Translations under genes and position numbers: made by a program
Shown: positions 1 to 64,000 of the stretch, piece by piece
Layout of the letters: each line of letters begins with the position of its first letter
Numbering within the stretch: the stretch's first letter is position 1
Origin: Pyrinomonadaceae bacterium
GTDB lineage: Bacteria; Acidobacteriota; Blastocatellia; Pyrinomonadales; Pyrinomonadaceae
Direction of reading: 5' to 3'
DNA: 64,000 nt
NCBI GenBank assembly: GCA_030841085.1
Contig: JAVEDP010000020.1
Coordinates: 1 to 64,000, forward strand
Notes under the pieces: model-generated
The model's input: the letters and a program-made list of their open reading frames with translations, nothing else
The model's database searches: none
What the model was told of the DNA's origin: nothing

Positions 1-143
1 AAGGCTCTGCCTTTCCGCAACACTCCCTGATTTCCTTGAGGCTATGCCTCAAAAGGACAGAGGCGTAGCCTCGTCAGTAATAAACTCGACCGGAAAGGCG
101 CAGCCTTTCCGCACGGAACGCGGCAAAGCCGCGCAGGGCAAAA
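1..143. repeat. Nested palindromic repeat, family A (copy 1, cut by window edge)
   Basis: The stretch is built from short GGC-NNN-GCC palindromes. A central pair (GAGGCTATGCCTC near 38-51 and GAGGCGTAGCCTC near 60-73) is flanked by outer arms that read GGCTCTGCCTTTCCGC on the left and GCGCAGCCTTTCCGC on the right. Similar composites occur near 4992, 18684 and 23347. The left arm probably continues beyond the window. Confidence 0.75.
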
Positions 144-192
144 GTTGATGATATGCTTATCGACTGGCCATTGAATCTCGTACAATTTGCGC

Positions 193-852
193 ATGACAAC
201 GTTTCTTGATGTCACAACCTGGTCGCGTCGTGATCTATTCAAGTTCTTCCTCAGCTACGACAATCCGTATTTCAATATTTGTCTGCGGCTCGACGTGACC
301 GAACTATTAAGTTGGCTGGGCAGCCGTACCAAAGTTAGCGTTTCGCTTGCCAATCACTACTTTGCCTTACGCGTGGCGAATGAAATCGAGCCGTTTCATT
401 ATCGTTTACAAGACGACAAGGTACTCGTTCATGAGGTCATCAACGGGGGAACGACGGTGTTGTTGCCAGACGAGACTTTCACCTTCGCGTATTTCGATTA
501 CCACGAGGACTTTGATGAGTTCATGAAAGGCGCGCAAGAGTCGGTCGCCCGGACGATTGCGAAACCAACTTTTCAGCCGACGCCACGCGATAATTTGATT
601 TATTTCACGACCCTGCCGTGGCTGTCTTTCACCAGCTTTGCTCATGCGCGCAAGCGGGGGCGTGGAGATTCGGTGCCGCGCATTGCCTTTGGCAAGTTTG
701 TTAAAGAAAACGATCGCACGTTGATGCCGTTCTCAATCGAAGTTCATCACGCACTCATGGACGGACTGCACGTCGGACGTTTTGTGAACCGGCTGCAGGA
801 AGCGCTCGACAACCCTGATGATTTTCTTTCCGCGCAGAAAAATAGATCGTGA
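193..852 (+). CDS. Chloramphenicol acetyltransferase-like O-acetyltransferase
   Basis: The 219-aa product has the length and architecture of the CAT family, trimeric acyl-CoA-dependent O-acetyltransferases. The C-terminal catalytic signature HHALMDGLHVGRF is present near residues 185-197, with the general-base His and the conserved Asp-Gly. The upstream stretch PWLSFTSFAHA matches the family core. The ATG at 193 was preferred over an in-frame TTG six bases upstream. The gene stands alone, between a palindromic repeat and the promoter of a TonB-dependent receptor, so context does not reveal a substrate. Chromosomal CAT-like proteins often do not confer drug resistance, so a resistance phenotype should not be assumed. 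Confidence 0.85.
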   Translation: MTTFLDVTTWSRRDLFKFFLSYDNPYFNICLRLDVTELLSWLGSRTKVSVSLANHYFALRVANEIEPFHYRLQDDKVLVHEVINGGTTVLLPDETFTFAYFDYHEDFDEFMKGAQESVARTIAKPTFQPTPRDNLIYFTTLPWLSFTSFAHARKRGRGDSVPRIAFGKFVKENDRTLMPFSIEVHHALMDGLHVGRFVNRLQEALDNPDDFLSAQKNRS

Positions 853-986
853 TCGATTCCGCGCGTGGACCGGTAAGATTGAGCAGGGGTCTTAATTTTC
901 AGTTCTCTGCACAGAGAGACTTCAAACAAGACATTTCCTAAAATTCGTATTGCTTTTCGTTAGCCATAGCGATCAAAAACTAATCA

Positions 987-1015
987 TTGACAGCGGTCAA
1001 CGCCGCCAATAAGAT
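987..1015 (+). promoter_or_regulatory. Sigma70-type promoter of the TonB receptor gene
   Basis: A perfect -35 box TTGACA (987-992) is followed after 17 bases by TAAGAT (1010-1015), a one-mismatch -10 box. Transcription would start near 1022, giving an approximately 80-base leader to the receptor start at 1101. Confidence 0.7.
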
Positions 1016-1100
1016 TACGCCCAACTCGCAGTGAACTAGCCTTGAATGTTCTGAACATGATCTGAATTTCCACTCAGATTTTTTGCTACAGGAGAAAAAC

Positions 1101-4100
1101 ATGCGAAACGCCCTGCTTCGCTCCTTTGCTTCCAGCCTCAAAGGATTGAGTATTTGTTTGCTTTCTATCTGCGCTTTCGCCGTTACAGCGCTGGGCCAGG
1201 CGCAAATTACCACCGGCACTATTCAAGGCACGGTCACTGACGCTAACGGCGCGATTGTGCCGGGCGCGACAGTCGAAATTAAGAATCTCGATACGAATTT
1301 TTCCAAGACACTGACGACGGACGAAGGTGGACGCTTTGTCGCGCTCGCGCTACCGTCAGGTAAGTACAACGTCACCGTCACCAGGCCGGGATTCGGGACT
1401 TTGGTGGCGGAGAATCTTGAGTTGACGGTGGGCCAGACGATGACGTTGCCGATAGCAATGAAAGTGTCGGGCGTCGAGGAACGAGTAACCATTACCGCGC
1501 CCACCGTCGATACTGTAAAGACGGAGTCAAGCACGACACTTAACGAAACCGCGGTATCGACAACACCTATTCTAGGCCGCAAGTTTGAAGATCTACTCAC
1601 CTTGACGCCGGGCGTCAGCGTTGTGCAGGGGCCGGATGGCGACGAGATTAGTTTTGCCGGGCAGCGCGGCGTTTTTAACAACGTCAGTTTCGATGGCGGC
1701 GATTACAACAACGGCTTTTTTGGCGAGCAGCTTGGTGGACAGCGTGCTGCGATTGACATTCCGTTGGACGCGATAAAGGAATTTCAAGTAGTGGCAACGG
1801 GAGCTGCCGCGGAGTTTGGCCGCACGGCTGGCGGCATCATCAACGTGATTCCAAAGTCAGGGACCAATACCACCCATGGCAGCTTGTTTTACTTTCAGCG
1901 ACTGGAAGCTTTGACGGCGAGAACCTCGACTGGCCAAAAGCTCGACGGTTTTAACCGCAAACAATTTGGCGGAAGTATAGGTGGTCCAATAAAGAAGGAT
2001 AAGGCGTTTTACTTTCTTGCTTTCGAAGGCATTCGTGAAAATTTGAATCGCGCCAACCTTAGCGTGCCAATCGGCGCCCCTTGCACAGTGGCAGCGCCGA
2101 CGGTCCAGGCGAACGAGGCCTTGATCAATAGCAGCCCCGACTGCCAACGGGTGGCTTTGCTTAATTTTTTCCAGACGTCGCGAAGCCAGCGCGAAGGGGA
2201 TCCGGTCAAACACCAGGTTAATAACTCGGCGATTTTGTTCAAAACTGATTGGGACCTCTCACCGAATAACAAACTCGGCGTCTCGTACAACTTCGACTAC
2301 TCCAAAAATACTAACCAGACTTTTGACGTTGCTACGTACGGGAATTCTGCAAACGGAACCGAGGGTCCATCGAAGATCCATAACGTCAACCTGAATCTTT
2401 TCACCACCATTTCTGCGACGAAGTTGAATGAAGCGCACTTTTCATATACGCGGGAACTGCGGCCGCGTTCTGCGAACACGTCTAATGTGCCGGCGGATAC
2501 GGCCATGGGTTTCGGAACGACTTTCAGATTTGGTCATCCATTCTTTCTCAACCCAACGGTCGATGAACTGCTATGGCGCGCCGACCTCAAAGATAACTTT
2601 TCGATCGTTCATGGCAACCATAACGTCAAGTTTGGCGGGGAGTGGCTGCATACACTTAACGACCAGGTATTCCGTGGATTCTTTCAGGGCCGGTATATTT
2701 TCGACAGCGTGGCTGGTTTTCTGCGCTACGCCGCCGCGCCGGCAGCGAATGGGTTTGGACCGACCGTAGGTGAATGTCTAACGCCCGGATTCGCGTTTAC
2801 TGGTTGGGTGACTACGGGTGCTCCTTTTAATCAGGCGTGTCCGGCAGGCAGCAGTGTCGGTGGTCCATTGTTACTCTTCCTGCAGGGCGCGGACCGAAAC
2901 GGACCGGCAACCGATGCCGCCGGCGCTTCAAAAATTAAGAACGAGGACCTTTCGCTATTTGCTCAGGACCGGTGGCAGCTTAGACCGAACTTCTCCTTGA
3001 ATTACGGATTGCGTTGGGAGGCCCAAATCTTTCCGGACGTAACTGTTCCGCCCGCGCAAACAGCCTACGGCAGGTTCCTGGGTGACCCGCGCTTTCCTTC
3101 GGACGGAACGCTGCACAGTCCGAAAAAAGAGTTTCAACCGCGTGTTGGTTTTGCCTGGGACATATCAAAGGAAGGCAAGTCAGTCCTTAGAGCGAGCTAT
3201 GGGATTTACTACGCTCGTCAAAACATGTTGTCGCAAGTTGGCTCAATCACGACCAACGGCGTGCAGCAACAGACCATTTTTGTGAGTTCACAACTAATCT
3301 CGTTTGGCGTACCGGGGCCGACGTGGCCCGGGCTTGTAACCCCGAGCGCAGGGTCGTGCAATACGATTAATAACTTTGGTGCTGCTGGTCCATTTACTAA
3401 CCCGTTCCCCTGCTTTAGTGGTGTGCGCGTATTCAGCCGTGATTATGCGAATCCACGAATCTACACAGCGAACATTCAATTTGAGCAGCAGATCACGCGC
3501 GATGTGTCGATGTATTTTGACTTCACACATTCCAAGGGCGTCCATCTAACGCGCTTCTTGAATGTGAATCGGAAGCTTAACGCGGCCGGCTTTCCAATCT
3601 TCGGCGATTATCTTGGCGAGGTTGCAGTGACCAGTGCCGTGGGCAAATCGCTCTACAATGGTTTTACCGTCGGCATGCGCAAACGTCTCAGCCGCAAATA
3701 TCAATTCGAATGGAACTATGTTCTTTCGAAAGACATGGACGATGATTCGAACGAACGCGATCCTTTTACCGACCGATCGTTTGACATCAATAATCTGCAG
3801 TTGGATTACGCGCTGTCAGATCGCGACATCCGCCACAAGTTCAACTTTTTCATGTATTCAGAACTGCCGTGGCATTTTGAGTTTGTGCCTCGTGTTCAGT
3901 TGCGCTCGGCCCAGCCGGCCACGCCCGCGACGCGCACCGCAAACAATCGCAACACGCTTCGCAAAGACAATCAGTATTTCTCGTTCGATTGGCGATTGTC
4001 GCGGCCATTCAAATTTGGCGAGCGCTTTGCGCTGATTCCGGTTGTGGAAATGTTCAATACTTTCAACAACGCTAACCGGATTAACGCGCTGTCCGGACCG

Positions 4101-4211
4101 GGAAATCAAAATTCGTTGACTGCACCGAGCCTCTTTAACTTCGACGGATTCCTGCGCCAGGGTGTTGGCGATCCGAGACAGTTGCAGTTGGCGTTGAAGT
4201 TCACGTTCTAG
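1101..4211 (+). CDS. TonB-dependent receptor with carboxypeptidase-regulatory domain (Oar-like)
   Basis: The 1036-aa product is an outer-membrane receptor of the large Acidobacteriota/Oar type. An N-terminal signal peptide (MRNALLRSFA then a hydrophobic run ending in ALGQA) leads into a carboxypeptidase-regulatory-like beta-sandwich, roughly residues 30-110, with TGTIQGTVTDANGA and LPSGKYNVTV. A plug domain follows, with FDGGDYNN and the conserved INVIPKSGTN segment, then a beta-barrel that ends in the aromatic residue expected for barrel insertion (LALKFTF). ATG 1101 was chosen because AGGAG lies at 1090-1094; an in-frame TTG at 1083 is upstream of that site. The ligand cannot be read from sequence. 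No SusD-like or TonB gene lies beside it. Confidence 0.9.
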   Translation: MRNALLRSFASSLKGLSICLLSICAFAVTALGQAQITTGTIQGTVTDANGAIVPGATVEIKNLDTNFSKTLTTDEGGRFVALALPSGKYNVTVTRPGFGTLVAENLELTVGQTMTLPIAMKVSGVEERVTITAPTVDTVKTESSTTLNETAVSTTPILGRKFEDLLTLTPGVSVVQGPDGDEISFAGQRGVFNNVSFDGGDYNNGFFGEQLGGQRAAIDIPLDAIKEFQVVATGAAAEFGRTAGGIINVIPKSGTNTTHGSLFYFQRLEALTARTSTGQKLDGFNRKQFGGSIGGPIKKDKAFYFLAFEGIRENLNRANLSVPIGAPCTVAAPTVQANEALINSSPDCQRVALLNFFQTSRSQREGDPVKHQVNNSAILFKTDWDLSPNNKLGVSYNFDYSKNTNQTFDVATYGNSANGTEGPSKIHNVNLNLFTTISATKLNEAHFSYTRELRPRSANTSNVPADTAMGFGTTFRFGHPFFLNPTVDELLWRADLKDNFSIVHGNHNVKFGGEWLHTLNDQVFRGFFQGRYIFDSVAGFLRYAAAPAANGFGPTVGECLTPGFAFTGWVTTGAPFNQACPAGSSVGGPLLLFLQGADRNGPATDAAGASKIKNEDLSLFAQDRWQLRPNFSLNYGLRWEAQIFPDVTVPPAQTAYGRFLGDPRFPSDGTLHSPKKEFQPRVGFAWDISKEGKSVLRASYGIYYARQNMLSQVGSITTNGVQQQTIFVSSQLISFGVPGPTWPGLVTPSAGSCNTINNFGAAGPFTNPFPCFSGVRVFSRDYANPRIYTANIQFEQQITRDVSMYFDFTHSKGVHLTRFLNVNRKLNAAGFPIFGDYLGEVAVTSAVGKSLYNGFTVGMRKRLSRKYQFEWNYVLSKDMDDDSNERDPFTDRSFDINNLQLDYALSDRDIRHKFNFFMYSELPWHFEFVPRVQLRSAQPATPATRTANNRNTLRKDNQYFSFDWRLSRPFKFGERFALIPVVEMFNTFNNANRINALSGPGNQNSLTAPSLFNFDGFLRQGVGDPRQLQLALKFTF

Positions 4212-4227
4212 GGAAGCCGCGGCTTAC

Positions 4228-4315
4228 TGTAAAGGAAACTGTTAGTTTGCAGTGGTTCATTAGCACGCAACTTGAGAGGCGTGGCACCACCGCAAACTAA
4301 CAGTTTGCTTTACAG
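4228..4315. repeat. Palindromic repeat, family C (copy 1), overlapping a stop codon
   Basis: Arms CTGTAAAGGAAACTGTTAG (left) and CTAACAGTTTGCTTTACAG (right) are near-perfect inverted repeats around a central unpaired segment. The right arm contains the TAA stop (minus strand, 4310-4312) of the kinase-like gene. A second copy lies at 16112-16197 between trpE and trpG. Confidence 0.85.
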
Positions 4316-4837
4316 CGATGCGAGATGATCGCTGATTAGTTTTGCAGTAACCGCGGGTGCTTGATTGGTCGTATCGATTGAAATCTGGCTGGGCAGTTTA
4401 GGGAATTCAAACGCACCTGCGCTTTTCAGCGAGCGGTACTGTTCGAGCGAAGCTAACTTACCAAACTCTTTCCGCGAAGGTTCTTCCATTCGCCGCTCTA
4501 GTTCAGCTTCCGAGCAAGTTAATTCCACAAAGACAACCCGTCCTCCTGCCGATTCGACTACGTCAATCGTATTCTGAATAAATCCTTCCCTGACAGAGCG
4601 CTCCGGATTGAAAGTAAAAATTAGCGAGCGATCGTTGCGCGCGGCTTCGGCAAAAGCGGCAAGCCAAATCTGTTCGCGCAGGCTGACGAACGGCGGCGTG
4701 CCGAAAGCGAAGAGGGAACTAACCAGGTCGACAGTGAGATGATTGTGAAACAGCGGGAAGCCAGTCAGCGTTGCGAGCTCGCGAGCGACCGTTAGTTTTC
4801 CGACCGCCGGCGCACCGTGAATGAAGACAAGAAGCAT
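4310..4837 (-). CDS. P-loop kinase-like ATPase (AAA_33/shikimate-kinase-like fold)
   Basis: The 175-aa product begins with a beta strand and Walker A loop, MLLVFIHGAPAVGKLTVA, typical of small P-loop kinases. A Walker-B-like strand VVFVELTCS is followed by a basic lid helix rich in Glu and Arg (EAELERRMEEPSRKEFG). No specific substrate motif was recognised, so kinase activity is inferred from fold and size only. A longer reading frame extends to 4936, but ATG 4837 begins exactly at the family start. Its stop codon lies inside a palindromic repeat. The gene is not in an obvious operon. Confidence 0.7.
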   Translation of the reverse strand: MLLVFIHGAPAVGKLTVARELATLTGFPLFHNHLTVDLVSSLFAFGTPPFVSLREQIWLAAFAEAARNDRSLIFTFNPERSVREGFIQNTIDVVESAGGRVVFVELTCSEAELERRMEEPSRKEFGKLASLEQYRSLKSAGAFEFPKLPSQISIDTTNQAPAVTAKLISDHLASL

Positions 4838-4991
4838 TTTAGAAATCCAAGCGCAGCATCTTCGCAACGGCGAATAGTAATGCGAGTGATGGAAATCGGA
4901 AAGCGCTGAGCACGACTGAATGCACCCACCCCTCATCTTCGCTCGAAGTCACATCAGGCGGCACGGCCACAGCAATTCAGGTTAGATTGCT

Positions 4992-5162
4992 TTCGGCGGC
5001 TTTGCCGCATTCCGTGCGGTAAGGCTCGGCCTTACCGGGGAGCACTATTTTTGTAATTGTCGAGGTTATGCCTCGGAAAACGCGACGGAGGCGTAGCCTC
5101 GAAGTTGTAGAAGCGTTACGGTAAGGCAGAGCCTTACCGCACAGAGGGCGGCACAGCCGAAG
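4992..5162. repeat. Nested palindromic repeat, family A (copy 2)
   Basis: Outer arms are GGCGGCTTTGCCGCATTCCG and the matching CGCACAGAGGGCGGCACAGCC. Middle arms are GCGGTAAGGCTCGGCCTTACC and GGTAAGGCAGAGCCTTACCGC. The core holds GAGGTTATGCCTC and GAGGCGTAGCCTC. It fills most of the 348-base gap between 4838 and 5185, in which no gene is seen. Confidence 0.85.
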
Positions 5163-5185
5163 ACAACAATCGCAGGCAAACCTGA

Positions 5186-5767
5186 CTACTTCAGTACCTC
5201 AATCTTCGTGACCGGATGAACTTCCCAGGCGGTAGCGCGCCAGTTGTTCACTCTTCGCGGCGCAGTGTTCTCGGATTCGCCCGCGTGCAAAACATCAAAG
5301 AAAAGCCAGCCCTCGAAACGCACCCGGCGACCCGTTAATTCCTGCTGCAATTTTTCCAGCGACCACTGTTTAGTTGTCGCCATGCGCGGCGTCACTTCCA
5401 GAACAACCTGCTCACGCGGCGGAGCGTCTCGACGAGCCGCAAGCATGATGTGAATATCGTGACGACAAAAACAGTTCGCAGCCTCAAGCGGACCGGAAGA
5501 GATGGAAACTACATAGCCTTCAACTCCGGTAGCGCGCGAGTTGGCCCAGCGTGACTGATCGGCGCCCGGCTGCAAAAGCGTTTCCAGCGTAACTCGGGTA
5601 TCGAAGTCTGGTTCCGCTGGGAGTGCGGTCCGATTTTTTAGTTGCTGAAATTCTCGCCGCTCCGCGGTGAAAGCCACGCCAGCCGTCGGACAGTAGTTCC
5701 TGAGCGCCAAAAACAAAATCACGAGCAGCGCGACGGCAACGAAAATGAAGCGGCCGAGTTGTTTCAT
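5186..5767 (-). CDS. Membrane-anchored protein of unknown function
   Basis: The 193-aa protein has one N-terminal hydrophobic segment (residues 8-22, FVAVALLVILFLALR), which probably anchors a periplasmic domain. That domain contains a Cys pair (NCFCRHDIHIML) and ends with RATAWEVHPVTKIEV. The C-terminal motif and beta-rich pattern recall small OB-like domains that process or bind nucleic acid or sugar, but no family could be assigned. It lies downstream of, and in the same direction as, the kinase gene at 5901, from which it is separated by a palindromic repeat; whether the two are co-transcribed is unclear. Confidence 0.6.
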   Translation of the reverse strand: MKQLGRFIFVAVALLVILFLALRNYCPTAGVAFTAERREFQQLKNRTALPAEPDFDTRVTLETLLQPGADQSRWANSRATGVEGYVVSISSGPLEAANCFCRHDIHIMLAARRDAPPREQVVLEVTPRMATTKQWSLEKLQQELTGRRVRFEGWLFFDVLHAGESENTAPRRVNNWRATAWEVHPVTKIEVLK

Positions 5768-5802
5768 TCTTCACAATCGTAAAGCCTAAATCAGATATGA
5801 GC

Positions 5803-5865
5803 GAGTGGCATAGACTTTAGTCTGTGGCTGTCAACCAACCACAAACTAAAGTCTATGCCACTCGA
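5803..5865. repeat. Palindromic repeat, family B (copy 1)
   Basis: Inverted arms CGAGTGGCATAGACTTTAG and CTAAAGTCTATGCCACTCG are perfectly complementary; TCTGTGG and CCACAAA extend the stem imperfectly. Relatives occur at 19541, 19673 and 60890. Confidence 0.9.
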
Positions 5866-5900
5866 TTGCGATGTACCGCTTCGCGATACCACATCAGATG

Positions 5901-8900
5901 TCAGATTTGATCAGAAATTCCTGCCGTCGATTCGAGTTGGGCAGCTTGAGTTCGCTGAGGACTCTCAAGAGGAGAACTCTCCGGAGCCACTTGCTCCGCG
6001 GGCGGCGTAACTGTCTTGCTGCTTGCATTCATCAACTCGGCGAATCGCGGATCCGATCGCAAGCTCTCCAGATTGGGATCGACGCGCGCGAACGTGAACC
6101 CGACAGCATGTTCGCGTTCGGCCTGGGCCAGCCAGGTAAAGGCGTTGTCGTTGTCGCCCAGTAAGCAGTAGATAACAGCTATCTCAAAGGCTGTAACCCC
6201 TTCTCGTGGCCGCCGCGCCAGCAACTCTTCCAAAATTCGGCGCGCCTCTTCAGCGTTGCCGGTGGCGGCCAACACATGCGCCCGTTTGGCGCGCGTCGTC
6301 GCCGTGTCGCCGGCGAAAACTCGTTCCTGTTCAAATGCAGCAAGCGCTTCGGCGTGCATGCCCTTTCGTTCGTAAGCCCAGCGCAGGACGGTATGCGCGG
6401 CGACGCCGCCGGGATCCAACTCCAGCGCTTTGCGGCACGCGTCAATGGCCTCGTCAAATCTGCCGCCAAGAAAAAGCACATTCGCCACACCGCTTGCGAT
6501 GATCGCCGACTGGGGCGAGATTTCGCGCGCTCGCTGCATTTCGGCGAGGGCTTCGTCGTGCCGGCCCATCGCTGAAAGGCTGTAGGAATACCAACGATGC
6601 GATACCAACGCCGTCGGCTTGAGGGCAATTGCTTTCTTGAACTCACGCTCGGCATCGATCCAGTCACGATCATAGTGTAGCCGAACGAACCCCAGCGCTG
6701 CGTGTGCTTCCGCCAGATCAGGATCGGCGTTGACTGCGTTGGTCGCAGCTTTTCGCGCTTGCGGCCACGCGTCAGCCGGTGCCGGCTCGACGTACCAATT
6801 GAGCAGGGAATAACAATCGGCCAACTCGGAATAGGCAAGCGCAAATTTCGGATCCAACTCCACCGCGCGTTCCAGCCGGGGTATGGCCTGCTTCAAACCT
6901 TCCGCAGTGCGTCGCGTTGCATAGTAACGGCCGGCAGCATACAGCTGACGCGCTTCTTCATTCTCGCTGGGAAGCGTGTCCGGCGCCGGACTTATCGGAG
7001 AAGTTACGCGCGATTGATCATCCGCATTGGAAACCACGCCAGTCTTGTTTTGCGCTAATTCAATGTGCGGCGGAGTCGCGGCTTTTGCCGGCGCGTTTGC
7101 CAGGCGATGATTCAGTTTGCGCAACAACACAACAAACCGCGGATCGTTTCGGACCGAATCGAGCTCGGGTTCCACTGCCATCCAGACAATCCAGGCGTCC
7201 TTCGTTTCAAAAGCCGTTTCGAGCAGATCGAGAGCGCTGCCTTTTCTTCCCAGCGCGCAATGGACCAGGGCGACGTGATACGGCGAGATGTAACGATGCT
7301 GCGCAACTTCCGCCATCTCGGCAAGGATAAGTTCCGCGCGCGCAGCGTCGCCGGCGATGGCGTATGCAGATGCCAACCGGCCCAGCGTGTGCGATGCTTT
7401 GCCGATCGTCTCCACCGCTCGCGACGCTCGCGCGATGGCTTCCTGATGGCGGCCAACCTGGCTCAATACGTAGCTGGAACAATAAAGCACCATCGCATTC
7501 TGCGGCTCGCCTTTTAGAGTCTGCTCACAAAACGCCAACGCTTCGTCGTAGCGCCGTGATTGATAAGTACAAAAGCCGAGGCAGAGACCGGAAAGAATTG
7601 CCAGCGGATCGAGCTGGCGCGCAGTTGCGGCTTCGCGTAAGGACTCGACAAAGCGGCCCTCCATCGCTAATTGAAATGCATACCAGACACGCGCGCCCGC
7701 GTAATTCGGATTGAGTTCGATTGAGCGCAACAGTTGTTGCTCGGCTCGTTCCCAGGCAAAGTCGCGACAAAGAATTGCCTGGCCCAGGGCGCCGTGCGCT
7801 TCGGCCAGCACCGGATCGATCGACACGGCAGTCGCCGCCGCTTCATGGGCAGCGGCCGAACAGTCGCTGTGGGGCAGCACGCCAAAAATTCCGAGCCAGT
7901 TGTAGTATTCGGCGATGCCCGCATAGGCAACCGCGTAGTGCGGGTCAGCGGCGATCGCCTGGTGATAGCAAACGACGGCTTTGGCAAATCCTTCTTCGGT
8001 AAAAGTATTCCAATGATAACGACCACGAAGGTAGGCCTCGTGCGCCTGTGGATCGTCGGTGCCGCGTTTTGCGAGGCGAATGCGATCGTCGCCGCTCAAG
8101 TGGGGAACGATTGCCTCGGCAACGCGCGACGAGATGGCATCTTCCAAACTGAGAACATCGGTGAACTTCTCATCGAATTGCTCCGCCCACATCGCCGTGC
8201 CGTCGCGCACACTCAAGAGTTGAATAGTGACGCGTATGCGATCGCCGGAGCGCCGCAATCTGCCGTCAAGCACAAACGCGACACCCAACTCGCGCCCCGC
8301 CAACAACGGATCTGTTTCCGCGCCGTAACGCAATACGCTGCTGGTAGGCCGCACAGCAAAACGGCGAACCGCACTTAGTCGCGTAATCAGCACATCGGCG
8401 AGACCTGTGCCCAGGTAGTCTGATCCCGAATCCGATCCCGCGCCGGTGTCCAGCAATTTCAGCGGCAGCACTGCGAGCGAGTTCTCAGTCTGGATTGGCT
8501 GCGTGTGTACGGTCCGTTTGGCGCGCGGCAGATCCGGCAAATCGGACACGGCCACGCCTTCGAGATAGCGCGCAATGTCATCGCGCAATTGCTCGGCAGT
8601 TTGATAGCGCCATTCCGGTTCTTTCCTGAGCGCGCGCATCATGATCGTATCAAGGTCGCCGGAAAGATCGCGGCGCAGCGATTCGACACTGGCATTACGA
8701 GTTGAGAACAACTGTTTAAGCGTGGTCACCTCATCGCCGGCGGCGGCAAGATGCGGCAACAAGTCTTCAGCGCGAGTAATGATGATGCTCGGCGCCAGCG
8801 GCTCTTCTTCGCAAATTACGCGCGCAATTTCGTGAGGCGCACGGTTGATTAGGCGGTACGGACGATGACCGGTTAGCAGCTCGTACAACAGCACGCCTAG

Positions 8901-9743
8901 CGAATACACGTCAGTCGAGGGAGTGGTTGGTGCGCCCTGCACCTGTTCCGGGGAAGCGTATTCAGGCGTCATGAGACGCATCGCCGTGGCCGTTGGATCG
9001 TGTGTGATTTCGGCTGCAAGCTCGGGATTGAGCAGCTTCGCGATGCCAAAGTCGAGCAGCTTGGGAACGCCTTCGGAAGTGACCAGCACGTTCGAGGGTT
9101 TGATGTCGCGATGAATAACCTGCTTCTGGTGCGCGTAGTGCACCGCATCGCAGACGCCAAGAAAAAGTTTCAACCGTTCGACAATGCTTAGGTGGTGCGC
9201 ATCGCAATAACGATAAAGCGGCTGGCCCTCGATAAACTCCATGACGAAGTAAGGCAAGCCGTCGTCAGTGGTGCCGCCATCGAGCAAGCGCGCGATAAAA
9301 GGATGATCGAGCGCAGCCAGTATTTGACGTTCCTTGCGAAAGCGCCGCAGGATAAAGTCAGTGTCCATGCCGCGCTTCACCAGCTTTATGGCGACGCGCA
9401 AAGTGAATTCATTGTCGACCCGCAGCGCCTCGTAAACTGCGCCCATACCGCCGCGGCCAACTTCGCGCTCGATGCGATAGGCGCCGAGCCGGCGACCGAT
9501 CATCGGGTCGTCGTCATCGTCGTAAACGAACGACTCGATGGCACTGAGCTCAGTCGAACCGTATACGGGATGCTCGAGCAGACCACTGGCGCTGTCGTGT
9601 TGGAGTAAAAGCGTTTCAACGTCGCGCCTTAAGCCGAGGTCGGCGGCACAGGCTTGTGCGACGTAACGCTCTCGCTCGGCGGGAGCGAGATCGACCGCAG
9701 CCTGAAAAATTTCTTCAACCTGTTGCCAGCGTTCGGGGGTCAT
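5901..9743 (-). CDS. Serine/threonine protein kinase with FlgO-like domain and TPR arrays
   Basis: The 1280-aa protein has a PknB-type kinase domain at about residues 85-360. The glycine loop GRGGMGAVY, the VAIK lysine near 120, the catalytic HRDIKPSN near 211 and DFG near 231 are all intact, so it should be an active Hanks-type kinase. A second domain near 460-620 (LAVLPLKLLD, then GLADVLITRLS and GRLRRSGDRIRV) resembles the FlgO/adenylate-cyclase-associated sensor module. Two long TPR arrays follow, each announced by a GRYH/GRYY-type motif. No membrane segment was seen, so it is probably cytosolic. ATG 9743 matches the conserved MTPERWQQVEEIFQAA start. It lies just downstream of a sigma factor, a pairing common in Acidobacteriota and Planctomycetes. 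Confidence 0.9.
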   Translation of the reverse strand: MTPERWQQVEEIFQAAVDLAPAERERYVAQACAADLGLRRDVETLLLQHDSASGLLEHPVYGSTELSAIESFVYDDDDDPMIGRRLGAYRIEREVGRGGMGAVYEALRVDNEFTLRVAIKLVKRGMDTDFILRRFRKERQILAALDHPFIARLLDGGTTDDGLPYFVMEFIEGQPLYRYCDAHHLSIVERLKLFLGVCDAVHYAHQKQVIHRDIKPSNVLVTSEGVPKLLDFGIAKLLNPELAAEITHDPTATAMRLMTPEYASPEQVQGAPTTPSTDVYSLGVLLYELLTGHRPYRLINRAPHEIARVICEEEPLAPSIIITRAEDLLPHLAAAGDEVTTLKQLFSTRNASVESLRRDLSGDLDTIMMRALRKEPEWRYQTAEQLRDDIARYLEGVAVSDLPDLPRAKRTVHTQPIQTENSLAVLPLKLLDTGAGSDSGSDYLGTGLADVLITRLSAVRRFAVRPTSSVLRYGAETDPLLAGRELGVAFVLDGRLRRSGDRIRVTIQLLSVRDGTAMWAEQFDEKFTDVLSLEDAISSRVAEAIVPHLSGDDRIRLAKRGTDDPQAHEAYLRGRYHWNTFTEEGFAKAVVCYHQAIAADPHYAVAYAGIAEYYNWLGIFGVLPHSDCSAAAHEAAATAVSIDPVLAEAHGALGQAILCRDFAWERAEQQLLRSIELNPNYAGARVWYAFQLAMEGRFVESLREAATARQLDPLAILSGLCLGFCTYQSRRYDEALAFCEQTLKGEPQNAMVLYCSSYVLSQVGRHQEAIARASRAVETIGKASHTLGRLASAYAIAGDAARAELILAEMAEVAQHRYISPYHVALVHCALGRKGSALDLLETAFETKDAWIVWMAVEPELDSVRNDPRFVVLLRKLNHRLANAPAKAATPPHIELAQNKTGVVSNADDQSRVTSPISPAPDTLPSENEEARQLYAAGRYYATRRTAEGLKQAIPRLERAVELDPKFALAYSELADCYSLLNWYVEPAPADAWPQARKAATNAVNADPDLAEAHAALGFVRLHYDRDWIDAEREFKKAIALKPTALVSHRWYSYSLSAMGRHDEALAEMQRAREISPQSAIIASGVANVLFLGGRFDEAIDACRKALELDPGGVAAHTVLRWAYERKGMHAEALAAFEQERVFAGDTATTRAKRAHVLAATGNAEEARRILEELLARRPREGVTAFEIAVIYCLLGDNDNAFTWLAQAEREHAVGFTFARVDPNLESLRSDPRFAELMNASSKTVTPPAEQVAPESSPLESPQRTQAAQLESTAGISDQI

Positions 9744-9759
9744 AATCAAACAATTGGTT

Positions 9760-9906
9760 TTAGGTCTTGGGTCTTTGGTCTTTGACTGTTTTGAACTTGG
9801 GACTCTGAACTTTGGACTTGATACTTTGCCGCCTTGGGCTACGAAGTCCCGAATAAAAAGTATCAAGTACGAAATTCAAAGACCAAAGACCAAAGACCAA
9901 AGACCT
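9760..9906. repeat. Heptanucleotide repeat tracts in inverted orientation
   Basis: The left tract reads as variants of GGTCTTT (9762-9783) and the right tract as four consecutive CCAAAGA/GACCAAA-type heptamers (9879-9906), so the two can pair. Between them are degenerate ACTTTGGACTT-like units. The tract occupies the gap between the sigma-factor gene and the kinase gene. Confidence 0.8.
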
Positions 9907-10471
9907 ACTTTTGCATCTCACCGTAAAGAAATGCTTTCGCCAGGCGCCAATGACGCTTGATGGTGGTTGGCGTTACGCCTAACACGTCCGCAGTCTCTTC
10001 AATCGAGAGTCCGCCAAAGTATCGCAGCTCCACCAGACGGGACTTCTGCTCATCAAATGCGGCGAGAGCTTTTAATGCGTCGTCGAGCTCAATCAATTCG
10101 CTGCTGCGCTCGACTGCTCGATCAATGTTTTCGTCCAGGGAGAGCTTTTGGAAATCCTGACCGCGCTTTTCCGCGTTGTGCTTGCGTGCGTGATCGACCA
10201 ACAGGCGGCGCATGATTTGAGCGGCAACGCCGAAAAAGTGCGCCCGGTTTTGCCAGTTCACCCGCGTCTGATCCACTAAGCGAAGGTAAGCCTCATGCAC
10301 GAGGGCCGTGGGCTGTAAAGTGTGATCGGGACGCTCGCGACGTAGGTAATTCGCTGCAAGCTTGCGCAGTTCATCGTAGATGACGGGTAACAAAAGATCA
10401 ACCGCGTTACGATCGCCGTTCGAGACTTCGATCAGCAGCTTGGTGATGCTGTCCGCGGGGCTTCCGGTCAC
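9905..10471 (-). CDS. ECF-type RNA polymerase sigma factor (TIGR02999-like)
   Basis: The 188-aa protein is a two-domain sigma70 factor of the extracytoplasmic group. Region 2 contains ALVHEAYLRLVDQ and the AHFFGVAAQIMRRLLVDHAR motif that marks the TIGR02999 family. Region 4 carries an HTH (LSIEETADVLGVTPTTIKRHWRLAKAFL, discontinuous motifs near residues 145-180). The GTG at 10471 is chosen because GGAG sits about nine bases upstream. No anti-sigma factor is adjacent. The kinase gene follows on the same strand after a heptamer repeat, suggesting that phosphorylation or the TPR kinase controls the factor, an inference from the pairing. Confidence 0.9.
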   Translation of the reverse strand: MTGSPADSITKLLIEVSNGDRNAVDLLLPVIYDELRKLAANYLRRERPDHTLQPTALVHEAYLRLVDQTRVNWQNRAHFFGVAAQIMRRLLVDHARKHNAEKRGQDFQKLSLDENIDRAVERSSELIELDDALKALAAFDEQKSRLVELRYFGGLSIEETADVLGVTPTTIKRHWRLAKAFLYGEMQK

Positions 10472-10783
10472 TCCGTTAACTCCATTACAGCAGAACGATC
10501 TGACAAAGGCGGTTGATTATAAGACAGAAGGCCGAACCGGAATAATTGGGCGAAGATGAGGCTTGGTTGCGCTCTAATTAGGCGCAGTGAAAATCAGCCG
10601 CGGATTTTCGCGGATGAATGCGGATCAGAACAGAAAATGTGGATCAGATTGGAATTTACGAATGGAGGTCCACACGCGCAGTAGTTGGTTAAGACAGGAG
10701 AGCGGGGCAAGCCAACCTTCCCAACCTGAGAGGTACTCCGAGTTGTCGCTTTCACCTGAGATCATTACTCTCCTAATCTCCTG

Positions 10784-10825
10784 ACGATTCACGATTTGTG
10801 ATTTACGATTCACGATTTTCGATTT
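10784..10825. repeat. Degenerate CGATT-CA tandem repeat
   Basis: Units resembling ACGATTCACGATTTGTGATT are repeated four to five times. The rest of the 10472-10913 gap has a GCCGCGGATT-like stretch near 10597, similar to one arm of the palindrome at 31434, and no convincing gene. A TATAAT-like sequence on the minus strand (10516-10521) may be the -10 box for the sigma-factor gene. Confidence 0.6.
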
Positions 10826-10913
10826 CACACCTCTTCTTCTATACTTGGCGCTCCGTTCGTCTCCCTCCGCGCGTTTTGGCGGTGAATTCTTATTACATAG
10901 AAAGTTGGTGCAT

Positions 10914-13121
10914 ATGCGCGACCTGATCGCCCGCAGCCGCGTGCTGCTTGTTCTGACGGTGCTATCTGCGTTGTTTATTACGTTGTTTATCGTTGGCAGC
11001 GTTAACTTCAAGAACATGAACGCACTGAAGTTCGAATCCGTCCGAGCTCAATCGCCGGCTGCCGCGAACGCTAACCCGCTGCTCGCGAATTGGGTCGGAC
11101 CTTACGGCGGCGTGCCACCGTTCGACCGCGTACAGATAGCGTATTTCAAACCAGCGCTTGAGACGGCAATGAGTGAGAACCTCGGCGAGGTGGCAAAGAT
11201 CGCGAACAACCCTGCGGCGCCCAGTTTTGAAAACACGATCGCAGAGTTGGAACGTTCGGGCCGCACGCTCGATCGCGTGACGACCATTTATGGTGTTTGG
11301 GGCGGCACGATGGCATCGCCTGAATTTCAGGTTGTGCAGCGCGAGATGGCGCCAAAGCTGGCTGCGTTTAACGATCAAATTACCCAGAACACCGCGCTCT
11401 TTAAGCGCATTGAAGCCGTTTACAATTCGCCGGACAAACGGAAACTGACTGCTGAACAGCAACGTCTCACCTGGCTTTATTACACAAACTTTGTCCGCTC
11501 AGGCGCGAAGCTGGGACCTGAACCCAAGGCGCGATTATCGCAGATCAACCAGGAGCTGGCAGGACTGTTTACACGTTTCAGTCAAAACGTACTGGCGGAA
11601 GAAAATGATCAGAACATAGTTCTGAAGAGCGATGACGAGTTGGCAGGCTTGCCGCAATCGGTGCGTGATGCTGCCGCGGCCGCGGCGGTAACAAAGAAGC
11701 AAACCGGCTGGCTGATACAGAACACACGTTCCTCAGTCGATCCGTTTCTTACTTATTCAGCTCGGCGCGACCTGCGCGAGAAAGCCTGGCGCATGTTCGT
11801 CAATCGTGGCGACAACGGCGACGAACACGACAACAATGCCGTCATCACTCAAATACTGGCGCTGCGAGCGGAACGCGCCAAGCTGCTTGGCTATCCGACA
11901 CATGCGCATTGGCGCGTCGAGAACTCGATGGCGAAAACGCCTGAGCGTGCGATGGAATTGATGCAAGCTGTATGGAAGCCGGCGGTCGCGCGAGTTCATG
12001 AGGAAGTCGCCGATATGCAGGCGTTGGCTGACAAGGAAGGTGCAGGCATCAAGATCGAGCCATGGGATTATCGCTATTACGCCGAGAAGGTCCGCAAGCA
12101 AAAATACGATCTCGATCAGAATGAGGTGAAGCCGTATCTGCAACTGGAGAAACTGCGCGAAGGCATTTTCTGGGTTGCGGGTGAACTCTTCAATTTCAAC
12201 TTCACTCCAGTCACCAATGTGCCGGTCGCTCATCCTGACATTCGCGTTTGGGAGGTGACCGACAAAACCACTAAGAAACACATCGGGCTTTGGTACTTTG
12301 ATCCTTACGCGCGCGCCGGCAAACGTTCGGGAGCCTGGATGAACGCCTATCGCAGTCAGGAAAAAATTGATGGCGAAGTCACGACCATCGTGTCCAACAA
12401 CGCCAACTTCGTGAAGGGAAAGCCGGGCGAGCCTCTGCTGATTTCCTGGGACGATGCGAGCACGATGTTCCACGAGTTTGGTCACGCGCTGCATGGTCTC
12501 AATTCAAACGTGACCTATCCGACGTTGTCCGGAACAGCAGTCGCGCGTGATTACGTTGAGTTTCCATCTCAACTTATGGAGCATTGGCTGTCGACTCCGG
12601 AAGTGCTCAATAAGTTTGCGGTCCATTACCAGACCGGCAAACCCATTCCACAGGATTTGGTCGATCGCATCAATCGCTCATCGAAATTCAACCAGGGCTT
12701 CATTACGGTTGAGTACCTGGCGAGCGCTTTGGTCGACATGAAATTGCATTTGGCCGGCGACAAGAAGATCGATCCGGATGCATTTGAAAAAGAAACGCTG
12801 GCGGAACTCGGCATGCCGCACGAAATTGTGATGCGTCACCGGCTGCCGCATTTTATGCACATCTTTTCGAGCGACGCCTATTCGGCCGGCTATTACAGCT
12901 ACCTATGGGCGGATGTGTTAACCGCTGATGCGTATCAGGCGTTCGTCGAGGGCGGCGGTCCTTATGATCGAAAAGTAGCAGCGCGCTTGCACAAGTATAT
13001 TTTCTCGGTGGGCAACACCATCGATCCGGCGGAAGGTTATCGCGCTTTTCGTGGACGCGATGCGCGGGTCGAGGCCTTAATGAAGAAACGCGGGTTTCCA
13101 ACGGGAAACGATGGGTATTAG
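10914..13121 (+). CDS. M3 family peptidyl-dipeptidase / oligopeptidase
   Basis: The 735-aa metallopeptidase carries the M3A zinc signature FHEFGHALHGL (HExxH) near residues 523-533, with a downstream Glu-containing helix (VEFPSQLMEHW). The N-terminus has a hydrophobic segment (VLLVLTVLSALFITLFIVG), so the enzyme is probably exported or anchored, unlike cytosolic oligopeptidase A; the dcp-like subgroup fits best. It would cleave short peptides in the periplasm. ATG 10914 precedes the signal segment; the longer frame from 10845 lacks support. The gene is monocistronic, followed by a repeat and then the trp operon promoter. Confidence 0.9.
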   Translation: MRDLIARSRVLLVLTVLSALFITLFIVGSVNFKNMNALKFESVRAQSPAAANANPLLANWVGPYGGVPPFDRVQIAYFKPALETAMSENLGEVAKIANNPAAPSFENTIAELERSGRTLDRVTTIYGVWGGTMASPEFQVVQREMAPKLAAFNDQITQNTALFKRIEAVYNSPDKRKLTAEQQRLTWLYYTNFVRSGAKLGPEPKARLSQINQELAGLFTRFSQNVLAEENDQNIVLKSDDELAGLPQSVRDAAAAAAVTKKQTGWLIQNTRSSVDPFLTYSARRDLREKAWRMFVNRGDNGDEHDNNAVITQILALRAERAKLLGYPTHAHWRVENSMAKTPERAMELMQAVWKPAVARVHEEVADMQALADKEGAGIKIEPWDYRYYAEKVRKQKYDLDQNEVKPYLQLEKLREGIFWVAGELFNFNFTPVTNVPVAHPDIRVWEVTDKTTKKHIGLWYFDPYARAGKRSGAWMNAYRSQEKIDGEVTTIVSNNANFVKGKPGEPLLISWDDASTMFHEFGHALHGLNSNVTYPTLSGTAVARDYVEFPSQLMEHWLSTPEVLNKFAVHYQTGKPIPQDLVDRINRSSKFNQGFITVEYLASALVDMKLHLAGDKKIDPDAFEKETLAELGMPHEIVMRHRLPHFMHIFSSDAYSAGYYSYLWADVLTADAYQAFVEGGGPYDRKVAARLHKYIFSVGNTIDPAEGYRAFRGRDARVEALMKKRGFPTGNDGY

Positions 13122-13181
13122 ATGCCTCGCAGTGGCAATGAGGTCAGTATTCCGATTAGTCGGGATAGCGGAAGGTTGCCG

Positions 13182-13257
13182 TGATTGCCGATTGCCGATT
13201 TCCGATTGATATCTAGAGATTGGGTCAATTGGCAATCGGCAATCGAAAATCGGCAAT
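13182..13257. repeat. Heptamer repeats CGATTGC in inverted pair
   Basis: The left tract has three CGATTGC-like units (13185-13208) and the right tract has their complements GGCAATCGGCAATCG (13231-13255). The two can form a hairpin directly upstream of the trp operon promoter. Confidence 0.8.
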
Positions 13258-13264
13258 ACCAGAG

Positions 13265-13294
13265 TTGACAAGAATTTCTTCAAGAGCGTATAAC
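13265..13294 (+). promoter_or_regulatory. Tryptophan operon promoter
   Basis: A perfect TTGACA (13265-13270) is followed by an 18-base spacer and TATAAC (13289-13294). Transcription would begin near 13301, about 25 bases before the leader peptide. No TrpR-type operator was recognised, so control is most likely by attenuation. Confidence 0.75.
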
Positions 13295-13325
13295 GGTCAC
13301 TCGATTTCAGAGCGAACTCTTTAAG

Positions 13326-13421
13326 ATGACAACGACCAATTATAACAGCCGCACAATCAACGCCGCCTGGTACTGGTGGAGCGTCAATGTTGGCGGCTGT
13401 GTTGTTTGGCGTGAGATGTAG
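13326..13421 (+). CDS. trpL: trp operon leader peptide (attenuator)
   Basis: A 31-codon reading frame starts ATG-ACA-ACG and ends TAG at 13419-13421. Codons 15-18 read Trp-Tyr-Trp-Trp (13368-13379), and a further Trp is at codon 28. Four Trp in 31 residues, just after the promoter and 30 bases before an intrinsic terminator, is the classic arrangement of a ribosome-stalling leader. The segment TTGGCGGCTGTGTT (13389-13402) resembles the 3' arm of the terminator and can pair with its 5' arm, giving an antiterminator. GCCGCC (13362-13367) just before the Trp codons can pair with GGCGGC and give the competing 1:2 stem. The extra Tyr may also couple the switch to tyrosine supply, since the first gene is the shared aromatic enzyme AroF. 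No strong ribosome-binding site precedes it. Confidence 0.85.
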
Positions 13422-13451
13422 GCGATAGAAAGCCACATCGGCTATTCCAGA

Positions 13452-13485
13452 AACCCGCTGCCAAAGCTTGGCGGCGGGTTTTTTT
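13452..13485 (+). terminator. Intrinsic terminator of the trp attenuator
   Basis: A 13-bp stem pairs AACCCGCTGCCAA (13452-13464) with TTGGCGGCGGGTT (13468-13480) around a three-base loop, with one G-T pair. Seven T residues follow (13479-13485). It lies between the leader peptide and aroF. Confidence 0.9.
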
Positions 13486-13522
13486 GTGTTTGCACAACAA
13501 CAGCGGTGATACAGAGGCAATC

Positions 13523-14548
13523 ATGCTTATCGTAATGAAAACAACTGCAACTGAACGCGAAGTTGCGAAGGTTATTGACGTTGTTAACAGCGTTGGGTTG
13601 CGAGCGCATCCCGTTCCGGGCGCACTGCGCACGGCTATTGGCATAACCGGCAACCAGGGAGCCGTCGACGCCACTCGCTTCGAAAATTTGGCGGGCGTCG
13701 CCGAAGTGATACGTGTTACCAAACCCTACAAACTGATTACTCTCGATCTCAAACCCGAAAAAACAATCGTACGTTCAGGCCAAGCCTCCATTGGCGACGG
13801 GAACCTGACCATAATCGCCGGGCCATGTGCGGTTGAAAGCAGGGAACAAACATTCGCGATCGCCGAAACGGTCAGGCGTAGTGGCGCCCAGTTCTTCCGT
13901 GGCGGAGCCTTCAAACCGCGAACTTCGCCTTACGCTTTTCAAGGGCTGGGCGAAGAAGGGTTGCAGATTCTTTCGGAAGTGCGCGAGCAGTTTGGATTGA
14001 AAATAGTTACCGAAGCGCTGGATGACGCCGGCGTCGATCTAGTTGAGAAGTATGGTGACGTGATTCAAATAGGCGCGCGCAACATGCAAAACTTTACGCT
14101 TTTGCGGCGCGCCGGACGCTCGCACCTTCCCGTACTTCTCAAGCGTGGCCTGTCGGCGACGATGGATGAATGGCTGCTGGCGGCCGAATACATCATGGCC
14201 GAAGGCAACTATAACGTGATCCTGTGCGAGCGCGGCATTCGCACCTTTGCGCAGCACTCGCGGAACACCCTCGACCTTGCTGTCATTCCGGCGGTGCGCG
14301 CGGTGTCTCATTTACCGATCATCGTGGATCCGTCTCACGGCACCGGCAGGGGTTATATGGTTGGACCACTCGCTCGAGCGAGCGTGGCCGTTGGCGTCGA
14401 TGGCTTGATTATTGAGGTCCACAATCAGCCGGAACGAGCGCTTTCCGATAGCGCGCAATCGTTGACCTTGGAACAGTACCAACAACTCATGGTTGAAGTG
14501 AGGGCAATACACGACGTGATTGCGTCAGTTGAGACGGTAGCGGTTTGA
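13523..14548 (+). CDS. aroF: 3-deoxy-7-phosphoheptulonate synthase (DAHP synthase, type I-beta)
   Basis: The 341-aa enzyme condenses phosphoenolpyruvate and erythrose 4-phosphate in the first shikimate step. It has an N-terminal ferredoxin-like regulatory domain (about residues 1-70) as in Thermotoga-type DAHP synthases. The barrel carries [25 protein letters not shown], the KRGLSAT loop, and the metal and substrate residues [12 protein letters not shown] 13523 follows AGAGG; an in-frame GTG upstream would overlap the terminator. As first gene behind the attenuator, its supply of chorismate is tied to tryptophan demand. Confidence 0.95.
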
Positions 14549-14603
14549 CACGAATACCTAACGGCTTACGCACGGGCCGATTGAGCGTTGCAGCTTAATA
14601 GTT

Positions 14604-16115
14604 ATGACAAATGTCACGCCATCATCGTTTGAAGAATTTGAACGCGCGGCGGCTTTCGGCAACGTTGTTCCGGTCGCGCGGACCGTCGCCGGTGATTTTC
14701 GTGAACCGGTCGACGTTTTCGAACGCCTTGGCACGAGCGCCGCCTATTCATTTCTGTTTGAATCGGTGGAGGGTGGCGAAAGTCTTGCGCGTCATTCGTT
14801 CATTGGCATTGAACCGGAGATGATCGTCCGCGGGCGGGGAAATCAGACGATCATCGAAACGGCCGCCGCCCGCCAGATCTTGGAGCTGCCTGCTCCGGAG
14901 TTCATATCAGAATACTTTCGAACAAAAAAACTTTCACACTTCGGCGCTCTACCGCCTCTCGCCGGCGGCGCGGTGGGCTATCTCGGTTTCCACGCCACGC
15001 AATGGTTTGAACCTGCGTTTGAAAATAACGTTGCGTCCGTGGCCGATGATGCAGCGTGGATGTTTTTCAAAACAATCGTGGCGATTGAGCGCGGCAGCAA
15101 GTCGACGCAAATTGTTTCCGTCGTGTTCACTGAAGAAGCCGGCGCCGATCGCTGTCGGTTGAAGGCGCTATACGAGCAGGCAATTGAAAGCACCGCGCGC
15201 TATGAAAGAGATTTGCAGAATTTGTTCCGTGTCGAAGAAATTCCGACAGCCAACGCTAATGTGAAACGAGCTGAAGTCGCGGCGGATTTTGTTTCTAACT
15301 GGGATCGCGAATCTTTTGAAGGCGCGGTCAGAACGGTCAAAGAACACATCTTCGCCGGCGATTGTTATCAGGTTGTTCTCTCGCAATGTTTCGAGAGAAG
15401 AACGAGCGCCGAACCATTGGCCATCTATCGCGCGCTGCGCGCAACCAATCCCTCGCCATACATGTTTTTCTTGCGCCTGGGGGAAGAAACGATCCTCGGC
15501 GCTTCACCTGAGATGCTGGTCCGTTGCCGCGGACGTCTATTGAATTATCGCCCGATAGCGGGCACTCGCCCCCGCGGCGACGGGGAAAAAGAAGATAGTC
15601 GTTTGCGCGACGAACTGCGCGCAGATGAAAAGGAAGTTGCAGAGCACATCATGCTGGTCGATCTCGGCCGCAACGATCTGGGAAGGGTCGCCGAGTATGG
15701 TTCGGTGAAAGTGGAAAGTTTGATGACCATCGAGCGCTATTCGCATGTGCAACATCTCGTCAGCAGCCTGAGCGCTCAACTGTGTGATGGCCTCGATCGT
15801 TTTGACGCGCTGGCCGCTTGTTTTCCCGCCGGGACGGTGACCGGCGCTCCAAAAGTGCGGGCGATGGAAATTATCCAGCAACTTGAACCGACGCCGCGGG
15901 GCGTTTATTCGGGTGCGATCCTTTATGCGGACTACGCCGGTAATCTTGATTCATGCATTGCAATCAGAACGCTGGTGATGGATCAGGACGGCGTGGCATC
16001 GGTGCAGGCGGGCGCCGGCATCGTGGCCGATTCAATTCCTGAACTCGAATATGAAGAGACAGTAAACAAAGCACGCGCGCTTTTTCGCGCGATCGAAATC
16101 GCGGAACAATCGTAA
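14604..16115 (+). CDS. trpE: Anthranilate synthase component I
   Basis: The 503-aa protein converts chorismate and ammonia to anthranilate together with TrpG. Family motifs are present: SLARHSFIGIEPE near the N-terminus (regulatory domain, Trp-binding), SPEMLVRCRGR, the RPIAGTRPRG loop, the LVDLGRNDLGRV segment and PAGTVTGAPKVRAMEII. Length is normal. The TAA stop (16113-16115) forms part of the left arm of a palindromic repeat. The gene is second in the attenuated operon. Confidence 0.97.
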   Translation: MTNVTPSSFEEFERAAAFGNVVPVARTVAGDFREPVDVFERLGTSAAYSFLFESVEGGESLARHSFIGIEPEMIVRGRGNQTIIETAAARQILELPAPEFISEYFRTKKLSHFGALPPLAGGAVGYLGFHATQWFEPAFENNVASVADDAAWMFFKTIVAIERGSKSTQIVSVVFTEEAGADRCRLKALYEQAIESTARYERDLQNLFRVEEIPTANANVKRAEVAADFVSNWDRESFEGAVRTVKEHIFAGDCYQVVLSQCFERRTSAEPLAIYRALRATNPSPYMFFLRLGEETILGASPEMLVRCRGRLLNYRPIAGTRPRGDGEKEDSRLRDELRADEKEVAEHIMLVDLGRNDLGRVAEYGSVKVESLMTIERYSHVQHLVSSLSAQLCDGLDRFDALAACFPAGTVTGAPKVRAMEIIQQLEPTPRGVYSGAILYADYAGNLDSCIAIRTLVMDQDGVASVQAGAGIVADSIPELEYEETVNKARALFRAIEIAEQS

Positions 16116-16197
16116 AGCAAACTATTAGTTTGCGGTCGTTAGGCGATCTTCAAGTTAACTGGTGACGGGCCACCGCAAACTAACAGTTTGCTTTACA
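16112..16197. repeat. Palindromic repeat, family C (copy 2), between trpE and trpG
   Basis: Left arm GTAAAGCAAACTATTAGTTTG and right arm CAAACTAACAGTTTGCTTTAC are near-perfect complements. The left arm includes the trpE stop codon, and the repeat ends nine bases before the trpG start. There is no U-run, so it is unlikely to be a strong terminator. Confidence 0.9.
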
Positions 16198-16205
16198 ACA
16201 ACGAA

Positions 16206-16772
16206 ATGATCCTGGTAATCGACAACTACGATTCGTTTACTTACAACCTCGTTCAATATCTGGGCGAGCTTGGAGCGGACGTCGTCGTACGCCGTAATGA
16301 CCGCGTCTCGATTGAAGAAATTGCGACACAACTGAGGCCGGAACGAATCGTCATTTCGCCCGGGCCGGGTGTGCCCGACGACGCCGGGATGACGCTGAAA
16401 CTTATCGAGAACTTTGCGACAAAGCTTCCAATCCTGGGCGTGTGCCTGGGCCATCAGGCAATCGGGCAGCACTTCGGCGGTCGGGTCGTTCGAGCTGAAC
16501 GCTGCGTCCATGGTAAAGCATCGGCAGTCTCAAACGATGGTCGCACCGTTTTTAAAGGAATCGCCAATCCTTTCAAAGCAGCCCGCTATCACTCGCTCGT
16601 AATTGATCCGAAGTCGTTGCCGGAGTGCTTAGAAGTTTCGGCCGTAACCGCCGATGGGGTGGTCATGGGAATCCGGCACCGGCAGTTGAAAGTTGAAGGC
16701 GTGCAATTTCATCCGGAATCGATCCTGACGACGGCAGGCAAGCGCCTGCTCGAAAATTTTCTTAACTTATGA
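16206..16772 (+). CDS. trpG: Anthranilate synthase component II (glutamine amidotransferase)
   Basis: The 188-aa class I amidotransferase supplies ammonia to TrpE. The start [20 protein letters not shown] is diagnostic, the nucleophile elbow [11 protein letters not shown] has the catalytic Cys, and the triad His and Glu lie in [11 protein letters not shown] 16206 was chosen over an upstream start inside the repeat. It overlaps trpD by four bases (ATGA), implying translational coupling. In some bacteria this subunit also serves p-aminobenzoate synthase; no pabB is seen here. Confidence 0.96.
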
Positions 16773-17869
16773 ATTACAAAATCAAAACGACGGCGAGCAG
16801 GCCCGCGTGGTTGTTACCAACACCGGCGCGCCGCGATGAGCCACCAGCTGGCTCGAGCCTGCGAGCGTTGTTGCTGCGATTGATGCGTGGAGAAAACTTG
16901 GAGCGCAGCGAAGCGGGTCAGCTACTTGGCGCGCTGCTCGATGGACAGGCGACTGATGCGCAAATCGCTGCTGCGCTGGTGGCTTTGGCGGTCAAGGGCG
17001 AAACGGTTGAAGAGCTCGCGGGCATGGCTGCGGCGATGCGGGAACGCTCCACCAGAATAACGTCGCGTCACAAGATTTTTATCGATACGGCCGGCAGCGG
17101 TTCGAGTGCCGTCAAAACTTTCAACGTCTCAACCGCGGCGGCGTTCGTAATTGCCGGCGCTGGATTACCGGTTGCAAAACATGGAAGCCGCGCGGCAACA
17201 AGCCGTTCTGGCAGTGCTGACGTTTTGACAAAACTTGGTGTCAAGGTTGACGCGCCCGCCGATGTTTCCGAGAACTCTCTTAACGAACTCGGAATCTGTT
17301 TCATGTTTGCGCCGCTCTATCACGGCGCAACAGCGCGTGTTGCCGGTGTGCGACGCGAATTGGGAGTTCACACCACCTTCAACCTGCTGGGGCCGCTAAC
17401 AAATCCCGCCGGCGCGCCGCGGCAGATTATTGGCGTGTGGCATCCGGACCTTGTCGAGCCGCTGGCGCATACGTTGGCAGCGCTGGGCACCGAGCGCGCG
17501 TGGGTGGTCCATGGTCGCGACGGGCTCGATGAAATTACTTTGAACGGTAGAACGTTCGTTGCTGAAACGTTCGAAGGACAAGTGCGCAGGTTTGAAATCA
17601 ACCCGGAGGATTTTGGTTTGAAGTCAGCAACGCTTGAAAACGTTCGTGACAACGACGCCGAGGGCAGCGCCGCCATCATCCGTTCAATATTTTCCGGCGA
17701 GCGCCGGGATGAAGCTCGTGACCTGGTAGTCATTAATGCGGCGGCGGCGTTGGTTGTCGGTGGTGCGACTCAGAACTTAAAAGCGGCCACACGTTTGGCT
17801 GAACAAAGTATCGATAGCGGCGCGGCACAATTGAAGTTGGACCAGCTAGTTAAAAATACAAACGCATGA
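16769..17869 (+). CDS. trpD: Anthranilate phosphoribosyltransferase with variant motifs
   Basis: The 366-aa protein transfers phosphoribosyl to anthranilate. The overall fold is clear ([51 protein letters not shown] with the metal-binding Asp-Glu). Two conserved ligand motifs differ: the PRPP-binding GTGGD reads GSGSS near residues 111-115, and KHGNRA reads KHGSRA. The first 28 residues are an extension with no counterpart in most TrpDs. The start overlaps the trpG stop (ATGA) and the end overlaps trpC in the same way. I still call it TrpD because no other candidate exists in an otherwise complete operon. Confidence 0.92.
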
Positions 17870-18678
17870 CGGCGACGATGAATTTCCTTGACGAGATTGT
17901 TCGGCGCAAGCGCGAGAAAGTGCAGCGCGCTAAGGACGGAGCGCGACTTTCCGAACTGCGGGACAGCGCGACCATGCGGCGCGCTCAGGCTGCGCCATTC
18001 GCGTTGCGCGCCGTCATTGCTGAAAGGAAAAATCAACTCGCCGTTATTGCCGAGTTCAAGCGCGCGTCGCCATCCAAAGGCGATATTCGGCCTCAAGCTG
18101 AGCCCGCAGAAACGGCGCGCATATTTGAGAAAAATGGCGCGACCGCAATTTCAGTTTTGACTGAAGAGGGTTTTTTCCGGGGTTCACTTGCGGATTTGAA
18201 AGTGGTCAAAGCAGCGGTTCAAATTCCCGTATTGCGCAAAGATTTCATCATTGATGAATATCAAGTTTTCGAAACGGCCGCCGCCGGCGCGGACGCATTG
18301 TTGTTGATTGTTGCCGCGCTGGATGATGAACGGCTTGCGTCGCTGCGCCGGCTCACGGAAGACGAATTACAAATGGACGCGCTGGTCGAGGTTCACAGTC
18401 CGGCTGAGATGGAGCGCGCGGTTGCGTGCGGAGCAACGTTGATTGGAATCAACAATCGTAACCTGCGGACGTTCGCTGTTTCAGTCAACATGTCCGCTGA
18501 ATGTTTAGCTTCGGCGCCCGCAGATGCGCTTCTGATTAGCGAGAGCGGCCTGCGCGAAAACGCTGAGCTGCGACGGCTGCACGCCGCAGGCTTTCACGGT
18601 TTTCTAATTGGCGAAGCGCTGATGACAGCGGAAGATCCAGGCGCGGCGTTGCGAACGTTGTTGGGTAACACGAGTTAG
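17866..18678 (+). CDS. trpC: Indole-3-glycerol phosphate synthase
   Basis: The 270-aa TIM barrel closes the indole ring. Recognisable motifs are NFLDEIVRRKREKV, AEFKRASPSKG (catalytic Lys), VLTEEGFFRGSL, VLRKDFIIDEYQV (catalytic Lys), GINNRNLRTF and ISESGL. The ATG at 17866 overlaps the trpD stop by four bases; a second ATG at 17878 begins the conserved part. It is a stand-alone enzyme, not fused to TrpF. Confidence 0.96.
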   Translation: MTATMNFLDEIVRRKREKVQRAKDGARLSELRDSATMRRAQAAPFALRAVIAERKNQLAVIAEFKRASPSKGDIRPQAEPAETARIFEKNGATAISVLTEEGFFRGSLADLKVVKAAVQIPVLRKDFIIDEYQVFETAAAGADALLLIVAALDDERLASLRRLTEDELQMDALVEVHSPAEMERAVACGATLIGINNRNLRTFAVSVNMSAECLASAPADALLISESGLRENAELRRLHAAGFHGFLIGEALMTAEDPGAALRTLLGNTS

Positions 18679-18683
18679 TACCG

Positions 18684-18890
18684 TTTCGGCTTTGCCGCCT
18701 GATGTGCGGCGGTGGCTATGCCCCGCCGTAGAAAGACTTCTTAAATTTTTGGGGCTACGCCCCTGGGCCGACGCTTGGCGAATAAACTCGAAGAGCTAAT
18801 CCGAACCACGGGCATAGCCCGACAATATTCTGGCAGCTGTCGGCGGGGCATAGCCACCGCCGCACATCCGGCGGCAAAGCCGAACCCGAC
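18684..18890. repeat. Nested palindromic repeat, family A (copy 3), inside the trp operon
   Basis: Outer arms TTTCGGCTTTGCCGCC and GGCGGCAAAGCCGAA flank GTGCGGCGGTGGCTATGCCCC and GGGGCATAGCCACCGCCGCAC. The core has GGGGCTACGCCCC and GGGCATAGCCC. It fills the 241-base gap between trpC and trpF. Confidence 0.9.
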
Positions 18891-18919
18891 GTGGCCCACG
18901 AAATTTGAGGGCACAAATT

Positions 18920-19549
18920 ATGGTGCGAATAAAAATTTGCGGCATTACAAATTTAGAAGACGCCTTGGCGTGTGCCGCTGCCGGGGCGGACCTGCTCGGC
19001 TTTAATTTCTATCCTGGCAGTTCGCGTTACATCGAACCCGCTGCGGCGCGCGAAATTATTCGGCAACTTCCAGCAGTCATTCTGAGTGTGGGTATCTTCG
19101 TCAATGCTGGAAAGCCAGATAACGTGGCGCGTTTGGCCGATATTGCCGGCGTGGCTGCGGTGCAATTACATGGCGCCGAATCACCGTCTTACTGTCGACA
19201 GCTAATTGGAAGATTTGTGATTAAGGCGCTGCGGGCTAATCAAGAATTCAAGCCGGAAAGCGCGGAGAACTATCCAGTTGATGCTGTCCTGCTCGATAGT
19301 TTTGACGCACATCTGGCCGGCGGTACCGGCAAAGTGTTTGATTGGTCGTTGGCGCGACGAACCGGCAAGTTAGTACCAAAACTATTTCTGGCTGGCGGCT
19401 TGGGACTGGAAAACGTTGCTGAAGCCGTGGCAAGCGTCCAGCCCTATGGAGTCGACGCTTGCAGTAGTTTGGAAAGTTCGCCTGGACGCAAAGACATCGC
19501 ACGAGTGCGGGCATTCATTAATGCGATTCGGGACCGCGTAGTGGCATAG
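18920..19549 (+). CDS. trpF: Phosphoribosylanthranilate isomerase
   Basis: The 209-aa TIM barrel catalyses the Amadori rearrangement before TrpC. It opens with MVRIKICGITNLEDA (catalytic Cys in KICG). It has GFNFYPGSSRYI, VGIFVN, VQLHGAE, the catalytic Asp in AVLLDSFD and the phosphate loop FLAGGLG near the C-terminus. ATG 18920 follows GAGG. Its last codons and TAG stop (19547-19549) are supplied by the left arm of a family B palindrome, so the C-terminus ends with residues encoded by the repeat. Confidence 0.96.
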   Translation: MVRIKICGITNLEDALACAAAGADLLGFNFYPGSSRYIEPAAAREIIRQLPAVILSVGIFVNAGKPDNVARLADIAGVAAVQLHGAESPSYCRQLIGRFVIKALRANQEFKPESAENYPVDAVLLDSFDAHLAGGTGKVFDWSLARRTGKLVPKLFLAGGLGLENVAEAVASVQPYGVDACSSLESSPGRKDIARVRAFINAIRDRVVA

Positions 19550-19598
19550 ACTTCAGTCTGTGCTGTGGTACGAAACCACAGACTAGAGTCTATGCCAC
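19541..19598. repeat. Palindromic repeat, family B (copy 2)
   Basis: Arms GTGGCATAGACTTCAGTCTG and CAGACTAGAGTCTATGCCAC pair almost fully around a GTGGTACGAAACCA loop. The left arm provides the stop codon of trpF. Confidence 0.92.
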
Positions 19599-19638
19599 TT
19601 TTTGAAAGACTTGGCGACGAAATGAGAGGTTAGGTTTG

Positions 19639-19737
19639 ATGAATCACAACGAACCCGATGCCGGCGGACATGGTGGCATAGACTTCAGTCTGTGCTGTGG
19701 TGCGAAACCACAGACTAGAGTCTATGCCACTTTTTGA
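19639..19737 (+). pseudogene. Aborted first copy of the trpB start
   Basis: The first copy of the duplication keeps the ribosome-binding region GAGAGG and the ATG. After eleven TrpB codons the frame runs into the second palindrome and stops at TGA (19735-19737), giving a 32-codon frame. It may be translated and could act as a small upstream frame competing with, or coupling to, trpB; it is not a functional enzyme. Confidence 0.75.
19673..19730. repeat. Palindromic repeat, family B (copy 3)
   Basis: This is the second copy of the palindrome within the tandem duplication, ending 40 bases before the functional trpB start. Confidence 0.92.
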
Positions 19738-19770
19738 AAGACTTGGCGACGAAATGAGAGGTTAGGTTTG

Positions 19771-20985
19771 ATGAATCACAACGAACCCGATGCCGGCGGA
19801 CATTGGGGACCATACGGTGGCCGCTTTGTTCCGGAAACCTTGATCGCTCCGCTCGATGAATTGACCGCGGCGTTCCTGGCGCTGCGTGGGGACGCCGGTT
19901 TCAAAACAGAATTCGAAGGGCTGTTGCGCGACTACTCTGGAAGGCCGACGCCGTTGTTTTACGCCGCTCGCCTAACCGAAGCCGCCGGAGGTGCGCGAAT
20001 CTATCTCAAACGTGAGGACCTGTCGCACACCGGTTCGCACAAAATAAACAACGCGCTGGGCCAGGTCCTCCTGGCGCGTCGGATGGGCAAGAAAAGAATT
20101 ATTGCCGAAACGGGAGCAGGCCAACACGGAGTCGCGGTGGCAACTGTCTGCGCGCTGTTTGGGCTTGAATGCGTCATTTACATGGGTAGCGAAGACATGC
20201 GTCGGCAGGCGCCCAATGTTTTTCGCATGCGACTCTTGGGCGCTGAAGTTCGTGAAGTGAACGCCGGGTCGTGCACTTTGAAAGATGCTATCAACGAGGC
20301 GTTGCGCGATTGGGTAAGCACTCCGGCGGAAACCTACTACCTGCTGGGAAGTGCCCTTGGTCCACATCCTTACCCGCTGATGGTGCGCGAATTTCAAACC
20401 GTGATTGGTCGGGAAGCGCGCGCGCAAATTCTCGCAGCCGAAGGGCGTCTCCCCGATGTTTTGCTCGCTTGCATTGGCGGCGGGTCGAATTCCATCGGTT
20501 TGTTTCATCCGTTTCTCGAGGACAATGTACGCATGATTGGCGTTGAGGCTGGTGGAACTGGAGATGAGTTAGGCAATCATGCGGCGCGATTTATTTCGGC
20601 CGGCGGCGGTCGCCCGGGCGTCCTGCAGGGAACCTTGAGTTATGTGCTGCAGGACGAACGCGGACAAATCGCGGCAACGCATTCCATTTCAGCCGGACTT
20701 GATTACCCGTCGATCGGTCCGGAGCACGCATACCTTCATGACACCGGGCGCGTGGAATACGTTGCAGCCTCAGACGACGAAGCGCTGGAAGCTTTTCAAA
20801 AACTTTCACAGCTTGAAGGAATCATTCCCGCGCTCGAATCGGCCCACGCGATTGCTCATGCGATGCCGCTTGCGCGCGAACTGGGCCCGGACCGCTGCAT
20901 GATAGTGAACCTGTCGGGACGTGGAGATAAGGACGTGCAAACCGTGGCTGAGCTCCTCAATCAGGAGGTCTCTTGCGACGAATAG
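19771..20985 (+). CDS. trpB: Tryptophan synthase beta subunit
   Basis: The 404-aa PLP enzyme joins indole and serine. The PLP lysine lies in [18 protein letters not shown], and [11 protein letters not shown] and the glycine-rich phosphate-binding [10 protein letters not shown] are intact. [14 protein letters not shown] marks the TrpB1 type that pairs with TrpA. ATG 19771 has GAGAGG about 13 bases upstream; a TTG directly before it is not needed. The gene overlaps trpA by 13 bases. Its 5' end is duplicated just upstream. Confidence 0.97.
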
Positions 20986-21758
20986 AGAAAGCTTTTGCGA
21001 AACTCAAAAGGGCCGGACGTGGTGGATTAATACCTTTTATTACGGCTGGCGATCCCAATCTCGAAGTGACTAGCGAATTAATAATCGAGTTGGCCCGCTG
21101 TGGAGCAAGCATCATCGAGTTAGGCGTTCCGTTCAGCGATCCAATGGCCGATGGGCCGGTGATTCAAAGATCGTCAGAACGTGCCCTGCGCAACCGAGTC
21201 GGCATTGAAGAGATTTTGCAAACTGTTTCCGGCACACGTGAACACACAGACGTTCCTATCGTGCTTTTTAGTTACTTCAATCCGTTGCTGCAGTTTGGTT
21301 TGGAACGACTTGCCAGGGAAGCGGCGCGCGTTGGCGTGGACGGCGTATTAGTGACCGACCTGGCGCCGGAAGAAGCTGAAAACTTTCAAAGCGCATTGTC
21401 GGCACAGAAGCTCGCCACGATTTATTTAGTCGCGCCTACCTCGACCGATGATCGTTTGCAGATGATTGCGAAGCGCGCCGCGGGTTTCATTTATGCGGTA
21501 TCGCGCACCGGCATAACTGGAATGAGAAAAGAATCAAGTGAAGCCGCGGCAACATTGGTGGCACGCATGCGGACTGTGACCGATTTGCCCATAGCCGTCG
21601 GCTTTGGGATTTCGAATAAGACGCAGGTTGATGAAGTGTTGGGCTATGCGGACGCGGCGGTCGTGGGTTCGGCGATCGTTGCCGAGATTGAGAAGCAAGC
21701 CGGAAACGATGACTTGGTGAAAGAAGTGGGAGGCTTCGTCAGATCACTCATGGTGTGA
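20973..21758 (+). CDS. trpA: Tryptophan synthase alpha subunit
   Basis: The 261-aa TIM barrel releases indole from indole-3-glycerol phosphate and channels it to TrpB. Conserved motifs: [13 protein letters not shown], the catalytic Glu in [19 protein letters not shown], the catalytic Asp in [21 protein letters not shown] and VGFGIS. The start is TTG at 20973, inside the end of trpB, with an excellent AGGAGG at 20963-20968; no ATG is available in the right place. Overlap and strong site imply balanced, coupled translation with trpB. Confidence 0.96.
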
Positions 21759-21802
21759 CAGAGCGGACGGCAGTTTTGTTTTGTTTCGAGAGGCGGCGAA
21801 AA

Positions 21803-22699
21803 ATGGGAACAACAACCGATAAGCAAAGCGACTTGCTGCGAGATCATGCTGACGCGCGGATGGTCACCGCAAACCCAAACGAAATCGCGGCGGAGCGAAA
21901 CCAAATCGTTCAACTCGATCCGGATCATCCTGGTTTTCGCGATCCGAGTTATCGCGCGCGCCGCAACGAGATTGCGCGCCTGGCAATGGAATATCAACCC
22001 GGCGAGCCAATCCCGGATGCTCCCTATGACGCAAAAGAGGATCAACTCTGGCAAAGCATTTTGCAGATAATCGAACCGCAGCATCGTCGGTACGCCTGCC
22101 AGGAATATCTCGATTGCATTGCGCGCTTGGATTTACCGCGCGATCGCATTCCCCAACTGAGCGAAGTCTCGGCAAAAGTTGAAAGCATAAGCGGCTTTCG
22201 TTTGGAATCGGTCGCCGGACTGGTTCAGCCGCGCGTGTTTCTCGAGTCGCTAGCGAATGGAGTGTTTCTTTGCACGCAATATATTCGTCACCACTCGACG
22301 CCGCTTTATACTCCTGAGCCCGACGTCGTTCACGAGTTGTTGGGCCATGCGGTCACTCTGGCGAGCAAGCATTTTGCGGAGCTGAATCGATTGGTTGGCC
22401 GCGCAGTGAAAGGCACAGCGAGTTCGGAAGCACTGGAGAGGCTGTCTCGCGTTTACTGGTACACGCTCGAGTTTGGCGTCTTGATTGAGCAAGGCGAACT
22501 GAAGGCGTATGGCACCGGACTACTTTCTTCGGCAGGTGAGCTTGAGGATATGAACAACGCTGAATTGCGACCACTTGATTTGGAAGAAGCCTCTCGACTT
22601 GAATACGACCCGACGCGCTTTCAGCCGGTACTTTTCTGTGCCAGCTCGTTTGAGTCGATGTATGAACAGTTGAGTGAATTCCTCGTTGGCTTTCAATAA
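21803..22699 (+). CDS. phhA: Aromatic amino acid hydroxylase (phenylalanine 4-monooxygenase-like)
   Basis: The 298-aa protein belongs to the pterin- and Fe(II)-dependent aromatic hydroxylases. The iron triad is visible: two His in PDVVHELLGHAV and Glu in VYWYTLEFGVLIEQG. FRLESVAGLVQPRVFLESLA also fits. Phenylalanine hydroxylase is the usual bacterial activity, producing tyrosine, but tryptophan hydroxylation cannot be excluded from sequence alone. ATG 21803 follows GAGAGG; a GTG at 21755 overlapping the trpA stop (GTGA) is an alternative giving 16 extra residues. It is the last gene of the trp operon, so it is probably under the same attenuator. Confidence 0.88.
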   Translation: MGTTTDKQSDLLRDHADARMVTANPNEIAAERNQIVQLDPDHPGFRDPSYRARRNEIARLAMEYQPGEPIPDAPYDAKEDQLWQSILQIIEPQHRRYACQEYLDCIARLDLPRDRIPQLSEVSAKVESISGFRLESVAGLVQPRVFLESLANGVFLCTQYIRHHSTPLYTPEPDVVHELLGHAVTLASKHFAELNRLVGRAVKGTASSEALERLSRVYWYTLEFGVLIEQGELKAYGTGLLSSAGELEDMNNAELRPLDLEEASRLEYDPTRFQPVLFCASSFESMYEQLSEFLVGFQ

Positions 22700-22784
22700 A
22701 CTTGCGGGCACTGATGGGCGGGTTGAAAATTAAGAACCTGATTGGGATTCATCGCGTTTGCAAACTCAGGTGGGGCGACGCGAA

Positions 22785-22957
22785 GCGATCTCATTAGCAC
22801 CGCGGCTTTAGCCCGGTGATCCAGTTTTGCAGACTACCCAGAAACTGTTTCGAACGGTTTCTGCTGATCCCTCACCAACAAAAAACCGTTAAAAACGGTT
22901 CACTTTCCGTTCTGCTTTGCTATCACCGGGCTGAAGCCGCGGTGCTAATGAGATCGC
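22785..22957. repeat. Long palindromic repeat, family G
   Basis: Outer arms GCGATCTCATTAGCACCGCG and CGCGGTGCTAATGAGATCGC are perfect complements, extended by GCTTTAGCCCGGTGAT and ATCACCGGGCTGAAGC. The middle contains AACCGTTAAAAACGGTT. It lies just after the last trp-operon gene and may mark its end, though no U-run is seen. Confidence 0.92.
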
Positions 22958-23346
22958 TCCGCGCTCCCGCGCAAGCGCCCGCAGCAAAGCCGGGAATCCT
23001 ATCCATCTCTACCAGGTTTCAGACCTAGTAACTTCCCGGCATCTGGCTGGTTGCGCGCATTCGCACTCCTTGTTAGACTTCGCTTCGTAAATTACGTGTT
23101 TGCAGGCGAATGAGCTGAACGACTTGCTCTTTTGCCGGTTCTAATTTTTGATGGGATGCTCCTGAAGACCTTCGTTATGAATCGAACAATAACTCGGTTC
23201 TTTAGTTTTTGATTACCAGCCTCTTACGGCGGGTTCGGCGAAGGCGCTCCTATCAGATCCGATCAGTTGAAGTAGTAAATAGTGAATCGCAAATCGTGAA
23301 TAGGAAGTGCCAGGGCCACTTTATGAGTTGGCTTTGTCTACGCTGT
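22958..23346. other. Intergenic region upstream of thrS without a recognised gene
   Basis: No convincing coding frame was seen. GCCGGGAAT (near 22994) can pair with ACTTCCCGGC (near 23031) around a 40-base loop, a possible structured leader or RNA. No T-box consensus (AGGGTGGNACCGCG) was found before thrS. Short GTAAATAGTGAATCG units near 23272 are mirrored by ATTCACGATCCACGATT near 23532. Confidence 0.5.
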
Positions 23347-23500
23347 GCGGCTTTGCCGCCTTCCGTGCGGAAAGCGTATGGCTTTCCGTAAGGGACATAT
23401 GAGTTTGAGGCTATGCCTCGGATTGTGAGGCGTAGCCTCAGGATTGATGATTGACGCTCGGTAAGGCAGAGCCTTACCGCACGGAAGGCGGCAAAGCCGC
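23347..23500. repeat. Nested palindromic repeat, family A (copy 4)
   Basis: Outer arms GCGGCTTTGCCGCCTTCCGT and ACGGAAGGCGGCAAAGCCGC are perfect complements over 20 bases. The core is GAGGCTATGCCTC and GAGGCGTAGCCTC. It ends 61 bases before the thrS start. Confidence 0.92.
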
Positions 23501-23561
23501 TGACTTGAGTTGCGAACGGCGTTTCCATTTACGATTCACGATCCACGATTTACGAGAAGAG

Positions 23562-25535
23562 ATGAGCGAGATAAACGTACAACTTGGCCATGGACCAGCG
23601 ACGCAGATGCCTGCGCCGGTTACGGTCGGCGAGGCGCTGAAGAAGCTGGACCGCGAAGCGGCAAAGCAGGCTTTGGCGGCGCGCGTTAACGGCCGTGAAG
23701 TTGATCTCGCCTTCACGCTCGACGTGCAGCAAAACGGTGAGGCGCTCGAGATTGAGCCGGTCCTGCCGCAAACGCTCAAAGGTCTGGACGTGCTGCGTCA
23801 CTCGACTGCGCATCTGCTCGCGGCCGCAGTGCTTGATTTGTTTCCCGGGACCAAGCTGGGAATCGGCCCGGCGCTGCTTGAAGATCCGCGCTACGGATTT
23901 TTCTACGACGTGATTGCGCCGCAGCCTTTAACCGAAGCTGATCTTCCGCTCATCGAAAAGCGAATGCGCCAGATTGCCAGCCGCAATCTTGCTTATCGGC
24001 GCGAAGAGATTTCCAAAGCGAGAGCGCTGGAGATTTTCAAAGAACGCGACGAGCCATTGAAGTGCGAGCTGATTGATGAGAAGGCAGGCGACGTCGTCAG
24101 TGTTTACTACATCGATAGCTCGCCGTTCATCGACTTTTGCCTTGGACCGCACGTGCCGAACACCAACAAGTTGCGCGCGTTCAAGTTGTTGTCGCTTGCC
24201 GGCGCTTACTGGAAAGGCGACGCTGCGAACACCCAGATGCAGCGCATCTATGGCACCGCTTTCTTCTCGCAGGAAGAATTGGACGCCTGGCTAAAGCAAC
24301 GCGAAGAAGCCGAGAAGAGAGATCATCGCCGGTTGGGCAGGGAACTCGATCTGTTCTCAATCCAGGAAGAGTATGGCCAGGGCTTGATTTTCTGGCACCC
24401 GAAGGGCGGCATCATTCGCCAGCAAATGGAAGACTACCTGCGCGGCGAGTTGATCAAACGCGACTACAGCTTTGTCTATACTCCGCACATCGCCAAACGC
24501 GAGCTGTGGCAGATTAGTGGGCATGAACAGAGTTACGGCGACTCAATGTTTGCGCCGACGACGATTGAAGAAACCGAATTTCGGCTCAAGCCGATGAACT
24601 GCCCGTTTCATATTGGCATCTACAAATCGCAACAGCGTTCGTATCGCGACCTGCCGCAGCGTTATGCGGAGATGGGCACCGTTTATCGCGCCGAACTTTC
24701 CGGAACCTTGCACGGGCTAATGCGAGTTCGCGGGTTTACCGTCGATGACGCGCACCTATTTTGCACGCCTGAACAGGTGCGGAAAGAAATTGACGATTGC
24801 GTCGACTTTGCCTATTCAGTGCTCAAGACTTTTGGGTTTGAGAAGATAAAATTTGAACTGTCGGTTAAGGGCAACGATACTTCGAAGGAATGGCTGGGCT
24901 CGGATGAACAATGGCAGAAGGCCGAGGTTGCGCTCGCTGATGCTTTGCAAGCTCGAAAAATCGAATACGAGCGCATTGAAGGGGAAGCCGCGTTCTATGG
25001 GCCAAAGATTGATTTCAAAGTTGAAGACGCTATCGGCCGGCTGTGGCAGTTGGGAACGGTGCAGTGGGACTTTAATTTGCCGGAACGTTTTCAGCTTGAG
25101 TACATAGGCGAGGACAATAAACCGCACCGGCCGGTAATGGTCCATCGCGCATTATTCGGTTCGATTGAGCGCTTTTTTGGAGTCTTGATTGAGCATTACG
25201 CCGGCGCGTTTCCGATGTGGCTGGCGCCGGTGCAGGTTGCCGTGTTGCCGATCACCGATCGCGTTAACGAGTATGCTGAAAAGGTTTCAGCTGAACTGAA
25301 GGGCGCCGGCTTGCGGGTCGAGACAAACTTAAAGAGCGAAAAGATTGGCGCAAAGATCCGTAACGCCCAAATGCAGAAGACCCCGTTCATGCTGGTGCTG
25401 GGCGATCGCGAAATGGAACAGGGAATCGTTGCGGTTCGTGAGCGCACCAAAGGCGACATTGGCGTAATGTCGCTTAACGAATTTGTTGAGATGGCGCGCA
25501 AGCTTGTCGAGCTGCGTGCGTTGACTAACGCTTAG
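23562..25535 (+). CDS. thrS: Threonyl-tRNA synthetase
   Basis: The 657-aa class II synthetase has a TGS-like N-terminal domain, the editing-domain motif [11 protein letters not shown] near residue 81, and a catalytic core with [12 protein letters not shown] (zinc Cys), [24 protein letters not shown] and a C-terminal anticodon-binding domain (PVQVAVLPI and following). ATG 23562 begins MSEINVQLG; the frame continues upstream into a repeat. Its stop TAG at 25533 abuts a heptamer repeat tract. It is the first gene of a translation operon running to pheT. Confidence 0.96.
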
Positions 25536-25604
25536 TTTCAAGTTTCAAGTTTCAAATTTCAGGTTTTTGAACTTGAAACTTGGAACTTGAAACTTGGAAC
25601 TTCC
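25533..25604. repeat. Heptamer repeats TTTCAAG and complement between thrS and infC
   Basis: The left half is GTTTCAA repeated three times with variation; the right half is AACTTGAAACTTGGAACTTG-type units, giving a hairpin between thrS and infC. The tract begins at the thrS stop codon. Confidence 0.85.
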
Positions 25605-25622
25605 AACCCTAGGAGGTGAGGT

Positions 25623-26324
25623 ATAGCTACAGGCTTTCGAGGTCGCGGCTCGCGCCCGGACAACCGGCGCCTGCCCATTGCCCGCATTAACGAAAGAATT
25701 CGCGTGGCCCAAGTGCGCGTCATCGGCGACGACGGCGAACAGCTCGGCGTCATGGATATTCGCGATGCCATTCGCGCCGCCCGGGAAAAAGGTTTGGATT
25801 TGGTGGAAGTGGCGGCAACAGCCGATCCGCCGGTTTGCCGCATTATCGACTTCGGAAAATTTCAGTACGAAGCGAAGAAGAAGGCGAACGAGGCGAAGAA
25901 GAAGCAGGTCACGATCACCGTTAAGGAAGTTAAGTTTCGTCCAGGTACCGACGATCATGATTACAGCTATCGCATGAAGCATGCGCGCGAATGGCTGGAA
26001 GAAGGCGACAAGGTTAAAGCCACCATTTGGTTTCGTGGCCGGGAAATGACGCACCGCGAGTTAGGGGCGCGCATCCTGGAGCGACTGGAAAAAGACCTGA
26101 TTGACGTCGGTGAAGTGGAATCGCGGCCACGCATGGAAGGGAACCAGATGTTCATTATCCTGGGGCCAAAGAAACATAAGAGCGCCGCCAAGGCTGAACA
26201 ACCGGCAGCGCCGAGCGTTAAGCCGGCCCCTAAAGCAGAAACCAATAAGCCTGAGCAGCCGGTCGTGGCAAGCAATACGCCCGAGCCGAAGGTGGAGAGC
26301 AATAAGCCGGCAGACGCGGGGTGA
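25623..26324 (+). CDS. infC: Translation initiation factor IF-3 with a probable AUA start codon
   Basis: The frame beginning at ATA (25623-25625) gives a 233-aa IF-3. Its N-terminus includes [20 protein letters not shown], the conserved opening of the family. A full AGGAGG (25611-25616) lies six bases upstream, which fixes the start; no ATG or GTG precedes NERIR in this frame after that site. The usual GTG at 25704 would remove conserved residues. The core ([30 protein letters not shown]) is intact, and a 45-residue Lys/Pro/Ala/Glu-rich tail follows residue 188. Non-AUG starts in infC are known to serve autoregulation, because IF-3 discriminates against them. Confidence 0.92.
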
Positions 26325-26332
26325 GACCAAAT

Positions 26333-26420
26333 TAGATTTCAGATCTCAGATTTGAGATCTCAGAAGCAAAGACAAGATTTTAGATTTCAGATCTCAGATT
26401 TGAGATCTCAGATTTTAGAA
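26333..26420. repeat. Heptamer repeats CAGATTT/GAGATCT between infC and rpmI
   Basis: AGATTTCAGATCTCAGATTT is present twice (26334 and 26380), each followed by GAGATCTCAG. Units are seven bases with partial self-complementarity, allowing several alternative stems. Confidence 0.85.
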
Positions 26421-26438
26421 GTGAAGAGAGAGGAAATT

Positions 26439-26642
26439 ATGCCAAAACTAAAAACACACAAGGGCGCTGCCAAGCGCTTTCGCTTGACCGCCAGCGGAAA
26501 AGTGAAACGCGGTCATTCGCATGCGCGCCATATCTTGACCAAGAAAACCAACAAGCGAAAACGGCTGCTCGACATTGATGGGCTGGTTTCAAAATCCGAC
26601 CTGGGGCGTGTGTCTGCGATGCTGCCCTATGGAAGAGACTAA
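26439..26642 (+). CDS. rpmI: Ribosomal protein bL35
   Basis: The 67-aa basic protein begins [20 protein letters not shown], diagnostic for bL35, and has [20 protein letters not shown] precedes ATG 26439 by about six bases. It has the standard position between infC and rplT. Confidence 0.97.
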
Positions 26643-26653
26643 GAGTTCGCATG

Positions 26654-26744
26654 TCCGACAAACTTTAGTTTGTCGCCGGCTTTGTCGATGTCGACAGAAC
26701 GGGACTCAGGCGGACAGGTAGCGACAAACTGAAGTTTGTCGGAC
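26654..26744. repeat. Palindromic repeat, family D, between rpmI and rplT
   Basis: Arms GTCCGACAAACTTTAGTTTG and CAAACTGAAGTTTGTCGGAC pair with one mismatch. The AAACTTTAGTTT heart resembles the GACTTTAGTC heart of family B, so the families may be related. Confidence 0.9.
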
Positions 26745-26761
26745 AAAGTTAAGGAGAGGTT

Positions 26762-27142
26762 ATGCCAAGAGCAAAACGTGGAAACAAGCGCCTCGAACGG
26801 CGCAAGAAAATTTTGAAGCTGGCGAAGGGTTATCGCGGCACTAAATCGAAACTTTATCGTTCTGCAAAAGAGTCCGTCGAGCGTGGATTAAACTTCGCGT
26901 ACACCGGACGCAAACTGAAGAAACGAGATTTTCGCAGCCTTTGGATTGTTCGCATTGGCGCGGCTGCGCGGCTGAATGGAATGAACTATTCACAACTCAT
27001 GCACGGCTTGAAACTGGCGGAGATTGAGTTGGATCGCAAGGTGCTCGCCGATCTAGCGGTCAATCAGCCGGATGCTTTCACGGAAGTGACGGTCCAAGCC
27101 AAGAACGCGCTTGAAAACAAGAAAGAGAAGGCCGCGGCTTAA
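26762..27142 (+). CDS. rplT: Ribosomal protein bL20
   Basis: The 126-aa 50S assembly protein has the classic start [55 protein letters not shown] and NYSQLMHGL. In many bacteria it represses its own operon by binding the leader; no such site was identified here. AAGGAGAGG precedes the start. Confidence 0.97.
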
Positions 27143-27196
27143 GTGTCTTATAGTAATCGGCATCTGGTTGTTCGCTCGGCGGACAGTTGAAAATAG

Positions 27197-27216
27197 CCCA
27201 GCGATTCATCGCTGGG
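27197..27216 (+). terminator. Perfect hairpin between rplT and pheS
   Basis: CCCAGCGAT pairs with ATCGCTGGG around a two-base loop, followed only by TTTA. It may attenuate transcription into pheS or be a short repeat; the weak U-run argues against a strong terminator. Confidence 0.45.
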
Positions 27217-27313
27217 TTTATCGCATCGGCTTCTTTCTAGTCCGCTGAGCGGACGGCTGAAGGCAATGCAGCGTCCGTTTCACGGACTAAATCAGATTGG
27301 CGCCTTCAAGGTA

Positions 27314-28414
27314 ATGACGAACCCCAACAGCCCGGAAGACCCAAGGGTAGCGGTTGAAAGCGCACGCAAAGCGTTCGAGCAGGAGTTCGAACGCTTTGTC
27401 CGCTTAACGGATGCTTCTGCGCTGGCGCTTAGTTTGGCTGACGCCGAAACCGAACAACGGGCGCTGGCCGATTTGCGCACTCGGCATATGGGTAAGAAAA
27501 GCGCCCTGGCTGCGTGCAAAAAGCTAATCGGCAAGGTTGCGCCGGATGAGCGCGCCGCTTTCGGCCAACTGGTGCAACGGGCTGAAGCTGAGATTACGGA
27601 GCGGGTCACAACGGCGGACGAGACGCTCAACAGCTTGCTGCAATCTGCGCGCAGAGAGCGCGACCGCATCGATGTAACCCTGCCGGGCCGCCGACCGCGC
27701 CAGGGACACATTCATCCGATAACGAAATTGCGAGAGCGCATTGAGGACATTTTCGTTTCGCTGGGTTACGCGATTGAAGACGATCGGGAAATTGAAACGG
27801 ACTTCTACAATTTCGACGCGCTGAACATTCCGGCAAATCATCCAGCACGCGCGCCGCAAGACACTTTTTACACGACCGAGGGTTTTGCGCTTCGTTCGCA
27901 AACTTCGACGGTGCAGATTCATGCGATGCAAAGACGGGGCGTGCCGCTGCGAATGATTGCGCCGGGCCGGGTATTTCGTCGTGACACTCCGGATCCGACA
28001 CACAATCCGATGTTCTTTCAAGTTGAAGGTTTGTGCGTTGACCGCGGGATCACGATGGCCCACTTGAAAGGAACGGTTGCGGAATTTCTGCGCCGCATGT
28101 TTGGCGCGCAGACGGTAACGCGTTTCCGGCCATCGTATTTTCCGTTTACCGAGCCGAGCGCTGAGTTTGATTTCAGTTGTTTCAAGTGCGGCGGCAGCGG
28201 CTGTCGCATTTGCAAACAGTCGGGCTGGATCGAACTCGGAGGATCAGGCATGGTCCATCCAAATGTCCTGAGGATAGCCGGCGTCGATCCGGAAATCTAC
28301 TCCGGCTTTGCTTTTGGACTGGGCATCGATCGTATGTGCGCTTTGATGTACGGGCTGGACGACATTCGCCTGCTTTTCGAAAACGATATTAGGTTCCTGG
28401 AACAGTTTGATTGA
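27314..28414 (+). CDS. pheS: Phenylalanyl-tRNA synthetase alpha subunit
   Basis: The 366-aa class II synthetase subunit has an N-terminal coiled coil that would contact tRNA (about residues 10-100). The catalytic domain has [51 protein letters not shown] and the [10 protein letters not shown] motif 3. The Cys cluster [17 protein letters not shown] is typical of bacterial PheS. ATG 27314 follows AAGG. It forms an alpha2-beta2 enzyme with PheT. Confidence 0.96.
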
Positions 28415-28427
28415 TTAAACCCGGTTC

Positions 28428-28506
28428 GTTGTCAGTTGTCAGTGGTCAGTTGTAAAGACAATTTGCCATTTCACATGCAACGGACAACTGACTACTGACC
28501 ACTGAC
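28428..28506. repeat. Heptamer repeats GTCAGTT/GTCAGTG in inverted pair before pheT
   Basis: The left tract GTTGTCAGTTGTCAGTGGTC and the right tract GACAACTGACTACTGACCAC are complementary. The right tract abuts the pheT start at 28508. A very similar tract is at 63335-63532 before tadC. Confidence 0.88.
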
Positions 28507-28507
28507 G

Positions 28508-30580
28508 ATGCTTATAAGTTACAACTGGCTGCGCGAGCTGACCGGCACAAAGCTGACCCCGCTGGAATTGCGGGAGCGGCTTACTATGGTCGGGCTCGCC
28601 ATCGACTCGGTTGATGAAAACGAGGGCGACTCGCTGCTGGACGTCGAGGTCCCTTCAAACCGGCCAGATTGTCTTTCGCACGTCGGCATTGCGCGCGAAG
28701 TTGCGGTGATTGAAAAGTCCAAAGTCCAAAGTCCAAAGTCCAAAGTCCCAAAAACCCAAGGAAAAGCGAGCGATTTTGCTGCGGTCGAGATCGAAGACCC
28801 TTACCTTTGTTCGCGTTACGCCGCCCGCATCGTGCGAGGCGTGAAGATTGGCCCATCACCTGACTGGCTGGCAAAGCGACTCAACGAAATCGGTCAGCGG
28901 CCAATTAATAATGTTGCTGACATTACGAACTATGTGTTGCACGAGTTGGGCCAGCCGCTGCACGCTTTCGATCTGACAAAGCTTAACGGCCAAAAGATTA
29001 TCGTCCGCCGGGCGCGCGCTGGAGAGAAACTGCAAACGCTTGATGGCGTTGATCGCGTTCTCGATAACGAAATGCTTGTAATCGCAGATGCCGAACGGCC
29101 AGTTGCGCTTGCGGGAATCATGGGCGGTTTGGATTCGGAAATTTCAACGTCTACAGTTGACGTGCTGATCGAAAGCGCTTACTTCGATCCCGATTCGATC
29201 CGCAGAACGGCGCGGAAGCTGGGGATGGACACCGAGGCATCGAAACGCTTCGAACGCGGTGCAGACTGCGAAAACGTAGTAAACGCACAAGCCAGATGCG
29301 TTGAGTTGATTTGCGAAATTGCCGGCGGCATTGCCAGCGAAGATGTCATCGACGTTTATCCGCGTCCGTTGACCGCGCGGTCAATAACCTTTCGGCCCGA
29401 AAGAGTTGAGAGTTTGACCTCGTTGCGAGTCGATGTGGCCGAGATGGATCGTATCCTCGTCGCTCTTGGCTTCGTCGAAGGTGCTGCGGCGAAAGACACA
29501 AAAACATTTGTTGTTCCCAGTTGGCGCGTCGATGTCAGTCTCGAAGAAGACTTGGTTGAAGAGATCGCGCGGCACGTGGGTTACGAGCACATCGGTTCAG
29601 AGTTGCCGCCCTCCGCCATGGCCGGTGAGTATCAACCGGCGGAGTTAAAGCGCCGGAAGATAAGACGCGCATTGACGAGCCTTGGTTTCGACGAGGCAAT
29701 AAACCTTAGTTTCATCGATCCTGCCCACGACGAGGTTTTTGCGTTAGCTGCGACGAATCAACTCGCAACGCAATCGTCCTTCGTTACGCTGAGCAACCCC
29801 ATTCTGGAAGACGTCACCCGAATGCGGCCGAGCCTGCTGCCCGGGCTGTTGCAGTCGCTGCGTCACAACTTCAACCAGGGCACCAGGGACGTCCGTTTAT
29901 TCGAAATCGGCCGTGTTTTTGCGGGTCCCGACGGAGATGAGCTGCCGCATGAATCCGAATCGCTTGCGTTGATCCTGAGCGGGGGGGCCAGCGAGCAGGA
30001 CCGTGCGCAAGCATCGCGCGAACTGGATTTCTACGACCTCACGGGCGCGCTGCAGGCGGCTATATCTGCTTTGAATTTACCGCCATTGGTTTTCGCGGAA
30101 GCAGAAGTGAAACATCTGCGCGCGGGCCAGTCGGCAAATATATCCCTCGCCGATGGCACGGTGATCGGAAGTGCCGGGACTCTGTCGGAAACAATTTCCG
30201 CCGGTTACAAATTTCGCCAGCGGGTTTACGTTGCCGAACTGGATCTGACCGCGGTGTTTGAAATTGCGGAACATGAAATCAAATACACACCATTGCCACG
30301 CTATCCGTCAGTGGTGCGCGATGTGACGCTGCTCGTCGGCCGCAATGTTGCTTTCACTGAATTGGTTGGCGCGATTGAGTCGGAAGAAATCGATGACTAC
30401 CAGCGTGTGAAATTGGTTGGCACTTATGAAGGGCAAAACATCCCGGCCCAGAAGCGATCGGTGACCCTGCGGGTCGAATATCGTTCGGATCAGCGGACGC
30501 TTCGCGACGAAGAAGTCGAAGAACGTCACCGGCGTTTGTTGGATTCGTTGCTGAAGAAATTTAGCGCTGTGCTTCACTAA
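28508..30580 (+). CDS. pheT: Phenylalanyl-tRNA synthetase beta subunit, short form lacking the EMAPII-like domain
   Basis: The 690-aa beta subunit is about 100 residues shorter than the usual bacterial form. The N-terminal segment ([20 protein letters not shown]) passes directly from [11 protein letters not shown] near residue 40 to [22 protein letters not shown], so the OB-fold tRNA-binding insert (B2) that normally separates these is absent. The B3/B4 editing region, the B5 domain ([15 protein letters not shown]), the catalytic-like core and the C-terminal B8 anticodon-binding domain ([12 protein letters not shown]) are present. Residues 69-82 are encoded by five exact AAAGTCC heptamers. 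Ending in an intact stop, it appears functional. Confidence 0.93.
28714..28748. repeat. Five exact AAAGTCC heptamers inside pheT
   Basis: AAAGTCC is repeated five times without error. In frame it encodes a Lys-Ser-Pro-Val-Gln linker between the [11 protein letters not shown] motif and the next domain. Loss or gain of one unit would shift the frame by one base. Confidence 0.97.
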
Positions 30581-30687
30581 AAAATAAATCGCGTTTATCG
30601 GCGCAGATGGTCTTGCGCTTGACAGCGTGAAGTCGCATAATCGCCTCGCCGACGCGCATAGCCCACGAACTCAGAAAGATTAGTTAG

Positions 30688-30966
30688 ATGATCGCACTTT
30701 CAGGACTCGAAAAGTTTTCCCATCTCGAAGATAAGATCTATCGAACCATCGAACTCACCAAGACGCTTCGCCTCGAGAAGGAGAGCCTGGAAAAGGAGCT
30801 TTCCAACATGCGCCGCAACCGCGGCAGCGTGCCGCGCGAGCAAGAACGCCTGGAGAAGCAAGTGGAAGCGCTGTTGGCCGAACGCGACATCATCCGCATG
30901 AAGGTAGAGGCGATGCTCGATGCTGTGGCCGCGCTCGATCCCGAGCTGGCGGAGGAACTCAGATGA
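30688..30966 (+). CDS. ZapB-like coiled-coil cell division protein
   Basis: The 92-aa protein is nearly all predicted coiled coil (heptads through KTLRLEKESLEKELSNMRRN and ERLEKQVEALLAERDIIRMK). It sits directly upstream of, and overlaps by four bases (ATGA), a zapA gene. In other bacteria ZapB bridges ZapA-FtsZ and the nucleoid, so a similar role is inferred from size and context; the sequence itself is too simple for a firm assignment. Confidence 0.7.
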   Translation: MIALSGLEKFSHLEDKIYRTIELTKTLRLEKESLEKELSNMRRNRGSVPREQERLEKQVEALLAERDIIRMKVEAMLDAVAALDPELAEELR

Positions 30967-31349
30967 CAACGGGGATTGCTGAAATGCCAGGCAAGAAAAG
31001 TGTCGAAACTTCAGCGCCGCCAATTATCCGCGTTGAAATCTATAACCAAACTTACAATATCCGTTCTGACGGCGACTCGGCATACCTCACGAAGCTGGCC
31101 GATTTCGTCGATAGCCGCATGCGCGAGATTTCATCCGGCACTTTAACGGTCGATTCGTTGAAGGTCGCGATCCTTGCCGCACTGCACATCGCCGACGAAC
31201 TACACCGCCTGCAACAAACCCACGAACAGGCCGATGCCCAACTGGCCACGCGCAGCGCCGAATGCGCCGAAATGCTCGACAAGCTCTTGAAGGTGCGGAG
31301 CAATATCGCGCAGGAAAAAGGCGCGCCGGAAAATATTTCGCTCGGATAA
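30963..31349 (+). CDS. zapA: Cell division protein ZapA
   Basis: The 128-aa protein contains the ZapA pattern: VEIYNQTYNIRSDGDSAYL, then LADFVDSRMREIS and the DSLKVAILAALHIADEL helix, followed by a coiled coil. ZapA stabilises FtsZ protofilaments at the division ring. It overlaps the ZapB-like gene by four bases and is followed by a 6S RNA, the same order found in many Proteobacteria. Confidence 0.9.
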   Translation: MTTGIAEMPGKKSVETSAPPIIRVEIYNQTYNIRSDGDSAYLTKLADFVDSRMREISSGTLTVDSLKVAILAALHIADELHRLQQTHEQADAQLATRSAECAEMLDKLLKVRSNIAQEKGAPENISLG

Positions 31350-31433
31350 TCCCGCAAGACTTCCGAACAGACGAACCGTCCGGGGCGCTACCAATCATTA
31401 GATAGTGGGTACGTTTGGAATCCAGCCGCGGAT

Positions 31434-31583
31434 TAACGCGGATGAACGCGAATCTGAAAGAAAACCCGACTAGAGATCGCCAACTCCGACGAACTTTCCC
31501 AATTCAATTCTGCTCTTTGTTTCCAGGCTTATTTATTCCGGATTCATTTTCAGATCCGCGTTCATTCGCGTTAATCCGCGGCT
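31434..31583. repeat. Palindromic repeat, family H
   Basis: AGCCGCGGATTAACGCGGAT (left) and ATTCGCGTTAATCCGCGGCT (right), with GAACGCGAATCTGA and CAGATCCGCGTTCATTCGCG nested inside, form a long hyphenated palindrome. A partial relative lies near 10597. Confidence 0.88.
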
Positions 31584-31649
31584 AAATCTTTGCTTGCGCT
31601 GCCGCTGGCAGACTAATTACCAGTGTTCCGTCCGCTTGTGTTAGTATCC

Positions 31650-31860
31650 CTCGCGGCGGAGGGAAATATTCTGTGGGGCCCGTCACCGAGTTACGATGAT
31701 TGAGCCAACGCCGTTAAAATGGGAGACCGATGCCGCTTGCCAGTGCACTTCTTCAGCGTTAAGAATTGCCAGAGGCTGCGGCTCTTAAAGGTCACCCACC
31801 TGTACATGCAGGTTCAATTACGGCTCCGGAACGACCATCGCGGATGTCCCTCCTGCCAAC
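31650..31860 (+). ncRNA. ssrS: 6S RNA
   Basis: The roughly 210-base region directly after zapA can be closed by GGCGGAGGGA (31655-31664) pairing with TCCCTCCTGCC (31847-31857). The 3' half resembles the family pattern: CTCTTAAAGGTCACCCACCT, the hairpin CCTGTACATGCAGG, then TTCAATTACGGC. TGCCGC and GCGGC define an apical stem. 6S RNA binds sigma70 holoenzyme and represses transcription in stationary phase. A TTAGTAT box just upstream could be its -10. The zapA-ssrS order supports the call; ends are approximate. Confidence 0.8.
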
Positions 31861-31861
31861 T

Positions 31862-31993
31862 AAGTCGTAAATCGTAAATCGTGAATCGTAAATAGTGGTC
31901 GAGACTATTCTCGGTTGACGCTTTTTGCTTTACGGCTTTTCTTTTGTCCATTCATTATTCACGACTTAGGATTCACGATTCACGATTCACGAG
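31862..31993. repeat. Heptamer repeats CGTAAAT and ATTCACG in inverted pair
   Basis: The left tract has four CGTAAAT/CGTGAAT units (31867-31894); the right tract has four ATTCACG units (31957-31990). They pair and bracket a 60-base loop just before ymdB. Confidence 0.85.
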
Positions 31994-31997
31994 ATTT

Positions 31998-32777
31998 ATG
32001 AAAGTACTCATTATTGGAGATGTCGTTGCGAAGCCGGGCCGCCTGGCTGTGCTTGAGCGCATTCAGGATCTGCGGGAACAGCACGCCATCGACCTGGCAA
32101 TCATGAATGCTGAAAATTTGGCGGGCGGATTTTCAGTTACACCGTCTCTCTGTGAACAGTTGTTTAGTTCCGGCATCGACGTGATGACTTCCGGCAATCA
32201 CATCTTCGATAAGAAAGAAGCGGCGCCGTACATCGTCAAACAGCCTCGGCTTCTCAGGCCGGCGAACTATCCACCGAATACGCCGGGCAGCGGCATTTGG
32301 ACCGGAGTTGTCAACGGCACGAAGGTGGCAGTAATGAATTTGATGGGCCGCGTTTTCATGCCGCCTTCGGACGACCCGTTTCGTGCCGTGGATCAACTGC
32401 TGGCGGACTTGCCCGACGACACGCGCGTTCGCATTGTTGATATGCACGCTGAAGCTACTTCTGAAAAAGTTGCGATGGGTTGGTACCTCGACGGGCGCGT
32501 TTCCGCAGTGGTGGGCACGCACACGCACGTGCAAACCGCCGACGAGAGAATCTTTCCAAACGGAACCGGCTACTTGACGGATTTAGGAATGACGGGCAGC
32601 TATTCCGGCGTCATCGGAATGGAAAAGAAGGACGTTATCACCCGTTTCACTTCAGCCACGGGCCGAAGAGCGGAACATTCAACTGGAACGGTCAGGATTT
32701 GCGGCGCTGTAGTTGATGTTGATGAAGGGACTGGACGCGCGCGAGCGATTACCAGATTGAACCTGGCGCACGATTAG
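31998..32777 (+). CDS. ymdB: TIGR00282-family metallophosphoesterase (YmdB)
   Basis: The 259-aa protein has dimetal phosphoesterase motifs: [32 protein letters not shown] and the histidines in [10 protein letters not shown] and [13 protein letters not shown]. Family members hydrolyse 2',3'-cyclic nucleotides and influence RNA turnover and biofilm choice, often beside the RNase Y gene; no rny is in this window. ATG 31998 was chosen; the frame upstream is repeat DNA. Confidence 0.92.
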
Positions 32778-32784
32778 AAGTAAG

Positions 32785-32848
32785 AAGTTTAGAGTACAAA
32801 CTTTAGTTTGCGATTTGGAAGCAGCCTAAAGGCTGGACTCTGAACTTC
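32785..32848. repeat. Palindromic repeat, family E (copy 1)
   Basis: GAAGTTTAGAGTAC at the left and GACTCTGAACTTC at the right pair with mismatches. The same GGACTCTGAACT end occurs in the copy at 41102-41169. Confidence 0.7.
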
Positions 32849-32870
32849 GCGCTTCAATTGAAAGAGAAGG

Positions 32871-33362
32871 TTATGCTGGGCCTTCCTGGGTGGGCACGAT
32901 CTCGCCGTTGTTGGCGGATTTCAAAGCTGGAGGAGCCAGCAGGCGTTGAGCATACGATTCCGGAATTGAGCGAACTCGACCAGTTGAATCAGTAATCACG
33001 TGTCCGGTTTCGCCTTCGGCTATGACCTGACCGTCGCCGGCACGCACGATCTCGTAACCAAATCTCAGCGAGCGACGCCTTAATTCAGTGATGTGAGTTC
33101 GAACGAGCAATTCGTCGTCGTAGTAAGCCGGCGCTTTATAACGGCAGTAGCTTTCGGCGACAACCAGAAACGCGTCGTCGTTCTCTTCCATGTCACGGTA
33201 GGCAAAGCCACGAGCGCGACAAAAGTCGGTGCGGCCAATTTCAAACCAGATCAGGTAATTGGCGTAATAGACAATTCCCATCTTGTCCGTTTCGGCATAG
33301 CGCACGCGAACCACCGATTCGTGCCATTCGCCGAAAACATTTTCAGGTGCGGGACTTGTCAT
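32871..33362 (-). CDS. ybgC: Acyl-CoA thioesterase of the YbgC/4HBT family
   Basis: The 163-aa hotdog-fold enzyme has the YbgC signature RVRYAETDKMGIVYYANYLIWFE, where the Asp is the proposed catalytic residue. The rest of the fold (YKAPAYYDDELLVRT) is typical. In proteobacteria YbgC acts with Tol-Pal; there are no tol genes here, so the substrate is open. ATG 33362; it diverges from the metalloprotease gene. Confidence 0.88.
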   Translation of the reverse strand: MTSPAPENVFGEWHESVVRVRYAETDKMGIVYYANYLIWFEIGRTDFCRARGFAYRDMEENDDAFLVVAESYCRYKAPAYYDDELLVRTHITELRRRSLRFGYEIVRAGDGQVIAEGETGHVITDSTGRVRSIPESYAQRLLAPPALKSANNGEIVPTQEGPA

Positions 33363-33461
33363 CTGAGCGTTATACCCTCAAACTTTGGTCTTAGGATTTT
33401 GGTGAACTGCCGGCTGCGATTGTTTTAGCGTTTAGCGGACTATAAGAGCGAAAGCCTGAAG

Positions 33462-34862
33462 ATGTCAAAGAATATTAGTAGATTCCTGGCTGCAACCGCC
33501 GCCCTCGCGGTGCTCTCAAGCGGCCCATTCGTCACTTTTCACACTCTTACGCTGCAAGCCCAACAGCGTCCGGCAATTTCCAGCCACGCCGCGCGCGAGG
33601 CCGCGATCGTTGCTGCGACGACCGCCGTGCTGGAAGAGACGAGCAAGATTCGCGAATTGCCGATTCTGCAGCCGGTGAAAAGCGGCGCCCAATCGCGTGC
33701 GCAGATTGAAAATATGCTTGTTAAGAATCTCTACGAGCAGATGACAACCGCGGAAATGCACGCTACCGAGGTTGCGTATCACAAGTTTGGTTTGGCGCCG
33801 GCCACTTTTGAATATCGTCCATTTATCATCAAGTTATTGTTGGAGCAGATTGCGGGTTACTACGATCCGGTGACACGTGAGTTTTATCTGGCCGACTGGT
33901 TGGAGTTGGAAACACAAAAGCCGGTGATGGCGCACGAACTGACTCACGCGCTTCAAGACCAGCACTTCAACCTGCGTCGCTTTCAGAAGTGGCCGCACGG
34001 CGACTCCGACGCGCAACTTGCCGCTCATTCGCTGATTGAAGGTGATGCGACGCTGGCGATGATGGTTTACATGGCCAAAAATCCGCTTGTCGCCCTCGCT
34101 TTCACGCGCTCCCTCAACACCGGCGTATCCACCGAACAATTCAATCAGGCGCCGCGCGCTTTGCGGGAGTCGCTGATTTTCCCGTACCTGCAGGGAAGCC
34201 AATGGGCCACCAGCGTCTACAAGCGCGACGGCTTTGCCGGGTTGTCAAAAGCGTTCACAAATTTGCCGTTGTCTACCGAACAGATTCTGCACCCGGAAAA
34301 ATATTTTGCGAACGAAAGGCCGTTGAAACTTACTTTGCCGGATCTTAGTAATTTGCTCAATAAGGCAGCGGCGTCGAATGAAAGCTCAGGAGTATCCCAG
34401 CGGTCGCCACTCAGCGCTCAGTACTCAGCACTCAGCACTTCTTCCTCCTGGCACCGCATCGATTCTGATGTGAACGGTGAGTGGGGCTACTATCTGCTGC
34501 TCGATCAATTCCTGAACTCGCCGGCAGAGTCGCGCCGAGCGGCGGCTGGATGGGCCGGCGATCGCTATGACGTTTACGAAGGCGCGGAACCCGGTCAGGC
34601 AATGATTGCCCAAATCTCAGCTTGGGACACTGAAGCTGACGCGCGCGAGTTTTTTGACGCTTACGTTAAGCGAACCGAATTGCGCTATCCCAACTCAAAA
34701 CTCCTGACCGACAGCAAACACTCGGCATCCGACACCTTGAAAAGTTGGCAAACGAATGAAGGGCAAGTCGTTATGGAACTGCGAGGGGTACGCGTCATCG
34801 TCGTTGAAGGTTTGTCGCAGCAGGTTGATGCAAACAATTTTTTTAAGGTACTTAGGTCCTAG
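33462..34862 (+). CDS. Secreted zinc metalloprotease-like protein
   Basis: The 466-aa protein has an N-terminal signal peptide (FLAATAALAVLSSG) and an HExxH zinc motif in MAHELTHALQDQHF near residues 157-169, with a probable third ligand Glu in SLIEGDATLAM about 31 residues later, a gluzincin-like arrangement. The C-terminal half is of unknown function. Residues about 316-326 are encoded by CACTCAG-type heptamer repeats, so this surface loop is probably flexible. It is adjacent to, and 29 bases before, the carboxylase gene. The true substrate is unknown. Confidence 0.8.
   Translation: MSKNISRFLAATAALAVLSSGPFVTFHTLTLQAQQRPAISSHAAREAAIVAATTAVLEETSKIRELPILQPVKSGAQSRAQIENMLVKNLYEQMTTAEMHATEVAYHKFGLAPATFEYRPFIIKLLLEQIAGYYDPVTREFYLADWLELETQKPVMAHELTHALQDQHFNLRRFQKWPHGDSDAQLAAHSLIEGDATLAMMVYMAKNPLVALAFTRSLNTGVSTEQFNQAPRALRESLIFPYLQGSQWATSVYKRDGFAGLSKAFTNLPLSTEQILHPEKYFANERPLKLTLPDLSNLLNKAAASNESSGVSQRSPLSAQYSALSTSSSWHRIDSDVNGEWGYYLLLDQFLNSPAESRRAAAGWAGDRYDVYEGAEPGQAMIAQISAWDTEADAREFFDAYVKRTELRYPNSKLLTDSKHSASDTLKSWQTNEGQVVMELRGVRVIVVEGLSQQVDANNFFKVLRS
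34408..34440. repeat. CACTCAG heptamers inside the metalloprotease gene
   Basis: CACTCAG-CGCTCAG-TACTCAG-CACTCAG-CACTT: four seven-base units with one-base variations, read in frame as a Ser/Ala/Leu-rich linker. Confidence 0.95.
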
Positions 34863-34891
34863 AAGACATTGATTGGCAGTCCGGTCTGTAG

Positions 34892-36646
<1,755 letters not shown>

Positions 36647-36796
36647 ACATGGTCCAAGGGTGGTCCGTGCGGTTGAGGTTTTCACTGGTTGGTGATAAAA
36701 AAGAGCTGTTCAGACTTACCCTGTTAGGAAATCCCCCAAACAATTGAATATGCGCAGGAACGTTTTCTGCATCCGCTAAATTGGAGGATCCTACCT

Positions 36797-37633
36797 ATGA
36801 GCACGAAAGCATTTCGCTTGATGAGTTTTCTTTTCGTCATTTTCCTGGCCGTCTCTGCGGCCGGTTTTGAATTCCTGGTATCAGCCCAGGAGCCGACAAA
36901 TCAGAATGCCGCTGTTGATACAGCGACTAAAAAAACAACCGGGCACCGGCGCAGAGCCCGCCGACACAGAGCCGCAAACACAAACATGGCAGCGGACGTG
37001 ACCACGCCACCGGCTGCCCTTGACGCGCCCGTTGCGACGGCGACCGAGACGTCTGAACAAACCGATCTGTCCGGCACTTACACCGGCACGTTTGAGTGTG
37101 CCGACGCGGGCGTAACTGGTCCAACGACCCTGACAGTCACCGGCAATCAGTTCACGCTGGCTGATGGAAAGACGGGGCGCATTGTGGCCACGACGACCCG
37201 CGGTTATACCGGAGTGGCGATGCAGTTTGGCGAAGTCGTCATGCCCGCCCCCGGCCAGCCTGCTGGGCCAGTGCCGACAATTGTCTCGATGCGCGCAAAG
37301 AAATCTGGTGACCGCCTAACGCTGACAACCGTGGACGGCGCTTCTCATGTTTGCTCTTTCACGCCGGCGGGCGCAGTCGGGCGATCGCGCCATCGCAGAG
37401 CGCGCGCAGTCACACCCGCGATGCCTGCTGAACCGCCGCTGCCTGCTGCGGCAACTGAAGCCGCGACTCCTGCTGAACCGGCAACATCCGCCAAGCCATC
37501 ACGTCGCCGCGGACGAAGGGGCACTCGCACAACGAACATGAATACGAACACGAACAGCAACGACAATACCGGCACCACCGAAGGAAACACGAACGCGACG
37601 CCGACGCCAACTCCGGCCGTGCCGCGAAACTAA
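36797..37633 (+). CDS. Secreted low-complexity protein of unknown function
   Basis: The 278-aa protein has a signal peptide (MSFLFVIFLAVSAAGFEFL) and three parts: a basic stretch (HRRRARRHRA), a central beta-rich module of about 100 residues (SGTYTGTFECADAGVTGP ... LTTVDGASHVCSF, with a possible Cys pair) and a Pro/Ala- then Asn/Thr-rich tail. GGAGG precedes ATG 36797 by nine bases. No family was recognised. It is flanked by a hairpin and appears monocistronic. Confidence 0.65.
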   Translation: MSTKAFRLMSFLFVIFLAVSAAGFEFLVSAQEPTNQNAAVDTATKKTTGHRRRARRHRAANTNMAADVTTPPAALDAPVATATETSEQTDLSGTYTGTFECADAGVTGPTTLTVTGNQFTLADGKTGRIVATTTRGYTGVAMQFGEVVMPAPGQPAGPVPTIVSMRAKKSGDRLTLTTVDGASHVCSFTPAGAVGRSRHRRARAVTPAMPAEPPLPAAATEAATPAEPATSAKPSRRRGRRGTRTTNMNTNTNSNDNTGTTEGNTNATPTPTPAVPRN

Positions 37634-37698
37634 AACTAAATGAAAACTGGTTTGTGCGAGACGTGGGCCACCTGGCCTGAATTGCGTGAATCTCTTGA

Positions 37699-37730
37699 GG
37701 GGCGACGTAACTAAAAAGCTGCGTCGCCCC
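37699..37730 (+). terminator. Hairpin after the secreted-protein gene
   Basis: GGGGCGACG pairs with CGTCGCCCC around a 14-base loop containing AAAAAG. It lies between two convergent genes and lacks a clean U-run, so its strength is uncertain. Confidence 0.5.
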
Positions 37731-37753
37731 CGTTGCATGTTGAGTCGGCTTTT

Positions 37754-39232
37754 TTATTGATTCTTCCGCGGACGGCGCCGGCGGATGGGAGTGCGTTCCT
37801 TAAGGAGATCTTTGTGCCGGGTTTCGATAATGTAACAAAGTCCTTGGTAAGTCATGCCCAACAAAGAGGCGGCGTGAGTTACACTGCCGTTCGCCTGACC
37901 CAGGGCCTGCTTGATCATCGCCCGCTCATACGTCAACTTTCTTTCCTGCAAAGCGCTGGGCCTGGTCAAAAGCATTTCTGTCGCTTCTTCCGAACTCAAT
38001 TCTTCAGGCACACTAGCGGCGACCTTTCCAGCGGCATCACCTAGTCTTAGTTTCACTTCCTGACTCTGAGAGGTTGAAAGCCATTCGCGTGCTTGTTGAT
38101 AGGCGGCTTGCAAGGTCGCCGCGGACAGGTGATCTATTTCCTCGATCATCGTGAGCGCAGCGAGTCCGGCAATGTTAAGCGCGTCTATTCTAAGAGCGGT
38201 CTCGATCGCTTCTTGAAATATAAGCTGAGCGCGTTCTCCGCGACCTGATCGCGCTAAGGCAATGCCTTGAGTGATCAAGGCTTCGGCCATCATGCAATTC
38301 TGACCACCCTTTTTGAACGCCTTTACCGCTCTACGTGCGACCGCTTCAGCTTCGTTAAGTTTACCTTCCGCCAGGAAGACTTGCGCCGACGATTCGTCGT
38401 ACTGTGCGGTACGAGCTCTGTCTTTGAAACTAACTGAGAGTCGTCGCGCTTCGTCCAAATATTTGTGCGCCTCCTTAAAGCGAGACAGCTTGTAGAGAAG
38501 GAATCCGACGTTATTCTTTACGTCGGCGCGAAACACAGGATTACGAGCTAATTTGAATTGCCTATCGGCTTCTTGGTATTCAGTGATTGCCCGCTGAAAA
38601 TACTCGTTTTTTTTCTCTGCAGTGCCGAGGTTCCGAAGGATAATCGCAAGTTCACTATGGTAACCGCCTTTGGTTGTGTGGTTCGTTAGTTTCTGAAATA
38701 GAGCTGCGTTGTGATTCAGGAGCTCTAATGCTTCGTGGTATCGCGCGGCTGAACACTCAACGGTCGTCAACTTCAAAAGTGCTCTTGCCCTCGTATGTCC
38801 TGCCGGCGGCAGTTTTTGCAAAGCCTCGCGAAGCATGATCCGCGCTTCATTCAATTCGCCATCGCGCCAATAGCAGTAAGCGATCTCCGTGCGTGCGGCT
38901 GCGATCTGCGTCACGTCTCCGGCTGACTCAAAGTAAGTGATGCTTTCACTGATGAGGTTCTTCGCGATTTCCTGCGCTTCTTTGATCTGATTCGTGCTGC
39001 CGATCCAGCCAGTCAGAATACCGACACACATTAGAACTTCAGCAGCGACTGAAGGATGAAGCCCCTCAATATCCGGCGCTTCGCCTACGCCTCGCCACAG
39101 GCGACCCATCAAGTCCCGAGCGCCCTCATAGTCGCCCTTATCTTTTTGTTCCAACGCGTACTGACACCTGCGCAGAGCTTCGTCGTTCGCTGTTAGGTGG
39201 GCCGTGTGCAGTTTTGGTGAGGCTATCTTCAA
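37754..39232 (-). CDS. TPR protein with C-terminal Fis-type helix-turn-helix
   Basis: The 492-aa protein contains about nine TPR-like helical repeats (residues 25-390; for example RTEIAYCYWRDGELNEARIM and QVFLAEGKLNEAEAVARRAV). It ends in a Fis-type HTH (LTYERAMIKQALGQANGSV, HAASLLGMTYQGLCYIIETR) and a basic tail RRRRPRKNQ. There is no membrane segment or signal peptide, so it is cytosolic. The order (TPR first, HTH last) is the reverse of Gram-positive RRNPP receptors. It is divergently transcribed from a 51-aa exported peptide gene, which suggests that the TPR domain may sense that peptide or its product. That role is inference. Confidence 0.8.
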   Translation of the reverse strand: MKIASPKLHTAHLTANDEALRRCQYALEQKDKGDYEGARDLMGRLWRGVGEAPDIEGLHPSVAAEVLMCVGILTGWIGSTNQIKEAQEIAKNLISESITYFESAGDVTQIAAARTEIAYCYWRDGELNEARIMLREALQKLPPAGHTRARALLKLTTVECSAARYHEALELLNHNAALFQKLTNHTTKGGYHSELAIILRNLGTAEKKNEYFQRAITEYQEADRQFKLARNPVFRADVKNNVGFLLYKLSRFKEAHKYLDEARRLSVSFKDRARTAQYDESSAQVFLAEGKLNEAEAVARRAVKAFKKGGQNCMMAEALITQGIALARSGRGERAQLIFQEAIETALRIDALNIAGLAALTMIEEIDHLSAATLQAAYQQAREWLSTSQSQEVKLRLGDAAGKVAASVPEELSSEEATEMLLTRPSALQERKLTYERAMIKQALGQANGSVTHAASLLGMTYQGLCYIIETRHKDLLKERTPIRRRRPRKNQ

Positions 39233-39284
39233 GCGAGATAAACCTTTTCTCTGTGAGTGTAAGAACCCTTGCTTCCCCGAGCGC

Positions 39285-39363
39285 AGAATACTAGTCCTCG
39301 GTCGCCCTACCCTGCAAGAAGTTTGAGAAATACCCTATTCTAGTTTTGTTACCAGAATTCTTG
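39285..39363. promoter_or_regulatory. Divergent promoter/operator region of the regulator-peptide pair
   Basis: Minus-strand TTGCAG and TAGTAT (39312-39317 and 39288-39293 on the plus strand) with an 18-base spacer form a promoter for the regulator. AGAATA (39286-39291) and TATTCT (39335-39340) are inverted copies. GCAAGAA (39314-39320) and TTCTTGC (39357-39363) are another inverted pair. A weak TTGAGA-N17-TTGTTA reads toward the peptide. The arms are candidate binding sites for the HTH protein. Confidence 0.5.
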
Positions 39364-39396
39364 CATCCTCAAAACTCAAAGAAGGAGAAACAGAAA

Positions 39397-39552
39397 ATGA
39401 AACGCTTTGTATTGGCAATCGCTCTGGCGTGTGCCATTTCAAGTTCCACCTTAGCCGGAGAGGTTCACTCGACTGACGCGCCAGCGCCGCAAGCATCAAG
39501 CTCGGTCGTAACGACCGTGATACTGACGATCATTAGTCTCGTCGCCGGCTAA
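39397..39552 (+). CDS. Small secreted peptide (51 aa) of unknown function
   Basis: The frame begins MKRFVLAIALACAISSS, a compact signal peptide with a likely cleavage site after STLA. After that comes a short polar stretch (GEVHSTDAPAPQ) and a hydrophobic C-terminus (VVTTVILTIISLVAG). GAAGGAGA lies 10-16 bases before ATG 39397, a very good site. It could be a signalling peptide, a small membrane-acting peptide or a leader; sequence alone does not decide. It is the only partner of the divergent TPR-HTH regulator. Confidence 0.7.
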   Translation: MKRFVLAIALACAISSSTLAGEVHSTDAPAPQASSSVVTTVILTIISLVAG

Positions 39553-39701
39553 GCAGTCATTAACGGATAACTAAAAGGAATCGGAAACTGCCGAGTGGGC
39601 GGTACAGCGGGCGTGTGTCTTTAAGAATAAGGGCAGTCCCGCAGTTTTGGGCAAATGCGTTTCTTGGGTAAACTGAGTCGCTGGTTGAAGTCTTACTTTC
39701 A

Positions 39702-41072
39702 ATGATGAAGCAACAAATTCGCATTGCCGCCGGACAGGGTTTTTGGGGGGACTTGCCGGACGCGCCGGTTCGTCAAGTTGAAGGTGGTCCAATCGACTAC
39801 CTGATGCTCGACTATCTGGCGGAAGTCACCATGTCGATCATGCAGAAGCAACGCTCGCGCGATCCATCTGCCGGTTACGCGAAAGATTTTGTGCCGTTGA
39901 TGAAGCAAATACTTCCTGCGTGCGTCGAGCGCGACATTCGCGTCACTGCAAACGCGGGCGGGGTGAACGTCGCAGGGTGTGCCGCGGCGGTTAAGGAAGT
40001 CGCGCGCGAACTCGGTCTCAGCGCAAAACTGAAGATCGGAATCGTGACCGGCGACGACATCATGCCGCGCATTGATGAGCTGCTCGCTCGCGGAGTCGAA
40101 ATGCGCAATATGGATAACGGCGCGACGCTCGACACCGTTCGCGATCAAATCCAAAGCGCCAATGTGTACCTTGGCGCGGCGCCGCTGGTCCAAGCACTTA
40201 ATGGCGGCGCGCGCATCGTTATCACCGGCCGCGCTACCGATACGGGACTGACACTTGCGCCGCTGATTCATGAGTTTGGTTGGGCGAGTGACGACTGGAA
40301 CAGGTTGGCAGCCGGGACGATTGCCGGCCATATTATTGAGTGTGGCGCGCAGTGCTCCGGAGGGAACTGCCAATACGAGTGGCGTAGCATTCCTAATCTT
40401 GCGAACGTCGGTTTTCCAATTGTTGAGGCATCGCCCGATGGCAGTTTTGTGATTACGAAACATGAACGCACCGGCGGCTGGGTGATTATTCCCTCTGTTA
40501 AAGAGCAACTGGTTTATGAGATGGGCGACCCGCACGATTACATCACGCCGGATTGCGTGGCGGACTTCACGACTGTGCAACTCGAATATGAAGGCCGCGA
40601 CCGAGTCCGCGTCTTTGGAATCGAAGGCCGGCCGGCCACCGATACTTTCAAAGTTTCAATCAGCTATTCTGCCGGATACAAAGCCGTCGGAACACTCGTC
40701 TATTCCTGGCCCGACGCGTACGACAAGGCGCAAGCGGCCGATCGAATCTTGCGAGGACGTCTCGATCGACTGGGATTAAAGTTTGACGAGATACTTACCG
40801 AATTTGTGGGCGCGAACGCCACGCATGGACCACTCGCAGGAAAACCTTCGCCAGATCTTCCGGAAGTTCAATTGCGGGTTGGCGTCCGCGGTCAGAACCG
40901 CTCGGACGTCGAGAGATTTACGAAGGAGATTGCTCCGCTGGTTCTGACTGGCCCACCGGGCGTGACTGGCTTTGCGGGCGGCCGTCCGAAAGTTGAAGAG
41001 ATTGTTGCCTACTGGCCGGCGCTGATCCCGAAGAGCGAAATTGTGCCGAAGGTAGAATTAATCGAGGTATAG
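39702..41072 (+). CDS. AtuA-family (DUF1446) protein, N-terminal part
   Basis: The 456-aa protein carries the DUF1446 core of acyclic terpene utilisation protein Atu[43 protein letters not shown] and [11 protein letters not shown]. The family normally continues into a C-terminal ferredoxin-fold domain, which here is encoded by a separate gene at 41403. Its last codons (PKVELIEV) are duplicated downstream (41182-41210), where the copy continues in frame as VELIEVWETGFIRWR, so an insertion seems to have introduced the stop. The biochemical function of AtuA is uncertain. Confidence 0.85.
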
Positions 41073-41210
41073 GAATTAATGCTTTTAGTTAAAGGTCAAG
41101 CAGTTCAGAGTCCAAGCTTCAGCTTGCCGTTGCCGGCGCAAGAGCAACCTAAAGGTTGGACTCTGAACTAGAAACCTTGAACCGAAGTAGAATTAATAGA
41201 GGTTTGGGAA
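41046..41210. repeat. Partial duplication of the atuA 3' end flanking a palindrome
   Basis: A 30-base segment at 41046-41075 recurs at 41182-41210 with one gap and a few substitutions. Between them lies the family E palindrome. The downstream copy continues in frame beyond the first copy's stop. Confidence 0.85.
41102..41169. repeat. Palindromic repeat, family E (copy 2)
   Basis: AGTTCAGAGTCCAAGCTTC and AGGTTGGACTCTGAACT are inverted arms around GCTTGCCGTTGCCGGCGCAA. It sits between the two copies of the atuA 3' end. Confidence 0.88.
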
Positions 41211-41250
41211 ACAGGCTTTATTAGATGGCGCGATGAGAAGAAACCCTCGC

Positions 41251-41360
41251 TGCGGAACCGCGAGCGGTAGCGACCGGATGCTGCGGTCGACAATGGATAG
41301 CGTTCGGTCCGCCTTCAACATGGTCGCCGACATCCGGTCGCTACCGCTCGCGGTTCCGCA
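41251..41360. repeat. Palindromic repeat, family F
   Basis: Arms TGCGGAACCGCGAGCGGTAG and CTACCGCTCGCGGTTCCGCA are perfectly complementary over 20 bases, then CGACCGGATG and CATCCGGTCG continue the stem. It lies between the two AtuA parts and supplies the in-frame stop of the ancestral linker. Confidence 0.93.
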
Positions 41361-41402
41361 TTGGGCCGTGAACAGTTAGAAATGGACTCCGTTAAGGTTC
41401 TA

Positions 41403-41753
41403 ATGAAGATTCAACTGGTAAAACTTGCGCACGCGCGGTCCGGCGACAAAGGCGACACCGCGAATGTTGGATTGATTGCCTTCAGCGATGAAATCTATCG
41501 GTTACTGGTGCGCGAAGTGACTGCGGCGCGTGTTAAAGAGCACTTCAAAGGCATTTGCAAAGGCGACGTAGAGAGATTTGAACTGCCGAACATCGGCGCA
41601 TTGAATTTCCTTTTGCATCACAGCCTGGGCGGCGGCGGGACGCTATCGTTGATGACCGACGCGCAGGGCAAAACATTTTCGACTGCACTGCTGCGAATGA
41701 CGATCGACGTCTCCGATGAAGAAGCGCAGTCGCTCGAACTGATATCCCGATAA
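41403..41753 (+). CDS. AtuA C-terminal ferredoxin-fold domain as a separate protein
   Basis: The 116-aa product has the diagnostic HARSGDKGDTANVGLIAFS motif and continues as in the C-terminus of longer AtuA proteins (ELPNIGALNFLLHHSLGGGG). ATG 41403 follows AAGG; ATG 41382 is an alternative without a ribosome-binding site. It is 15 bases before the crotonase gene and probably co-transcribed with it. It could function in trans with the upstream part. Confidence 0.85.
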   Translation: MKIQLVKLAHARSGDKGDTANVGLIAFSDEIYRLLVREVTAARVKEHFKGICKGDVERFELPNIGALNFLLHHSLGGGGTLSLMTDAQGKTFSTALLRMTIDVSDEEAQSLELISR

Positions 41754-41768
41754 ATCGATCGTTCCGCG

Positions 41769-42551
41769 ATGACCAACAAAACCCTAGTTGTTCTTTATGC
41801 CGTCGAAGGCGCAATCGCTACGCTCACGCTTAACCGTCCCGAAAAACGTAACGCCCTAAACGACGCATTAATCCAGCAGTTGAAGGCGTCGTTGCGTAAA
41901 GCAAACGACGACGCATCTGTCAACGCGATAATAATCACCGGCGCCGGTAAAGATTTCTGTTCGGGCGCCGATCTTTCGGCGTTGCAAAAAATTGCGGATG
42001 GCTCTGTCGCTGAAAACGCTGAAGACGCGCGTTTGTTGCTGGAGTTGTTCACTTTAATCCGTTCGGTAACCGTGCCGGTAATCGCCGCGGTTCGGGGAAG
42101 AGCACTTGCCGGCGGTTGCGGACTCGCCAGCGCTTGCGATCTTGTACTGGCGTCGGCCAATGCCCGATTCGGTTATCCGGAAGTGAAAATTGGTTTCGTG
42201 CCGGCAATGGTAACGGCGATTCTCCGCCGCAACGTTTCCGAGAAACGTGCTTTCGAGTTATTGACACGCGGGTTGGAAATTGACGCTCAGACCGCACAGG
42301 AATTTGGACTCGTCAATCAAGTTTTTGCAGATGAGAATTTTGATGCGGAGGTCAGAGCTTACGCAGGCCAGTTTGAAAAGCTGAGTCGTTCAGCCATCGG
42401 GCTTACCAAAGCGCTGCTCTATCAAGTCGATGGCCTGGCATTTCCTGAAGCGCTCGCCGCCGGTGCGGATACCAATGTTATCGCTCGCTTCACCGACGAC
42501 TGCCGCAAGGGCATCGACAGGTTCCTTGAGAAGAAAAGCAACGCACGGTAG
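41769..42551 (+). CDS. Enoyl-CoA hydratase/isomerase family protein
   Basis: The 260-aa crotonase has NRPEKRNALN, the oxyanion-hole segments GKDFCSGADLSAL and RALAGGCGLASACDLVLAS, and FGYPEVKIGFVPAMV. It has the standard length. With AtuA upstream and a methylcrotonyl-like carboxylase in the region, it may be the methylglutaconyl-CoA or isohexenylglutaconyl-CoA hydratase of leucine or terpenoid breakdown; this is inference from context. Confidence 0.88.
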   Translation: MTNKTLVVLYAVEGAIATLTLNRPEKRNALNDALIQQLKASLRKANDDASVNAIIITGAGKDFCSGADLSALQKIADGSVAENAEDARLLLELFTLIRSVTVPVIAAVRGRALAGGCGLASACDLVLASANARFGYPEVKIGFVPAMVTAILRRNVSEKRAFELLTRGLEIDAQTAQEFGLVNQVFADENFDAEVRAYAGQFEKLSRSAIGLTKALLYQVDGLAFPEALAAGADTNVIARFTDDCRKGIDRFLEKKSNAR

Positions 42552-42642
42552 TTGGCCCTCCAAAAAACTAAACAAGATCAATCCAGAATTTTGAATTTGC
42601 AACAATGACCTCGAAACTTTCTTTAAGGTTTCTGGGATAAAT

Positions 42643-42672
42643 GTTGACATAAATGAACGTCACGGTTGAGAA
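42643..42672 (+). promoter_or_regulatory. Candidate promoter of the second TonB receptor gene
   Basis: TTGACA (42643-42648), an 18-base spacer and GAGAAT (42667-42672) lie in the otherwise gene-free 42552-42894 gap. The -10 match is only moderate. No palindrome of the usual families was found in this gap. Confidence 0.5.
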
Positions 42673-42894
42673 TGTGACTTGCGTTCAAGAAACCCGTCAC
42701 GGTAACTAGCTGGTCCAACAGAGGAACTCACGAGCTCTTAAAGGAGACGCGCCGTTGCTGCTGAGAGATTTGAATCCAATCGAGGTCTTTTGGGAGGTAT
42801 GGTTATGGACCATTCCCAGCAAACACTCTCTTTCCTTGCTCGGCTACTCCCCGTCGCGCCTACACGCCGTCAGGTCGGTCCCAAAGGAGACATT

Positions 42895-45800
42895 ATGATT
42901 AAACGCATTCTCTACACGCTTGGTCTGCTCACCACTTTGTTCCTGTCATCGTTTGTTGCCAGTGCGCAATCAACAGCGACGATCATCGGTACCGTCGGCG
43001 ATCCCAAAGGTGCCGTAGTCAAGGATGCCACTGTTGTCGCGAGAAATGTCGACACCGGTATCGAGCGCACTACTACGACCTCGTCTGACGGAGCGTATCG
43101 CTTCGATAATTTGCCGCCGGGCAACTACGATGTACGCGTCGACTCAGCAGGCTTCGCGCCAGCCAAGGCAGAAAACGTAAAACTGCAGGTCGGGGAAAAG
43201 AGAGATGTCAACTTTAGTCTCCAGGTCGGCACTGCCACGGGCGAGGTAACAATCACTTCAGAGCTTCCCTTAGTAGAAACAACCAAGACGGACGTTTCAA
43301 CTGTGGTCACCGACACGCAGGTCGCGACCTTACCAACTACCACCAGCTTCAACGGCATTGGCGGCGTTTCAAACGACTATGCCGGTCTCGCGTTAACTGC
43401 GCCCGGAGTGAAGTATGACACCACGGGTGTTTCGAGCGATCTGGTGGGACCAGGCTCGGCCAATAATCGCGGCGTTCTGGTAAACGTGGACGGCGGCGAT
43501 ATTTCTGACCAAGTCGTTTCTACGCGTGACGCGCTCGGCGCCTCGGTTGAAGAAGTCAAAGAATTCCAGGTGCTGACCAATAACTATAACGCTGAGTATG
43601 GCCAGGCAGGAGGTGTCATTCTCAATGTCATCACTAAGTCAGGTACCAACGGGTTCCATGGTGATGCTCACTATTACACTCGTGGGCGCAATCTGGCGGC
43701 CAATAGCTATTTCTACAACCAAAGCTTTGATGCGAACTTCCGACGGGCGCCCTTCCACAAGTATGAAGGAGGACTAACCGCGGGAGGACCAATCGTCAAG
43801 AATCGCACCTTCTGGTTTGTGAGCTATGAGCAGGTACGTCAGGGAGTGCCACTCACTTTGACGCCTCCTTCGGGCGTGATCACAATTTCGCAACCGACGA
43901 AAGAATTGCTCTATTCCGGTAAGATTGATCATCAAATCACCAAAAACAATTTCTTCACTGCGCGCTACAACGTGCAGCGTGATATATCCGATAATCTCGT
44001 GGTCCAAATCGCTCCAATACTTACGCCTGAGTCCCTGGTCGCATCAGTCATTCATGACAACATGCTAAACCTTTCGGACACATGGACCGCCAACCAGACC
44101 ACAGTCAATGAGTTCCGCTTCTTTTGGCATCGGTTCCTGACCCAGACCCCAACCAAGAGCAATAGTCCTGGTTTGGAAGGTCCGAACTTCTACCATGGCG
44201 CCGCTTTCTGTTGCCCCCAGGGCGGACTGCAGAAACGGTATCAATTCATGGACAACTTATCGATAACCACCGGTTCGCATACCTTCAAGGTGGGGGCAAG
44301 CGTTAGCCACTTCCCCTATTACTCATTGTTTACGCAAATCAATAAGGGTCTCTACGATTTTGACAATCCTGAGCCGCGGGTTGCGCCGCCGGGCTTCTTT
44401 ACCTATCCCAATGCGAGCTTCTTCAGCATTGGCCTTGGTCCTGCGCAGGTCACCACAACCGATAACATCTACGGGTTCTATGGTCAGGATACGTGGAAAG
44501 TCAGACCAAACGTTACGCTCAACCTGGGCCTTCGTTACGATCTCGAGAGCGGAGCTTTTAAAGGCGGGCCTATAAAAAGTGGTTCGGGCTGTCTACAGGC
44601 TAACGGGATCATTCCTGCGTGCTCAAAGGATCATAACAACCTGCAGCCAAGAATTGGCATTGCCTGGAGCCCACGCTTTAGCAGTGGTTTCATGCATAAG
44701 ATTTTTGGTGATGCAGACAGAAGCGTCCTGCGATTCTCATTTGCTGAGATCACTCAGTTAGCTTATCTGAATATCTCGCTTGACTCGTTAAACTTCGACG
44801 GCGTGAACTTGCTAACGGTGGGCACAGATGATCCAGCGGTACTGGCATTTGCACCTAATCGGCCGTCTGACGCGGTACTGGCTACCCTTCGCCCAGCCGG
44901 TTCCTTTGGGCGCGTAAGACCGATATCACCAAACCTGAAGAATGCTGAGTCTCGCAACTTCAACTTCACTTTCAGCCGGCAATTAGGTAAGGACTTTGTC
45001 CTCGACCTCGGCTATCTCGGCGTTTTCGGGCACGGACTCTACGGTGAACGAGACACAAACTATCCGGTTATCAATCCGGATCCCGCCCATCCAGGATTCT
45101 TTTACTTCGGTGCTCGACCGGATCCTCGTTTTACAGCTGTTCGAACTAACGAGAATTCGCGTCGCTCGACCTACAACGCTCTGGTCGTCAGCCTGCAAAA
45201 GCGTTACTCGAACCACCTTCAATTTCAGGCGGGATATGTCTTCTCGAAACTCCTGACAAATGGCGAAGACTTTTTCGGGATTTCTGAGCCGGCAGATCCG
45301 CGCAATGTTAACCTCGATTTCTCCCGTGCTTCTAATGACACTCCGCATCAATTTAACTTTGGGCTGGTCTATGACACCAAGGACCTGACAGATGGTTTTG
45401 CCAGGCACTTGGTGAACAACTGGACGATCGGAATGATCGGCAGGCTGGAATCCGGCAGGCCTTATCCAATCTCCAGTGGAGATGGTCCATTTTCCGGTTC
45501 AACCTTCTTTGGCGCCGGTAACGAAACCGTGCAGCGGCCAAACATCCTGGCAAACGGTGTCCTGAGTACAACGAACATTGCTGGTCGTGGCGGCAACTTG
45601 TTGGTCGGCCCTGCAGGACATGTAGACTGCCCAGCGTGCCCTCAAACCACGTTCGCAGCACCCGCTGGTGCCTCGAGTTCCGGTCCGCGCGATAGCTTGA
45701 GGCCGTCAGACCCAATTACAGGCGCGCCAAACATCGTTGACTTTCAGTTCCTTACTGGAGACTTGGAACGCAACGCCGGGATAACCAACCCCTTTGCTCG

Positions 45801-46140
45801 ATTTGACCTGTCCTTCATCAAAGCCTTTCCTATTCGAGAACAGATGAGGTTGGAGTTTAAGGTTGACGTCTTCAATGTTCTTAACCACTCGAACTTCTTG
45901 CTTTTCAACGGCAACCCCAACCTTAACCAGTTGCCCATTTCCACCGACCCGAACTGTCGTGTCTGCCTCAATGCAACCAACGGTAGATACATTGGCGCTG
46001 ACGGCCGGGTCTTAACGCTCAGCGATTTACAGAAGGGTTACACGGCTCCACTGAAAGCGGGCGAATTCGGGGCGCTGGGAAATCCATCCTCCACGGACTT
46101 GCCACGCACGATTCAATTGTCCGGCAGATTCAGGTGGTAA
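42895..46140 (+). CDS. TonB-dependent receptor with carboxypeptidase-regulatory domain (Oar-like, second copy)
   Basis: The 1081-aa outer-membrane protein has a signal peptide (MIKRILYTLGLLTTLFLSS, cleavage near SAQ) and a regulatory beta-sandwich (ATIIGTVGDPKGAVVKDATV, LPPGNYDVRVDSAGF). Next come a plug domain (VNVDGGDISDQ, the ILNVITKSGTNGFHGDAHYY segment) and a long barrel ending in FRW. AAAGGAGA just before ATG 42895 sets the start; a reading frame from 42790 also has a GGAGG but would bury the signal peptide. It is only loosely similar to the receptor at 1101. Transcription ends at an intrinsic terminator. Confidence 0.9.
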   Translation: MIKRILYTLGLLTTLFLSSFVASAQSTATIIGTVGDPKGAVVKDATVVARNVDTGIERTTTTSSDGAYRFDNLPPGNYDVRVDSAGFAPAKAENVKLQVGEKRDVNFSLQVGTATGEVTITSELPLVETTKTDVSTVVTDTQVATLPTTTSFNGIGGVSNDYAGLALTAPGVKYDTTGVSSDLVGPGSANNRGVLVNVDGGDISDQVVSTRDALGASVEEVKEFQVLTNNYNAEYGQAGGVILNVITKSGTNGFHGDAHYYTRGRNLAANSYFYNQSFDANFRRAPFHKYEGGLTAGGPIVKNRTFWFVSYEQVRQGVPLTLTPPSGVITISQPTKELLYSGKIDHQITKNNFFTARYNVQRDISDNLVVQIAPILTPESLVASVIHDNMLNLSDTWTANQTTVNEFRFFWHRFLTQTPTKSNSPGLEGPNFYHGAAFCCPQGGLQKRYQFMDNLSITTGSHTFKVGASVSHFPYYSLFTQINKGLYDFDNPEPRVAPPGFFTYPNASFFSIGLGPAQVTTTDNIYGFYGQDTWKVRPNVTLNLGLRYDLESGAFKGGPIKSGSGCLQANGIIPACSKDHNNLQPRIGIAWSPRFSSGFMHKIFGDADRSVLRFSFAEITQLAYLNISLDSLNFDGVNLLTVGTDDPAVLAFAPNRPSDAVLATLRPAGSFGRVRPISPNLKNAESRNFNFTFSRQLGKDFVLDLGYLGVFGHGLYGERDTNYPVINPDPAHPGFFYFGARPDPRFTAVRTNENSRRSTYNALVVSLQKRYSNHLQFQAGYVFSKLLTNGEDFFGISEPADPRNVNLDFSRASNDTPHQFNFGLVYDTKDLTDGFARHLVNNWTIGMIGRLESGRPYPISSGDGPFSGSTFFGAGNETVQRPNILANGVLSTTNIAGRGGNLLVGPAGHVDCPACPQTTFAAPAGASSSGPRDSLRPSDPITGAPNIVDFQFLTGDLERNAGITNPFARFDLSFIKAFPIREQMRLEFKVDVFNVLNHSNFLLFNGNPNLNQLPISTDPNCRVCLNATNGRYIGADGRVLTLSDLQKGYTAPLKAGEFGALGNPSSTDLPRTIQLSGRFRW

Positions 46141-46172
46141 CCAAAAACGCGTAGTCTGGTACGCTTAATTTT

Positions 46173-46207
46173 AAGAGCTGGATTCTTTCGAGTCCGGCTC
46201 TTTTTTT
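46173..46207 (+). terminator. Intrinsic terminator after the TonB receptor gene
   Basis: AAGAGCTGGA pairs with TCCGGCTCTT, with one G-T pair, and is followed by a run of seven T (46201-46207). It separates convergent genes. Confidence 0.85.
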
Positions 46208-46814
46208 AGTTCGGTTTCCGAGCAATTGTCCCAGCGAATCGGATAGCCGCCTCAAGCGGGATCGCTTCCAGCTGATTAATGAGCCTGACTTCGAGCGCTT
46301 CGTGGCCCTTCATCAGGCGCGCTGAAAGCAAAAAGTCGAGAGCGCGCGCGCGACCAATCAGTCGCGGCAATCTCTGTGTTCCGCCCCAGCCGGTGATGAT
46401 GCCCAAACGTGCGCCGGGGTGGCGGAAAACAGCCTGCGGCGACGCGATCCGAATGTCGCAGGACAACGCCAAATCAAGTGCGCCGCCCATGCAATAGCCG
46501 TTGATGGCGGCAATCGTTACCTGCCCGGCGTCCGCAATGGTTTGAAAAAGTTCCTGACCGACTTTGGAAAACTCAGTTGCGCGTTCCGGGTCGAGTTCGG
46601 CCAATTCACGAATGTCGGCGCCTGAAGCAAACACGTCCTCCGAACCTGTGAAGATGATCGCTTTCAGTTCTTCACGAGCAGTTAAGGACGAGACTGCGTT
46701 CGCAAGTTCGTTCAGGGTGGAGCTGGAAAGAGGGTTGCGTTTGGCAGGTTGGTTGAAACGAATGACTGCGATTGATTCCACGACGTCAATAACGATTGCA
46801 GACGCCTGTGCCAT
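46206..46814 (-). CDS. Short enoyl-CoA hydratase/isomerase family protein
   Basis: The 202-aa crotonase keeps the N-terminal core (RFNQPAKRNPLSSS, FASGADIREL, NGYCMGGALDLALSCD, PGARLGIITGWGGTQRLPRL with an active-site-like Gly-Gly-Thr-Gln) but ends at GTIARKPN, about 55 residues before the normal C-terminus. The missing C-terminal helices usually form trimer contacts and cover the active site. The stop is followed at once by the terminator of the opposite gene. It is four bases from the B12-binding subunit gene, so it is in the mutase operon. Confidence 0.8.
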   Translation of the reverse strand: MAQASAIVIDVVESIAVIRFNQPAKRNPLSSSTLNELANAVSSLTAREELKAIIFTGSEDVFASGADIRELAELDPERATEFSKVGQELFQTIADAGQVTIAAINGYCMGGALDLALSCDIRIASPQAVFRHPGARLGIITGWGGTQRLPRLIGRARALDFLLSARLMKGHEALEVRLINQLEAIPLEAAIRFAGTIARKPN

Positions 46815-46818
46815 TCGT

Positions 46819-47223
46819 CTATTCGCGTGGCTTAACGTTTTCGCGGAGAAACTTGACGATGTTTTCGGTGGATGTTCCGGGCAGGAAAATTTCCGCGACG
46901 CCTTGCTGTTTCAGTTTAGCGATATCGTCCTGGGGAACAATGCCACCGAGCAGCACCAGGCAATCGTCCATACCCTGGTCGCGCAGCAGTTGCACAATAC
47001 GCGGGCAGAGCGTGTTGTGTGCGCCGCTCAGAATCGAAACGCCGACGGCATCGACGTCTTCTTGTAGCGCTGCTGCCGCAATCATTTCCGGCGTTTGGCG
47101 CAGGCCAGTGTAGATCACTTCCATGCCGGCATCGCGCAACGCGCGGGCAATGACTTTCGCGCCACGATCGTGGCCGTCGAGACCTGGCTTCGCAACCAGC
47201 ACGCGGATTTTTCTTTCGTTCAT
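46819..47223 (-). CDS. Cobalamin-binding subunit of a methylmalonyl-CoA-type mutase
   Basis: The 134-aa protein is a stand-alone B12-binding domain with the DxHxxG motif in [15 protein letters not shown]. The lower axial His and the Ser-x-Leu and Gly-Gly loops ([22 protein letters not shown]) are present. Split alpha and B12 subunits are known from archaeal and some bacterial mutases. It lies 51 bases after the catalytic subunit on the same strand. Confidence 0.93.
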
Positions 47224-47274
47224 GAACTTATTTTTAGCCTTACTGTAAGAAGCAATTTGCGGAGGTCGCGAAAA

Positions 47275-48951
47275 CTAGAAAGCAGGTTCTTCATAGATGC
47301 CGTAAACATCGCGCAGCGCAGAACAGATCTCGCCAAGTGTGGCGTAAGCGCGCACCGCCTCAATCGTCGCCGGCATCGTGTTCTCATCGTTCTGAGCAGC
47401 GCGGCGGAGTTTCTCAAGCGCGTTGCTTACGGCGCCGCCGTCGCGCCGGGCGCGCGTTTGCTGCAAGCGATTAACCTGATGCTCGCGAACGGATTCATCG
47501 ATTACGAGGGTGGAAACCGCGGGCTCGTCTTCCATCGCGTACTTATTAACGCCGACAATAACCTGCTCACCGCGCTCGACCGCCTTCTGATACTGATAAG
47601 CCGAGTCCTGTAGCTCGCGCTGCGGAAAACCTTTCTCAATTGCTTCAACCATCCCGCCCATCGCGTCGATGCGGCGAAAATAATCCCGCGCTCCTTCTTC
47701 CATTTTTTGCGTCAGCGATTCGACGTAATAAGACCCACCCAGCGGATCTACCGTGTTCGCCACGCCGGTCTCCTCGGCAATGATCTGTTGGGTGCGCAAA
47801 GCGATGAGCGCGGCGCGATCGGTTGGCAGCGCGAGCGCTTCGTCGTAGGCGTCGGTGTGCAGGCTTTGAGTGCCGCCCAGGACGCCGGCCAGCGCCTGGA
47901 TAGCGACCCGTACGATGTTGTTCAGCGGTTGTTGGACGGTTAATGAAACTCCGGCCGTCTGCGTATGGAACCGCAGCTTAAGCGTACGCTCGTTGGTTGA
48001 GCCAAATCGATCGCGCATTTCGCGCGCCCAAATGCGACGCGCAGCGCGATACTTAGCCACCTCTTCAAAAAAATCATTATGCGCGTTGAAAAAGAAGGAA
48101 ATCCGAGGCACGAACTCATCTAACTCAAGGCCGGCGCGAATACCCCATTCCACGTATTCAAGCCCATCGCGCAACGTGAAGGCGAGTTCCTGTACAGCGG
48201 TCGCGCCGGCTTCGCGGATGTGATAACCACTGACCGACACCGGATTGTAGCGGGGTACTTGTTGCGTACAGAATTCAAAAGTATCAATGACCAGCTTCAT
48301 CGCCGGACGAATCGGATAGATCCATTCCTTCTGCGCAATATATTCCTTGAGGATGTCGTTTTGCAGCGTGCCGGAAATCTTTTTCCAGTCGGCGCCTTGT
48401 TTCTCGGCCACTACCAGATACATCGCCAACAAAACGGAGGCCGGCGCGTTAATCGTTTGCGATACGGTGACGTGCTCGAGCGGTATCTTGTCAAACAGCA
48501 CTTCCATGTCGGCTAACGACGATACCGCCACGCCGCATTTACCGACCTCGCCTTCTGAGAGCGGGGAATCAGCGTCGTAACCCATTAAGGTCGGCAAGTC
48601 GTACGCTACCGAAAGACCGTTCTGGCCTTGTGCCAATAGGTATTTGAAACGCGCATTAGTTTCTTCCGGCGTGCTGAAGCCGGCAAACTGGCGCATGGTC
48701 CAAAGCTTGCCGCGATAGCCGGTGGGATGTATGCCGCGGGTGTATGGGAAATTGCCGGGAAACGAAATGTCGCGTTCGAAATCGAGCGGCTCAACATCCG
48801 CCGGCGAGTAGAGTCTGTTCGTCTCCTCGAGCGAGACAGTCTGGAAACTGGATTTTCGTTCGGGATGTTTTTCCAGAACCGGTTGAAGCGTGTCGCGCTC
48901 CCATTCTTCGAGCGCTTCCTGTGCTGGTGAAGTGACCTTGGTTTCAGGCAT
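47275..48951 (-). CDS. Methylmalonyl-CoA mutase-type catalytic subunit
   Basis: The 558-aa TIM-barrel subunit matches the catalytic domain of acyl-CoA mutases: [70 protein letters not shown] and [11 protein letters not shown]. It lacks a fused B12 domain. At the substrate site, the usual PTMY reads PTGY, so the exact substrate (methylmalonyl-, isobutyryl- or related) is not certain. With the short crotonase and the B12 subunit it would feed succinyl-CoA from propionate or branched-chain acids. The carboxylase subunit at 34.9 kb could belong to the same metabolism. Confidence 0.92.
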
Positions 48952-49053
48952 AGAACTTTAATCGTTGCTAAATGGAGTTCGATATTAGTTTACAGGTATA
49001 GACGTGTCAACACGACTATCACTGACGTTTGCTAATGATTCTTTAAGAGGGGA

Positions 49054-49083
49054 GCGCGGCTGTGATGGCAGTCACAACCGCGC
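49054..49083. other. Hairpin upstream of the mutase operon
   Basis: GCGCGGCTGTGA and TCACAACCGCGC form a 12-bp stem with one mismatch around TGGCAG. It lies between the FtsB/L-like gene and the mutase operon, on the same strand as both. No U-run; a terminator or protein site are both possible. Confidence 0.5.
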
Positions 49084-49194
49084 GTTCTCGGCAGGCACTC
49101 GCGATACGTGGCGTTCAAGAAGGGGAACTAGCGGGCAACCGGCAGGTAAAATCGAATCCAGTGTTGTCCGTTGCGAAGGAGCTTCCCCAATCGC

Positions 49195-49611
49195 TCATTC
49201 GACCGGCACTACAATCTCGTTTGGCCGTACCATGTTCAGCCGGCTGCGAGCAGCGACTTCTATGGTGCGCGGGTCGGTACGCAACTTCTCGATTTCCAAT
49301 CGCAGCGACTGGTTGGTGTTACGTAGTCCCTCAACATCCGTTTGCATGCGAACATATTGATCGGAAGCCAAAGACATCCTGTTACGCGTCCGCATGGTCA
49401 CGCCGACGCAAATCGCAAACGTTCCCAGGATAATCATTCCAAAGATTACCCATGCTGGTATTAATCCACCGCGACGTCGAACTTCGGCGCGAGTGCCAAT
49501 AATATCCAGAGAAATCTCTTTGACTGATGCCAACGGAGAAGCTACTCGAGGCGCAACGCGCTGCGCCCGAATCCGTTCATCCACCCAATAAGTATCTATG
49601 ACCCTGCTCAA
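49195..49611 (-). CDS. FtsB/FtsL/DivIC-like septum protein
   Basis: The 138-aa bitopic protein has one membrane segment (AWVIFGMIILGTFAICVGV, residues about 53-71) followed by a coiled coil and the DivIC-like LRTDPRTIEVAARSRLNMV. The start is TTG at 49611, preceded by GGAGG with six bases between. Members connect FtsQ to FtsW/FtsI in the divisome; here the gene is not near other fts or mur genes. It overlaps the end of the phosphohexomutase gene by 35 bases. Confidence 0.8.
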   Translation of the reverse strand: MSRVIDTYWVDERIRAQRVAPRVASPLASVKEISLDIIGTRAEVRRRGGLIPAWVIFGMIILGTFAICVGVTMRTRNRMSLASDQYVRMQTDVEGLRNTNQSLRLEIEKLRTDPRTIEVAARSRLNMVRPNEIVVPVE

Positions 49612-50977
49612 GGAGCACCTCCACGTCTTTTGCTGATTCTGATTCCGCGTAAATACGAACTACCGGCTCAGTTCCTGACGGACGCATTAAGAGCCAGGAG
49701 CCGTCGGCAAAAAGGAACTTCACACCATCAAGGCGATTAGTGCGGTCAACGCGACGGCCGCCAATCTCTTTTGGATCCTGTTTAAGTTTGTCGGGCAGCA
49801 CTTTCATTATTTCCGGAGTCAGGCGAATTCCCGTGCGACCGGAATAAAGCTTACCAACCCGCGCGTACAACTCATTCAACTGCTCCGTCAAACTCGTGCC
49901 GCGCGCCGCAACTGCCTCCGCTGCGAGCAGACACGCAAGGATGCCATCTTTCTCCGGATAGTGACCTTGGATTGACAGTCCCGCCGACTCTTCACCACCG
50001 ATGACAATCTTGTTTTCATTGATCAACTCTCCGATATATTTGAAACCGACAGGCGTTTCGTAAATCGGCAAACCACGTGCTTCCGCAACGCGATCGACCA
50101 GATGCGAAGTTGCAACGGAGCGGGCAGCGCCCCCACTCCATTGTCTTGACTCCACCAAATAATCGAAGAGAAGAGCAATCAATTGATTGGGGGAGATAAA
50201 GGAACCGTTTGCGTCGATGACACCGAAACGATCGGCATCCCCGTCTGTTGCCAGACCGAGCACGCATTTCTTAGACAAGACCAGTTCGCGCAATTCGCTT
50301 AAGTGACTTTCTTCCGGCTCTGGAGCTCTGCCTCCGAAAAGGACGTCGCGCCAATCATGAATCGTTTCTACTTCCAGGCCATGCATCCTTAACGCTTCAT
50401 CAAGATAACCGCGGCCTGTGCCCCAAAGTGGATCGTAGGCGTAGCGACCGCCCGCGCCTTTGATTACGTCAAACTTAATCTTTGTACTCAGATCAGCTAG
50501 ATAATCGGGGCGTGCGGAAAACGTTTGCAGCGATGACTTGTCGGATTGAGTTTTGCTTTGGCTCCGCTCCACGTCCTTGATGAGTTGTTCGACGTTGCGT
50601 GTGACTTCCGGCAGAGCAGGAGCACCATCTGCGGTGGACAGCTTCATGCCGTTGTATTCGGGTGGATTGTGCGAAGCGGTAAAATTGATTCCGCAGACAG
50701 CTTTGCGCGTGCGGATGGCGTGCGAAAGAGTGGGAGTCGGTACCGGGCCGTCACAGAGCAGCACTTGAAAATCGTTGGCGGTTACGATGTCGGCGCATTC
50801 ACGAGCGAACTGTTCCCCAAGAAAACGAGTGTCATAGCCCACCACCATCATGTCATTCGCGGCTCTCTTGGAACCAAAGTGGGAGCAAATCGCTCCGGTC
50901 ACGGATCGCACACCGGCGAATGTGAATTCGTCAGCAATTACAGCTCGCCATCCGGAGGTTCCAAACTGAATAGCCAT
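49577..50977 (-). CDS. Phosphoglucomutase/phosphomannomutase family protein
   Basis: The 466-aa alpha-D-phosphohexomutase has four domain signatures: IQFGTSGWRAVI, the phosphoserine loop FTASHNPPEYNG, the metal-binding TDGDADRFGVID, the sugar-binding GGEESAGL, and a C-terminal phosphate loop RPSGTEPVVRIY. It interconverts hexose 1- and 6-phosphates; glucose versus mannose versus glucosamine cannot be told. ATG 50977 begins the conserved part. No good ribosome site was seen before it. Confidence 0.93.
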   Translation of the reverse strand: MAIQFGTSGWRAVIADEFTFAGVRSVTGAICSHFGSKRAANDMMVVGYDTRFLGEQFARECADIVTANDFQVLLCDGPVPTPTLSHAIRTRKAVCGINFTASHNPPEYNGMKLSTADGAPALPEVTRNVEQLIKDVERSQSKTQSDKSSLQTFSARPDYLADLSTKIKFDVIKGAGGRYAYDPLWGTGRGYLDEALRMHGLEVETIHDWRDVLFGGRAPEPEESHLSELRELVLSKKCVLGLATDGDADRFGVIDANGSFISPNQLIALLFDYLVESRQWSGGAARSVATSHLVDRVAEARGLPIYETPVGFKYIGELINENKIVIGGEESAGLSIQGHYPEKDGILACLLAAEAVAARGTSLTEQLNELYARVGKLYSGRTGIRLTPEIMKVLPDKLKQDPKEIGGRRVDRTNRLDGVKFLFADGSWLLMRPSGTEPVVRIYAESESAKDVEVLLEQGHRYLLGG

Positions 50978-51286
50978 GTTATTTTTAAGAGTCTGCTTAA
51001 CTAGACTGAATCGTCTATGCACAAGATAGCGGGTGTTTTCGCTATGTTTCCACAACAGGCTGCGCTAAAAACTTCGTTCAATCCGTTGCCAGTCAACGGT
51101 TTAGGGTCAAGGTTGGCGGAATGTAGCACCGGTGCTTAAGGGTGTAAAGCAATTTCTTTGTAACGGTTTCGTAACGTAAGTTCAACGGTTACATGAAGTA
51201 AGAGCGCTTAATGGACCAAAAGGGCGAACGGCTGGCGAACACAATTCGGGGCCGGTTCGAGAGGCCCGTGCGTGCGTTTAAAATTG

Positions 51287-51316
51287 TTGACACTCTTGGC
51301 TTGGCGCGACTAGACT
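51287..51316 (+). promoter_or_regulatory. Candidate promoter for the sigma54 activator gene
   Basis: TTGACA (51287-51292), an 18-base spacer and TAGACT (51311-51316). The remainder of the 50978-51504 gap contains GTAACGG/GTAACG/CGGTTAC repeats near 51160-51193 that may be binding sites, and no gene. Confidence 0.5.
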
Positions 51317-51504
51317 CCAAGGCGAAACCCGTCCCAGTTTGAACACGGGTAACCTGACAGCGCCTTCGCGACCTTGCCCTCAAAATTGATTCCGCTCAGC
51401 TTTTTCTGAAATGGCTTCGCTGTAATTTGCCGAAGCATCGTGTGAGAGTTCGATTACACCACCAGGATTGCGCCAACGCTTTGACCAACAGCAATCAATT
51501 ACCG

Positions 51505-52980
51505 ATGAGTTCAATTCTGCGGGCTTTGTGCCAGGGGGCCGAGTCTGGTCCGGAGCTTCTCTATGAAGTAATGCTCAAGCTCAGTCTGGTAGTGGAAGCG
51601 ACCGCCCCTATGTATGGTCTTTCGATTTGGAGTTTCGGTCCCGGCTCGACGCCCCACCTTCAATGGGTCGAAGGCTTGCAGGAGACAGAAATCTCTCTGG
51701 CCGAGGCGGATTTGATGAAAGTGTTGACAGGGAATGCCGACTGGCCCAAGGTCAAAGCTGGTGACACCTGCGTGTGGTTTGTTTTGAGTAGCTCGCAATC
51801 ACAGCGCGAGGGCGCAGCTTTATATGGTCAGTGCGTGCGTCCAATCTCCGCCGTTCAGGCAAGAGATCTTGGCGGCATCATTGATGCGACGCGCCTGGCC
51901 CATTCTCACGTGGCGTTGCATCGGCCAACTCGCGCGCAGAAGGTCGCAGAGGAAAAAGATGACAAAGCCATACTGCCGGGGATGATTTTTGCGAGCCGCG
52001 CGATGGACGAGGTCGCTCGGGTTGTGGCCCGGATCAAAGATTCAAATTCGACAGTTCTAATCACAGGTGAGTCAGGCACGGGCAAAGAACTGGTGGCTCA
52101 CGCGATTCACAGGCTGAGCAAGCGCACAGACAAAGCGTTCATTCCATTCAACTGTTCGGCGGCGCCGCCCGATTTGATCGAGAGCATGCTGTTCGGCCAT
52201 CGTCGCGGAAGTTTTACCGGCGCGCTTAGAGACAGTGAAGGATTAGTTCGCGCGGCCGAGAATGGAACGTTATTCCTGGATGAAATTGGGGATCTGCCAC
52301 TTGCGTTGCAACCAAAACTGCTGCGGTTCCTGCAGGAAGGCGAAATCCATCCGCTCGGCGAACAGTCTCCACGTAAAGTAAACGTCCGTGTCATTGCCGC
52401 CACCCATAAAGATCTTGAGCAGTTGGTGCGTGAGCGACTGTTCCGAGAAGATCTTTATTACCGCGTCGCCGCGCTTACCGTGAAGGTTCCGCCGCTCAGG
52501 GAACGTCCTGAAGATGTGTCCGCGCTCATTTCGCATTACCTCTCCCATTTCGCGCGCCGAAACGATCGCGCGGTTGCGGGCATTACCTGGGACGCCGTTC
52601 GGATTTTGGAAGCGTACCCGTGGCCGGGCAACGTTCGAGAATTGGCGGGCGAAATTGAACGACTGGTCTTGTACGCTGAAGAAGACGAATACATAAAGCC
52701 GAACAATCTTAGCCAGCACATCTGGCCGGCTCAGTTTCATGATAAAGACGGAAAACAATCTCCGGAACGGCTTGAGGAATTGTTAGAAGAATACGAGCGG
52801 CGCGTCATAACTGAAACACTCAAGCGCAACCACTGCAACGTGGCCCGAACCAGCGAAGCGTTAGGTCTCGGCTCGCGGCAAACGCTTTACAAGAAGTTGA
52901 AGCGGCTTGCTATCGACGTCACGGATTTTCTCCAGGAAGATACGGAGCCGGGCCTGCAGTTTCGCGCCGAACGCAACTAG
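51505..52980 (+). CDS. Sigma54-dependent Fis-family transcriptional activator
   Basis: The 491-aa protein has an unassigned N-terminal sensor region (about residues 1-150), a AAA+ domain and a Fis-type HTH. The Walker A GESGTGKE lies at about 188-195 and Walker B GTLFLDEIGD follows. The sigma54-contacting loop reads GSFTGA at 235-240, where GAFTGA is usual. The HTH is in RNHCNVARTSEALGLGSRQT. There is no receiver domain, so control is by an unknown ligand or partner. It lies directly upstream of the Tad locus, whose first gene has a sigma54-like promoter. ATG 51505 is the only good start inside the frame. Confidence 0.9.
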   Translation: MSSILRALCQGAESGPELLYEVMLKLSLVVEATAPMYGLSIWSFGPGSTPHLQWVEGLQETEISLAEADLMKVLTGNADWPKVKAGDTCVWFVLSSSQSQREGAALYGQCVRPISAVQARDLGGIIDATRLAHSHVALHRPTRAQKVAEEKDDKAILPGMIFASRAMDEVARVVARIKDSNSTVLITGESGTGKELVAHAIHRLSKRTDKAFIPFNCSAAPPDLIESMLFGHRRGSFTGALRDSEGLVRAAENGTLFLDEIGDLPLALQPKLLRFLQEGEIHPLGEQSPRKVNVRVIAATHKDLEQLVRERLFREDLYYRVAALTVKVPPLRERPEDVSALISHYLSHFARRNDRAVAGITWDAVRILEAYPWPGNVRELAGEIERLVLYAEEDEYIKPNNLSQHIWPAQFHDKDGKQSPERLEELLEEYERRVITETLKRNHCNVARTSEALGLGSRQTLYKKLKRLAIDVTDFLQEDTEPGLQFRAERN

Positions 52981-53004
52981 CCGAACACTACTTAAACTCT
53001 AACA

Positions 53005-53040
53005 AGCACTCGAGAGCAATCTCGGGTGCTTTTCTTTTTT
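53005..53040 (+). terminator. Intrinsic terminator after the sigma54 activator gene
   Basis: AGCACTCGAGA pairs with TCTCGGGTGCT around GCAA, followed by TTTTCTTTTTT. It separates the activator gene from the Tad operon. Confidence 0.9.
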
Positions 53041-53050
53041 GACAGAACCC

Positions 53051-53100
53051 TGTCGCCCGCGCGGCTGATCGCGGCCGTTGGCTGTCAACCGATGGCGACA
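53051..53100. promoter_or_regulatory. Inverted repeat, possible activator site upstream of the Tad operon
   Basis: TGTCGCC (53051-53057) and GGCGACA (53094-53100) are perfect complements about 150-200 bases before the sigma54-like promoter, where an enhancer-binding protein could sit. Functional assignment is inference. Confidence 0.35.
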
Positions 53101-53253
53101 ACTCACAAATGCTCCGCATAAACCCCTAAACCCTCCTCTTCGCAAGCGAAAGACAATCTGACAGCGGCGAGATTTCGTTAACCGCGGGCTACAAAGTTGG
53201 GCGCATATCGCTCTGAAACCTCGCAATTGCGCGCATTTCCGGATGCGGGTTAA

Positions 53254-53269
53254 TGGCACGTCGCTTGTT
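53254..53269 (+). promoter_or_regulatory. Sigma54-type promoter at the head of the Tad locus
   Basis: TGGCACG-N4-TTGTT at 53254-53269 matches the consensus TGGCACG-N4-TTGCW at all specified bases except the -12 C. The first gene of the locus starts 77 bases downstream, and the sigma54 activator gene is just upstream. Confidence 0.7.
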
Positions 53270-53345
53270 AAGTGCAAGAACGTCGCGCGCAACATTGTGT
53301 CGCGAGAGAGAAAAAAAGAAAGGCCCAACAGGCTAACGGAATCTC

Positions 53346-53597
53346 ATGAAGTCTATAACCACTAAAGAGTTCATCTCGCTGGTAGCGATTGCGATCGCCG
53401 CGCCCGTGCTAACGCTGGCAGTTCTAAATGTCAGCGTGATGCTCGCGCGCGGCAACAGTCTTTTGCTTTTGGCGCTAACTCTCTGTGGCGCTGTGGTGAG
53501 TGGAATAAATGGCTTTGGCCGCCGCACGGTCAACGCCGCTTCCGCATCGCGCAGCAGCCGCGAGGGGCCACATTCAACAGTGGCCCTTCCGTCATGA
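53346..53597 (+). CDS. Small membrane protein, first gene of the Tad locus
   Basis: The 83-aa product has two hydrophobic stretches (LVAIAIAAPVLTLAVLNVSVM and LLLLALTLCGAVVSGI) followed by a polar tail. It has no motif I recognise. It begins 77 bases after the sigma54-like promoter and is followed by the Flp genes, so it is likely part of the pilus operon, perhaps an accessory membrane factor. Confidence 0.6.
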   Translation: MKSITTKEFISLVAIAIAAPVLTLAVLNVSVMLARGNSLLLLALTLCGAVVSGINGFGRRTVNAASASRSSREGPHSTVALPS

Positions 53598-53669
53598 GTC
53601 TTTCAGGGGCACGCACAACCAGATGAAGAAACGATCAGCAACAACCCAAACTTAAAGGAGCAAACACAA

Positions 53670-53828
53670 ATGATTAGCAAATTCTTTCGCGATGAAACCG
53701 GTCTTGAGTTGTCGGAATACGCAGTTGCCGCAGCCTTGGTTGCGATCGCAGTGGTCGGTGCTTTCACCGCCCTCGGCACCGCCATCAGCGGAAAAATCAC
53801 CACGCTTGGAACCACGATTTCCAAGTAG
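53670..53828 (+). CDS. flp: Flp-type prepilin 1
   Basis: The 52-aa prepilin has the short leader MISKFFRDETG and the Flp cleavage motif G/LELSEY, with Glu at +5 and Tyr at +6, then a hydrophobic helix (AVAAALVAIAVVGAFTALG). CpaA (54323) would cut after the Gly. AAAGGAG lies about 10 bases before the ATG. It is first of three tandem paralogues and its transcript is followed by a strong stem-loop. Confidence 0.93.
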   Translation: MISKFFRDETGLELSEYAVAAALVAIAVVGAFTALGTAISGKITTLGTTISK

Positions 53829-53846
53829 TTGTGACAACGAGCTGGA

Positions 53847-53892
53847 CCAGCGCGTTCTTATCGAATCATGAACTTCGTAAGAACGCGCCTGG
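53847..53892 (+). other. Stem-loop between flp1 and flp2
   Basis: CCAGCGCGTTCTTA pairs with TAAGAACGCGCCTGG, with one bulged C, around a 17-base loop. There is no U-run. It may stabilise the flp1 mRNA end or give partial termination so that the major pilin is made in excess. Confidence 0.7.
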
Positions 53893-53943
53893 CCCCGTCC
53901 AATTCAAAATTTTGAAATCATTTCTACGATAGAGGTGAAGACG

Positions 53944-54099
53944 ATGAAAAAGTTCCTTCTTGATGAAACAGGTCTTGAACTTTCGGAGTACGCAGTCGCG
54001 GCGGCGCTGGTCGCTATCGCGGTCGTGGGCGCTTTTACAGCTTTGGGCACTGCCATCGGTGACAAGATCACTTCGTTGGGCACGACGATCTCCAAATAG
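53944..54099 (+). CDS. flp: Flp-type prepilin 2
   Basis: The 51-aa prepilin is nearly identical in the mature part to prepilin 1, differing mainly in the leader (MKKFLLDETG) and a few C-terminal residues (GDKITSLGTT). The cleavage motif G/LELSEY is conserved. GAGGTGAAG precedes the start. Confidence 0.93.
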   Translation: MKKFLLDETGLELSEYAVAAALVAIAVVGAFTALGTAIGDKITSLGTTISK

Positions 54100-54120
54100 C
54101 ATTAGCAAAGGCAGAACGAC

Positions 54121-54276
54121 ATGAAGAATTTTCTGCTAAATGAGACTGGTCTCGAACTTTCCGAGTATGCCGTAGCCGCAGCGCTGGTTGCCATCGCGGT
54201 GGCGGGTTCATTTTCAGCACTCGGCAATGCGATCGGCGTCAGGCTCAACGAACTTGTGGCGCGGGTCGGCGGCTAG
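54121..54276 (+). CDS. flp: Flp-type prepilin 3 (divergent)
   Basis: The 51-aa prepilin keeps G/LELSEYAVAAALVAIAVAG but its C-terminus differs clearly (RLNELVARVGG) from the other two, so it may be a minor pilin. It follows prepilin 2 after 21 bases. Confidence 0.9.
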   Translation: MKNFLLNETGLELSEYAVAAALVAIAVAGSFSALGNAIGVRLNELVARVGG

Positions 54277-54322
54277 CTCGCACGTCAACGCTTTCGAATT
54301 TCAACCGTCGGCAATAACCGAA

Positions 54323-54844
54323 ATGTCTCAAGCAATCGTAAACATTGGACTGTTGGTGCCGTTGGCAATCGTCATCGGTTATTACGACGTTCGCTATCGT
54401 CGAATTCCGAATGCGTTTGTGCTGGCGGCACTCGCCGGCGGTCTGGCACTAAACGGAATTTTTGGCGGACTACCAGGGGTCGCAACAAGCATGGGCGGTT
54501 GCGCTCTGGCATTCGTTCTCATGTTCATACTTCATATCTTCGGCGCGATGGGCGCGGGCGATGTGAAACTCTTTGCAGCAATCGGCGCGGTAACCGGCGC
54601 GCAACTTGTAGTTCCAACTTTCCTGGTCGTTGTTCTTACCGGCGGTTTGTTGGCGGTAGTTTCAATCATACGCGCCGGTACCGTCGTCACGACGCTGCAC
54701 CGCGTCTTGCAAATATTAGTTGGCTTATTACCCGGCTGGCAGATGCCCAAGTTCGCGGTGCCGGCTGATCGCACTCATACCATTCCCTACGGCGTCGCTA
54801 TCACCATGGGCAGCATCATCTCCATCGCTATCTTTCGAGCTTGA
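54323..54844 (+). CDS. cpaA: Prepilin peptidase of the CpaA/TadV family
   Basis: The 173-aa inner-membrane aspartyl protease has several membrane helices. The two catalytic Asp are in GYYDVRYRRIPN and GAMGAGDVKLFA (GxGD). It is the short form without the N-terminal methylase domain, typical of Tad loci. It matures the Flp prepilins. ATG 54323; the frame upstream overlaps flp3. Confidence 0.93.
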   Translation: MSQAIVNIGLLVPLAIVIGYYDVRYRRIPNAFVLAALAGGLALNGIFGGLPGVATSMGGCALAFVLMFILHIFGAMGAGDVKLFAAIGAVTGAQLVVPTFLVVVLTGGLLAVVSIIRAGTVVTTLHRVLQILVGLLPGWQMPKFAVPADRTHTIPYGVAITMGSIISIAIFRA

Positions 54845-54894
54845 AAATCCAGGGTCGTACTTTGCGACCAGCTGAACCACACGGAGAGTTAACT

Positions 54895-55794
54895 ATGCGC
54901 AACAAACGCTTTTTCATCGTTTTAGTCGGAGCACTGCTGTTCGGATTACTGGCGGCCTTTTCGGTCAGCCGTTATTTGTCCAGCGCTCAGGCCTACACAA
55001 AAAATCTGAATCGTGTGGCAGTTGCCAAGGTGGCGATTCCCGTCGGCACGAAGATCATCCCTGAACAGGTGATGGTGGTCCAATTCCCAAAAGAATCGAC
55101 TCCTGACGGCGCCTTTGAGTCAGCCGACAAATTAACCGGACGCGTTGCGGTCACCAACATCGCTCCGCGCGAACCAATCACGGAAGCGCGCCTGGCGCCT
55201 GAAGGCACGGCCGGCGGACTTTCCGCTGTGATTCCGGAAGGCTATCGCGCGATGACGGTCAAGGTTGATGACGTTGTTGGAATTTCCGGTTTCATCATGC
55301 CCGGCACGCTGGTGGACGTGGTCGTTGTTATTGACCCGGCTGAAAAGGTCGGCATGCAGGATCCGATTTCAAAAATTGTACTCCAGAACATCAAGGTACT
55401 TGCCAACGGCCAGAACATCGACAAGCCCGAGGACCAGCGCGAAGCAAACAGTGTTAAGGCCGTGACGCTGCTGGTGCTGCCCGAGCAGGCGGAGAAACTG
55501 GCACTAGCGGCTAGCGAAGGTCACCTGCAACTCGTCATGCGCAATTCAGTGGACCAGGGTGATGAGCAAACAACAGGCATTAATAAACGCGGACTGTTGG
55601 GCGGCGACCACGCTGCACCTGTGCCTGACCCCGGATCGCTAAAGAGTGAACAGGTTAAGCCGGCCACTCAACCGACAGTGCACCACGTTCGGGCCGAGGT
55701 GAAGCCCGCCGCGACATCACCCAGCCCAGCACCTCCGCGCGCGTCGGTCGAGATGATCGAGGGCGCAAAAAAACGGAACGTGGATTTTCCTTGA
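54895..55794 (+). CDS. cpaB: Flp pilus assembly protein CpaB/RcpC
   Basis: The 299-aa protein has an N-terminal membrane anchor (FFIVLVGALLFGLLAAFSV), a SAF-like domain (VAKVAIPVGTKI, APREPITEARLAPEG) and a RcpC/CpaB domain, then a Pro-rich tail. It probably stabilises the secretin pore in the periplasm. ATG 54895 is preceded by GGAGAG. Confidence 0.92.
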   Translation: MRNKRFFIVLVGALLFGLLAAFSVSRYLSSAQAYTKNLNRVAVAKVAIPVGTKIIPEQVMVVQFPKESTPDGAFESADKLTGRVAVTNIAPREPITEARLAPEGTAGGLSAVIPEGYRAMTVKVDDVVGISGFIMPGTLVDVVVVIDPAEKVGMQDPISKIVLQNIKVLANGQNIDKPEDQREANSVKAVTLLVLPEQAEKLALAASEGHLQLVMRNSVDQGDEQTTGINKRGLLGGDHAAPVPDPGSLKSEQVKPATQPTVHHVRAEVKPAATSPSPAPPRASVEMIEGAKKRNVDFP

Positions 55795-55861
55795 AAAGAT
55801 TCGCGCGCGCTTTTTAATTCAACGCGACACAACGAGTATCGAAACCAAAGGAGCAAGAGAC

Positions 55862-57475
55862 ATGTACAGCCGTTCCCCAATCACACGCCGACCCCATTTG
55901 CTGCTGGCGTCGTTGATCATCGCAGTGACCAGCTCGTTCGCTTTCGCGGATGAGAACTCCTACAAAGCGTCTTTCAAACAAAACAAAGAAGCCGTTGCAG
56001 TCAACGTGCTGGTTGGCCAGTCGCGCGTGATCAATTTTGACAAGCCGGTCGGTCGCTTCTCGGTTTCCAATCCGGAGATAGCCGAAGCAGTGCTGGTTAC
56101 GCCCGATCAGGTTGTCGTTAACGGCAAAGCGTTTGGCCAGGTGAACTTCATTGCCTGGGAACAGTCGGGAAACGAATACCTGGTGTTCGACGTTTACGTG
56201 CGCGCCAATCTTTCGCTCATCGATTCCCAAATTCGGGCGCTGTTTCCGAAAGATGACATTCGCTTGAGCCAGGCTAATGGCTCAGTCGTGCTGTCGGGCA
56301 GCGTCGCGGATGCAAAAACCGCCGGCCAGGTGCAGAGCGTCGTTGAGGCCGCGGGCTTTAAGACCGTGAACATGCTTGCCTCGCCGGTGAAAAGCGCGAC
56401 ACAGATCCAACTTTCGGTACGCGTCGCGGAAGTTTCGCGTAATCGCATGAAAGATCTCGGCACTTCATTCACTTATCAAGGCGCGCCAAGCCACGGCGGA
56501 TATCTAAACAGCGGGCTTGGACCAAGTGGTCTATCAAGTCCGCCATCGCAACCACGTCCGCTTTGCACCGGCTGCGGCGTGATTGAAGGCGCGCTGTCGT
56601 CGCCGGCGCTCAACTTGTTGCTGATGGGCGGAAACTCGCTGGCAATGCTGCGAGCTCTAACCACCGAAGGCGCAGTTCGTGAATTAGCGGAGCCCAACAT
56701 CATTGCGATGGACGGACAGGAAGCCAGTTTTCTCGCGGGGGGCGAGTTTCCCATTCCCGTCGTCCAAAGCGATGGGACGCGCACGGGCGTGACAATCGTT
56801 TTTAAGGAATACGGTGTGCGCCTGAAATTCAAACCGACGATTATTGACGAAGATCACATCCGGCTCGAGCTGATGCCTGAAGTCTCGACTATCGATTTTT
56901 CCAACGGCGTGAAGTTCGACGGTTTCGTAATCCCTGGGCTCAGCACGCGTCGCGCTACAACTGGCGTCGAATTGCGCGATGGACAGAGTTTCGCGCTCGC
57001 CGGCTTGCTCGACAACCGCGAAATCAAAACGATGTCCGAAGTGCCGCTGCTTAGCCAGATTCCGATCCTCGGCAATCTGTTCAAATCAAAGTCATTTCAA
57101 AAGAACGAGACTGAGCTGATGTTCATCATCACGGCAAATGTCGTGAAGCCCCTCAACCGCGATGACATTCCGCAATTTCGCGGCATCGATGGTCTGAAGA
57201 AGGGCTCGCCGTTGGGCGTTGAGCCGAAAGGCGAAGGCATTCAAGGACCGACAGGTTTTTCGATCACCGGCCAGAAATCCCAAGTGACGCCAGATGCGGC
57301 TCCGAAAACTCCGGTCGCGCCTGCGACAGTTGATCCAAAAACAAAGAGCGCGACTGAAGTGAGCAGTAGTTCGGTCACAACTACTTCCGCCAATACCACG
57401 CACATCGCTGAGCAAGCAGCGCCCGTGGCCCAAGCTGCGGTTACACCCGCGCGCCCCGAACCTCTCAAGCCATAA
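55862..57475 (+). CDS. cpaC: Tad pilus secretin CpaC/RcpA
   Basis: The 537-aa outer-membrane secretin has a signal peptide, an N-terminal pilus-specific domain (VNVLVGQSRVINFDKPVGRFS), a BON-like domain, and a secretin domain (LAEPNIIAMDGQEASFLAGGEFPIPV, VPLLSQIPILGNLFKS). The C-terminal 90 residues are a low-complexity Thr/Pro/Ala extension. AAAGGAG precedes ATG 55862. Confidence 0.95.
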   Translation: MYSRSPITRRPHLLLASLIIAVTSSFAFADENSYKASFKQNKEAVAVNVLVGQSRVINFDKPVGRFSVSNPEIAEAVLVTPDQVVVNGKAFGQVNFIAWEQSGNEYLVFDVYVRANLSLIDSQIRALFPKDDIRLSQANGSVVLSGSVADAKTAGQVQSVVEAAGFKTVNMLASPVKSATQIQLSVRVAEVSRNRMKDLGTSFTYQGAPSHGGYLNSGLGPSGLSSPPSQPRPLCTGCGVIEGALSSPALNLLLMGGNSLAMLRALTTEGAVRELAEPNIIAMDGQEASFLAGGEFPIPVVQSDGTRTGVTIVFKEYGVRLKFKPTIIDEDHIRLELMPEVSTIDFSNGVKFDGFVIPGLSTRRATTGVELRDGQSFALAGLLDNREIKTMSEVPLLSQIPILGNLFKSKSFQKNETELMFIITANVVKPLNRDDIPQFRGIDGLKKGSPLGVEPKGEGIQGPTGFSITGQKSQVTPDAAPKTPVAPATVDPKTKSATEVSSSSVTTTSANTTHIAEQAAPVAQAAVTPARPEPLKP

Positions 57476-57515
57476 CCGACTGAGACCATTACGATCATTT
57501 TGGCAGGAGGGGAAA

Positions 57516-58631
57516 ATGAAGACGTTGAATACCAACAAACGAAAGGGCGAGCGCGGTTCCATCCTGGCGATGTCAGCGATTGGAATGTTGGCAGTGTTAC
57601 TGGCGGTTGGGCTCGGAGTTGATATCAGCCGTTTTTACCTGGCGAAGACGGAGCTGCAAAACGCCGCTGACGCCGCCGCCCTGGCTGCAGTTTCAGGTCT
57701 GAATTCCTCGTCGACGGGAATAACTGAAGCCACCAACCGCGCGGTCCAGGTAATGAACAAGTACGACTTCAATCAGCAGTCAGTTTCCTTTCCGCGCGCC
57801 AATGTTTTGTTTGCGAAGAATCTTGATGGTCCATACATGAGCGAGGGTTCGGCACAGGCGACGCCCAAGGACATTCGCTTTGTTCAGGTAACCACGCCAC
57901 CGGCGCCCATTGCTGTGTCATTCGCTGTCAGCGTGCTGGGCAGCAGCAAGAATTTGAGCGCGACTGCGACGGCAGGATATTCAGTTCCGCTGAATGTGTT
58001 TTGCAACTGGCTGCCGGTTTCTGTGATTGATTACGACGTGCCGATGATGCCCGGTCAGACGTACACCATTCGTGCTGGCTCGGGAAATATGGTTTCGCCG
58101 GGCAACTACCAAATTCTTGCCGTCGCCGGCTCAGGAGGAAAAGACGTGCGCGTCGGCCTGGCGAGTGGCGTTGACATGTGCGCCGAAGCCGGAGCCACCT
58201 ACGCGGTTGATACCAAGACCGGTGTGACCGCCGGCGCCGTGAGACAGGGAATCAATACGCGCTTTGACGAATATCAGACATCGCAAGTCAATCCGGTTGA
58301 TATGCCTCCGGATGCAAATATCAAAGAGAACATTGACTACACGCAGTATCGCGCCGGCAGCCCTTCGCAATCTCCATCGCATACGCCGGTTCCGGGTCGT
58401 CGCGTCGTGATTATCCCGATCGTGAAATTCGCCGAATACGACCAGGGCAGAAACGTCGTCAAGTTCAACCGCTTCGGCCAGTTCTTTTTGCAAACAAAAG
58501 TCGGCAGCGGCAACGGTGGCGACATTCAAGCCGAGTACATCAACGACATCGTCGTTGCAGGAAAAGGCGGGTATGACCCAGCCGGCGGTCCAGCAAATAA
58601 CCTGATGGCCACGCCGGTTCTCTACAAGTAA
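57516..58631 (+). CDS. tadG: TadG-like pilus assembly protein
   Basis: The 371-aa protein starts with a pilin-like N-terminus (RGSILAMSAIGMLAVLLAVGLGVDISRFYLAKTELQNAADAAALA, read as several short motifs) typical of TadG/TadE-like pseudopilins. The C-terminal part resembles a Tad-associated periplasmic domain. GCAGGAGGGG lies just upstream of the ATG. It probably connects the pilus to the inner membrane complex. Confidence 0.85.
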   Translation: MKTLNTNKRKGERGSILAMSAIGMLAVLLAVGLGVDISRFYLAKTELQNAADAAALAAVSGLNSSSTGITEATNRAVQVMNKYDFNQQSVSFPRANVLFAKNLDGPYMSEGSAQATPKDIRFVQVTTPPAPIAVSFAVSVLGSSKNLSATATAGYSVPLNVFCNWLPVSVIDYDVPMMPGQTYTIRAGSGNMVSPGNYQILAVAGSGGKDVRVGLASGVDMCAEAGATYAVDTKTGVTAGAVRQGINTRFDEYQTSQVNPVDMPPDANIKENIDYTQYRAGSPSQSPSHTPVPGRRVVIIPIVKFAEYDQGRNVVKFNRFGQFFLQTKVGSGNGGDIQAEYINDIVVAGKGGYDPAGGPANNLMATPVLYK

Positions 58632-58643
58632 GCGAGGATGTTC

Positions 58644-59159
58644 ATGCATTGGCGACTGAGAAAAATCCGCTGTTCACGCCGCTTGCGACGAGTCATCAGA
58701 CTGCGCCGCACCATCGCGGACGAGCGGGGCGTTCAATTAGTTGAGCTCGCCATCGTCATTCCGATTCTCTTAATGCTGTTCGGCGCCACCGCGGAGTTTG
58801 GCAGATATTTTTACGAGTACACCACTCTGGCAAAAGCGTCCCGCGCGGGTGCGCGGTACCTGGCAACGGCCGCGGTTAATTCAGCCGAAGACACGAAAGC
58901 AAAGAACATCGTGGTCTTTGGAAATTCAGGTGGCACGGGTTCGCCAGTGCTTCCGGGAATGTCGGTTTCGAACGTGACCATCACGCGTCTGGGAGGTGTT
59001 CCGGTTCTGCCGCAGACGGTAACGGTGCAAATCACCAGTTTCAAGCACCAACCGATTTTTGATTTGGGCGCGCTAACCAAAGTGACATCGCTGTCGACGA
59101 ACGTCGATGTTAAGCCAAGCGTGACGATGCGCTATCTGTTGACGCAACCGCCAATTTGA
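58644..59159 (+). CDS. tadE: TadE-like pseudopilin 1
   Basis: The 171-aa product has a basic N-terminal tail and the TadE-type motif RGVQLVELAIVIPILLMLFGATAEFGRYFYEY. ATG 58644 follows GAGG by seven bases; ATG 58638 is too close to that site. The gene is 12 bases after tadG. Confidence 0.88.
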   Translation: MHWRLRKIRCSRRLRRVIRLRRTIADERGVQLVELAIVIPILLMLFGATAEFGRYFYEYTTLAKASRAGARYLATAAVNSAEDTKAKNIVVFGNSGGTGSPVLPGMSVSNVTITRLGGVPVLPQTVTVQITSFKHQPIFDLGALTKVTSLSTNVDVKPSVTMRYLLTQPPI

Positions 59160-59170
59160 AGGCAACCGAG

Positions 59171-59617
59171 ATGTTGAAACTTAACAAAGCGCGAAAGAAC
59201 GAACGAGGATCGACGTTGGTGGAATTTGCCATCGGAGCCTCGGTATTTCTGACGATACTGTTTGCCGTGCTCGAGTTTGGCCGCGCACTTTGGGTTCACA
59301 ACGCTTTGGCGGATGCAGCCCGGCGCGGCGCGCGTTACGCGGTGGTCCATCCAGCCTCGGATTACGCTTCAGTCAAAAACGTCGTTGTCTACGGCGATGC
59401 TGCCGGCGGATCGACACCGCTGGTGGATAAACTGACCACCTCGAACGTCAACATTAACTATTCCGGTTTTGGCCTCAGCGATGGTACGGCGACAGTCAGC
59501 ATCACTGGTTATCAATTCCAGTTTGTGCTGCCGCTGGTTTCGACTTCAATCACGATGCCCAGCTACTCGACGACGCTGACCGCCGAAAGCGCGGGGCTCA
59601 TTCCGGCAAATCTTTAA
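59171..59617 (+). CDS. tadE: TadE-like pseudopilin 2
   Basis: The 148-aa product carries RGSTLVEFAIGASVFLTILFAVLEFGRALWVHNAL, the TadE-like start. ATG 59171 is preceded by GAAGG at about eight bases. The stop is TAA at 59615-59617, which overlaps a possible upstream start for cpaE. Confidence 0.9.
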   Translation: MLKLNKARKNERGSTLVEFAIGASVFLTILFAVLEFGRALWVHNALADAARRGARYAVVHPASDYASVKNVVVYGDAAGGSTPLVDKLTTSNVNINYSGFGLSDGTATVSITGYQFQFVLPLVSTSITMPSYSTTLTAESAGLIPANL

Positions 59618-59676
59618 TGTCAGTACCGCCTGCGGTAGCGGGCTGGGTGAACTTTAAGAGAACAGGCAAACAGCAA

Positions 59677-60912
59677 ATGACGCAACCATTAACAATGGTA
59701 GTTCTAAGTACCGGCCTCGATGACTTCAAAGCCATGCGCGCCGCACTGTCCGGGGACGGTCGGGTTCAACTGTTGGCCGGCGGCGATGACGCGGAACAAC
59801 TTCATGAAGAAATTATTCGACTGAAACCCGCGGCTGCGCTTATCAGTCTGGGTCCGAACGCGGACCAGGCAATCAAAGTCATTGAACGTCTCGTTACCGA
59901 AGCGCCGCGAACGGCGCTAATAACCGCGGCGCAGGATGCTTCGCCTGATTTGATACTGCGGAGTTTGCGGGCCGGCGCGCGCGAGTTTTTGCGTCTGCCG
60001 ATTAGTCAGGACGAATTGAAAACAGTTCTCGATCGCGTTCAGGAATTTTGTTCCGGGCAGGTCGAAGCGCCGAAAAAGAAGGGCCGGATGATTGCCGTAT
60101 TTTCAAGCAAAGGCGGCTGCGGAACTTCTTTCGTGGCCACGAATCTTGCGGCGGCAACAGCGGCGCGCACTGTTCTCGTCGATCTCAATCTTCAGGCCGG
60201 CGACCTGCCGCTATTTCTTGGCCTCGATCCAAAATATTCGTTTGCCGACATGGCCGAGCATCGCAATCGGCTCGACGATGCGCTCATCGGCAGTTTTGTT
60301 ACGCCGCATTCGTCGAATCTGTCCTTGTTGGCCGCGCCGAAAGAGGCGGATTCGGCCGATGAAATCGAACCGGAACACGTTTTTGAAGTTCTGCAGCGCT
60401 TGCGTGAATCTTACGATTACGTCGTGCTCGATCCGCAGCACACTTTTGATTCGATCACTTTGGCCGCGTTGGACCAGGCAGACGAAATTGTGCTCGTGCT
60501 GACGCTCGACATTCCCGCCATCCGAAGCACGCAGCGCGCGCTGGAAATTTTCGATCGGCTTGGTTATCCGCGACAAAAGGTTCGCATTGTCGTCAATCGC
60601 TGGAGCAAACAGATCGATTTGGATCTGCGGCAAGTGGAAAAGTTTTTGGGTGAGCCGGTTATTGGTTTCATTCCCAGCGACTATCAGACGGCAGTCACGT
60701 CAATCAATCTGGGCCAGCCACTGGTCCAATCAGACGCGGGGTCGAAAATAGCGATCGAAATCAAGCGCATAGCGCACACGATCACAAGCGGGGCTGTCGC
60801 AATTCAAGAGAACCAGGGTCCACGTCCGGCATTCTGGAAATCACTCTTCAAACGACATGCAGCGCCAAACGCGCTGGAACTGCAGGTAAGTAGCACAGAC
60901 TTTAGTCTGTGA
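59677..60912 (+). CDS. cpaE: Tad pilus assembly ATPase-like protein CpaE/TadZ
   Basis: The 411-aa protein has a receiver-like N-terminus and a ParA/MinD-type ATPase domain with deviant Walker A FSSKGGCGTSFVATNLA, typical of TadZ, which marks the pole for the pilus machinery. ATG 59677 fits the family start; an earlier frame from 59617 would start at the tadE stop. The last six residues and the stop are encoded by a family B palindrome, so the original C-terminus may have been replaced. Confidence 0.9.
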   Translation: MTQPLTMVVLSTGLDDFKAMRAALSGDGRVQLLAGGDDAEQLHEEIIRLKPAAALISLGPNADQAIKVIERLVTEAPRTALITAAQDASPDLILRSLRAGAREFLRLPISQDELKTVLDRVQEFCSGQVEAPKKKGRMIAVFSSKGGCGTSFVATNLAAATAARTVLVDLNLQAGDLPLFLGLDPKYSFADMAEHRNRLDDALIGSFVTPHSSNLSLLAAPKEADSADEIEPEHVFEVLQRLRESYDYVVLDPQHTFDSITLAALDQADEIVLVLTLDIPAIRSTQRALEIFDRLGYPRQKVRIVVNRWSKQIDLDLRQVEKFLGEPVIGFIPSDYQTAVTSINLGQPLVQSDAGSKIAIEIKRIAHTITSGAVAIQENQGPRPAFWKSLFKRHAAPNALELQVSSTDFSL

Positions 60913-60975
60913 TTGAGTGGCAGAGACTTTAGTCTGTGATTTTGAACGAACGCCACAGACTAAAGTCTGTGCCAC
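60890..60975. repeat. Palindromic repeat, family B (copy 4), triple-arm form
   Basis: CACAGACTTTAGTCTGTG (60894-60911), CAGAGACTTTAGTCTGTG (60921-60938) and CACAGACTAAAGTCTGTG (60954-60971) form three palindromic arms. The first arm carries the stop of cpaE. It lies between cpaE and cpaF. Confidence 0.92.
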
Positions 60976-60996
60976 AAAGGTAAGCACAAAAACAAC

Positions 60997-62346
60997 ATGG
61001 CACTTCGAGAAAGATTGATAAAAGAGTCCGCCGGCTTTCCCGCAAACAGTAATGGCAACGGCAACGGCGCCGATGCCGGCGGTGCGCAATCGTTTCAGGA
61101 GATGAAGTCGCGGCTGCATCGCGCCCTTATCAACCGCATGGACCTGACGAAACTGTCGGCGCTGAGCCCGGAGCAGGTCCATGCTGAAGTTTCGCGTCTC
61201 GCCGAAAGCGTGTTGGCCCAGGAGGCAATGCCGCTGTCGACGTCCGAGCGGGACCGGCTCGTTAACGACGTGCAGCACGAACTGTTTGGCTTGGGACCGC
61301 TGGAGCCATTACTCGCCGACAGCACTATTTCCGACATCCTAGTCAATACATACGGCAAGATTTACGTCGAACGCCGCGGTAAACTCGAAATCACAAACGT
61401 AGCCTTCAAGGATGACGAGCACTTGATGCGCGTCATCGAGCGCATCGTATCTTCGGTGGGCCGGCGCATCGATGAATCGTCGCCGATGGTTGATGCGCGA
61501 CTGCGAGACGGCTCGCGCGTGAATGCGATCATTCCACCGCTCTCAATCGACGGCCCGGTACTTTCAATTCGTCGCTTTGGCGCCGAGCCTCTGCGCATGA
61601 ATTCCCTCATCGAAAACAAAGCGCTGACCAACGACATCGCCGACATGTTGCAGATGTGCGTGAGCGCGCGGCTGAACGTCTTGATTTCCGGAGGCACCGG
61701 CGCCGGCAAGACCACGCTGTTGAATGCGCTCTCGGCTTACATTCCGGAAGACGAACGCATCGTTACGATTGAAGATTCCGCCGAGCTGCAACTGCAACAA
61801 CCGCACGTAGTGCGTCTTGAAACGCGTCCACCAAATATCGAAAGCAAGGGTGAAGTCACGCAACGCGATTTGGTCCGTAACGCGCTGCGCATGCGTCCCG
61901 ACCGTATTGTTATTGGCGAGGTGCGCGGCGGCGAGGCGATCGACATGTTGCAGGCCATGAACACCGGCCATGACGGCAGTTTAACTACGGTGCATGCCAA
62001 CACTCCGCGCGACGCGCTGACTCGTCTGGAAACAATGATTCAAATGACCGGCATGCGTTTGTCCGATCGCGCGATGCGCCAGCAGATCGCATCCGCCATC
62101 AATCTGGTGGTCCAGGTTGCCCGTTTATCCGATGGCACTCGACGCGTTACTTCCATTTCTGAAATCACGGGAATGGAAGGCGAAACAATCACGATGCAGG
62201 AAATTTTCCAATACGAACGCACCGGCGTGGACTCGAATGGAATGGTGATTGGGCGCTTTCGTCCCACCGGAATTCGCCCGCGCTTTGCCGAACGACTCAA
62301 GACCAGCGGGTTCACGTTGCCGCGCGTCTTTTTCGAGGAAGCCTAG
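60997..62346 (+). CDS. cpaF: Tad secretion ATPase CpaF/TadA
   Basis: The 449-aa hexameric ATPase energises pilus assembly. Motifs are Walker [14 protein letters not shown], the Asp box and Walker B ([24 protein letters not shown]), and [11 protein letters not shown] for the His box. ATG 60997. Confidence 0.96.
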
Positions 62347-62351
62347 AACCC

Positions 62352-63317
62352 ATGTTCATCTCCTTCTTAGTTTTTCTGTTTGGACTGTTCCTCGTGCTCG
62401 GCGCGTACCTGCTCGCCACACATGGCACCGACGCCAAACGTGCGCGACTGCGACAACGCCTTTCGGAAGCGCTGCTCCATTCGGCTCACACCGAAGACAC
62501 GGAAGTTGTGCTCGCGCGCGCCGAGTTGATGAGTGAGATTCCCTGGTTGAATCGTTCGCTCGTGCGCATGCAGGCGGCACTGCAATTAAAAAGGATGTTG
62601 GACCAGGCGGACCTGCACATCACACCGTCGCGGTTGGTTATGTTTTCAGGAATGGCCGGGATGATGGCAGCGCTCGCCGCATCGATGATCACCGTTTCCA
62701 TCCTGGTGATGTTCGTTGCTGGAATTGTCGCCGCTTCGCTGCCGTTCGTTCACGTTTGGTGGAAACGGAAGAAGCGCTTCGAACACTTTCTCGAGCATCT
62801 GCCTGACGCCCTGGATTTGATGAGCCGCGCGCTAAGCGCTGGTCACGCCTTTTCGGAAGCGATGCATATGGTGTCAGCCGAAATGCCGGAACCGATCGCT
62901 ACTGAGTTTCGCAAAACTTACGAAGAACAAAACCTTGGTCTGTCGCTGAAGCTCGCGCTGGAAAATCTGATAGACCGCATTCCGTTGCTCGATTTACGGA
63001 TGTGCGTGACGGCGGTGCTGATTCAACGCGAAACCGGCGGCAACCTCGCCGAGATTCTGGAAAAAGTCGCCTATACCATTCGCGAGCGCTTTCGCATCAT
63101 GGGCGATTTGAAAACATTGACAACCAGCTCGCGGATGTCGGCGTGGCTTTTGTGCGGGCTGCCGATCTTCGTGACTATCGCCATCACGGCAATGAATCCC
63201 GATTACATGACGGTGTTGTGGAAAGATCCGCGCGGCCATTACCTGATTGCCACCGCGCTGTTCTTACAAGTGACTGGCATGATGATTGTGCGAAAAATTT
63301 TGAGGATAAAAATTTGA
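62352..63317 (+). CDS. tadB: Tad inner-membrane protein TadB
   Basis: The 321-aa protein has N-terminal and C-terminal membrane helices and a T2SF domain (LPDALDLMSRALSAGHAFSEAM, RTYEEQNLGLSLKLALENL, ILIQRETGGNLAEILEKVA-type motif). ATG 62352 is six bases after cpaF. It forms the inner-membrane platform with TadC. Confidence 0.94.
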   Translation: MFISFLVFLFGLFLVLGAYLLATHGTDAKRARLRQRLSEALLHSAHTEDTEVVLARAELMSEIPWLNRSLVRMQAALQLKRMLDQADLHITPSRLVMFSGMAGMMAALAASMITVSILVMFVAGIVAASLPFVHVWWKRKKRFEHFLEHLPDALDLMSRALSAGHAFSEAMHMVSAEMPEPIATEFRKTYEEQNLGLSLKLALENLIDRIPLLDLRMCVTAVLIQRETGGNLAEILEKVAYTIRERFRIMGDLKTLTTSSRMSAWLLCGLPIFVTIAITAMNPDYMTVLWKDPRGHYLIATALFLQVTGMMIVRKILRIKI

Positions 63318-63334
63318 AACCTGGTTTGAAACTT

Positions 63335-63532
63335 GGTCAGTTGTCAGTGGTTAGTGGTCCGTTGCAGAAAGCCGGCCGAGCCAACCTGCCAAGACAGACC
63401 CACTGACGCCATGAACCCCCAACCAAGAACGACACCAAAGTTATCGACGGACCACTGACCACTGACAACTGACCACCAACTACAAACTGCGGATGAAAAA
63501 TGCAACTGACCACTGACAACTGACCACTGACT
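63335..63532. repeat. Heptamer repeats GTCAGTT/CAACTGA between tadB and tadC
   Basis: GGTCAGTTGTCAGTGGTTAG (63335) is mirrored by GGACCACTGACCACTGACAA (63449) and again by CTGACCACTGACAACTGACC (63508). The units match those at 28428-28506. The tract ends just before tadC. Confidence 0.9.
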
Positions 63533-63535
63533 AAA

Positions 63536-64000
63536 ATGCTAATAATCATCGCCATCTCCACTTTCGTTTGTATCTCGCTCGCGATGCTCGGCGCGTACTG
63601 GCTTTTGTATCGCCCGCAAAGCGCGGCAACCGAACGGCTGAAGCGCCTGGGTGAAAACAATGCTGGTCCGGTCGCAAGCGCGGTCAACTTGGACGAGCGT
63701 CGTCCCAATACCGATTTGGCCCAACGCCTCGCGTCGCCCGTTAGTCGTCTATTGCCGCCTTCAGCCGCCGAAGCAAAGAAATTGCAGCAGCAGTTAATGC
63801 AGGCGGGATTTAGATCGCCGGGCGCCGCCGTCACATATCGCGCGATTCAAGTTTGCACCCTTGCAGGTTTGCCGGCGCTGGTCGCACTCGTTTGCGCGTT
63901 AATGGCGCGGCCGCTGCAAAGCGCTGTGCTCTACATTTTGTTCGCCTTCGTTATTGGATTTTTCCTGCCGCGTTATGCGCTACGCCGCATGATTCGGTCG
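63536..64000 (+). CDS. tadC: Tad inner-membrane protein TadC (partial, runs off the window)
   Basis: An open frame starts at ATG 63536 and continues to the end of the window (155 codons, no stop). It opens with an N-terminal membrane helix (STFVCISLAMLGAYWLLY), a polar linker with RLGENNAGPV, a helical segment LQQQLMQAGFRSPGAAVTYR, and further membrane helices (VLYILFAFVIGFFLPRYALR). The pattern and the position after TadB support TadC. Confidence 0.85.
   Translation, partial: MLIIIAISTFVCISLAMLGAYWLLYRPQSAATERLKRLGENNAGPVASAVNLDERRPNTDLAQRLASPVSRLLPPSAAEAKKLQQQLMQAGFRSPGAAVTYRAIQVCTLAGLPALVALVCALMARPLQSAVLYILFAFVIGFFLPRYALRRMIRS

Follow-up and report, generated by a model that had tools for sequence, protein, structure and literature searches.

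The window (the whole stretch of 64,000 nucleotides that was analysed, from contig JAVEDP010000020.1 of a Pyrinomonadaceae bacterium) carries a gene for a TPR regulator and, divergent from it, a small gene for a putative exported peptide. The following features were assigned to this locus:

37754..39232, minus strand: receptor/regulator gene, 492 aa, with a TTG start at 39232 (Pfam, AlphaFold2 model, paralogue alignment)
39257..39275, plus strand: operator-like inverted repeat GTGTAAGAACCCTTGCTTC, two mismatches to the motif, close to the regulator start
39289-39294 (plus-strand coordinates): predicted -10 of the regulator, TAGTAT (by eye, paralogue spacing)
39312..39317, no strand assigned: predicted -35 CTGCAA/TTGCAG, common to both divergent promoters (by eye, conserved spacing in paralogues)
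39336-39341, plus strand: predicted -10 of the peptide gene, TATTCT (by eye, paralogue spacing)
39354..39367, plus strand: operator right half-site AGAATTCTTGCATC, kept in paralogous intergenic regions and directly 3' of the predicted peptide -10
39383..39387, plus strand: AGGAG, ribosome-binding site for the peptide gene, about ten bases 5' of the ATG (sequence)
39397..39552, plus strand: exported peptide precursor gene, 51 aa, ATG start (sequence, family alignment, dN/dS)

Five TPR_12 stretches and an HTH_8 (Fis) domain at residues 436-466 were identified in the regulator by Pfam. The AlphaFold2 model is confident (pLDDT 91) and predicts a TPR superhelix at about residues 15-411, followed by a C-terminal Fis-type HTH at about residues 425-480. 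The TTG start is supported by the paralogues, whose start codons align with it (ATG in L037, L039 and L041, TTG in L036). Residues W46, Y121, R123, N240 and N241 show no variation, even when the most distant receptors are included, and the conserved polar residues R123, E159, N241, D279 and E364 repeat along successive A helices of the TPR model. The TPR model matches peptide complexes of the eukaryotic LGN with a Z of about 30 and the pheromone receptors Rap and NprR with Z 24-26; the likeness to Rap and NprR is weak evidence, because TPR superhelices generally resemble one another.

The peptide consists of a predicted signal peptide (residues 1 to about 20), the segment GEVHSTDAP, a linker, and the hydrophobic tail SSVVTTVILTIISLVAG. 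The original prediction had described a TPR protein with a C-terminal Fis HTH, transcribed away from a 51-aa signal-peptide gene that has an excellent ribosome-binding site and ends in a hydrophobic C-terminal tail, and Pfam, the model, the sequence and all eight such pairs of this genome bear this out. It had also stated that no other gene shares the transcripts. This needs correction: an AtuA-family gene begins 150 bases 3' of the peptide gene on the same strand. No terminator was found between the two genes, so that co-transcription with the peptide gene is possible, although no third gene is conserved family-wide. At two related loci, L037 and L128, the region 3' of the peptide gene encodes a membrane protein of 69 aa (MRDPF...GVGQLYNGRILAGILWLI).

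Inverted repeats in the intergenic region, suggested earlier as possible operators, proved to be real. The operator-like motif ATGTAAGAANNYTTGCATC has 47 matches in the own genome, compared with 10 for the reversed control, and each of the five best matches (0-1 mismatch) falls at a peptide promoter of these loci. Half-sites CTTGCAA/TTGCAAG occur in 9 of the 11 close intergenic regions of the window subgroup, where shuffles lead one to expect 0.5; a second count of CTTGCA-type half-sites gave 8/11 versus 0.25. Related groups carry sites as well, with TTGCAAG in 11/18 intergenic regions of the sigma-54 group (0.55 in shuffles) and GATAC...GTATC in 7/11 of the LexA-type group (0 in shuffles). 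An operator search of the own genome yielded no regulon: sites beyond the peptide loci stayed near the control level and formed no coherent gene set. The one -35 shared by both divergent promoters is a prediction from elements called by eye; a strict consensus scan returned no promoter. At G000:C12:286069-287360 the TPR-HTH regulator occurs in broken copies, one of which contains an internal stop; an operator-like site at 287342 is intact, and the locus is apparently a decayed module.

Eight regulator-peptide pairs are present in the own genome, and each of the eight receptors has one or more divergent exported peptides. Seven of the regulators, counting that of the window, are closely related (51-100% identity), and one is distant (41%). 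All 13 matches to the window peptide in this genome lie at the seven close regulator loci, and two own-genome loci carry tandem peptide genes. Relatives were then sampled across the family, which was judged from named relatives to be Pyrinomonadaceae. A divergent small signal-peptide gene was found at 101 of the 108 receptors with enough upstream sequence, so that most homologues of the regulator do have a neighbouring peptide. With a stricter automatic filter, the gene was detected at 85/107 receptors, versus 1/334 control long ORFs at the same loci. At seven receptors the peptide is missing. The exceptions belong mostly to one clade; receptors of the clade formed by L182, L185, L203 and L204, which has no recognisable peptide gene, are possible eavesdroppers or may have lost their partners. 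Across 54 close peptide pairs from elsewhere in the family, dN/dS ranges from 0.15 to 0.66. Judged from these sequences, the peptides are real genes, with the frame kept under purifying selection as the original prediction had required. No third conserved gene (protease, transporter, immunity gene or importer) was found, no single gene being shared by more than 9 of 106 loci.

Named genomes were scanned and yielded 40 related loci, all from Acidobacteriota and many labelled Pyrinomonadaceae. At least one homologue is present in 44 of 60 sampled genomes of the family, with up to nine per genome, the own genome aside. In a sample of the phylum, a TPR-only profile gave nothing comparable beyond the family; its matches there score no more than 117 bits and belong to generic TPR proteins whose length is mostly about 1000 aa. 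By these searches the regulator-peptide family is confined to a single family of Acidobacteriota. A search of the literature available to the analysis gave no match for such a system in Acidobacteria. The window pair is thus not isolated but by homology a member of a large, undescribed, multi-copy family that sets a peptide precursor, frequently with a repeated motif, beside a cytoplasmic TPR sensor joined to several types of output.

The peptides, 51 aa in the window and 50-108 aa among relatives, share a common plan of signal sequence, G-x-I/M-x-T-like motif, linker and hydrophobic tail. By a simple filter, those listed show a basic start, a hydrophobic stretch and an A-x-A/G site. The motif, G-x-I/M-x-T/S/G-x, directly follows the predicted signal-peptidase site. 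A six-residue segment recurs within 54 of 105 peptides, versus 1.8 in shuffles; examples are GNITV x5 (L208), GDLGTD x5 (L209), GDMGTG x4 (L179), GNITSR x5 (L306) and GTITGS x6 (L307). The copies agree in their amino acids, yet 196 of 339 four-fold sites (58%) differ, which indicates that most copies are old and held by selection at the protein level. L303 is an exception, with copies nearly identical at the DNA level. Compared within one gene, copies match at 2.7-2.8 of the four variable positions; swapping them among close paralogues lowers this to 1.2-1.9, and none of 2000 permutations reached the observed value. The simplest reading is that the copies are constrained by something that would read all of them alike and that differs between systems.

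The likely signal is therefore placed, on the basis of the repeats, in the G-x-I/M-x-T-like motif just past the predicted signal-peptidase site, which is repeated and varies between systems. The C-terminal tail was also considered; it is shared between systems and unrepeated, and is a less likely signal than the repeated core. The window peptide holds only one copy of the core, and GEVHSTDAP was assigned as this putative single-copy core from the repeats in the family. Putative peptide sensing by the TPR domain, as first proposed, is now the best explanation, but with the signal likely in this N-terminal core and not in the hydrophobic C-terminus. Core and receptor distances are correlated in a Mantel test (r 0.42), with core boundaries that are imprecise, but the signal sequence correlates more strongly with the receptor (0.62), so that shared descent could explain the correlation of the core.

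Several outputs stand behind the same TPR domain: Fis HTH, HTH-REC, sigma-54 AAA+-HTH, HisKA-HATPase-REC, GGDEF-EAL, and a LexA/CI-type domain. Elsewhere in the family, receptors are as long as about 900 aa, and L166, L179 and L206 combine TPR, AAA+ and Fis HTH. All seven hybrid-kinase variants have repeat peptides. Parsimony places about 19 output changes on the TPR tree, with the peptide retained. As annotated, the constant pair is the TPR domain and the peptide only, and the output varies. In the L212-L222 subgroup, a Phage_CI_repr HTH gene (PF07022) adjoins the peptide and the TPR protein has a LexA/CI-type C-terminal domain (Z 11.7), as at L219:2079-2687 and L219:3967-4446; this is apparently a CI-like repressor divided between two genes and supplemented by a TPR sensor. 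At L302:4706-7450 and L304:5532-8336, the TPR hybrid kinase has as its neighbour a further long TPR protein, which carries an OmpR-type DNA-binding domain (Trans_reg_C) at its N-terminus.

The exported peptide could instead be an effector (antimicrobial, adhesive or envelope-related) that the TPR protein regulates in response to some other signal, with the repeats serving the effector. Its signal sequence and conserved amphipathic tail, e.g., TEIALNLLQSVLSLF, could act on membranes, and operator-like sites do lie at the peptide promoter. The pairing, however, is kept with outputs that are not themselves DNA-binding, namely hybrid kinases and GGDEF-EAL proteins; a receptor-ligand relation would account for a peptide gene beside a hybrid kinase or a c-di-GMP enzyme, and a plain regulator-target relation would not easily do so. 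Moreover, the core is identical within a gene and different between close paralogues, as for a recognised ligand, and neither an immunity gene nor a transporter is conserved nearby. We consider an effector role unlikely.

We propose that the locus is probably a peptide-signalling module, in which a secreted and often multi-copy ligand is read by a cytoplasmic TPR receptor. The small gene would encode a Sec-exported precursor. Removal of the signal peptide, with further cuts where copies repeat, would release a peptide of about 6-9 residues starting with G-x-I/M-x-T, which would re-enter the cytoplasm through an oligopeptide importer; three oligopeptide-binding proteins (SBP_bac_5) are encoded in the own genome. 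The returned peptide would bind the groove of the N-terminal TPR superhelix and alter the output domain. In the window, this output is a Fis-type HTH, which may bind the intergenic inverted repeats of CTTGCA type and control both the peptide gene and itself. Through export, cleavage, re-import and TPR binding, the module would act as a private peptide channel. We infer the export, processing, import and binding, as well as the sign of regulation and a role in cell density.

Alternatively, the TPR domain may bind the precursor inside the producer before export, and the module would then monitor secretion or its own synthesis. Such a role is favoured by the common ability of TPR domains to bind unfolded segments, and by the lack of a dedicated importer conserved at these loci. 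Binding before export would, however, leave unexplained why the copies follow the signal-peptidase site, why they multiplied, and why the core diversified between paralogues. This alternative appears more doubtful still than an effector role, and signalling by a secreted ligand remains the preferred reading.

In Firmicutes and their phages, cytoplasmic TPR receptors are known to read secreted peptides (PMC9765709). As in the RRNPP(A) systems of Firmicutes (Rap-Phr, NprR-NprX, PlcR-PapR and AimR-AimP), a small propeptide, here predicted to be exported, is encoded beside a cytoplasmic TPR protein, several paralogues occur per genome, propeptides contain repeated identical cores, and propeptide genes are at times in tandem (PMC9765709, PMC5199041). 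Multi-copy propeptides and tandem propeptide genes are described for Rap-Phr, and multi-copy propeptides for NprR (PMC9765709, PMC5199041); RRNPP propeptides hold up to six copies (PMC9765709). The propeptide of 51 aa and the receptor of 492 aa fall within the RRNPP ranges of 10-100 aa and 250-500 aa, the receptor has TPR repeats, and the propeptide gene is its direct neighbour. An RRNPP survey dropped clusters with an N-terminal TPR region (PMC10075063), and the present arrangement would thus have escaped it.

In RRNPP proteins the TPR region is C-terminal and the HTH, if any, N-terminal, whereas in the window protein HTH_8 at 436-466 stands behind the TPR, as the original prediction had recognised together with the Gram-negative host, Acidobacteriota instead of Firmicutes. 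The outputs here are Fis, REC, sigma-54, kinase, GGDEF-EAL or LexA/CI. Known RRNPP pheromones usually sit at the C-terminus of the precursor, whereas the candidate signal here lies directly past the signal peptide, N-terminal in the mature part, and the hydrophobic tail is conserved. A conventional RRNPP system acquired from Firmicutes would fit the agreement of this locus with most published RRNPP criteria (PMC10075063), but it is very improbable given the N-terminal TPR and C-terminal Fis HTH, the confinement of the family to one acidobacterial family, and the sequence comparisons: RRNPP family models gave no match for the window protein, and Pfam and NCBIfam gave only generic TPR and HTH models. 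The system is not filed as an RRNPP member because domain order, family sequence match and host all disagree, although it probably works like RRNPP quorum sensing.

Other known regulators share parts of this architecture. MalT-type regulators also have a sensor TPR ahead of a C-terminal HTH, and the TPR fold matches MalT domain III with Z 20.8; the window protein differs in having no STAND ATPase module, a Fis-type instead of a LuxR-type HTH, and a paired peptide gene. Family members with TPR, AAA+ and Fis HTH resemble sigma-54 activators of the NtrC/NifA type, whereas the window protein has no AAA+ module and its sensor is a TPR domain with a linked peptide gene. One subgroup resembles LexA and lambda CI repressors in its LexA/CI-type C-terminal domain beside a Phage_CI_repr HTH gene, but there the DNA-binding and C-terminal domains are encoded by different genes, and a TPR sensor with a repeat peptide is attached.

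We lean towards regarding these systems as a new pheromone class of Gram-negative Acidobacteriota. An N-terminal TPR sensor of one bacterial family would serve six or more output types (transcription, receiver-linked transcription, sigma-54 activation, phosphorelay, c-di-GMP and CI-type repression), each with its own diversified and often multi-copy precursor, giving up to about nine private channels per genome. If true, the same logic would exist with an unrelated architecture in Gram-negative soil bacteria, and the principle would have arisen more than once. It would also provide candidate communication systems for Acidobacteriota and raise the testable question of how the peptide passes two membranes. 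The approximately 100 natural receptor-core pairs make ligand specificity directly testable.
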